A model generated the notes under the pieces. The model was not told the origin of the DNA and searched no databases. It saw only the letters and a list, made by a program, of their open reading frames with translations. A stretch of DNA of 42,242 bases from Campylobacterota bacterium (lineage in GTDB: Bacteria > Campylobacterota > Campylobacteria > Campylobacterales > Sulfurimonadaceae): NCBI GenBank assembly GCA_030837195.1, contig JAUPKZ010000003.1, positions 1 to 42,242 on the forward strand, given 5' to 3'. The first letter of the stretch is position 1, and each line of letters starts with the position of its first letter. Position numbers and translations under genes: made by a program. Below, in pieces: positions 1-42,242 of the stretch.

Positions 1-252
1 TTTTCAATGATCTCAAACCCTACAAAACCTAAACCTTAGGTCTTTCCTGTTTGTGGATGGGAATTATAGAGAAATGTCTCTTAACCGGCGCTTAAAATAA
101 TGGAAAATAATGTTTTTTCTATTTGTAGAAATTACTGTCATTATAATAGACAATTATAAGTAAAAATTTAAAAAGATATAGATGAGAAAAATGAATTAAG
201 TTGCAAAAAGGTAATGAGTAGAGGGGGGGGACGGTATAGAAAACTTAGAAGA

Positions 253-612
253 CTACTTTCTTCTAAGTTCTTTAATACGAGCTGCTTTACCTGCAAGATC
301 ACGAAGATAAAACAACTTCGCTCTACGAACACGACCACGACGAATAACTTTGATTTCACTAATAGATTCGCTATAAATTGGAAAAATTCTCTCAATTCCA
401 ATACTATTTGCGCCTATTTTGCGTACAGTAATAGTTTCGCCCGTTCCTTGTCCGCGTCTTGCAATACAAACTCCCTCATAATTTTGAATACGAGTTTTGT
501 CACCCTCTTTAATATTTACTGCTAGATTTACAGTATCACCGGCACGAAAATCTGGAATGTTTTTCTCAGCTATTTGTGCTTTTTCAAAGTTTTCTATGTA
601 CTTATTTCTCAT
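253..612 (-). CDS. rplS: 50S ribosomal protein L19
   Basis: [59 protein letters not shown] is typical L19; last gene of the rpsP-rimM-trmD-rplS order. Confidence 0.97.
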
Positions 613-1306
613 AAGATTTCCTTGTTTTGTGCTTTAAAAGCTGCTCTGGACGAAAAAATTTCGTCTTGCCTTCAGATAAAGCGAGTTTTAGTAAGCGAAT
701 TTTACTATGGTTTCCCTTTAAATATTCTGATGGAACATAATTATTTTCATAATTTTGTGGCTTAGAAAATGATGGTGCTTCCAAAAGTTCGCTCTCAAAA
801 CTCTCAATCATCAATGAATCGCTATTTCCAAGAACTCCATTAACATTTCTTGAAACAGCATCACATACTACAAGTGATGCCAATTCGCCACCGGTCAATA
901 TATAGTCTCCTATAGAAAAAACTTCATCGGCATATTTTTCAACAACTCTTTCATCAATACCTTCATATCTTCCGCTAACGAAAGCTATATGTTTCTTTTT
1001 TGCCAATCTTTTTGCATCTTTTTGGTTAAACTGCTTTGCAACTGGAGTTAGAAACACGATATGTATATCTTGATCGCTCGTTTTTAAATAATTTAATGCC
1101 TCAAATAATGGTTGCGGATTCATCACCATACCTGCTCCGCCGCCAACAGCCGCATCATCTACTTTTTTATGTCTTGAATTGCTAAAATCTCTTGGATTTA
1201 AATACCCAACTTCTATAATAGAGCTCTCTATTGCTCTTTTTAATATTGAGTCTTGAAAATATCCATCTATTAGATTCTTAAAAAGTGTAACAAATGTAAA
1301 CTTCAT
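602..1306 (-). CDS. trmD: tRNA (guanine-N1)-methyltransferase
   Basis: [43 protein letters not shown] motifs. Confidence 0.97.
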
Positions 1307-1845
1307 TAAGATGCTTCTAAAATATCCATTGCACCGCTAGTAGTTATTATCTTTTTTTCTACATCGGTATCCAATACAAAATGTTTTTCCAAAGGAAGTA
1401 AAAAAGTTTTTGCAAAACCGCTTTTTACCAAATTCTCATCTGTTTTGATATTTAAATAATTTGTAATAGAAATTCTCTCTATTTCTTGAACAATGCCTAA
1501 TGTTTTACCATTTTCCATTACTCTACAGCCCTGAATGTCGAACCAAAAATGTTCACCCTCTTTAAGTTTACACTCTTGCCTAGTTCTCTCGATTGTAGTA
1601 TAAAGTTTCTTGTTCGTAAATTTTTTGGCATCTTCTGGGGAGGCGCAACCGGAGAGTCTGATAACTCCTTTTTCAAGGTTTACATCACTTAAAACAAGGC
1701 TCTCATTTTCATTTATGAAAAAAGAAGCACCTTTTTTAAACTGTTCCGGAAAATCACTATGTATATGAAGTTTCATATCGCCTTTTAACCCAACGGCTTT
1801 GCCTATGGTGGCGATATGAATGAGTTTATTAAATTGCTTCGACAT
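1306..1845 (-). CDS. rimM: ribosome maturation factor RimM
   Basis: IATIGKAVGLKGDMKLHIHSDFP N-terminus; position between KH protein and trmD. Confidence 0.95.
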   Translation of the reverse strand: MSKQFNKLIHIATIGKAVGLKGDMKLHIHSDFPEQFKKGASFFINENESLVLSDVNLEKGVIRLSGCASPEDAKKFTNKKLYTTIERTRQECKLKEGEHFWFDIQGCRVMENGKTLGIVQEIERISITNYLNIKTDENLVKSGFAKTFLLPLEKHFVLDTDVEKKIITTSGAMDILEAS

Positions 1846-2065
1846 TGATACGATAACTCACACCGTCTTTGGCTTTACAGCCAGATATGACTGTTTTTAT
1901 TGCACCAATCATCTTGCCCTCTTTGCCAATAAGCTTACCGATATCGGCTTGATTTGCATAGAGTAAAATCTCAGTAGTTTCATCGCCTTTTTTTACTTCT
2001 ACCCTTACATCCTCGGGATAGGATGCAATCAGCTTTGCAAACTGTGCGACAAAATCTGATATCAT
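1829..2065 (-). CDS. KH-domain RNA-binding protein (KhpA/YlqC type)
   Basis: IGKLIGKEGKMIGAIKTVI KH GxxG motif; conserved rpsP-KH-rimM order. Confidence 0.9.
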   Translation of the reverse strand: MISDFVAQFAKLIASYPEDVRVEVKKGDETTEILLYANQADIGKLIGKEGKMIGAIKTVISGCKAKDGVSYRINVEAI

Positions 2066-2066
2066 A

Positions 2067-2297
2067 TTAACGACCTGTTATTTTCTTAACGCGGTCACTC
2101 ATTGTAGCACCAACGCTCAACCAGTAATCTAATCTTTCGTTATCAACAACCGTTGCTTTTTCATTAGCCATAGGATTGTGGTATCCGATTAGCTCAATCC
2201 ATCCACCGTCTCTTCTCTTACGAGAGTCCGTTACTGCTACACGGTAAAAAGGTTTTTTCTTTTTTCCCATTCTTGTTAAACGAATAACTGTTGCCAT
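2067..2297 (-). CDS. rpsP: 30S ribosomal protein S16
   Basis: [42 protein letters not shown]; start placed at the internal Met rather than the longer track ORF (2324). Confidence 0.96.
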
Positions 2298-2425
2298 AAT
2301 ATTGTCCTTCTCTGCGCAAGTCATATTTCAACTTGCTGTATATGTTAAATTTTTGCATTTTGAATGCAAATATATAAACTTCAAAAAGTTCATATATTTA
2401 CTCTCAAAAAGGCAAGAAACAGCTC

Positions 2426-3772
2426 CTATCTAGGAATTGCTCCTGCACCACCCATTTGACCCATCATAGCTTGCAAGTCCTTCATGCCGTTTTTGCCTGA
2501 AAATCTTTTTGCCATTTTACCGGCATTTTTAAACTGCTTTATCATACGATTAATCTCAACTTGACTAAGCCCACATCCTGCGGCAATTCTTTGCTTGCGA
2601 GAATTATTTAGAAGCTCCGGGTCTTCTCTCTCTTTCATTGTCATAGAAGAAACCATTGCTTTTATATTTTTAAGCTCTTTAGAGTTCTCCATATCAAAAT
2701 CTTTAAGCGCTTTGGACATATTACCCATTCCAGGAATCATTCCAATTAAAGATTTCATACTTCCCATTTTTTTCATACTTTCCATCTGCTCTAAAAAGTC
2801 ATTAAAATTGAAATTACCTTTTTTAATCTTGGAAGTAAGTTTTTTTGCCTGTTTTTCATCAATCATAGATGAAGTTTTCTCAGCAAGCCCTTCTATGTCT
2901 CCAAATCCCATAAGGCGATTTACAATTCGATCCGGTAGAAAAATCTCCAAATCTTCAAGCTTTTCTCCGCTTCCTATAAAACGAAGCGGTACCTGCACTT
3001 GAGACGACAATCCTAATGCAACCCCACCTTTTGAATCGCCGTCATATTTTGTAAGTATTACGCCGTCTATACCGATTTTTTCTTTAAATGTAGTCGCCGT
3101 CTTTACTGCATCTTGACCCGTTAAGGAGTCGGCTACATAAAAAATCTCATTAGGATTTGCAACTTTTTTAACTAAGTCAAGCTCATTCATAAGCTCTTCA
3201 TCAATCGCCAATCGACCTGCCGTATCGACCAAAACAACATCATAAAGACCGCTTTTTGCTTTGTTTAATGCAGCGCTTACGACTTCCACCGGATTCTTAG
3301 TGCTCTCATCCTCATAAAGTTCAACTTCTATTTTTGAAGTAATCTGACGAAGCTGCTCAACTGCCGCTAAACGCTGTAAGTCTGCCGCGACAACCAACAC
3401 TTTTTTATGTCTATTTTTGAGGTAAAGCGCCAACTTACCGGTCGTAGTTGTTTTTCCAGAACCTTGCAACCCGGTCATGAGAATAACGGTTGGAGGAGTT
3501 GAAGCAAAAATAAAACCTCTGTTTCCGCCAACCTCTAAGAGCTCATAGAGAGCCTCTCTTAGCGCTGCTAAAAACTGATCTTTACCTATGCCGTTTTTCT
3601 TTGTCTCAATTTGGACTTTAGAGATTAAATCTCTTACTACTTTATGATTTACATCCGCTTTTAAAAGAGATTTTTTTAACTCATCAAGAGCCTTTGTGAG
3701 AGCTTTATCATCATCATGAAAACGAATTTTTTTAATAGCATTTGTAAATGAATCTGTTAATATATCAAACAT
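2426..3772 (-). CDS. ffh: signal recognition particle protein Ffh
   Basis: GLQGSGKTTTTGKLA, DTAGRL, TKYDGDSKGG GTPase motifs plus Met-rich M domain. Confidence 0.97.
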   Translation of the reverse strand: MFDILTDSFTNAIKKIRFHDDDKALTKALDELKKSLLKADVNHKVVRDLISKVQIETKKNGIGKDQFLAALREALYELLEVGGNRGFIFASTPPTVILMTGLQGSGKTTTTGKLALYLKNRHKKVLVVAADLQRLAAVEQLRQITSKIEVELYEDESTKNPVEVVSAALNKAKSGLYDVVLVDTAGRLAIDEELMNELDLVKKVANPNEIFYVADSLTGQDAVKTATTFKEKIGIDGVILTKYDGDSKGGVALGLSSQVQVPLRFIGSGEKLEDLEIFLPDRIVNRLMGFGDIEGLAEKTSSMIDEKQAKKLTSKIKKGNFNFNDFLEQMESMKKMGSMKSLIGMIPGMGNMSKALKDFDMENSKELKNIKAMVSSMTMKEREDPELLNNSRKQRIAAGCGLSQVEINRMIKQFKNAGKMAKRFSGKNGMKDLQAMMGQMGGAGAIPR

Positions 3773-3857
3773 AAAGACCTCCTCTTTTAAATTAAAGCGT
3801 GTAAAAAGTTGCGAATTTTATCAAAATATTACTTTAAGTTTGCTTTAAATTTAGAAT

Positions 3858-4592
3858 CTACTCAAAGTGAATAAATGTTTTGGGTTCAGGTGCCACGAAC
3901 TCCATACCGAGAATTTTTACCTTATACGCATGAAGCATTACCCTTTTTGCTCTTCTTCCGCCATACTGTTCATCGCCTACAATCGGGTGTTCAATATATC
4001 TTAAATGTGTTCTTATCTGATGCGTTCTTCCATGATGAATAATACATTTTACTTTTGTTTTACCACCGCTTACGATATCCGGAAAAACTTCAGTTCTTGC
4101 AGGCTTGCCCTTACTCGAGACATTTGATGTAGCACGATTGTTCTTTTTCGTGGTAATAATTGGTCTATCTATATCCACGCTCTCGCTTAAAATACCTTCT
4201 ACCCATGCAATATACTCTTTATAGACTCTGTCTTTTTTAAACTCTTGTATTGCTTTTTCTCTAAATTCTTCATTTTTTACAAGCATTAAAACACCGCTTG
4301 TTTCACGGTCTAATCTATGTAAAAGTTTTGCATCCCTAAACTGCCTCTCTATCTCATCCGAATTTACATGAGCAGGCTTATCTATAACAATAATATCATC
4401 ATTTTCAAAAATCGGTTTTATTTTTTCAACTTTTTCTACCCTAAATATAGTTTTAGCATCTACATCACCTCTAGCTATCATTACTTTTTTATTTCCGACA
4501 TAAACCAAACCACGATCTATCATCGACTTTGCTTCCGAATTTGAAATGCCTTCTTGAGCGGCTAAAAGTTTATATGCTTTTTCTGTTGCCAT
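3858..4592 (-). CDS. RluA-family pseudouridine synthase
   Basis: S4-like N-terminus, LLHRLDRETSGVLMLVKN, GRTHQIRTHL motifs. Confidence 0.93.
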   Translation of the reverse strand: MATEKAYKLLAAQEGISNSEAKSMIDRGLVYVGNKKVMIARGDVDAKTIFRVEKVEKIKPIFENDDIIVIDKPAHVNSDEIERQFRDAKLLHRLDRETSGVLMLVKNEEFREKAIQEFKKDRVYKEYIAWVEGILSESVDIDRPIITTKKNNRATSNVSSKGKPARTEVFPDIVSGGKTKVKCIIHHGRTHQIRTHLRYIEHPIVGDEQYGGRRAKRVMLHAYKVKILGMEFVAPEPKTFIHFE

Positions 4593-4603
4593 AATTTATT
4601 TCC

Positions 4604-5770
4604 TTATTTTTGTATTATCCTGTCTATTACAGGTTTTAAATTAATTTGTTCATCTACCATACTTGATGGTAGCTCTCTTGCCTTAAGGAGTGCTTTATGT
4701 ATCTCATCGCTCTGCACATACTGAACATGATGAACATACTTAAAAAGCTCTTTTTGATGAAAAAAGTGTTTTCCCGTAATTATCTTACAACCAAAATAAG
4801 CCGGCTCTAGCGGATTATGGCCGCCAATATCGTCTCTAAAAGCTCCGCCTAAAATAGCTATATCACTTATTGCATAAATATTATTTAACTCGCCCATTGC
4901 ATCTACCAAAATCATATCCGACTTAAACTCTTTACTTTGCGAAAATCGGCTTATTGTTAAAGAAGAATTAGCAGCATATTTTTGCATAAGCTCATATACT
5001 TTTTCAAATCTCTCAGGGTGTCTTGGAACAATAACCAGCTTGGCATCCATTTGCTTTTTATATTCAACAAATGCCTTTAAAACAGCATCTTCTTCTCCCT
5101 CATGAGTGCTACCTGCAACTATTAGCTCTGATTCAGGCTTTTGGTAATCTTTTGTTTTAGATATTTTGCCTGCAAGTTTAATATTTCCGATAACTTCTAT
5201 ATTTTTAGCACCTAATGCAATAAAACGATTTTTATCGGCTTCACTCTGTGCATAAACTACTTCCACATTTGATAGGAGTCTTTTATAAAACCATGCAAAT
5301 TGAAGATATTTTTTAACACTTTTTTCGGAAATACGAGCATTTAAAAGTATAATTCTGGCTCTTTTTGCTCTCATAACACTAAAGAGCATATACCAAAACT
5401 CCGCCTCTAGTACTACCAAAACCCTCTCTTCTGTTGCCCAAAAAGGCAAAAACATCTCATAAGGCAGATATCTCACCTCAGCATTATATTTTTTTGCTTC
5501 AGCTTGCCCGGTATGAGTAATTGTCGTTATCTTTATATTTTCATCCGGCAATAGTTCCAAAATCGGCTTTAACGCTCTTGCTTCACCTAATGAACACACA
5601 TGAAACCATATACCGCTTTTACTTTTAAATCTTGGATTGTTAAAAAGAAAGAAACGAGAAGGGATAGATTCTTTATATTTTGGCTTAAATGAGAGAAAAA
5701 CTAAAAGTGGAAGTGCTACAATATAGAGCACTGCACTTAAAATAAAATAAAAAACTCCAAACAGGCTCAA
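4604..5770 (-). CDS. waaA: 3-deoxy-D-manno-octulosonic acid transferase
   Basis: IWFHVCSLGEARALKPIL, AGSTHEGEE, LGGAFRDDIGGHNPLEPA; the track ORF (to 5821) overlaps the upstream gene, so a TTG start at about 5770 is proposed. Confidence 0.88.
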   Translation of the reverse strand: MSLFGVFYFILSAVLYIVALPLLVFLSFKPKYKESIPSRFFLFNNPRFKSKSGIWFHVCSLGEARALKPILELLPDENIKITTITHTGQAEAKKYNAEVRYLPYEMFLPFWATEERVLVVLEAEFWYMLFSVMRAKRARIILLNARISEKSVKKYLQFAWFYKRLLSNVEVVYAQSEADKNRFIALGAKNIEVIGNIKLAGKISKTKDYQKPESELIVAGSTHEGEEDAVLKAFVEYKKQMDAKLVIVPRHPERFEKVYELMQKYAANSSLTISRFSQSKEFKSDMILVDAMGELNNIYAISDIAILGGAFRDDIGGHNPLEPAYFGCKIITGKHFFHQKELFKYVHHVQYVQSDEIHKALLKARELPSSMVDEQINLKPVIDRIIQK

Positions 5771-5772
5771 GC

Positions 5773-6486
5773 TTACGCTTCGTGTGTTTCCACATAGAGG
5801 ATACGGCCACAATGTGGGCAAGTCGTAATCTCTTCAGCTTTTATAACATCTGCATAAATTTTATCGTTTATGATCAAATGGCACCCCATACATGCTTGCT
5901 CTTCAACGCTAACAACAGTAGTATTTTTAGCCCATCTGCGAATCTTTTGGTAAAATGCAAGTCCCTTTTGATTCATATCTGAAACTAATTTCTCTTTTTT
6001 AGCAAAAACATCTTGACAAGCCATATTTATAACTTCTAGCTTTGCGTCAACCTCACTCTGCACGGAAGCTAAATTCGCATCAAGCTCGATTAGAGATTTT
6101 TTTGCAGCTTCAATCTGTTCTGTTTTTAAACCTATAACTCTTTCAAGTCTTTCAATCTCTTCATTTGCGAATGTTACCTGCTCTTTTGCTATCTCTTCTT
6201 CAAGCTGAAGCGATTTCATCTCTCTTTCTGTTTTGATCTCAGAACTTTTTCTTGAATTGTCTTCTAGTTTTTGAGAAAGTTCTTGTAGATGAAGCTCATT
6301 TTTCTTCTTTTTAATCTCTTCGTGTCTAATCTCGTTTGTAAGATTGTCTATATCGGAGTCTATGCTCTTTTTTTTAGCAAGCGCCGCTTCTAGTTTATAT
6401 TTAGCCTCTTCTATTTGAGGCTCAAATGCATCTATCTCTTTATCTATCTGCGATAACTCTATAAGCTGTTTAAGATGTAAGTTCAT
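5773..6486 (-). CDS. coiled-coil C4 zinc-ribbon protein (HP0958/FlgZ/CdsZ type)
   Basis: long N-terminal coiled coil and C-terminal CMGCH..CPHCGRILY zinc ribbon. Confidence 0.88.
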   Translation of the reverse strand: MNLHLKQLIELSQIDKEIDAFEPQIEEAKYKLEAALAKKKSIDSDIDNLTNEIRHEEIKKKKNELHLQELSQKLEDNSRKSSEIKTEREMKSLQLEEEIAKEQVTFANEEIERLERVIGLKTEQIEAAKKSLIELDANLASVQSEVDAKLEVINMACQDVFAKKEKLVSDMNQKGLAFYQKIRRWAKNTTVVSVEEQACMGCHLIINDKIYADVIKAEEITTCPHCGRILYVETHEA

Positions 6487-6522
6487 TAATCTCCTTTTGT
6501 GTTAAATAGGTGTGCCGATTGC

Positions 6523-7245
6523 TTAAATATAAGTAAAAGGATTTTTGGATGATGAAATTATAGCTTCTAAACCTAAATTTTTCAAATGTTTAAGTAAAAT
6601 CTCTGCAAAAAAATGCTCACTCTCAAAATGACCTATATCAATAAGGGACAAATTAATGCTTTTTGCTTCCATCGCATCGTGGTATTTTATATCTCCGGTT
6701 AAAAAACAATCTGCCTTTACAAATTTAATCAAAGAGCCTCCTGAGCCTGTCGTTAAAGCTGCAGTTTTTATGTATGAACTATTTTTTACACATCTTGCAT
6801 GAGGTAACGAAAAAGCTTTTGCAACTTTTTTTGCAAATACCTCAAACTCCTCTTCTACTTCTAAATATGTAACAAATACATCCTTTTCTATTATCTTATA
6901 CCCCAAAACTTGAGTTGCAACATACTCATTTAGATGAGTTTTGTCAAAATTTGTATGCATTGAAATATTTGATATATTTTTTTGTATCATTTTTCGAATA
7001 AAATTTGTCGGGTATTTGTTGAACTCTAGTTGCTTAAGTCCTCCAAAAATCAGAGGATGGTGGGTAATTAGAAGCGTATTTTCTTCCACTGAATCTATGA
7101 GAGCTTCATCAACATCTATACTTAAGACAACTTTTTTAATATCTTGGTTAAAGTCGCCTATTAAAAGTCCAGAATTATCCCACTTTTCTTGAAGTTCAAA
7201 AGGAGAGAGCTCATTTAAAAATTCATAAATTTGTGCTATTTTCAT
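6523..7245 (-). CDS. Nif3-like dinuclear metal-centre protein
   Basis: WDNSGLLIGD, LLITHHPLIFGGLK, FLTGDIKYHDAMEA, DIGHFESEH; start at MKIAQIYEFL. Confidence 0.92.
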   Translation of the reverse strand: MKIAQIYEFLNELSPFELQEKWDNSGLLIGDFNQDIKKVVLSIDVDEALIDSVEENTLLITHHPLIFGGLKQLEFNKYPTNFIRKMIQKNISNISMHTNFDKTHLNEYVATQVLGYKIIEKDVFVTYLEVEEEFEVFAKKVAKAFSLPHARCVKNSSYIKTAALTTGSGGSLIKFVKADCFLTGDIKYHDAMEAKSINLSLIDIGHFESEHFFAEILLKHLKNLGLEAIISSSKNPFTYI

Positions 7246-7825
7246 CTGTTGTTTTTGCTTCCATTTTATCAAGTTCCTCTTTAGCTTCGCTAAAATCATG
7301 GTCTATCTCAAGCGCCTTTTTGTACATCTGTTTTGCTTCTTCAAAATGTTTCATATCAACTAAGAGGTTACCGTAATTGTAGTAAGTCACTTTATTTTTA
7401 CCGTTAATTTCCAAAGATTCGTTTAAGTGCATTTTTGCTGAAGCAAACTCTCTGTTTTCTCTATATATTGAAGCGATGGCGTTGTGTATATACTCATTAT
7501 CTCTATCTATTTCAAGAGCTTGATTATAGTAGTCGAGTGCCTCTGAAGTGCTACCTTGCTTTTGCAAAATATATCCGATTTTAAAAATGGTATCTGGATT
7601 ATTTCTCTCTTTTGCATTTGCCTCGCTAAGAAGCTCCAAAGATTTTTTCAAATCACCCTCTTCATACGCCTCATCTGCTCTTTCTATCAATATTTTTGGA
7701 TCAAAAGAGGATGAATACTCGGGTGTGTCTTTTGTCTCTAAATCCTTAAGTGTCTGAATATGCTGATAAATTCTAAAAGCAAAAAATGCGGAAGCCGCGA
7801 ACATCAATATCTGAAATAGTGTCAT
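7223..7825 (-). CDS. TPR-repeat protein with N-terminal membrane anchor
   Basis: hydrophobic N-terminus plus several TPR units (e.g. SEALDYYNQALEIDRDNEYIHNAIASIYRE). Confidence 0.85.
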   Translation of the reverse strand: MTLFQILMFAASAFFAFRIYQHIQTLKDLETKDTPEYSSSFDPKILIERADEAYEEGDLKKSLELLSEANAKERNNPDTIFKIGYILQKQGSTSEALDYYNQALEIDRDNEYIHNAIASIYRENREFASAKMHLNESLEINGKNKVTYYNYGNLLVDMKHFEEAKQMYKKALEIDHDFSEAKEELDKMEAKTTDENSTNL

Positions 7826-7826
7826 T

Positions 7827-8681
7827 TTATATACCTCGTAATAAATTTGTATTCATTAATTCTATAAAGTGTATGGGGTCAACCTGCTCTCCCGCAACCC
7901 TAAAGCCAAAGTGCAAATGCGGACCGGTTACTCTGCCGCTCTCGCCGGATAGCCCTATAACTTCTGCCTTTTTTACAAATGAGCCCTCCTCTACATCTAT
8001 CTTGCTCATATGAAAATAAGTTGAGTATATGCCTTGCCCATGGTCTATGATAACAGAGCCGCCGGCATAAAATCTATCTTTTGCCAAAACTACTACTCCA
8101 TCATTACATGCAAAAAGCTTTGTCCCCACTTCTGCTCTAAAATCAGTACCGCCATGATAGCTCTTTAGCGTGTCGTTATAAACTCTTGCTTTTCCAAAAG
8201 CGCTTGTTACCGTACTATCAATAGGTAAAATAAACTGCGAATCAATATATAGCTTATCATTTATAGTGTTATAAATTTTAGTAGCCTCTTCTTGCTCTTT
8301 TGAAGCCCTTTTTTTATCATTTATATTTAAAACAATTTTTGAATTATCTACTTTAAGTATCTCTTTTTGGTAACTACCGCTCTCTACATTAAAAAAAAGA
8401 GGCTCTTTTTCACCTTTTTGACTCAAAATTTCTATTTTTTTCTCATGCGGCTTCTCGTAATAGCTAATCGGTAAAAGTGCATAAGCTTTGCTATTATCCA
8501 AGGGATGCGTAAAAATTTTATACTCTTTTTTATCAGATAAAATAGCTTTATACTCTGCTGCATCAATATTTTTAATCTCAATAAGCAAAGTTTTGCCATT
8601 TTCTACATTTTTTGCAGAAAAAGAGACTTCAACACAAAAAAGCAAAGAGTATAAAGAGAATATAAAAAGCAAAAATTTCAC
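7827..8681 (-). CDS. M23-family metallopeptidase (secreted)
   Basis: signal-like N-terminus; [27 protein letters not shown] LytM motifs. Confidence 0.92.
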
Positions 8682-9133
8682 TCGCGATCCTTTATGGCTC
8701 TCTCAATATCTCTTTTCATATCTTTTTGTTTTAAATCCTCTCTCTTGTCGTGAAGCTGTTTACCTTTTGCTATGGCAATTTCAACTTTTACAATATTTTT
8801 TTCATTAAAATATATCTGCAGCGGCACTACCGTATAGCCATTTTTCTCGACGGCTTTTATCATTTTTGCTATCTGTTTTTTATGCAAAAGCAACTTTCTG
8901 CTGCCTCTCTCCTCATGCGCATAAAAGTGATGTGTAGTTTCAAGCCTTCCTATGTGTGCGTTAAACAAAAAAGCTTCTTTATTTACAAAGCGAATAAAAC
9001 TATCTTTTAAATTTACCCGCCCCTCTCTAAGCCCTTTTACTTCACTCCCCTTTAGAACAATCCCTGCTTCAAATTTTTCTTCTAAAAAATAGTCAAAATA
9101 GGCTTTTTTGTTTTTTGCGATTGCTTCACCCAT
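8678..9133 (-). CDS. smpB: SsrA-binding protein SmpB
   Basis: [39 protein letters not shown]. Confidence 0.97.
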
Positions 9134-9137
9134 TAAA

Positions 9138-9938
9138 TTATTCTATCCTCTCTTTAACTCTAAAAAAACTGCTTCCGCTTCCACTAAAAAAATAGCCTTC
9201 TCTATAATAATTTTTTAACTCTTTATATTCAGCCAGTGCTGCCCTAAAAAGATCATTTGCTTCATCTGCCTTCATAGTTTTAAGTATATCCGATGAACTT
9301 CTTTTTTTTAACTTCTCTGCTTCAAACGCATCTATGGGGCTATAAAAATTATCTCTATATGATTTGTAAACTCTTGGGGTGCTTATTTCCAACTTTGGCG
9401 TAAATATATCAAAACAGAGCAAATCTTCATTAAACTCTTCAACGATTTCACCTATACCGCTTACATTTGCGCTGTTGTATCCATAAACAAAAAACGGCAC
9501 ATCCGCACCCACCTTTTCTCCAACAAATGCAAGCTCGTTTAAACTATGCCCGAGTTGCAATACTTCGTTACACATCTTTAAAAAAGTTGCGGCATCACTG
9601 CTTCCTCCGCCGAGTCCTGCAAAGGAGGGAATATTTTTTTCAACATTTATGGCATACTTTTTCATAAGGTTTTTTAGTGAAGCTGCTTTATGCTCATCAA
9701 GCGAGGCTAAAAGAGCTACATATGCCTTATATATAGTATTTTGCTCTACAGAACAAGAAAAAGTACCGTAAATTTCAAATTTATCTTCATTTTTATCATC
9801 TTTTTTCGGCACAAAACTAAGCTCGTCGTAAAGAGTAGAAACAAGCATAAACCTTGAAACTATCTCATGGTAAGTATCTCTTTTTCCTGTTATTTTTAAA
9901 AAGATATTTACTTTCGCATATGCCTTATAAAGCTTCAT
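9138..9938 (-). CDS. ispE: 4-diphosphocytidyl-2-C-methyl-D-erythritol kinase
   Basis: [39 protein letters not shown]. Confidence 0.95.
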
Positions 9939-9949
9939 AAAAATATCTC

Positions 9950-10180
9950 TTATTTTTTTAAAATAGCACTTAAGAGATTTAACTCATCTATTTTTATCTC
10001 TTTAGATGCTGCAATATTTGCATCTTTTATCTCTTCTAGTAGTTCACTTCTAACTATGGAAATACTCTTTGGAGCTTCAATACCGAGCTTTACTGCTCCC
10101 TTGTCTATAGATATAATTTTGATTTTTATATCATCTCCGATTGCAATTGACTCTTCCAGCTTTCTTGATAATACTAACAT
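9950..10180 (-). CDS. csrA: carbon storage regulator CsrA
   Basis: MLVLSRKLEESIAIGDDIKIKIISIDKGAVKLGIEAPKSISIVRSEL. Confidence 0.97.
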   Translation of the reverse strand: MLVLSRKLEESIAIGDDIKIKIISIDKGAVKLGIEAPKSISIVRSELLEEIKDANIAASKEIKIDELNLLSAILKK

Positions 10181-10995
10181 TCAATCCTACCTAATTCATA
10201 ATTTACTTCTGCATCCGTTATATTTATGATGGATATAAAATTTCCGCTATCCAACCAGTAACAGCCGCTTTTTTTTATCTCTAAATCATCTAAAGCAAGA
10301 ACTCTTCCATATTTTAAGTTATCATTTGCTCCGTGATAAAAATTTTGCTCTATTTTAAGGCACTTTTTTATATCCAATGCTTCTTCGCCATTATAGCTAA
10401 ACTCTCCCTCATTTAGCCTCTCAAGTGCACTAAGAGACCCATTTTCTATGCCAAGCCTATTAGCTATAATAGCTCCGAGAGAGCGAATATATGTACCCTC
10501 AGAAACACTTGCTTCAAAAGTAACAAAAGGGTGAGAATAATTTATCAGCTTTGTTTCATATATAAAAGAGTTGATTTTATTTAACTTTACCTCTTTTCCT
10601 GCACGAGCCAAATCATACGCTCTTTGCCCGTTTATCTGCTTTGCACTAAAAATCGGCGGCTCATACTCAAGCTCACCCTCTATGGATTTTAAAACATCTT
10701 CTATTGTCTTACTCTCCAACTCTTTTATCAAAGACACACTATCTACCATTTCTATATCCAAGCTATCGCTCTTTGCTCCTAGCCATAAAGTAGCTCTGTA
10801 CCTTTTAGGAGTTTTTTTTAAAAAACGAAAAAGTTTTGTATAGCTCCCGATTCCAATGATTAAAACACCCTTTGCAAAGGGGTCAAGCGTCCCCGAAAAG
10901 CCGGCCTTTTTTACTCCGTATTTTCTCTTTAACTGTGACAAAAAGAGATTTGAGCCTATTCCTGATGGCTTGTATGCTACAAAGAGCCTATTCAT
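10174..10995 (-). CDS. truB: tRNA pseudouridine(55) synthase
   Basis: AYKPSGIGSN..GFSGTLDPFAKGVLIIGIG, TYIRSL. Confidence 0.95.
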   Translation of the reverse strand: MNRLFVAYKPSGIGSNLFLSQLKRKYGVKKAGFSGTLDPFAKGVLIIGIGSYTKLFRFLKKTPKRYRATLWLGAKSDSLDIEMVDSVSLIKELESKTIEDVLKSIEGELEYEPPIFSAKQINGQRAYDLARAGKEVKLNKINSFIYETKLINYSHPFVTFEASVSEGTYIRSLGAIIANRLGIENGSLSALERLNEGEFSYNGEEALDIKKCLKIEQNFYHGANDNLKYGRVLALDDLEIKKSGCYWLDSGNFISIINITDAEVNYELGRIEC

Positions 10996-13040
10996 AACTT
11001 CTCTACAAATGAAGCAAGTATCTCTCTTTTGGTACCTGCAAAATTTATATTTAGCTTAAACTCTCTTCCAGATTTACTTATACCGTTGACTCTGCCTGTT
11101 CCAAAAATTTTATGTCTTACCAAATCACCTTTCTTAAAAGCCGTATTTTTTTCAACTATCAAAGAACCTTCACAAAGTCCTGCTTCATTGAAAAATCTGC
11201 TCTTTTGAAGCTCACTTCTTCTGCCTTTGTAAAATCTGCTATCAACATGAGAAAGCGTAAGCGTCTCCTTAGCCCTGGTAAAAGATACATATCCGAGCCT
11301 TCTCTCCTCTTCAAGGTCGCTTCCTTCCCCTATAAGCGGTAAAAAGCCCTCTTCAAGCCCTATTATAAATATGTGATCAAACTCCAGCCCTTTTGAAGCG
11401 TGTATGCTCATCATATATATGCTCTCTCCCTCTACCTCATCCTGATCGCTTTGAAGCGTAATCTCATTCAAGAATTCATCAAGCGAAGCTTCCGGATTAT
11501 TTTTTATAAAATCCCTAAAGAGTGCATAAAACTCGTCCATATTTAAGAGTCTTTCCATCTCATCCGCAACACCTGCATAAATCTCTTTTGTACGAAATGT
11601 CGCTTCCATCGCATCCACAAAATCATATGTTGACTCTTTTGCTATTTTAGCAACACTCTCTATATCTTTTATAAATTTTTTGAGAGTTTTTGCATTTTTT
11701 GATTTTACCAAATCCTCTAACACCTCTTGCGAACTGCTTTTTATGTAGTTAAATATCGATTTTTGGGACTCTGTCGCAGCAAGTTCTATTTTGTCTAGGC
11801 TTGCTTTACCTAAACCTCTTTTTGGCTTATTTGCTATACGCTTAAAGGAGAAATCATCGTTAAAATTTGTAATAACTCTAATATAACTAATAAGGTCCTT
11901 TACCTCTGCTCTATCATAAAAGCGCAAGCCTCCGACTAGTTTATAGTTTATTCCTGCACGATTGAGCCCCTCTTCTATGGAACGGCTTAGAACATTCACA
12001 CGGTATAAAATAGCAATATTTTGCGCACTTACACCGGAGTTTAAAAGCTGAGATATTTTTTTAGCTATTTTTCTTGCCTCGTCATTCTCGTCATTCGAGT
12101 AGAGTATTGCCACATCTTCACCATTTCCACGGGTCGGAATAAGTTTTTTACCGAGCCTTGAACGATTATGCTCAATGAGTGCATTGGCAACCTTTAGTAT
12201 AGGTTCTCTTGAACGGTAATTTTCTTGTAGCCTTACAACCCTAACATCTTTAAAATCCTGATCAAACTCCATAATGTTTCTAATATGCGCCCCGCGCCAT
12301 CCGTAAATGCTCTGGTCATCATCCCCGACAACACATATATTATTATGTGTGCTACATAATTTTTGTAAAAGCTTCAACTGTAATTCATTAGTATCTTGAT
12401 ACTCATCCACCATAATATAGCTATATCTTTGCGAAGTACTCTTTGCAAGCTCTTCATTTTCATTCAAAAGCCTATATGTAAGCGCTATGAGATCATCAAA
12501 ATCAACTAAATTGTTCTCCAGTAAATATGCTTCATACTCCTCATAGACTTTCGCTATCTGCTGATAATTATAGACCTCTGCCTGCTTATATGCCTCATCA
12601 GGCGTAAGCAGAGAGTTTTTGTATCTTGATATCTCACTTGCAATAAGAGGAGTAGGTATCTCTGAATTTATCTTTTTAATAATTCTTTTTTTATCATCGC
12701 TATCTATCACTACAAAATTATTTTTTCTGCCTAAAAGATGAATATGAAATTTTAAAAAAAGCAAACCAAATTTATGAAATGTGCACAAAAGCGGGGGGTA
12801 CGAAAGATTCTCTATCATCATAGAGGCTCTCTCTCTCATCTCTTTTGCCGCTTTATTTGTAAAAGTAAGTGTCAAAGTATTTGAAGGTGCAATACCGACT
12901 TCTTTTATAAGATAGGCAAGTCTTGATATAATCGTAGTAGTTTTTCCGCTTCCAGCACCCGCTAGTATTAAAACCGGACCTTCAAACTCTCTTACGGCTT
13001 CTGCCTGCGCATTGTTTAACTTTTCAAAAATATTCTTCAT
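10992..13040 (-). CDS. UvrD/PcrA/Rep-type ATP-dependent DNA helicase
   Basis: LAGAGSGKTTTI, VDEYQDTNELQ, VGDDDQSIYGWRGA, YRSREPIL, SIHASKGLEFDHIF. Confidence 0.96.
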   Translation of the reverse strand: MKNIFEKLNNAQAEAVREFEGPVLILAGAGSGKTTTIISRLAYLIKEVGIAPSNTLTLTFTNKAAKEMRERASMMIENLSYPPLLCTFHKFGLLFLKFHIHLLGRKNNFVVIDSDDKKRIIKKINSEIPTPLIASEISRYKNSLLTPDEAYKQAEVYNYQQIAKVYEEYEAYLLENNLVDFDDLIALTYRLLNENEELAKSTSQRYSYIMVDEYQDTNELQLKLLQKLCSTHNNICVVGDDDQSIYGWRGAHIRNIMEFDQDFKDVRVVRLQENYRSREPILKVANALIEHNRSRLGKKLIPTRGNGEDVAILYSNDENDEARKIAKKISQLLNSGVSAQNIAILYRVNVLSRSIEEGLNRAGINYKLVGGLRFYDRAEVKDLISYIRVITNFNDDFSFKRIANKPKRGLGKASLDKIELAATESQKSIFNYIKSSSQEVLEDLVKSKNAKTLKKFIKDIESVAKIAKESTYDFVDAMEATFRTKEIYAGVADEMERLLNMDEFYALFRDFIKNNPEASLDEFLNEITLQSDQDEVEGESIYMMSIHASKGLEFDHIFIIGLEEGFLPLIGEGSDLEEERRLGYVSFTRAKETLTLSHVDSRFYKGRRSELQKSRFFNEAGLCEGSLIVEKNTAFKKGDLVRHKIFGTGRVNGISKSGREFKLNINFAGTKREILASFVEKL

Positions 13041-13166
13041 TTGTTACTGCTATTTTTATTAATTTTATATATTATAACGAAAAATAAAAAATTATTAAAG
13101 AACTATTGATTTAATTATAATAATGAGTTATAATTTCATCTATTACTTGGGCTTATAGGAATTATT

Positions 13167-14069
13167 ATGTTAAAAGACTTTGCAAAATTAGAGACTTTTT
13201 TGATGGTTATCAAAGAAAAAAGCTTCTCCAAAGCATCTGCTAAACTAGGTATATCTCAACCTGCAGTTACACAGCAGATAAGATTTATTGAGGATTATCT
13301 CGATACAAAAATAGTTGAGAGAAAGAAAAACGGTATTTTACTTACAAAAGAGGGTGAAGATTTATACAGAATTGCTCTTAGACTTGAAAAAGCGATTGCA
13401 AACAGCGAAAAAGAACTTCTAAAAATAATCAATAAAGATTTTACTTTTGTTATCGGCTCATCAAATGCTATCGGAAACTATATACTTCCAAACTATCTTG
13501 GTGAAATCAGACAAAGAATCAACAACAATGTTTATATGAATGTCGGTCTATCTTGTGAAATCATAGACCAATTAGAAGATAAAAAAATAGACATTGCACT
13601 TATAGAATCTCCTGTTTTTAGGGATGATATCATATATAGAGAGTGGGTTTTGGATGAGCTTGTGGTTTTTTCAAATCAACCGCTAAAAAAACACCTAACC
13701 GCAGAGGATTTGATGGGTTTTGACTGGATATGCAGAGATGAGCACTCTCATACAAGAAAATTGACAAGTGAGGCATTTGATGAAATGGGTGTTCAATGCA
13801 ATAACTTTAATGTTCTTGGCGTTTTAGGAAGCCCAACAGCCATCAAAGAAGCTATACTTCACGCAGATAAACATAGTGAACGACCTACGGTTTCTGTTAT
13901 GTCAAAACATGTCATTGCAAATGAAGTAGCTGAGGGAAAACTATTTGAGGCAAGACTTAAAAACTATAAAATAGAAAGAAGCTTCTTTATAGCTTATTCA
14001 AAAGATAAAAAACATGACGCTTTTGTCGATAGCGTAGTAAACTATCTTCTATCTATCAATAAAGTATAA
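13167..14069 (+). CDS. LysR-family transcriptional regulator
   Basis: N-terminal HTH FSKASAKLGISQPAVTQQIRFIEDYLDTKIVER. Confidence 0.95.
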   Translation: MLKDFAKLETFLMVIKEKSFSKASAKLGISQPAVTQQIRFIEDYLDTKIVERKKNGILLTKEGEDLYRIALRLEKAIANSEKELLKIINKDFTFVIGSSNAIGNYILPNYLGEIRQRINNNVYMNVGLSCEIIDQLEDKKIDIALIESPVFRDDIIYREWVLDELVVFSNQPLKKHLTAEDLMGFDWICRDEHSHTRKLTSEAFDEMGVQCNNFNVLGVLGSPTAIKEAILHADKHSERPTVSVMSKHVIANEVAEGKLFEARLKNYKIERSFFIAYSKDKKHDAFVDSVVNYLLSINKV

Positions 14070-14077
14070 AAAGTATT

Positions 14078-14093
14078 CGGGATAATTGTCCCG
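14078..14093. terminator. candidate bidirectional terminator hairpin
   Basis: CGGGAT-AATT-GTCCCG between convergent stops at 14069 (+) and 14099 (-); T-rich stretches on both sides. Confidence 0.65.
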
Positions 14094-14098
14094 ATACC

Positions 14099-14560
14099 TT
14101 ATTGCTTTTTTAAAAATTTTGAATTTTCAGGGTTTGAGAGAAAAGATGCCATTGAGTTTTCAACACCTGAAGGTGACGCTTGCTTTATCAATCTCTTTTT
14201 TGGTTTGTAATTTGCCAAATTTATAAGCAATGGCGTTTCATCAACAATAATTTGCATAATACTATAAAGCGGAACACTAACAACACTTCCAAAATTATCG
14301 GCTCCAAATCCTGCTTCAAAAACCAACTCGTCATCTATAAGATTTGCACTCTCAAAAGTATAGCCTGCCAAGAAAAAAAGCGTCATCTGTCTAAACTCGC
14401 TTCTTATATAATCAGGCAATTCAGGGTCAAATCTTGTATCATCTAGCTTGCATAAAATACCAAATGGCTGATCTCTCTCAAAAAGGTAGATTATGAGGTT
14501 TTCTATATTTTTTTGCATTATCTTTGCAAAATTACTATCTTCTATTATATCGTTTAACAA
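14099..14560 (-). CDS. conserved hypothetical protein with SspB-like (ClpXP adaptor) core
   Basis: SANLIDDELVFEAGFGADNFGSVVSVPLYSIMQI resembles the SspB core recalled as GNLELANDEVRFNARFGGIPRQVSVPLAAVLAI, followed by a linker/tail; remote similarity by eye only. Confidence 0.55.
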   Translation of the reverse strand: MLNDIIEDSNFAKIMQKNIENLIIYLFERDQPFGILCKLDDTRFDPELPDYIRSEFRQMTLFFLAGYTFESANLIDDELVFEAGFGADNFGSVVSVPLYSIMQIIVDETPLLINLANYKPKKRLIKQASPSGVENSMASFLSNPENSKFLKKQ

Positions 14561-15156
14561 AAAATTTCCTCTATTTTTTTTGAAATTATATCAAAATCTA
14601 TCATAGCATTCATAAGAGCCGCTTTTGAATATTTTTTTAAGTCATCCACTGTAATATCCTCCTCAAAAATTTTTCCCTCGCTAAGCAGTCTCTGCCTTGT
14701 TGTTCCATTTAATAGAGGCTTTTTTGGTGTAACCCATCTGTCTCCATCAAAAAAAGCTATATTTGCGATTGAGGTATCACATAAAAGTGAATTTTTAACG
14801 ATAAGAACATCATCACATAAACCCCTTTTAGCAAATAGTGCATCAAGCTCTTCTCTGTTTGTATATTTCATAGAGTACTCTATAAAATCGTCATAAATAA
14901 GTTTTAGCGAGCCTATCTCTCTTTTTTTATAAGGGTAGTAGCTTACTTCTATTTGATGAGGAGTTTTAGAAATATCGTATGTTAAACGACATCGATATAA
15001 TCCGTTTTTAGGCGGATTTAGATACTCTTTTAAACTAAATATCTCTCTAATGCCAAAATATTTTAGCACGCCCTCATATCTTTCTTGATGATAAGAGAGA
15101 TGATATACTTGTGAATCTAAAGCCCTTATGGTTTCTAAAAAAATTTTATTCAACAA
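14554..15156 (-). CDS. aminotransferase class IV (PabC-like)
   Basis: SLLCDTSIANIAFFDGDRWVTPKKPLLNGTTRQRLL is typical of class IV aminotransferases. Confidence 0.88.
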   Translation of the reverse strand: MLNKIFLETIRALDSQVYHLSYHQERYEGVLKYFGIREIFSLKEYLNPPKNGLYRCRLTYDISKTPHQIEVSYYPYKKREIGSLKLIYDDFIEYSMKYTNREELDALFAKRGLCDDVLIVKNSLLCDTSIANIAFFDGDRWVTPKKPLLNGTTRQRLLSEGKIFEEDITVDDLKKYSKAALMNAMIDFDIISKKIEEIFC

Positions 15157-16069
15157 ACAGATCCGTACTTAGATATCTCTCTCCCGTATCACAGAGAATT
15201 GTTAAAATTGTTTTGTCCTTAAATTCCGCCCTTGAAGCTATTTGCATAGCCGCATACACATTTGCACCAGAAGATATACCGACTAAAAGCCCCTCTTCTC
15301 GTGCTAGCCTTCTTGACATCTCAAGCGCATCTTGATTACTTACCTTAATAACTTCTCCATAAATATTTATATCAAGGATCTCAGGTATAAAGCCTGCGCC
15401 TATACCTTGTATGGCATGTGCTCCTGCGCACCCGCCGGACAAAACAGCCGAAGATGCAGGTTCAACCGCAAAAACTGCTATATTCGGTATCTCTTTTTTT
15501 AAAACCTTTGCCGTTCCGCTTAGCGTTCCTCCCGTACCCACTGCCGCTACGAATGCATCCAATTTTTTTTCAGTATCTTCTAAAATCTCTTTTGCGGTTG
15601 TTAACTCATGAATCTTTGGATTTGCAGGATTGTCAAATTGTCCTAAAACAATAGAGTTTTGAGTCTCTAATTGCACTTCATTTGCCTTTTGTATAGCGCC
15701 GCTCATACCTTTTAAAGCCGGAGTCAAGATTAGCTTAGCACCAAAAAACGCCAATAACTTTCGCCTCTCTATGCTCATAGACTCAGGCATGGTTAAGATA
15801 AGTTTCAAATTAAGAGACGCACAAATTGCGGCAAGAGCCACTCCAGTATTTCCGCTTGTAGGCTCAATAATAACACTATCTTGATTTATTCTGCCGCTTT
15901 GCATAGCATCTTTTATCATATTAAAAGCCGCTCTGTCTTTTATGGAACTTGTAGGGTTCATAAACTCACATTTTGCAATAATATTTGCGCCGCTTAGCTC
16001 TGAAATCTTATTGAGCCTCACAAGCGGAGTTTTACCTATTAGCTCCGTGATATTTTTTGCAATCTTCAT
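15146..16069 (-). CDS. cysK: cysteine synthase
   Basis: IGKTPLVRLNKI, NPTSSIKDRAAFNMI, EPTSGNTGVALA, GTGGTLSGTAKVLK. Confidence 0.95.
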   Translation of the reverse strand: MKIAKNITELIGKTPLVRLNKISELSGANIIAKCEFMNPTSSIKDRAAFNMIKDAMQSGRINQDSVIIEPTSGNTGVALAAICASLNLKLILTMPESMSIERRKLLAFFGAKLILTPALKGMSGAIQKANEVQLETQNSIVLGQFDNPANPKIHELTTAKEILEDTEKKLDAFVAAVGTGGTLSGTAKVLKKEIPNIAVFAVEPASSAVLSGGCAGAHAIQGIGAGFIPEILDINIYGEVIKVSNQDALEMSRRLAREEGLLVGISSGANVYAAMQIASRAEFKDKTILTILCDTGERYLSTDLFVE

Positions 16070-16135
16070 AAACTATTCTCCAAACTCAAAACATTTTATG
16101 ATATGCTACCAAAAAAATTATTATAGGAGACTATT

Positions 16136-16492
16136 ATGTATCTGCAAAAAGAGTTAAATCAAATCGAAGCTATACCGCAGAGGGCCGGAAAAGGCGTATC
16201 TATGAAAATGCTTATCTCAAGTACTGAAGCGCCAAACTTTGCAATGCGCAATTTTATCATTGAATCGGGCGGACATATGCCGCTGCATACAAATACGGTT
16301 GAACACGAACAGTTTGTTTTAGCAGGCAAAGCAGAGGTTCAAGTTGATGACAAAACAATAGTAGCAAAAGCCGGTGACATTCTTTTAATCCCTGCAGGAG
16401 TTGCGCATAGTTATAAAACAATAGGTGATGAGAGTTACAGCTTTTTATGCTTAGTACCAAATAAAGAAGATTGTATAAAGATTATAGATTAA
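16136..16492 (+). CDS. cupin-domain protein
   Basis: GGHMPLHTNTVEHEQFVLAGKAEV..AGDILLIPAGVAHSYKTIGDE cupin motifs. Confidence 0.92.
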   Translation: MYLQKELNQIEAIPQRAGKGVSMKMLISSTEAPNFAMRNFIIESGGHMPLHTNTVEHEQFVLAGKAEVQVDDKTIVAKAGDILLIPAGVAHSYKTIGDESYSFLCLVPNKEDCIKIID

Positions 16493-16497
16493 ATAGA

Positions 16498-16582
16498 TGG
16501 TGCGACCGGGGAGATTTGAACTCCCACACCCGTAGGGCGCTACCACCTCAAGGTAGTGTGTCTACCGTTCCACCACGGTCGC
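16498..16582 (-). tRNA. tRNA-Leu(GAG)
   Basis: minus strand GCGACCG...ctaccTTGAGGTggtag...GTTCAAATC...CGGTCGC-A-CCA: 7-bp acceptor stem, anticodon loop TTGAGGT, encoded CCA. Confidence 0.95.
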
Positions 16583-16627
16583 ATAAGTTTTTTTTACCGG
16601 AGAGAGTCTCCGGCAAAATTAATAAGA

Positions 16628-16942
16628 TTAACCTAAATACGGGTTAGCGTATAGAGCGATAAGTGCGATAACAAGTGCGTAAATAACTTGAGCTTCGATC
16701 ATCGCAAGAGCGATAAACATCGTAGTCATAAGTTTAGCACCTAAACCTGGGTTTCTTGCAGTACCTGCGATTGTTGCAGCAGCAGTATGACCCATACCGA
16801 TAGCTCCACCAAGAGCAGCAAGACCAAGACCAAGACCTGCAGCGATCATTGAGTACGCTTTAAGAGTTTGGTTAGCAACATCACCATCGTTAGCAAGTGC
16901 TGCAACAGCAAAAGCTACCATTAAAAAAAGAATTTTTTTCAT
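16628..16942 (-). CDS. atpE: F0F1 ATP synthase subunit c
   Basis: GLGLGLAALGGAIGMGHTAAATIAGTARNPGLGAKLMTTMFIALAMIEAQVIYALVIALI; N-terminal signal-like extension; start placed at MKKILF. Confidence 0.95.
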   Translation of the reverse strand: MKKILFLMVAFAVAALANDGDVANQTLKAYSMIAAGLGLGLAALGGAIGMGHTAAATIAGTARNPGLGAKLMTTMFIALAMIEAQVIYALVIALIALYANPYLG

Positions 16943-16986
16943 AAGTTTCTCCATAAAATTATTACAAATTTTTTCGGCTAGCGTAA

Positions 16987-17004
16987 CTATATCTTAAGAT
17001 ATAG
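16987..17004. promoter_or_regulatory. 18-bp perfect palindrome upstream of atpE
   Basis: CTATATCTTAAGATATAG is its own reverse complement; 45-62 bp upstream of the atpE start. Confidence 0.45.
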
Positions 17005-17100
17005 CAATCTCTACATAAATGCAAAGATTTCCCTACTAAAATTCGATTTGCGATTATATACAAAAGCTAATAAAATTTAGTTTAAAAAACTACTCTTTTA

Positions 17101-19266
17101 TTATGCTCTGCTTAAAGAAATTTTATTTCCCTTAAATTCTATTATTTCAACATCTATTTTATCGCCCTCTTTTAAGATGTCGCTTACTTTATCGACTCTT
17201 TGATCCGATAATTTTGATATATGTATAAGCCCATCCGTTCCATCAGGAAGTTCTATAAATGCTCCAAAATCAACTATCTTCTTTACAATTCCCGTATATC
17301 TATCACCCACTTTATAGTCAATCTTTGGAACTTTTGGAGCGTTTGCTATTCCTTCTATGTGCTCTCTAGCAGCCTTTACACCACTTTTGCTTTTTCCGGT
17401 TACCTTAACTTTACCCTCTTTTTTATCTATATCTATGGAAACTCCGAACTTTTCTATGATTTCACGGATTGTTTTTCCTGCCTGTCCTATAATGTCGCCT
17501 ATAAAACTTGGATCTATATGAAAAAAGTCCGTACTTGGAAGAACTCCGTCATTAAACTCTATCTCTCTTTGAGCTTCAAGCATAATATCTATAATATGGT
17601 TTCTTCCTGCTTTTGCCTGATATAGCGCCTCTTTTAGTATGTCCAAACTAATTCCGCCTAGTTTTATATCCATCTGCATAGCAGTAATTCCATCTTTTGA
17701 ACCTGCTACTTTAAAATCCATATCACCGTCATGATCTTCCAATCCCATAATATCCGAGAGTATGGCATATCTACCGCCATCACTAACAAGCCCCATAGCA
17801 ATTCCTGCAATAACATCGCTTGTAGGTAAATCGGCAGCCTTTAATGCCATATATCCGCCGCATACGGTTGCCATTGAGGAAGATCCGTTTGATTCTAGTA
17901 TCTCTGATACTATACGGACTGTTTGCCCATCTAAGTTAATGATAGGCTCTAGCGCTCTTTTTGCTAAGTTTCCATGCCCCAGCTCTCTTCTTTTTGTTCC
18001 CGTTATAGGAGAAGCCTCTCCGACGCTAAATCCAGGAAAGTTGTAGTGCACCATAAAATATTCGTTTTGAGAGCCATCATCCGTTAGATTTTCATACATC
18101 TGAGCATCTTTTGCTCCACCCATAGTAAGGACTACAAGCGCTTGCGTCTCTCCACGGGTAAAGAGACAAGATGAGTGAGCTTTTGGGAGCACATTTGTAC
18201 TAATAGAGATAGGTCTTATTTGGCTAAGTCCTCTGCCGTCTGCACGAATACGGCTATCTAATATCTGAGATCTTACCTGTTCTTTTTTTACAGCTTCTAT
18301 TGCTTCTTTTAACTCTAAAACATCCCAATCAGTTTTTATTGCTATGATTTTTTCTCTTATCTCTCTAAGAGCAGTTGATCTCTCAGTTTTTGCCATCTGA
18401 TTGATGCCGTTTTTGATCTCTTGTAAAAAGTTTTCTCTTACATAGGCAACCATCTCTTCACTAACTCTGCTTTCTCTACACTTAATTGGCTTTACAACCT
18501 TTTTAAACTCATTAAATGATGCCTCATATTTTACATTGTTTTGAAAAAGAAGCTTTTGAGTTTTTTCTAAGATTAAAACAAGTTCATCTTCATTGAGTGC
18601 ATTTGATGTATGTTTTGTTATGAGAGGAGCACTTAACATTGGGTCCATAAGAGGATCTAAAGGCACTGCGCTCTCAAACTCCTCAGTTCCCATACTTCTC
18701 ATCTCTATCATCAAAAGATCCTCTTTTGTTCCAGAGAGATATAGATCAAGTGAAGATGAAGCAAGCTGCGACATAGTAGGATTTAAAACAAGTTCTCCGT
18801 TTATTTTTGCTGCTCTTATAGCCGAAACGGAAGTATTAATATCTATATCGCTTACATAAAGAGCTGCCGAGGCAGCATTAAGAGCTAAACGCTGTAAATC
18901 CACCTCTTTGTCCGCACTAAATACCATTACCGTTATTTGTGTAGGATATCCATAGCCTTTTGGAAAAAGCGGGCGAAGAGAACGATCTACTATGCGAGAA
19001 GTTAAAGTCTCAAAATCGTTTGGCTTTGACTCTCTTTTGAAAAAACCTCCAGGGATTTTTCCTGCTGCGTAAGATTTTTCTATATACTGAACGGTTAGCG
19101 GGAGAAAATCATCATCTACTATCTGTGTATCATCAATAACGACCGTTGCAAGAAGCACAGTGTCTCCGCATTTAAGCCATGCTGCGCCATTTGACTGCCT
19201 TGCAACTTTACCAAAAGAGTACTCTTCTTTATAACCCTCTAAATCTATATTTACATCGTATTTCAT
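17101..19266 (-). CDS. pnp: polyribonucleotide nucleotidyltransferase
   Basis: two RNase PH domains, KH (IIGQAGKTIREIIEKFG) and S1 (VGDRYTGIVKKIVDFGAFIELPDGTDGLIHISKL). Confidence 0.97.
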   Translation of the reverse strand: MKYDVNIDLEGYKEEYSFGKVARQSNGAAWLKCGDTVLLATVVIDDTQIVDDDFLPLTVQYIEKSYAAGKIPGGFFKRESKPNDFETLTSRIVDRSLRPLFPKGYGYPTQITVMVFSADKEVDLQRLALNAASAALYVSDIDINTSVSAIRAAKINGELVLNPTMSQLASSSLDLYLSGTKEDLLMIEMRSMGTEEFESAVPLDPLMDPMLSAPLITKHTSNALNEDELVLILEKTQKLLFQNNVKYEASFNEFKKVVKPIKCRESRVSEEMVAYVRENFLQEIKNGINQMAKTERSTALREIREKIIAIKTDWDVLELKEAIEAVKKEQVRSQILDSRIRADGRGLSQIRPISISTNVLPKAHSSCLFTRGETQALVVLTMGGAKDAQMYENLTDDGSQNEYFMVHYNFPGFSVGEASPITGTKRRELGHGNLAKRALEPIINLDGQTVRIVSEILESNGSSSMATVCGGYMALKAADLPTSDVIAGIAMGLVSDGGRYAILSDIMGLEDHDGDMDFKVAGSKDGITAMQMDIKLGGISLDILKEALYQAKAGRNHIIDIMLEAQREIEFNDGVLPSTDFFHIDPSFIGDIIGQAGKTIREIIEKFGVSIDIDKKEGKVKVTGKSKSGVKAAREHIEGIANAPKVPKIDYKVGDRYTGIVKKIVDFGAFIELPDGTDGLIHISKLSDQRVDKVSDILKEGDKIDVEIIEFKGNKISLSRA

Positions 19267-19919
19267 TCTTTTTCTCCCAATATTTTTTCTATTTTATCTT
19301 CATTTACTCTGTTTAACTCTTCATAATAGAGCTCTGTCTCTACATAATCATCTATCTCGTAGAGAAAAAATATATTATCTGCAAATGTCTCTAAGAGTTC
19401 TAAAACATCACTCGGTATAACTGGAACTGCTATATAGACGGCTTTTGGCTTCATTGCCATAACTGCTTTTAATGCCGTCATAAACTTCAATCCGGTTTCT
19501 GCGCCTTCATCGACTAGTAAAACCACCTGATTATACATTGATGCAAACGGTTTTCCTTTTCTATATTGATATACATAACTCAGAATTTTTTCTTCATGCT
19601 TTCTATGCGCTTCACCGTAAATATAATCATACTTGATCTCAAATGTCGAAACAAGTTTTTCATTTATAACTATCTCTTCGCTCTCACACACTCTGGCTAT
19701 TTCACATTCACTGTTATTTGGCGCTTTTATAGCTTCTGAAAAAAGAAAATCTAGCGCGTTTTTATGTTTTCCCTTTATGTAGTGTGCCAGTTCTAGTCCG
19801 CCTCTTGAAACTGCTACAAGCTTCCAGTTCTCTTCCTTTAGTTTTTGCATAGGTATAACTTCTGTTAGTCTTTTTGCGGCATCCTCGCGATCTTTTAGTA
19901 TGTGTTTATATTTTTTCAT
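19263..19919 (-). CDS. phosphoribosyltransferase-like protein
   Basis: VVLLVDEGAETGLKFMTALKAV resembles the PRPP-binding loop of type I PRTases. Confidence 0.75.
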   Translation of the reverse strand: MKKYKHILKDREDAAKRLTEVIPMQKLKEENWKLVAVSRGGLELAHYIKGKHKNALDFLFSEAIKAPNNSECEIARVCESEEIVINEKLVSTFEIKYDYIYGEAHRKHEEKILSYVYQYRKGKPFASMYNQVVLLVDEGAETGLKFMTALKAVMAMKPKAVYIAVPVIPSDVLELLETFADNIFFLYEIDDYVETELYYEELNRVNEDKIEKILGEKE

Positions 19920-19929
19920 ATATCACGCC

Positions 19930-22089
19930 CTAGTTATCACCAGGCAGTCTGTATGCAAATCCTGAATCTTTATTTTTTTGTGACATAATCGGTTTTAGCC
20001 TGATTGTAATATATATAATTCTGTCATAAATACTATCGGCTTCTCCAACTTGATAAAGCACGGGACGGTTATTTTCAACATATCTTAAACCAAAATCCCA
20101 ACATCTTTTTTGATATAAAAAGCCTATCTCAAACCCTTTTTTTTCTCCTCTCTCCAAGTCATAGTCATATTTAAACCCGTACGAATAGTGTTTATCGTAT
20201 CTATAATCTATTTTTGAGCGCATATATCTAATATCCGGCACGGTAGTTAAAAATTTTGTTTGATACATATGTGACAAACCGACAGTAAATATATCATTTG
20301 AGAAAGATATTTCGTTAAAATGCTTTGAAAATGCGCTCTCATCATAGTTATAAAACATATTATTATAAAAATTTAGACTCTCGGTAATCTGATAATCAAG
20401 CTCATTTTCAAGCTCGCCTGCTCCGCTGTTTAATCCCTCGTAAGAGATATTTTGCGCCAACCTATGGTAAATAATCTGTTTTCCTGAAACATCAAAGAGA
20501 TATTGTGAAAAGTAGAGTTGGAGATTTCTCTCTATCTCGTTAATATTGTAAAATTCACAAATCGGCTCAGACTGATGAAGTGCCTGAGAACAGTAGTCTT
20601 GCTGTTTGTCATAGTAGCCATCCTCCATCTCAGAACCTGAAAAAACATACTGCGCCCCGAAATCGAGCACATGTGTTACATCTTCAAAAGCACGAGTAAG
20701 CTGTGATGAAGCAGAAACCGTATGGTAGTTTCTTGCAAAAAGCCCATCTTCATACTCATCCGTTGGAGAAGGAATCTTCTCTTCTCCTTTAAATGTCGTA
20801 TGCTGCGCATAAAGATTTGCTTTATATGCGACCGTCATATAGTCATCAAAGAGTGAAGTTTGAAGTGTTATAGGTATATTTATATCTGTTTGAACGGCAC
20901 TTTTCCCGACATCCCTGTAGTAGTTATTGCTCTTAACATCAAAACTGTATAAAAGATGATCTTTTAAAAGCGTATCAAGATATCTATGATACTGAAGTGA
21001 AGGCAAATTTTGCAAAGTCTCTTCATTGCTCTCGTATCTTAAATCTTTATAGTACTTAAAGTAGGCACCGTAATAGTTGTCATCAGTATTGTAAAAAAGA
21101 TTTGCTCTTGAGATTATCTGCCACGCAGTTGCGTTTTTTGTGAGATCATTTGTCGATAGATTTATATAATCCACATCGTTCATATCGCTTATATCCATAT
21201 AAAGACCTGATTGACCACTTAAGCTTGTGCCAAACCAATCATTGATCACATCTCTATTGTCATATAGAAAATTAAACCCGTAATGTTCTTGATTTGCAAG
21301 CCCTTCTTCTAAAAAATAACCCAGTTTCTCTTTAAAATAACCGCCTGTTAAAGAGCCTTTAGATACATTGCTATCTACAAATCTAAAAGTAGAGTAAATT
21401 CCGGAACCTCTATTTGTTCTAATTTGCGGCTTTAATTCCAAATCCCACCAGTTTTGTTCTGCGATGTAGAGCGCTTGTTCATAGTAAAAACCCTCTTTTT
21501 CCGAGATTCCGACCATCGGAGGCAAAAGCCCCGTTCTTCTGGTAGTATCTAGCGAGTATCCGAAATAAGGCGTATAAAAAACAGGGATATCGTAGATATA
21601 AATTCGTGTATTGTAGAGGTTAAGCCACATAGTGTCGGTGTTATAGTCTGATGAAGTAAACTCCATTTTCCAAAGAGGATTGTTCGGGTCACATCCGCTT
21701 GTAACTCCTGAGATTATATCGACATCTACATCTTTAGCGCGCCCTTCATCACCGCTTAGCCATACATCTGCCGTTTGTTCGAGCATATAAAAAGGCTTAA
21801 AAACTCTCTCTTTTTGAGCTATATTCAATCTTGCATACTCTCCGAGCAACTTAATATTTGAACCTTGGTTTGCACGAATATTTCCAAAAAGCTCTAAGTT
21901 TGCCGTATTTCTATCATAGATAGCTTTTTTAGCATTGAGTATATAATCTCTGTAAATAACTACAACCTCTCCGTCTGCGACTACGACATTATTTTTCGTA
22001 TCCATCGAAGTTGCATATATCTCCACCTTATCGTCATTGCCAAATATTTGCATTGCAAACATACATAAAAATAGAAATAACTTAAGCAT
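19930..22089 (-). CDS. lptD: LPS-assembly protein LptD (OstA/Imp)
   Basis: signal peptide, OstA-like N-domain (YATSMDTKNNVVVADGEVVVIYRDYILNAKKAIYDRNTANLELFGNI), large beta-barrel C-terminus. Confidence 0.9.
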   Translation of the reverse strand: MLKLFLFLCMFAMQIFGNDDKVEIYATSMDTKNNVVVADGEVVVIYRDYILNAKKAIYDRNTANLELFGNIRANQGSNIKLLGEYARLNIAQKERVFKPFYMLEQTADVWLSGDEGRAKDVDVDIISGVTSGCDPNNPLWKMEFTSSDYNTDTMWLNLYNTRIYIYDIPVFYTPYFGYSLDTTRRTGLLPPMVGISEKEGFYYEQALYIAEQNWWDLELKPQIRTNRGSGIYSTFRFVDSNVSKGSLTGGYFKEKLGYFLEEGLANQEHYGFNFLYDNRDVINDWFGTSLSGQSGLYMDISDMNDVDYINLSTNDLTKNATAWQIISRANLFYNTDDNYYGAYFKYYKDLRYESNEETLQNLPSLQYHRYLDTLLKDHLLYSFDVKSNNYYRDVGKSAVQTDINIPITLQTSLFDDYMTVAYKANLYAQHTTFKGEEKIPSPTDEYEDGLFARNYHTVSASSQLTRAFEDVTHVLDFGAQYVFSGSEMEDGYYDKQQDYCSQALHQSEPICEFYNINEIERNLQLYFSQYLFDVSGKQIIYHRLAQNISYEGLNSGAGELENELDYQITESLNFYNNMFYNYDESAFSKHFNEISFSNDIFTVGLSHMYQTKFLTTVPDIRYMRSKIDYRYDKHYSYGFKYDYDLERGEKKGFEIGFLYQKRCWDFGLRYVENNRPVLYQVGEADSIYDRIIYITIRLKPIMSQKNKDSGFAYRLPGDN

Positions 22090-22492
22090 CTACAACCAAT
22101 GTTTTGGCACTTTTGTCATGCCAAGTCTGTCTTAATAAATCCATAGTACCCCACACAAATCCAAGATAAAAAAGCATTTCACTAACAACTCGAACAAAAG
22201 AACGATTAAGTGATACCAAAACATCCGGTTTTTGAAGTGTTTTTGTATCTATAACCCTTATTTTCATAATTATCTTACCGACCGTTGCGCCATACTGCAT
22301 AACAAAAAAAGCCTGATAGATGATTTTTACTGCCATATATTCCAATACAAACTGATTTGTAAGGACTATCATCTCTTCAACCGTCTTTGACTCCAAAAAA
22401 GAGTCTCCCAGCGAGAGGATTAGAAGAAGCGATAGCAACATTTCATCTATAAAAAAAGCCATTCCTCTTTTTTTTATTGATGATAGCTTCAT
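22082..22492 (-). CDS. RDD-family membrane protein
   Basis: KKRGMAFFIDEMLL, GATVGKIIMKIRVID; start at MKLSSIKKRG, since the longer track ORF overlaps purD. Confidence 0.85.
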   Translation of the reverse strand: MKLSSIKKRGMAFFIDEMLLSLLLILSLGDSFLESKTVEEMIVLTNQFVLEYMAVKIIYQAFFVMQYGATVGKIIMKIRVIDTKTLQKPDVLVSLNRSFVRVVSEMLFYLGFVWGTMDLLRQTWHDKSAKTLVVDA

Positions 22493-22541
22493 CCCCTCTC
22501 TGTCTAAAGTGCTAAGTATATTTTGATGCACAATCTCTCTC

Positions 22542-23807
22542 TTATAAAGCTTGATAAGCAATATCTGTACGGAGTTTTTTGCCTGCAAAGTGAACTTGAC
22601 CGCATCTAAGGTAGGCTCTGTCTCTTGCCTCTTTAATTGTGTCTCCAACTCCTACGCACACCAAAACTCTTCCGCCATCGGCATAAAGGAGACCGTCTAT
22701 CAAACTCACACCTGCATATGAAATATGTGTATATTTTTCAATCTCTTCATGATAAACATTATCTAAGATGATTTCTGCCGGCGTTGAGTTGCTATAAGGA
22801 TAGTTAGCACTTGCCATCACGACACCCACTGCGTACTGTTTGGAGAACTCTACTTTTATCTCGCTGAGTCTTTTTGTAGCGGCTTTATAAAACATATCGC
22901 TAACGCTTGAAGTCATAAGCGGCATAAGTATCTCACATTCAGGATCTCCAAAGCGCACATTAAACTCCAGTGTATATGGTTCACCCTTTACAACCATTAT
23001 CCCTATGAAAAGCACACCCTCAAACGGAGCATTCTCTTTTTTCATTCCATCTAGCGTAGGGCGGATGATCCTCTCTCTTACCTTTTGATAAAGCTCATAA
23101 TCAACAAGCGGGGTAGGAGCATAAGCGCCCATTCCACCGGTATTTGGTCCTTCATCGTTGTTTAGAAGTCTTTTATGGTCTTGAGCTGCCGGCAAAAGAA
23201 TATAGTCTTCCCCGTCACAAACTGCAAACATAGAGAGTTCATACCCGTCTAAAAACTCTTCTACGACAACTTTTCGCCCTGCATCGCCAAAGCTTTTTCC
23301 GCTTAACATCTCAGAAATTGCTTTTTTTGCTTCATCGTGTGTTTTTGCAATTATTACACCCTTGCCGCCGCACAATCCGTCTGCTTTGACTACTATAGGC
23401 GTAGTTAGGGTATTTGTAAATCTAAAAGCGTCTTCTATGGAAGCCGTCTCTATGTACGCGGCAGTCGGAATATTATACTTTGCCAAAAAGTTTTTCATAT
23501 ATACTTTTGAGCCCTCAAGCTGCGCTGCAGCCTTGCTAGGACCAAATATAACAAGCCCCTTAGCCTTAAAAATATCTACGACTCCATCCACTAGAGGTCC
23601 CTCAGGACCTACGATAGTCAAATCGATGTTATTCTCTTTTGCATATTCTGCCAATTTGTTATAATCTTTAATGTTAAGATTTGTTCCCAAAGAGCTTGTT
23701 GCACCGTTTCCGGGCATAAAAAAGAGTTCATGAACTTCTTGCTCTTTTGATATCGCACGAGCTATAGAGTACTCTCTTGCTCCGTTGCCTAAAATTAAAA
23801 TTTTCAT
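22542..23807 (-). CDS. purD: phosphoribosylamine--glycine ligase
   Basis: [53 protein letters not shown]. Confidence 0.97.
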
Positions 23808-23899
23808 AAAAAACTCCAAATAGTTCAAATAATTTTCAATGCTACATTTTGCTAGATTATATCATATTGTAGGTTAAATTGGTTTATAGATTGCAGATA

Positions 23900-24095
23900 A
23901 AAAAGGTCCCGAGTAGCCGTCTCGCGTTTGGCTTGGTTCTAAAAGCCGTATTTGGGCGAAGAGAGGATTTTCTAACGGCGGCAAAATCTCGGCAGAGTCA
24001 ACATACCTCAAACGATAACACCGACACACGAAAGCCCTACTAGTTCGCTATTTTAAAATGTAGAACCCTCATAGGCGATATTTCGAACTACCCAG
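23900..24095 (-). ncRNA. candidate structured small RNA, possibly 6S RNA
   Basis: unannotated hemD-purD intergenic; minus-strand promoter TTACAA-N17-TATAAT (-10 at 24102-24107); closing stem CTGGGTAG/CTACTCGG between the ends; U-tract at the 3' end; no ORF. Confidence 0.6.
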
Positions 24096-24101
24096 AATAT
24101 C

Positions 24102-24136
24102 ATTATACAAAATTTTTATCTGCTTTGTAAATAAAA
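24102..24136 (-). promoter_or_regulatory. sigma70-like promoter of the candidate sRNA
   Basis: minus strand TTACAA agcagataaaaattttg TATAAT (17-nt spacer). Confidence 0.6.
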
Positions 24137-24144
24137 ATTTAGAA

Positions 24145-24780
24145 CTACTCTGCCAATGCAGCCTCTACACAGCTCTCTATCGATGTGTTTTGGCTAATTT
24201 CATATTTTACGCCATTTGGCAAAGATGCTGCGGTTGTTGTGCCTATGACTATCACTTTTGCATTCGGATGTATTGTGTTATTTTTTAAAAAACACTCTAT
24301 GGATGATGGGGAGGTGAAGATAAGCGTAGAATCATCATCTACTCTTACGCTCAAAATCTCTTGTGAACACTCACTCACATAAAGAGTAGCCTCATCTATG
24401 AGATATCCTGCTTCCTTGCTTCTTTGAACAAAATCAGAAGCGATAAACTCGGCTCTTAAGTAAAGCCATCGTGTCTCTTTTGAAAACTCTCGTATATTTT
24501 TTATAAGATTATCGCCATATCCATCGCCCGTAGCCAAAATCTTGCCACCAAAACTTTGATATTCATTCGATGTTTTTGTAGATACGCAGAGTGCGGGAGT
24601 ATCGATAAAATCTTTTTTATCATACTGTTCTAACGCTTTTATAGTCTGTTTTGAAGTAATTATAAGATAGTCATATTTTGAAAAATCGATGTCAGGCTTT
24701 AAAAACCTGACATCCAACGATTTTATATTGATGGCATGCTCACTTTTGGAAGTGGCAAAAAGATATATTTTTTTTGACAT
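24145..24780 (-). CDS. hemD: uroporphyrinogen-III synthase
   Basis: DDSTLIFTSPSSIECFLKN..KVIVIGTTTAASLPNG pattern of HemD. Confidence 0.85.
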   Translation of the reverse strand: MSKKIYLFATSKSEHAINIKSLDVRFLKPDIDFSKYDYLIITSKQTIKALEQYDKKDFIDTPALCVSTKTSNEYQSFGGKILATGDGYGDNLIKNIREFSKETRWLYLRAEFIASDFVQRSKEAGYLIDEATLYVSECSQEILSVRVDDDSTLIFTSPSSIECFLKNNTIHPNAKVIVIGTTTAASLPNGVKYEISQNTSIESCVEAALAE

Positions 24781-24792
24781 AAATATTCTATA

Positions 24793-26343
24793 TTATTCCC
24801 ATTCAATTGTTGCCGGCGGCTTTGAAGATATATCGTAAACTACACGATTGATACCGTCAACTTCATTGATGATTCTTCTGCTGATGCGCTCTAAGAGGTC
24901 ATGCGGAAGGTGTGCAAATGTTGCGGTCATCCCATCAACTGCTTCAACAACTCTTACACAAACTGTATTGTCATAGGTGCGATTGTCACCCATTACGCCG
25001 ACCGATTTTACATTAAGCAGAACTGCAAACGCTTGCCAAGTTTTTGCGTAGTAGCCGCTTGCTTTTAACTCATCAAGCAAGATAACATCCGCTTCTCTAA
25101 GAAGTGTTAAGTCCGCTTCGTTGACATCACCCATGATTCGGATAGCAAGTCCCGGACCCGGGAAAGGATGACGGTTTATCATAGACTCCGGAAGTCCAAG
25201 CTCTAAACCGATTTTACGCACCTCGTCTTTAAATAGTTCTCTAAGCGGTTCAATCAGTTCAAAATCCATCCAATCAGGCAATCCCCCGACATTGTGGTGA
25301 GATTTTATAACCTCTGATGGGCCGTTTACAGAAACAGACTCTATAACATCCGGGTAGAGCGTACCTTGAGCCAAAAACTTGATGCCGTCATGCTTTTTAG
25401 CCTCTTTCTCAAACTCTTCTATAAATGTATGCCCGATAATTTTTCGTTTTTTCTCAGGATCTTTTACACCTGCAAGTTTGCTTAAAAAGCTCTCTCTTGC
25501 ATCTACAACGACTAAAGGTACTTTTAGATTGATTTTGAAAACTTCCTCAACCTGTTCTCTCTCGCCTTTTCTAAGCAGTCCGTTGTCAACAAAAACAGGA
25601 ACAAGCTGGTCACCGATTGCTTCATAAAGCATAGCGGCAACTACTGAGCTATCTACTCCGCCGCTTAGTCCGCAAAGGACTTTTCCGCTTCCCACTTTTT
25701 GACGAATAATCTTAATCTGCTCTTTTAAGAAGTGCTCCATCTTCCACTTCTCTGTAACTCCGCAAATATTTCTTGCAAAGTTGCGAAGCATCAAATAGCC
25801 CTCTTCGGAGTGTTGCACCTCTGGATGGTACTGCATCGCATAGATGCGTCTTTTCTCATCTGCAATTGCAGCATATGGGGAGTTTGCAGAAGTGGCAATC
25901 GGAGAAAACCCTTCAGGAAGCACATCCACCTTGTCGCTATGGCTCATCCAAACAATTCGCCCATCATCACAATCTTTTAAAAGAGGTGAACAATCGTTCT
26001 CATAGTTATTTATGGTTAGCTCAGCCTTGCCGTACTCATGGTGATTTGAACGAACTACACTACCGCCAAAATCTACTGCAATTCTTTGCATGCCGTAGCA
26101 TATTCCAAGAACTGGAATCCCCATTTGATAAACGCCTTGATCCACTGTATATGCATCCTTGTTGTAAACGGAAGATGGACCACCGCTTAAGATAACACCT
26201 TTTGGATTTTTTGCCTTTATATTTTCTACTTTTGTATGATAAGGAAGAATTTCGCAATAAATCTTATCTTCTCGCAAACGGCGAGCAATAAGTTGCGTAT
26301 ATTGCGACCCAAAATCTAAAACTATAATACTAACTTCTGTCAT
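24793..26343 (-). CDS. guaA: GMP synthase (glutamine-hydrolysing)
   Basis: [41 protein letters not shown]-terminal KPPATIEWE. Confidence 0.98.
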
Positions 26344-26394
26344 TTTAAATACCTTTTATGAGTCTATAATAATTTTAAGAGGGGTTTTGAGGAT

Positions 26395-26426
26395 TTGTAC
26401 CCTTTCTCATTTTTGAAAGGATACAA
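26395..26426. other. 12-bp-stem hairpin between nhaD and guaA
   Basis: TTGTACCCTTTC / GAAAGGATACAA with an 8-nt loop; one wobble/mismatch. Confidence 0.5.
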
Positions 26427-26435
26427 TAATAAAGA

Positions 26436-27810
26436 TTAATGTTTAATGTATAGACCTAAAATATGGTACTGAACATACCATATAGCAAGTGAAGCAAAAT
26501 AGCCGACTAAAATAGTCCAAGCATATCTCATATGTGAGCCAAATGTATAAATACCCGGCAATTTACCCATAACGCCTACTCCCGCAGCCGAACCAAATGA
26601 GATAAGCGAGCCGCCTATACCGGCAGTCATAGTAACTAACATCCACTGCTCTATACCCATCTCTGGATTTGCTTTTAATATTGCCGACATAACGGGAACA
26701 TTGTCCACGATAGCAGAGAGGAAACCTACACCGATATTTGACCAAGTAGGACCAAGAACAGATGGGTCATACACCACTGCCGCAAGGCTTAGCCAACCGA
26801 CAAAGTAAAGTGCGCCAACTGCCGCTAAGATACCGAAGAAAAAGAGAAGCGTATTGTTCTCAATCTTTGCGATAGAGTGGAAAATGTTAAAATGGCTATT
26901 ATGTACTTTTTTGAGTCTATATGCATAAAGCTTCAGAAGAGACAAACCAAAAAGCATTCCCCACATTGCAGGTATATGAAGCACTTGATGCGATAAAACC
27001 GCACAAACTATAGTAAACACGCCAAGTCCTATGACAACATTTGCACCGTGCATCATTTCCGGCTTCGTCTCGGTTGTAGCATCAAAATGCGGAGTCTCTT
27101 CAGGCACAAAACGGCTTAATAAAAATGAAGTTACAAGGAAGCCTCCAATAGCAGCAGGGAAAAGAAACAAGAAGTCAACAAACTCGCCTTTGCCTGCCGC
27201 CCAAGCCATAAGGGTAGTTATATCTCCAAAGGGACTCCAAGCACCGCCCGCATTTGCGGCAACAACGATATTTATCGCACCAGGAACCAAAAACGATGCT
27301 TTTTGGCGGTCTATGGTAATTAGTACCGTAGAGAGGATAAGTGCCGTAGTAAGGTTATCTGCTACGGGAGATATGAAAAACGCCAAAAGTCCCGTTGCCC
27401 AAAAGAGCTTTCTATAACTATACCCTTTTGATACAAGATTGTACTTGAGCCTGTCAAAAATACCCATGTGTATCATAGACTCTATATATGTCATAGCGAC
27501 AAACAAGAAGAAGAAAATTTCGGATATCTCTAGTATAATATGTTGAACTTGCGTATGAACCAAATCCATATTTAAATCATTAACGGCATAATAGATTGCT
27601 ACGAGTATAAACAAAAAAGTACCCGTAAATAGTGCAGGTTTTGCCTTGTCTATGTGGTATTTTTCCTCAGCGGCAACAAAATAGTACCCCACTACAAAAA
27701 TAATAAGAGAAGCAAAACCAACCCATGTCATCGTCAAATCCGGAGCCGCTTCACTGCTCCCCCCAGAACTTGCAAAAGCAAGGCTAAAGCCAAACATCAA
27801 TATCAACAGC

Positions 27811-27824
<14 letters not shown>
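26436..27824 (-). CDS. nhaD: NhaD-type Na+/H+ antiporter
   Basis: multi-TM; SPVADNLTTALILSTVL, NAGGAWSPFGDITTLMAW, GSLISFGSAAGVGVMG. Confidence 0.92.
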
Positions 27825-29258
<1,434 letters not shown>

Positions 29259-29262
<4 letters not shown>

Positions 29263-29432
29263 CTATTTTGTTCAACGCTTTGATTGTTTTCGCTAGATTT
29301 TTTAATGATAAATTTAACATTTTCATCACCTTTTGGCGCTTCTTGTAAATAGTACGGATCATCTTTATAACCGCATCCGCTTAAACTTAACAAAAACACT
29401 GTTATAATTGCTACATGAAAAATGTTAGTCAA
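29259..29432 (-). CDS. small lipoprotein (LptM/YifL-like appearance)
   Basis: lipobox LLSLSGC followed by GYKDDPYYLQEAP; TTG start proposed near 29432 to limit overlap with the divergent gene. Confidence 0.55.
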
Positions 29433-29882
29433 ATTATCAATTCTCTTCAATATAATCCCCAATTTCATAAAATAGTAGAGCACAAGTGCATCAACAAACT
29501 TAAATCTTCTCTTCTGCCAAGCATACAAAATAGCATAAAACACAGCTACATTAAAAATGATACACTCTATTTCGTGATGTCTGCAGCATTAAATAAACTA
29601 GATATGGATAATATTATAAATATCATTAAATCCATTTTAAACTCACCTATGATTCTTGAGTCAAAAAACTTTTGCGAGTGTGATGGCATCATCATCAAAG
29701 ATGTCATCTGCTTTGTAGATCATAAGCCAAAAAAAAAGACAATGCTCTATAGCTCAAATTCGGCGGAGACAACTTACCAAGAAAGAGCAAGCGGAAACAT
29801 TAAAGCAGATATGAAAGATGAAAAACTACAAGAGTTGGCAGATACTATACTAGAGATTATAAGAGCAAAAAATGGATCTTGA
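29415..29882 (+). CDS. DUF721/DciA-like protein
   Basis: N-terminal DUF721-like block ([42 protein letters not shown]); overlaps the uvrC start. Confidence 0.6.
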
Positions 29883-31677
29883 AAAAACCATAAAAGAGTT
29901 GCCCGATTCTGCCGGAATCTACCAGTATTTCGACAAAGAAGGAAAGCTTTTGTATGTCGGAAAAGCAAAAAGTTTATCAAAGAGAGTCAAAAGCTACTTT
30001 AACTTTACTCCGCATCTAAAACCAAACCAAAATCTATCGATGAGAATCACTAAAATGATCTCTCAGACGGCTTCACTTAACTATATCGTCGTTAATTCCG
30101 AACACGATGCGCTTATACTTGAGAACTCGCTTATCAAGCAGTTAAGTCCAAAATACAACATACTGCTTAGGGATGATAAAACATATCCTTATATTTATGT
30201 AGATAATTCACAAAAGTATCCGCGTTTTGAGATTACGAGAAAAGTTATAAACTCAAAAAGCGTTAAATATTACGGCCCTTACTCGGTAGGAGCAAGAGAT
30301 ATACTCGATTCTGTTTATGAAATATGCCGCATAGTGCAAAAAAAAGGCTCTCTTAAAGGAAAAAAATTGTGTCTTTTTTATCAGATAGGCAAATGTCTAG
30401 GCCCTTGCGAACTAAATATTTCGGATGAGGCATATAAAAAAGAGCTTGATTTGGCACATGAACTTATCCAAAACAAAAAACTTCTTATAAAAAAACTTCA
30501 AGAACAGATGTTCACCTATGCAGATGCTCTTCGTTTTGAAGAGGCTAAAAAGCTAAGAGATACAATAGAGAGGATAGAGCGCTCGGAAGTAAAAAGCGAT
30601 ATAGATTTTGCCAGCAATGAAAACTACGATATTTTTGCAGTAGCAAACTCTTCATCCGATGCCGTTGTTGTGCGAATGTTTATGAGAGGAGGAAGAGTCA
30701 TCTCATCCTCGCATACGCTTGTACATATAGATGAAAATTATGATGAAAACGAACTTTACCAAAGAGCACTTCTTGATTTTTATGCAAATGAAAAGCCGCC
30801 GATTGTAGCACCTATCTTAGTAGCATCCGATTTTAACGACAGAGCTATAATAGAGGAGCATTTAAGCCTGCTGTTTGAAAAAAAAGCCTCTATAAAAGCA
30901 CCAAAAAGCGGCAATAAAAAAGATTTGATTGCTCTAGCACTATTAAATGCCGATGAAATACTAAAAAAAGAGAGAAAAGATGCTAACGATGCAACTCTAT
31001 TGCCACAGATCAAGGAACTCTTCTACTTAGAGAAAACACCAAACAGAGTAGAAATTTTTGACAACTCTCATCTTGGAGGCGTTGCAACGGTAGGCGCAAT
31101 GGTTGTTTATGAAAATGGTGTATTTGATAAAAAAGGCTATCGCATATACCATCTAGCTTCAAAAGACGAATATGCCCAAATGAAAGAAATGCTAACAAAA
31201 AGGGTTGAGAGTTTTGCTAAAAATCCGCCTCCGGATCTATGGATAATAGACGGCGGCGCAACTCTTCTAAACCTCGCAGCCGATATTCTTGCTTCAAACG
31301 GAGTCTTTTTGGATGTTATAGCAATATCAAAAGAAAAAAGAGACAAAAAAACAAACCGCTCAAAAAGTGCCGCATCGGATTTGCTCTATGCAAAAGAGAG
31401 TTCATACAAACTTTCAAATAGCGACAAAAGGCTCCATTGGGTTCAGAAACTGCGTGATGAAGCACATCGAAGCGCCATAAATTTTCATAAGAAAACAAAA
31501 TTAAAGATGGATCAAGAGAGTAAACTTCTAACTCTTAGCGGTATTTCACAAGCTAAAATCGTAAAACTTTTAAAACATTTTGGCACATTTGAGGCATTAA
31601 AAAAACTCTCTTTTGAAGATATAGCTTCTATTTTAAACGCAAAAGATGCAAATATAATTAAAAATGTTTATAAATAA
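29872..31677 (+). CDS. uvrC: excinuclease ABC subunit C
   Basis: [35 protein letters not shown] domain, [20 protein letters not shown] motif, C-terminal HhH. Confidence 0.97.
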
Positions 31678-31734
31678 GTTTTTTTTTAAACTATTAATGA
31701 TATATTTAGTCGATTTTATAAAAAAAGGCTTTTT

Positions 31735-32142
31735 ATGAACAGAGTTGTGCCAAAAGATGAAGAGTATATTTTTCAAGGAAAAGTTGCCATAAGCCAGACG
31801 GACTTAAGCGGTAACATAACATTCGTAAATCGAAAGTACTGCGAAGTTTCAGGGTATAGCGCCGAAGAGCTTGTAGGCAGCAATCAAAACATCGTAAGAC
31901 ATCCAGATGTGCAAGATGCTATATTTGAAAAAATGTACAAGACTCTTGGCAGCGGACAAGCTTACAACGGCGTGCTTAAAAATTTGCGAAAAGACGGCTT
32001 ATACTACTGGGTAGATATAGAAATAATGCCTATTCTTGATGAAAATGAACATATTATCGGATATATCTCTGTTAGTAAGCCTTCTCCGAGAAAAAATATC
32101 CAAGAAAATGAAAAACTGCTTCAAAACAACAGCACAAACTAA
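31735..32142 (+). CDS. single PAS-domain protein (Aer/CetB-like)
   Basis: ISQTDLSGNITFVNRKYCEVSGYSAEELVGSNQNIVRHPD..YWVDIEIMPILDENEHIIGYISV. Confidence 0.88.
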   Translation: MNRVVPKDEEYIFQGKVAISQTDLSGNITFVNRKYCEVSGYSAEELVGSNQNIVRHPDVQDAIFEKMYKTLGSGQAYNGVLKNLRKDGLYYWVDIEIMPILDENEHIIGYISVSKPSPRKNIQENEKLLQNNSTN

Positions 32143-32154
32143 GGGGTACACACT

Positions 32155-33600
32155 ATGTTAATTTATAACCATAAAAAAGAGTTTTTAGGAATGGACGAGA
32201 GTGATTTGAAAAACTTTGGCTTTTCAAGTTTAGCAGAGTTAAAAGACGAAGTAAGCGATTTTGCGGACCTTTTTGTAAAAACACCGGGGCATATCCATAA
32301 CTTCAAACATGTGCATTGGATTGATTATATAACTTGCGGTGAAGGCGCAACCGAATCAAAAGTTATTATTCAAGCTAAAAATAGAAATTTTACGGCAAAT
32401 ATCGACATCAAACCTCTCTACCTCGTTGAAAGTCCGACATTTCAATCATATATAGTAAACTTCGTAAACATAAAGGCTCTCTCTCCTGCACAGGATGATA
32501 AAATATCTCTTGAGCTTCTAGCACAAGAGAAACCTTCTACGGAACATATAAGTGTACCTAAACACAATGAAAAAATTTCACTGGATGCATTTGAAGTAAC
32601 GACTCAAGCTCCAAAGCCGGATTTGTCTATTGAGACAAAAGAAAAAACATATGAAGCGCCAAAAGCGCAACCTCAGGCAAAAAAAGAGCCGCTTGCAAAA
32701 ACAGAAGAGAAAGAAGAGGAAGAGGACGCTTTTAAAAACTATGTCTATGACCCAAAGATTGCATCTGAAGAGCTTGGACTTCCTATAGATCTGGTTGAGG
32801 AGTTTGTCGATGACTTTATCGCACAGGCAAATAGTTTTAAAGAGAGTCTTTATACATTTTTAGAAAGCGATGATCTCTCAAACCTAAAAATACAGTCCCA
32901 TAAACTAAAAGGTGTTGCAGCAAATTTAAGAATAGAAAATGCGCTTGATGCACTAACGGTAGTAAACACATCAAAAGACTACAAAGAGATAAAACACCAT
33001 CTTGACAGACTATATAAAATCATTAAAGGACTCTCCAAAAATGAAGATGAACTACTTGAGAATCTAATTAAAAAAGAGGAGCCGCTCCCTTTATCCATAA
33101 AAGAGGATATAGCTATAAAAGACTCGGATGTTCCTGAGAGTATTGAAATACTTGAGCTTGAAGATGACGAATTTTTAAAACCGTCGGTAACGGTACAGCC
33201 AAGCAGTATAAGCGATGAGGATTTGGCTCTGCTTGGAACAGATATAGATTTTGCAGATGAAAAAAAAGAGTTTATCGACGAAACACTCTCTTACGACGCT
33301 GCAAAAGTAGCACATGAAATAGGTCTTGATATAGACAGTTTCAATGAAATTCTTGACCACTATATAGAAGAGAGTAAAGAGCTATGTAAAAACATAGAAG
33401 TGCATGCGAAAAAAAGCGATTTTAAAATATGTGCAAATTTAGCAACAAAACTAAGAGGAATGAGCGAAAATATGAGAATTCATAGTTTTGACAATGAGAT
33501 AATAACTATCATCGGCTCACAAAATACTCAAGAGATTCAAGATAGTGTTATAAAAATAGTTTCCACGCTTAACCAAATCTCAGAAAGAGGTGGCAAATAA
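32155..33600 (+). CDS. tandem Hpt-domain phosphotransfer protein with novel N-terminal domain
   Basis: Hpt1 IQSHKLKGVAANLRI (His at codon 32899-32901); Hpt2-like LATKLRGMSENMRI (Thr at 33445-33447); acidic linker. Confidence 0.8.
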   Translation: MLIYNHKKEFLGMDESDLKNFGFSSLAELKDEVSDFADLFVKTPGHIHNFKHVHWIDYITCGEGATESKVIIQAKNRNFTANIDIKPLYLVESPTFQSYIVNFVNIKALSPAQDDKISLELLAQEKPSTEHISVPKHNEKISLDAFEVTTQAPKPDLSIETKEKTYEAPKAQPQAKKEPLAKTEEKEEEEDAFKNYVYDPKIASEELGLPIDLVEEFVDDFIAQANSFKESLYTFLESDDLSNLKIQSHKLKGVAANLRIENALDALTVVNTSKDYKEIKHHLDRLYKIIKGLSKNEDELLENLIKKEEPLPLSIKEDIAIKDSDVPESIEILELEDDEFLKPSVTVQPSSISDEDLALLGTDIDFADEKKEFIDETLSYDAAKVAHEIGLDIDSFNEILDHYIEESKELCKNIEVHAKKSDFKICANLATKLRGMSENMRIHSFDNEIITIIGSQNTQEIQDSVIKIVSTLNQISERGGK

Positions 33601-36600
33601 TGCAAGTCGGATTAAAAAACAGATTACGAATAATCAGCTTACTTCCTATTATAATTGTTTTTTCAATTACCAGTTATTTCGTTTACAACTCTTATACTGC
33701 ATTTGAATCTGCTCAACAACTTCAAAACAGGCTTGAACAAAATAGATACCTAAACGATGTAGTAGGAAATATAGCTCGCGAACGCGGTATGAGTGCCATG
33801 TATTTGGGTAATGCTACGGAGAATATACTTAAGTCCCTAAAAGAGCAGAGAAAAGTCGTTGATGAAAAAGTTGCTATTTATTTGCAATATGCACAAAATA
33901 ACCACTCCATAGGTGAACAAACACAAAATATTAACGATGTTGTATCTTCTATGTCTAAAATCAAATCTCTTAGACCTCTTGTCGATGAGAAACAGATTGA
34001 ATTTAAAGAAGTTTTCAACACATTTGTAGAAGTGCAAAAAAAGTTCATCGTTCAGTTAGGCAAAATTACAAAGATAGAAATCGACAAAGAGATTGCCGAA
34101 CTCTACTCTTTATATATGACTATGGCAAATGCTAAAGAGTCTTCCGGAATTGAGAGAGCTTTCCTTGCCTACTCCATTTCAAAATTGGCTCCGCTTGAAG
34201 AAGAAGAGCTAAATACTTGGTTATCTCTTATCGTTAGAGCGGACTCTTTTGAGTACAGAAACCTTAACAATACGGCTCTTATCGCAAAGCTTGATGCCAT
34301 ATTTCAAACAGAAGACAGTAAGGCTTTATTTCAAGATATAAATAGTGAAAGAACTGCAATCATCTCGGTAGCAGACAGCGGTGAATACGAAATTACTTCG
34401 GCTATCTGGTTCACAATGCAATCAGAAAAAATCAACCTGCTTGCAGAAGCTGAAAATATCTTGCTTGATGCGATGAACAAAAGATCTCAAGAAGTACAGC
34501 AAAACTCTCTACAAGTTTTGATTATTACTCTAAGTATATGGATTGTCGCTATCATATTAGCAGCTCTTGGTTATGTCCTCTCAACAGAGATTGCAAACAA
34601 CATCAAACACCTTGAGGGAATCTTAAAAAAAGTTTCATCGGATTATGACTCTCAAGAGAGAAAAATAGACCTTAATACGCCTGAAGGAACTGACCTAGCA
34701 TATGCTCTTTTAGAAGAGATTATCGAACAAACGAAAAAAGATAAAGTTGCAGCGCAAGAGGCAAGTGAAGCAAAATCAATGTTCCTTGCAAATATGTCTC
34801 ACGAAATTCGTACTCCGCTAAACGGTATAGTCGGCTTTACAGAGCTATTGAAAGACTCAGGGCTCAAAGAAGAGCAAAGCGAGTTTGTCGATATCATAGA
34901 AAAAAGCTCCGAAAACCTCCTTGAGATTATCAATAACATTCTTGACCTCTCTAAGATTGAGAGTAATAAGCTTGAAATAGAACATATCGCGTTTAATCCT
35001 GTTCATGAGTTTGAAAGTGCCGTTGAAGTTTACGCAGTTAGAGCAAGTGAAAAGCATATTAATTTAGGATGTTTTATAGATCCTCAGTTAGAGTTCCCTC
35101 TAAAAGGTGACCCTACAAAACTAAAAGAAATCCTTATTAACCTTCTTTCCAATGCCGTTAAATTTACAAACAGCGGCGGTTCTATCGGTGTAAATATTAG
35201 AAAGCTTCACTCCGATATAAAGGGTAAAACAAGAGTAAAATTTGAAGTACAAGATAGTGGTATAGGTGTTACAAGCGAACAAAAATCTAGAATTTTTGAA
35301 GCATTTAGTCAGGCAGACACATCTATTACCCGTAAATACGGCGGTACAGGTTTAGGTCTTACTATTTCAAGCAACTTTGTTGAGCTGATGGGTGGAAAGC
35401 TTGATCTAGACAGTGTTGTGGGAGAGGGAACTACATTCTTCTTTACGATTGATTTTGAAGAGGTTGAAACACTTAACGAAAGTGCAAAAAATAGTTTTGC
35501 AGGTCTTAATGCTCTCATCCTCGGAGATCCTCTAAAGATAAAAAAACAGGATAAATATCTAAGAGAGTACCTTGATTTCTACGGAGTCGGTTATACTACA
35601 TTTAAAGAGATAGGCAAAATTGCACAACTAGAAAAAGAGATAAGCTACAATCTTTTATTTGTGGATTATGACTATGTAACGGAAGAGGCTCTTCACGAGC
35701 TATCTAAGCTTCCTCAGGCACTTATAGTTCTAACAAAATCAAATCTTATGAAAAGAATTGAAAATTTAGGCTTAGATATTTTCAAAGTCCTCTATGAGCC
35801 TATTCATGCTTCAAAACTAAAACAGACGCTTGAGAACTATATAATTTTAAACACAACAACTCAAGCTGCTAAAAAACCTGTTCGTAAAAAGTTTGACCTA
35901 GAGACTTCAAAGTTTGTTGCAAATGTTTTGGTTGCGGAAGATAACATAATCAATCAAAAGCTCATAAGACGCACTCTTGAGGATTTGGGTTTAACAGTAA
36001 GCATAGCAAGCAATGGACTTGAAGCTTTCCAAAAACGCAAAGACGGCAATTTTGATATGATTTTTATGGATATACAGATGCCGTTTTTAGATGGTGTCGA
36101 AGCTACCGGAGAGATACTAGAGTGGGAGATGGACAACAAAAAACGACATGTTCCAATAGTTGCGTTAACGGCAAACGCACTCAAAGGAGATAGAGAAAAA
36201 TTCCTCTCTGCAGGGCTTGACGAATACACCACAAAACCGCTTGTTCGCTCTGAAATCATTGCAGTGCTAAATCTTTTCTTAGCAGATCATATAGTAGAAA
36301 CCGTACCGCAACAAGATGATACTCAGGAAGCAAAAAAAGCAGAATATAGAGCAGATATACTTATTGCTAAAAAGAGCAATTTTGAGGCAAAACTATATAC
36401 AAAAATCATAGACGGCATAGGTAATCTAAGCTATGAAGTAGCATCTTCGCTAATAGACTTTAAAGAGCTTATCGAGAACTACTCTTACAAAGTTATACTC
36501 TTTGACAAAGAGTATGTAGATCTTGATGTAGAACAAATCTCAAGCATCATTAAAAAGCAAAGCACTTCAAACGGTCTTTCTTCTCATGTAGTGCTTGTGG

Positions 36601-36710
36601 ATGACTCCATAGAAAAAGATGCTACTGTACATAAAGAGTATGTAGATGAGGTTATAAACAATGTCGTCAATAAAGAGCTGCTACAGTCTCTCTTTATCAA
36701 ATATTCATAA
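33600..36710 (+). CDS. NIT-sensor hybrid histidine kinase with one canonical and two degenerate receiver domains
   Basis: TM; NIT-like ARERGMSAMYLG; FLANMSHEIRTPLNGIVGF HisKA; HATPase GTGLGLTIS; REC NVLVAEDNIINQ..MIFMDIQMP..TTKPL. Confidence 0.92.
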   Translation: MQVGLKNRLRIISLLPIIIVFSITSYFVYNSYTAFESAQQLQNRLEQNRYLNDVVGNIARERGMSAMYLGNATENILKSLKEQRKVVDEKVAIYLQYAQNNHSIGEQTQNINDVVSSMSKIKSLRPLVDEKQIEFKEVFNTFVEVQKKFIVQLGKITKIEIDKEIAELYSLYMTMANAKESSGIERAFLAYSISKLAPLEEEELNTWLSLIVRADSFEYRNLNNTALIAKLDAIFQTEDSKALFQDINSERTAIISVADSGEYEITSAIWFTMQSEKINLLAEAENILLDAMNKRSQEVQQNSLQVLIITLSIWIVAIILAALGYVLSTEIANNIKHLEGILKKVSSDYDSQERKIDLNTPEGTDLAYALLEEIIEQTKKDKVAAQEASEAKSMFLANMSHEIRTPLNGIVGFTELLKDSGLKEEQSEFVDIIEKSSENLLEIINNILDLSKIESNKLEIEHIAFNPVHEFESAVEVYAVRASEKHINLGCFIDPQLEFPLKGDPTKLKEILINLLSNAVKFTNSGGSIGVNIRKLHSDIKGKTRVKFEVQDSGIGVTSEQKSRIFEAFSQADTSITRKYGGTGLGLTISSNFVELMGGKLDLDSVVGEGTTFFFTIDFEEVETLNESAKNSFAGLNALILGDPLKIKKQDKYLREYLDFYGVGYTTFKEIGKIAQLEKEISYNLLFVDYDYVTEEALHELSKLPQALIVLTKSNLMKRIENLGLDIFKVLYEPIHASKLKQTLENYIILNTTTQAAKKPVRKKFDLETSKFVANVLVAEDNIINQKLIRRTLEDLGLTVSIASNGLEAFQKRKDGNFDMIFMDIQMPFLDGVEATGEILEWEMDNKKRHVPIVALTANALKGDREKFLSAGLDEYTTKPLVRSEIIAVLNLFLADHIVETVPQQDDTQEAKKAEYRADILIAKKSNFEAKLYTKIIDGIGNLSYEVASSLIDFKELIENYSYKVILFDKEYVDLDVEQISSIIKKQSTSNGLSSHVVLVDDSIEKDATVHKEYVDEVINNVVNKELLQSLFIKYS

Positions 36711-36726
36711 ATAAAAAGGAGTTAAA

Positions 36727-37101
36727 ATGGCAAAAGAGCTCATAGTGCTTGCGGTTGATGATGATATGATAAACCTAAAACTTCTAAAATCTATGTTAAT
36801 GAAAAATGAGAATATAAAAGAGGTTATAGAGGCAAAAAACGGAGCAGATGCTATAGGTCATATAAAAGCAAGATCAGATATAGACCTTATCTTGCTAGAT
36901 ATTATTATGCCCATAATGAACGGTATAGAGATGTTGCGTGTAGTACGCTCCGATGACAATATTAGGCAAGTTCCAATTATTGTCTTAACAACCGATGAAA
37001 CAAAAAAGAATGAAGCACTAGAGCTTGGCGCAAACGGGTTTTTAACAAAGCCTATAAGAAGCAACGAGTTAATGCAAAAAATAGACTCTATGATAGTTTA
37101 G
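36727..37101 (+). CDS. stand-alone response regulator receiver (CheY-like)
   Basis: VLAVDDDMIN, LILLDIIMPIMNG, LTTDE, FLTKPI. Confidence 0.95.
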   Translation: MAKELIVLAVDDDMINLKLLKSMLMKNENIKEVIEAKNGADAIGHIKARSDIDLILLDIIMPIMNGIEMLRVVRSDDNIRQVPIIVLTTDETKKNEALELGANGFLTKPIRSNELMQKIDSMIV

Positions 37102-37127
37102 ATTCCAAATCAAATTTGGAATCTAAA
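37097..37127. repeat. 14-bp-stem hairpin, copy 1 of a two-copy sequence
   Basis: TTTAGATTCCAAAT-CAA-ATTTGGAATCTAAA; lies between convergent genes; similar copy at 40829-40849. Confidence 0.8.
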
Positions 37128-37130
37128 GCC

Positions 37131-39542
37131 TTAAACAAGAACTGCGTTTAAAACTTCTTCTATTCTGCTTACAGGCATTATTTCCAAAGTATCTTTTACT
37201 TCTTGCGGTATCTCGTCTAAATCCCGCTCATAGTTTTTTAAAGGTATAACTACTTTACTCATACCTGCTTTATGTGCGGCAATAAGTTTTTCTCTAAGTC
37301 CGCCTATAGGAAGTACATCTCCGCTTAAAGAGACTTCCCCCGTCATTGCAATCTCGGAACGAATTTTTTTAGAACTCAATATAGAGGCTATGACGCTTAC
37401 CATAGCAATACCTGCACTAGGACCGTCTTTTGGAGTTGCACCGTCTGGTACATGCAAATGAAGGTCATATCGTTTATACACTTCACTTATATCGACTTCC
37501 GTGTTCTCTTCTTTCTCTTTTGGCGTAAGCGGAATATTACTCTCATCAATTTTTAATCTTCTTGTATCAATAAGAGTTTTTACGACACTGTGTGCAATCC
37601 TTGCCGACTCTTTCATAACATCGCCGAGGCTGCCCGTAAGTTGCATTGTGCCCTTACCGTTTATGCGGATACTCTCTATCTTTAACACATCGCCTCCGAC
37701 CGCAGTCCAAGCAAGTCCGTTTACTACTCCCACAACAGGAATTTTTGTAGTTTTTTCTATCTCAAAAACAGTTTTATCGAAATACTCTTTGAGGTTTTTT
37801 ACGGTTATGGAAACCTTTGTGATTTGCGGCTTCTCAAGTATCTCTCTTGCTACTTTTCTTGCCATATTTGCGATTTTTCGGCGTAAATCTCTTACTCCTG
37901 CTTCACGCGTATAGCTATGTATAAGCTCCTGAAGAGCCGTTTTTGAGATGTTTACTTCCGACTTTTTAAGTCCATGCTTCTTTAGCTCTTGAGGTAAAAG
38001 ATACCTTGAGGCTATCTCATACTTCTCTTGAGGCGTGTAGGAGCTAACTGTTATAAATTCCATCCTATCGCGAAGCGGAGCAGGAATCTTGCCTACATCG
38101 TTTGCAGTCGCTATAAATATAACTTTTGATAAGTCTATATCAAAGTTAAGATAGTAATCCCTAAATTCTCTATTTTGTTCAGGGTCTAACACCTCTAGCA
38201 GTGCAGAAGTAGGATCACCTCTTCCTGTTTTTGCAACCTTGTCTATCTCATCCAAAACTACAACTGGATTCATCTTTTTAGCATCGATTAGCCCTTGAAC
38301 TATGCGCCCCGGCATCGCTCCGACATATGTTCTTCTATGCCCCCTAAGCTCATTTACATCTTCAAGCCCGCCAAGAGCAATCCTAACTAAAGGTCTCTTA
38401 AGTGCCTCTGCTATAGAGTTTGCCAAAGATGTCTTACCGACCCCCGGAGGACCTGAAAAACATAAAATAGCACCACTACTGCTTTTTATGCCTCTTAATT
38501 CCATCAACTCTTTTACCGCAAAAAATTCCGTAATTCTCTCTTTTGGTTTTTTAAGCGAAAAGTGGTCTTTGTCAAGCTGTGCTTCAACTTCACTTATATG
38601 AAGCGCTTTTTTGCTCTCTTCCCCAAAAGGAATATCTAAAACCCAGTCCAAATATGTTTGCGTCATAGATGCATCCGATGAGTCCGGATGCATTCGCGAG
38701 AGTCTCTCTATCTGTTTATGTATCTCTTTGTAAGCGCTATCTTGAAGTTTGTCTTTTTTGGCTTCAAGTTTTTTTCTGTACTCTTCTATCTCTTCATCTC
38801 TTGAAGTGTCACTTCCTAGCTCTTTTTGTATCTGCTTTAACTGCTCTTTTAAAAAATACTCTTTGTTTATCTTCTCTATGTGCGTATGTACTTTTGAACG
38901 AATCTCTTTTTGAAGCTTGTTTGCTTCAATCTCATCTATGAGAAACTCTATAAGGTCTAAAAATCTCTTTTCCGTATTTGACTCGACAAATAGTTTATAT
39001 GCCTGCTCTTTTTTTAGCTTTATCGTAGAGCAGATCAGGTCTATGATCCTGTTGTGGTCATGGTTTTCCTCTATGGTTCTAAGTAAATCCGGCGGAAAAT
39101 AGTTGCTCACACTTGCTAAAATTCTCACTTTTTCACGAAGTATTTCTAAAATAGCATCAATTTTAAGAGAGTTTACACTCGTTGCTTTTATGACATCAAT
39201 ATGAGCTATAAGCGGGTTATCACTTACTTTATTCAATATTTTTGCACGCGCAAGCCCTTGAAAAAGCACTTTAACCCTTCCATCCGGCAACGCCACTTTT
39301 CGCATAATAGAGCCCACTACCCCGACATTATACAAAGCATCAAGGCTTCTCTCTCCCTCATGGGATGGTTTAGTAGGGCATACTATAACTAAAGTACTCT
39401 CTTCTATGGCTTTTGCGGCAGCTTTTATATTTTTTTCATCGCTTAAAAAAAGCGGCGATATCATAAAAGGGTATAAAAAAAGTTCATCTTCTGCTACAAC
39501 CGGGATGTTAGCAGGAAAATCGCTATAATCGCTAAGTTTCAT
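37131..39542 (-). CDS. lon: ATP-dependent protease La
   Basis: LCFSGPPGVGKTSLANSIAEAL, VVLDEIDKV, GATPKDGPSAGIAM catalytic Ser region. Confidence 0.98.
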   Translation of the reverse strand: MKLSDYSDFPANIPVVAEDELFLYPFMISPLFLSDEKNIKAAAKAIEESTLVIVCPTKPSHEGERSLDALYNVGVVGSIMRKVALPDGRVKVLFQGLARAKILNKVSDNPLIAHIDVIKATSVNSLKIDAILEILREKVRILASVSNYFPPDLLRTIEENHDHNRIIDLICSTIKLKKEQAYKLFVESNTEKRFLDLIEFLIDEIEANKLQKEIRSKVHTHIEKINKEYFLKEQLKQIQKELGSDTSRDEEIEEYRKKLEAKKDKLQDSAYKEIHKQIERLSRMHPDSSDASMTQTYLDWVLDIPFGEESKKALHISEVEAQLDKDHFSLKKPKERITEFFAVKELMELRGIKSSSGAILCFSGPPGVGKTSLANSIAEALKRPLVRIALGGLEDVNELRGHRRTYVGAMPGRIVQGLIDAKKMNPVVVLDEIDKVAKTGRGDPTSALLEVLDPEQNREFRDYYLNFDIDLSKVIFIATANDVGKIPAPLRDRMEFITVSSYTPQEKYEIASRYLLPQELKKHGLKKSEVNISKTALQELIHSYTREAGVRDLRRKIANMARKVAREILEKPQITKVSITVKNLKEYFDKTVFEIEKTTKIPVVGVVNGLAWTAVGGDVLKIESIRINGKGTMQLTGSLGDVMKESARIAHSVVKTLIDTRRLKIDESNIPLTPKEKEENTEVDISEVYKRYDLHLHVPDGATPKDGPSAGIAMVSVIASILSSKKIRSEIAMTGEVSLSGDVLPIGGLREKLIAAHKAGMSKVVIPLKNYERDLDEIPQEVKDTLEIMPVSRIEEVLNAVLV

Positions 39543-39544
39543 TA

Positions 39545-40312
39545 TTATTTTTCCTCTGGTTGTTTTTGTGTACTGCTTTGGTTTTCATCTTCAGAGATAG
39601 AGTTTCTAGAAACTACGCTTTTTGTATCCGGTATCATAAAATCATACCAGCTAGAAGTACCGTCTCCCTCAAACCATGCACGATACCAAGGCGCACTTGC
39701 TCTATTTATATCTTCTGAAACAATCCAAGGCTGAGGGTTTGTTACGCGATAATGGTTGGCAGATTTTGGTTTATCCAGCCTATCATAGAGATCTACAATA
39801 GATTCATTGAGAACAAACTGAGCCAAATACATACGAGTAAGCATACTATCTACGACATCTACATACATAGAGTTTGCATAGGAAACTTTAAACTGTTCCG
39901 CACTTGCAATAGCTTCATCTATAAATGCCTGATCCCGTCCCGCATTGGGCAGAGCCATATATTTTGACTTAACTTTTAAAAATTCCGCTTCTTCTTTCTC
40001 GTTTTCAGTTGCATATCTCTTAATATACTCATCTAAAAAGTGTTCTCCCAAAAGATGCTCATCATCTCTTATATGCGCCATTGCCAAAATCATAGTTGCT
40101 TCGGGCAAAAGCACGGAACCTATGTGTTCACTCTGCAAAGAACTGTAATAATTATCTGCCATTTCTAAGTCGCCAAGAGAGACATTTTCAACTATTTTTG
40201 AGTACCAGTAAGCTGCCGGCTTGTTGTACTCTTCAACATTATTTTTTGAACAGCCGCTAAAGAGTAACACCATAGGCAACATTGCCGCTACTAAATGAGT
40301 CTTTATATTCAT
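39545..40312 (-). CDS. bamD: outer-membrane assembly lipoprotein BamD
   Basis: LLFSGCSKN lipobox; YNKPAAYWYSKIVENVSLGDLEMADNYYSSLQSEH TPR-like layout. Confidence 0.85.
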   Translation of the reverse strand: MNIKTHLVAAMLPMVLLFSGCSKNNVEEYNKPAAYWYSKIVENVSLGDLEMADNYYSSLQSEHIGSVLLPEATMILAMAHIRDDEHLLGEHFLDEYIKRYATENEKEEAEFLKVKSKYMALPNAGRDQAFIDEAIASAEQFKVSYANSMYVDVVDSMLTRMYLAQFVLNESIVDLYDRLDKPKSANHYRVTNPQPWIVSEDINRASAPWYRAWFEGDGTSSWYDFMIPDTKSVVSRNSISEDENQSSTQKQPEEK

Positions 40313-40436
40313 AGATTATATTCCTGATTGTAAATAGAGTAATATTTTAGCTAAAAAACATATAACACTCATTAAACTAGGTACAATTTATGCTTAAAGT
40401 GCTACAATTACCAATATTAACATAAGGGTTTATATA

Positions 40437-40817
40437 ATGAAATTTGACATAGTTGTTCCTATCTTAGGCTTTGATGATTTAAAAGAAGTTTCACTTGAGA
40501 AGATTGATGATATTTTTATGCTAATGAAATCTACGCAAAACCCTCATATATCTTTTACACTCATAGACCCTTTCGTGCTTAGAGAATATGACTTTGAGGT
40601 CCCGCAAAAGATACAAGAACTTTTAGAAATAGACAAAACCTCAAACCTTATCACTTTAAATATTGTTCTTATACAAACACCCATAGAAGAGTCCATCGTA
40701 AATTTTGCGGCACCTATGGTTTTTAATACAAGCAACCATAAAGCTGCCCAAATAGTTTTAAACGAAACAACAGAGTACGGAGTTGCCGAGAGGATTTCTA
40801 CTTTTTTAAAAAAATAG
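40437..40817 (+). CDS. fliW: flagellar assembly factor FliW
   Basis: PILGFDDLKEVSLEKIDDIFMLM..FTLIDPFVLREYDFEVP..NFAAPMVFNTSNHKAAQIVL. Confidence 0.93.
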   Translation: MKFDIVVPILGFDDLKEVSLEKIDDIFMLMKSTQNPHISFTLIDPFVLREYDFEVPQKIQELLEIDKTSNLITLNIVLIQTPIEESIVNFAAPMVFNTSNHKAAQIVLNETTEYGVAERISTFLKK

Positions 40818-40828
40818 ACTCAAGCTAA

Positions 40829-40849
40829 ATTCCAAATCAAGTTTGGAAT
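40829..40849. repeat. hairpin copy 2
   Basis: ATTCCAAATCAAGTTTGGAAT, one base different from 37102-37122. Confidence 0.8.
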
Positions 40850-40867
40850 GACAAAGTTCTCAAACCT

Positions 40868-40907
40868 CATTAAGCACTTTTTAAGTACGCCTAATAGTAT
40901 AATAAAG
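40868..40907 (+). promoter_or_regulatory. promoter-like element, copy 1, upstream of TA locus
   Basis: CATTAAGCACTTTTTAAGTACGCCTAATAGTATAATAAAG; TATAAT at 40898-40903. Confidence 0.6.
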
Positions 40908-40956
40908 ACTATACAAGCATAGGGTATGCTTTTTAAACTATCATGAGGAGCCTAAG

Positions 40957-41217
40957 ATGAAAACAGTAACGCTAGAGATAGAAGATAGTAAGTTTGAGCA
41001 GTTTATGACAGTTTTAAATTCACTAAAAAGTGATTTAGTGAAAAATTTTGAGGTACAAAAAAAAGAGACCCATTGCGATTTGGCAAACGACCCTTTAGCG
41101 CAAGAGCTTCAAAAACGCCTTCAAGAGATAGATGATGAAACTATGAAACTCACGCCTTACAGTGAGGGAATAGACTCTATGATGCAGAGAATAAAGCTAA
41201 AATATGCAAGTGCATAA
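40957..41217 (+). CDS. putative antitoxin of a type II TA system
   Basis: 86 aa, overlaps a RelE/ParE-like ORF by 14 nt; typical antitoxin-toxin arrangement. Confidence 0.65.
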   Translation: MKTVTLEIEDSKFEQFMTVLNSLKSDLVKNFEVQKKETHCDLANDPLAQELQKRLQEIDDETMKLTPYSEGIDSMMQRIKLKYASA

Positions 41218-41487
41218 GACAGAGCGATTCTTTGCGGAATTAGAGGTAATTGTTGATTTTATAGCTCAAGACTCTTTCAAAAGAGCTGAAAAATTTGCTA
41301 CGGATTTGGGTGTTAAGATTAATGATTTACCTTATTTTCCCTACAAATGCCGACAGTCTCAAAATCCAATGATGTAAATATCAGAGAACTCATATTTGAG
41401 GGGTATGTTATCCCTTATCGTGTGGATAGTGCAAAAGAGAACATAGTAGTACTCGGTATGTTTAGCGAAAATGAATGGAAATTATAA
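41204..41487 (+). pseudogene. RelE/ParE-family toxin, frameshifted
   Basis: MQVHKTERFFAELEVIVDFIAQDSFKRAEKFATDLGVKINDLPYFPYKCRQSQ then shift to KSNDVNIRELIFEGYVIPYRVDSAKENIVVLGMFSENEWKL; consistent with loss of one A in the run near 41370-41373. Confidence 0.75.
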
Positions 41488-41552
41488 AAAACAACACAAC
41501 CAACCCAAGCTTCAACCTTAAATAATAAACATACTTAGATGCTTAAAAAAAG

Positions 41553-41592
41553 CATTAAGCGCTTATTAAGTACAACTGATAGTATAATGTAA
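41553..41592 (+). promoter_or_regulatory. promoter-like element, copy 2, upstream of secreted-protein gene
   Basis: CATTAAGCGCTTATTAAGTACAACTGATAGTATAATGTAA; TATAAT at 41583-41588. Confidence 0.6.
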
Positions 41593-41685
41593 GATTAGTA
41601 AGTAAATGATATAGGTTGCTCTATTGTGCCATATTGAAGTAGCCATAATGAGCGTGGTCGCTTCTTAGTTTTAAAAGGATAGTAG

Positions 41686-42242
41686 ATGAAAAATTTTGGA
41701 TTTGTGGCAAAAATATTTGCCGTATTTGGTTTTTTGATGGTGTTTGCGGTGAGTGGATGGGGCTTAACATTAGATACCGATAATTTTGATTCTGGCGTAG
41801 ATGGTTGGGGTGGCACCGGTGAATCATATGACGGAACTAACGACCGTCTATTAATCAATCGTGATCAAACAGCTACAAAAACGTATAATTTTGGTGTCGG
41901 CTATGCCAATGCCGTTGTGACAGTAACGATGACTACAGCTGAAATCGGGGGATGGGAAGATACTGATGTAACGCAAATTACCGCAAATGGTAGCAATGTT
42001 TATAATTCCAATGTTGCAGGTTTACTTTCGTTTAATGCAACGCTTAATGGAAGCGGACAATTATCTTTAGTTATTACTCCTAATACAAATAATAATGCAG
42101 AAGATTTGGCTATCGATACTATTAGCATTGACTACACACCTCTAGAAGCAGATTTATCTTTAAGTGAATATCTCATACCGTCTCCACTGTATGCTGATGT
42201 ATTTGAAGATGTAAATATTTCTGTGCGTGCTAATAACTTAGG
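41686..42242 (+). CDS. secreted/surface protein, 3' truncated by window edge
   Basis: open to window end, absent from ORF track; MKNFGFVAKIFAVFGFLMVFAVSGWGL signal-like, then Asn/Thr-rich beta-type sequence ending ADLSLSEYLIPSPLYADVFEDVNISVRANNLG (DUF11/CARDB-like). Confidence 0.85.
   Translation, partial: MKNFGFVAKIFAVFGFLMVFAVSGWGLTLDTDNFDSGVDGWGGTGESYDGTNDRLLINRDQTATKTYNFGVGYANAVVTVTMTTAEIGGWEDTDVTQITANGSNVYNSNVAGLLSFNATLNGSGQLSLVITPNTNNNAEDLAIDTISIDYTPLEADLSLSEYLIPSPLYADVFEDVNISVRANNL

What the first reader, a model, noticed from the sequence alone, without database searches (positions are those of the whole stretch)
23893..24123. Unannotated ~196-nt RNA gene between hemD and purD: 6S RNA candidate
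A 340-bp gap in an otherwise tightly packed region. The minus strand shows TTACAA-N17-TATAAT, start near 24095, 5' CTGGGTAG able to pair over 8 bp (with wobbles) with 3' CTACTCGG, then CCTTTTTT at the end. Length and end-to-end pairing fit 6S RNA, and I recall (unverified) epsilonproteobacterial 6S RNA being linked to purD. An 11-bp inverted repeat GCAGATAAAAA...TTTTTATCTGC brackets the whole unit, one copy inside the promoter spacer and one across the U-tract, and is unexplained.
Basis: partly seen in the sequence, partly recalled or inferred. Interest (0 to 1): 0.7.

Follow-up and report, generated by a model that had tools for sequence, protein, structure and literature searches.

The report
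6S RNA gene upstream of purD
The gap holds the gene for 6S RNA, a well-known small RNA that blocks RNA polymerase in bacteria; this form, next to purD in Campylobacter-like bacteria, has been described before, so it is ordinary, although the family catalogue holds only part of it and files it as a switch for purD.

Summary
In a Sulfurimonas genome, the 340-bp hemD-purD gap carries on the minus strand a TATAAT box, an RNA of about 195 nt with a closing stem (10 bp, then 3 more after a bulge), and a T-tract. Rfam places 134 nt of it in RF01069 ('purD RNA motif', filed as Cis-reg; 75.7 bits). Published RNA-seq and Northern work on C. jejuni (PMC3847290) found that this motif is part of a longer 185-nt 6S RNA that yields a pRNA, and that H. 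pylori has the homologue at the same place. The 6S interpretation is right and already known for this group.

Added here: (1) the RF01069 model omits about 60 nt of the 5' end; (2) covariation across the class supports the whole 6S-type rod; (3) RNA and purD are unlinked in several genomes, so it is not primarily a purD regulator; (4) one strand of the inner closing helix can pair in two ways, both supported by covariation, resembling the E. coli release hairpin; (5) a full-length model finds the RNA in 15 of the 16 sampled genomes that RF01069 missed. The 11-bp inverted repeat occurs in none of 72 relatives and is probably chance. The '-35' box is not conserved.

The parts
23901..24099 (-). 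6S RNA gene (about 195-nt RNA; predicted 5' end 24095-24097, 3' end about 23901)
   Evidence: Full-length covariance model R1, 127.2 bits, E 1.8e-31 in own genome (window is a training row); single strong hit in the genome (next best 16.8 bits)
23907..24040 (-). Part covered by Rfam RF01069 'purD RNA motif' (terminal arm, 3' bubble strand, 3' strand of closing stem)
   Evidence: cmscan 75.7 bits, gathering score 41
24102..24107 (-). -10 box TATAAT of the 6S promoter
   Evidence: Read directly; exact TATAAT 63-90 nt 5' of the RF01069 start in 87 of 101 loci of the class
24084..24097 (-). 5' strand of closing stem
   Evidence: RNAalifold and pair counts: 13 pairs, 96.7% of cells paired, 8 pairs with changes on both sides
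23907..23919 (-). 3' strand of closing stem
   Evidence: As above
24061..24067 (-). 5' strand of inner closing helix P2 (GGUUCUA)
   Evidence: Five P2 pairs counted: 96.7% paired, 4 of 5 with changes on both sides
23935..23941 (-). 3' strand of helix P2 (UAGAACC)
   Evidence: AGAACC is the second invariant run in the genus alignment
24058..24072 (-). Predicted pRNA template (5'-AUGAGGGUUCUACAU), inferred
   Evidence: Holds the longest run of columns at least 95% conserved, GGGTTCTACAT; position by analogy with other 6S RNAs, not measured
23930..23947 (-). 3' bubble hairpin GGCUU...AAGCC, alternative to P2
   Evidence: Read directly here; the class-wide register of this hairpin has 89.4% paired cells, 4 of 6 pairs with changes on both sides
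23962..24040 (-). Terminal (apical) arm, approximate limits
   Evidence: Helices 3-5 of the counted structure, 86-98% paired
23899..23904 (-). T6 tract; possible terminator, not conserved in relatives
   Evidence: Read directly; alignment of relatives
24113..24123 (.). One arm of the 11-bp inverted repeat (probably chance)
   Evidence: absent in 72 of 72 relatives
23893..23903 (.). Other arm of the 11-bp inverted repeat (probably chance)
22542..23804 (-). purD, downstream neighbour
   Evidence: NCBIfam TIGR00877, 478 bits
24145..24780 (-). hemD (uroporphyrinogen-III synthase), upstream neighbour
   Evidence: NCBIfam uroporphyrinogen-III synthase model, E 1.3e-26, below the curated cut-off

Best explanation
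This is the 6S RNA gene of a Sulfurimonas species: a free-standing small-RNA gene with its own sigma70-type -10 box, giving a rod-shaped RNA of about 195 nt (closing stem, inner helix P2, central bubble, terminal arm). By homology with 6S RNAs studied elsewhere it should bind the housekeeping RNA polymerase holoenzyme as a mimic of melted promoter DNA and so hold it back. On nutrient return the polymerase would copy the bubble-proximal 5' strand (GGGUUCUACAU) into a short pRNA; this would unwind P2, and the freed 3' strand would favour the 3' hairpin, releasing the polymerase. Shown here: homology, promoter box, rod structure with covariation, and covariation for both alternative pairings. Inferred: transcription in this species, polymerase binding, pRNA start site, and the release switch.
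For: RF01069 match. C. jejuni RNA from the same place is a 185-nt 6S RNA, the highest-transcribed ncRNA there after rRNA and tRNA, with a 13-nt pRNA; H. pylori homologue also upstream of purD (PMC3847290). TATAAT conserved at the 5' end of the unit. Whole structure: 36 pairs, 92.5% of cells paired against 76.1% in shuffles, 29 pairs with changes on both sides, 0 of 500 shuffles reach the score, and sliding by one column drops pairing to 48% or less. P2 alone 96.7% paired, the alternative hairpin 89.4%. The two longest runs at least 95% conserved in 76 relatives are GGGTTCTACAT and AGAACC, the predicted pRNA template and its P2 partner. E. coli-type 6S RNAs are known to form a 3'-bubble hairpin with the P2 3' strand on pRNA synthesis, important for release (PMC8876501). 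The RNA persists where purD is absent nearby or distant.
Against: RF00013, the main 6S model, does not match. No transcript data exist for this genome. No polymerase binding or pRNA is shown in Sulfurimonas. In Sulfurimonas P2 is nearly invariant, so it has no covariation within the genus, and the hairpin register differs there from other families. Lowest-energy folding of the window alone prefers another 5' hairpin by about 3 kcal/mol.
Confidence: 0.95

Rival explanations
1. A cis-acting leader element (riboswitch-like) that regulates purD, as RF01069 is typed in Rfam and as was first proposed for C. jejuni.
For: Rfam type Cis-reg; RNA lies just upstream of purD in most genomes, in some about 20 nt before the start codon.
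Against: The RNA is kept where purD is not downstream: in L172 and L173 it follows hemD with an unrelated gene after it, and purD lies about 136 and 194 kb away in G028 and G004 and on other contigs in G006 and G212. In L159 the order hemD-RNA-RDD-lptD remains without purD. In L045 and L049 an opposite-strand gene separates RNA from purD. The rod closes end to end and I saw no conserved terminator/anti-terminator or RBS-masking feature. C. jejuni 6S was detected as a discrete 185-nt RNA.
Confidence: 0.03
2. A dual-function unit: 6S RNA plus read-through or processing that also supplies the purD leader, so purD expression is coupled to 6S transcription (the E. coli 6S gene also lies upstream of a folate-related gene; from memory, not checked). 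This would be in addition to the 6S role, not instead of it.
For: Most relatives lack a clear T-tract terminator at the 3' end and purD is close behind in most genomes.
Against: The window has a T6 tract and about 95 bp between it and purD; linkage is broken in several genomes.
Confidence: 0.3
3. A new small-RNA family unrelated to 6S that only resembles it in length and end pairing.
For: RF00013 does not match.
Against: RF01069 match plus the published identification of the same locus as 6S RNA with pRNA in C. jejuni and H. pylori.
Confidence: 0.02

Closest known systems
6S RNA of Campylobacter jejuni and Helicobacter pylori (purD-linked epsilonproteobacterial 6S RNA; PMC3847290, citing the H. 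pylori primary-transcriptome work)
   Same: Same place upstream of purD, overlaps the same RF01069 motif, similar length (185 nt reported; about 195 here), closing stem, bubble and terminal loops.
   Different: Sequence has diverged; Sulfurimonas reads GGGUUCUACAU at the predicted pRNA template where many other families read GGGUCCAACA. Transcript and pRNA are measured there, not here.
Rfam RF01069 'purD RNA motif'
   Same: Full-length match of its 125 positions, 75.7 bits.
   Different: The model lacks about 60 nt of 5' sequence, hence the 5' strands of closing stem and P2, and it is typed as a cis-regulator.
Escherichia coli 6S RNA (ssrS, RF00013)
   Same: Overall rod layout; a 3'-bubble hairpin that can use the 3' strand of the inner closing helix.
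   Different: No match to RF00013; the epsilon hairpin is shorter (5-6 bp against 9 bp reported for E. coli).
Bacillus subtilis 6S-1 RNA
   Same: Rod layout with a 3'-bubble hairpin.
   Different: Release there involves a central bubble collapse helix between the 5' bubble and the P2 3' strand (PMC8876501); I did not test for such a helix here.

Membership tests
[quoted passage not shown]
   36-pair structure, 92.5% paired, 29 pairs with changes on both sides, 0/500 shuffles; closing stem found independently by RNAalifold
6S RNA (functional class) | Free-standing RNA of roughly 150-200 nt with its own promoter | tested here: inconclusive
   -10 box conserved in 87 of 101 loci and spacing fits; no transcript data for this species
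6S RNA (functional class) | Binds housekeeping sigma-RNA polymerase holoenzyme | not testable with these tools
   Needs biochemistry
6S RNA (functional class) | Serves as template for pRNA | not testable with these tools
   Shown for C. jejuni and H. pylori relatives in PMC3847290; only a conserved candidate template here
Rfam RF00013 (6S / SsrS model) | Match above gathering score 46.4 bits | tested here: not met
   No match up to E 5 in the gap or E 10 in the genome; none over the cut-off in 10 Campylobacterota genomes
Rfam RF01069 (purD RNA motif) | Match above gathering score 41 bits | tested here: met
   75.7 bits, all 125 positions
Rfam RF01069 as a cis-regulator of purD | Always linked in cis to purD | tested here: not met
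   No purD within 1.5 kb in L159, L165, L172, L173, L174; separated by an inverted gene in L045, L049
E. coli-type 6S release switch | 3'-bubble hairpin competes with inner closing helix for the same strand | tested here: inconclusive
   Both pairings covary class-wide; in Sulfurimonas the hairpin encloses rather than uses the strand; no biochemical test

The most novel reading that the evidence does not exclude
Campylobacterota 6S RNAs carry a conserved strand-exchange switch: the 3' strand of P2 (GAACC / GGGCC / GGGUC / GAGCU in different families) pairs either with the 5' strand that is copied into pRNA or with an upstream 3'-bubble segment as a hairpin, so that pRNA synthesis flips one into the other, as in E. 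coli. The three segments change together across families.
Probability: 0.55. Interest if true: 0.4.

Novelty: new member of a known kind. Interest (0 to 1): 0.22.

Why it matters
It settles that the unannotated gap is a housekeeping RNA gene. It also shows that the public model for this family is cut short at the 5' end and labelled as a purD regulator, so 6S RNA may go unnamed in Campylobacterota annotation and some lineages are missed. A full-length model found it in nearly every genome tried and points to where the pRNA and the release switch should lie, which is easy to test in laboratory C. jejuni strains or cultivable Sulfurimonas.

Tried and rejected
RF00013 search of the own genome and nine others: nothing over the cut-off. 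Single-sequence folding: not informative. The 11-bp inverted repeat as a regulatory or transposon-like feature: simulated chance about 3.5%, absent in 72 relatives, most of which hold a different conserved element in the promoter spacer. The '-35' TTACAA: not conserved. ORF explanation: only 51- and 54-aa ORFs overlap the RNA, and it varies by compensatory changes and indels. Rfam scan of the f6 genomes' purD loci found nothing, but R1 without filters found the RNA upstream of purD in both (52.6 and 37.9 bits). Wehner et al. 2014 on 6S dissemination could not be read (not held); it may already report some of the distribution found here.

Full report
What is there. On the minus strand of the 340-bp gap between hemD (24145-24780) and purD (ATG at 23804) lie TATAAT at 24107-24102, an RNA unit from about 24096 to about 23901, and a T6 tract at 23904-23899. 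The genome belongs to Sulfurimonas or a close relative: the nearest PurD relatives, 83-90% identical, are almost all labelled Sulfurimonas.

What it is. Rfam puts 23907-24040 in RF01069, the 'purD RNA motif', at 75.7 bits. A study of C. jejuni reports that the region upstream of purD, once proposed as a purine riboswitch, makes a 185-nt RNA that starts further upstream, folds like 6S RNA, is the highest-transcribed ncRNA after rRNA and tRNA, and is copied into a 13-nt pRNA; H. pylori has the homologue at the same place (PMC3847290). The window's element is the Sulfurimonas version. RF00013 does not match it, nor over the cut-off any of nine other Campylobacterota genomes tested, so that negative is a limit of RF00013 for this group.

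Distribution. RF01069 matches 283 of 299 genomes of the class at E 0.001 or better. In 87 of 101 loci inspected an exact TATAAT lies 63-90 nt before the start of the RF01069 match, so the Rfam model lacks about 60 nt of 5' sequence. A full-length model R1 (199 positions, 36 pairs) finds the RNA in 13 of the 16 RF01069-negative genomes and, without filters, immediately upstream of purD in two more, both of family f6. Only G174 stays negative. In a sample of 121 genomes 119 match; the two misses are those f6 genomes. The window and 53 other rows trained R1, so their own scores are partly by construction.

Structure. RNAalifold on 54 diverse sequences returned the closing stem by itself. Counted on that alignment, the closing stem has 96.7% of cells paired, with 8 of 13 pairs showing changes on both sides. 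The whole 36-pair rod has 92.5% paired against 76.1% in shuffles; sliding partners by one column drops pairing to 48% or less. Within Sulfurimonas relatives the same structure has 96.8% paired and 17 pairs with double changes (that alignment was fitted to the model and leans towards it).

An alternative pairing. I picked out by eye a helix, P2, between the 5' strand GGUUC and the 3' strand GAACC. Five pairs, 96.7% paired, four with changes on both sides, 0 of 500 shuffles as high in covariation score. The 3' strand of P2 also forms, in most families, the 3' arm of a hairpin that RNAalifold predicts; that hairpin is 89.4% paired, four of six pairs with double changes. The two cannot form together where they use the same strand. 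In Sulfurimonas the hairpin is GGCUU/AAGCC, enclosing UUAGAACC, so the competition there is one of geometry, not of the same bases. In E. coli-type 6S RNAs a 3'-bubble hairpin using the P2 3' strand forms on pRNA synthesis and drives release (PMC8876501). The longest run of columns at least 95% conserved in 76 relatives is GGGTTCTACAT, the next AGAACC, which fits a pRNA template and its P2 partner. The switch is therefore a supported inference, not a demonstration.

Not primarily a purD regulator. In L172 and L173 the order is guaA-hemD-RNA followed by an unrelated gene; purD lies about 136 kb away in G028, about 194 kb away in G004, and on other contigs in G006 and G212. In L159 hemD-RNA-RDD-lptD remains with purD gone from the place. 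In two Sulfurimonas loci an opposite-strand gene sits between RNA and purD. Coupling of purD to read-through from the 6S promoter in other genomes is not excluded.

The unexplained details. The 11-bp inverted repeat occurs in about 3.5% of simulated gaps of the same composition and in none of 72 relatives. In most relatives the promoter spacer instead carries TCAAG at a fixed place, which the window lacks; in 26 Sulfurimonas genomes seven of the eight exact matches to TCAAGTA-N8-GTATAAT are 6S genes. The TTACAA '-35' is peculiar to the window; relatives have no such box.

Verdict. The additions are a full-length model, a near-universal distribution, evidence against the cis-regulator label, and a supported but untested release switch.

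Noticed in passing
Upstream of the 6S -10 box in Sulfurimonas relatives (e.g. L047, L055, L058; absent in the window at 24108-24130): A conserved element AAATCAAGTATnnTTTTTGTATAAT: TCAAG stands at a fixed distance (-16 or -15 from TATAAT) in 53 of 72 loci; 7 of 8 exact genome matches of TCAAGTA-N8-GTATAAT in 26 genomes are 6S genes. Function unknown.
   Followed up: partly
L204 / L211 (genome G307, contig C9) compared with L210 / L212 (contig C13): One Sulfurimonas genome holds a second 6S unit: a 268-bp copy (95.5% identical, promoter included) beside a tyrosine-recombinase-like ORF (judged by eye), away from hemD-purD. It could be a mobile-element-linked duplication or a mixed assembly.
   Followed up: partly
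L045 475-2312, L049 378-2443: In two Sulfurimonas genomes an opposite-strand gene of 546-623 aa, with a low-complexity acidic middle, is inserted between the 6S RNA and purD.
   Followed up: no
L173 1683-3108: In a family f5 genome the gene directly downstream of the 6S RNA, in purD's place, is a reverse transcriptase (PF00078, E 1.4e-12).
   Followed up: no
L217 2771-2955 (-), L218 2774-2962 (-): Both family f6 genomes have a divergent 6S RNA just upstream of purD that Rfam does not detect at all.
   Followed up: partly
Rfam RF01069 as a family (window 23907-24040): The model is short by about 60 nt at the 5' end and typed Cis-reg, although published work calls the RNA 6S.
   Followed up: yes
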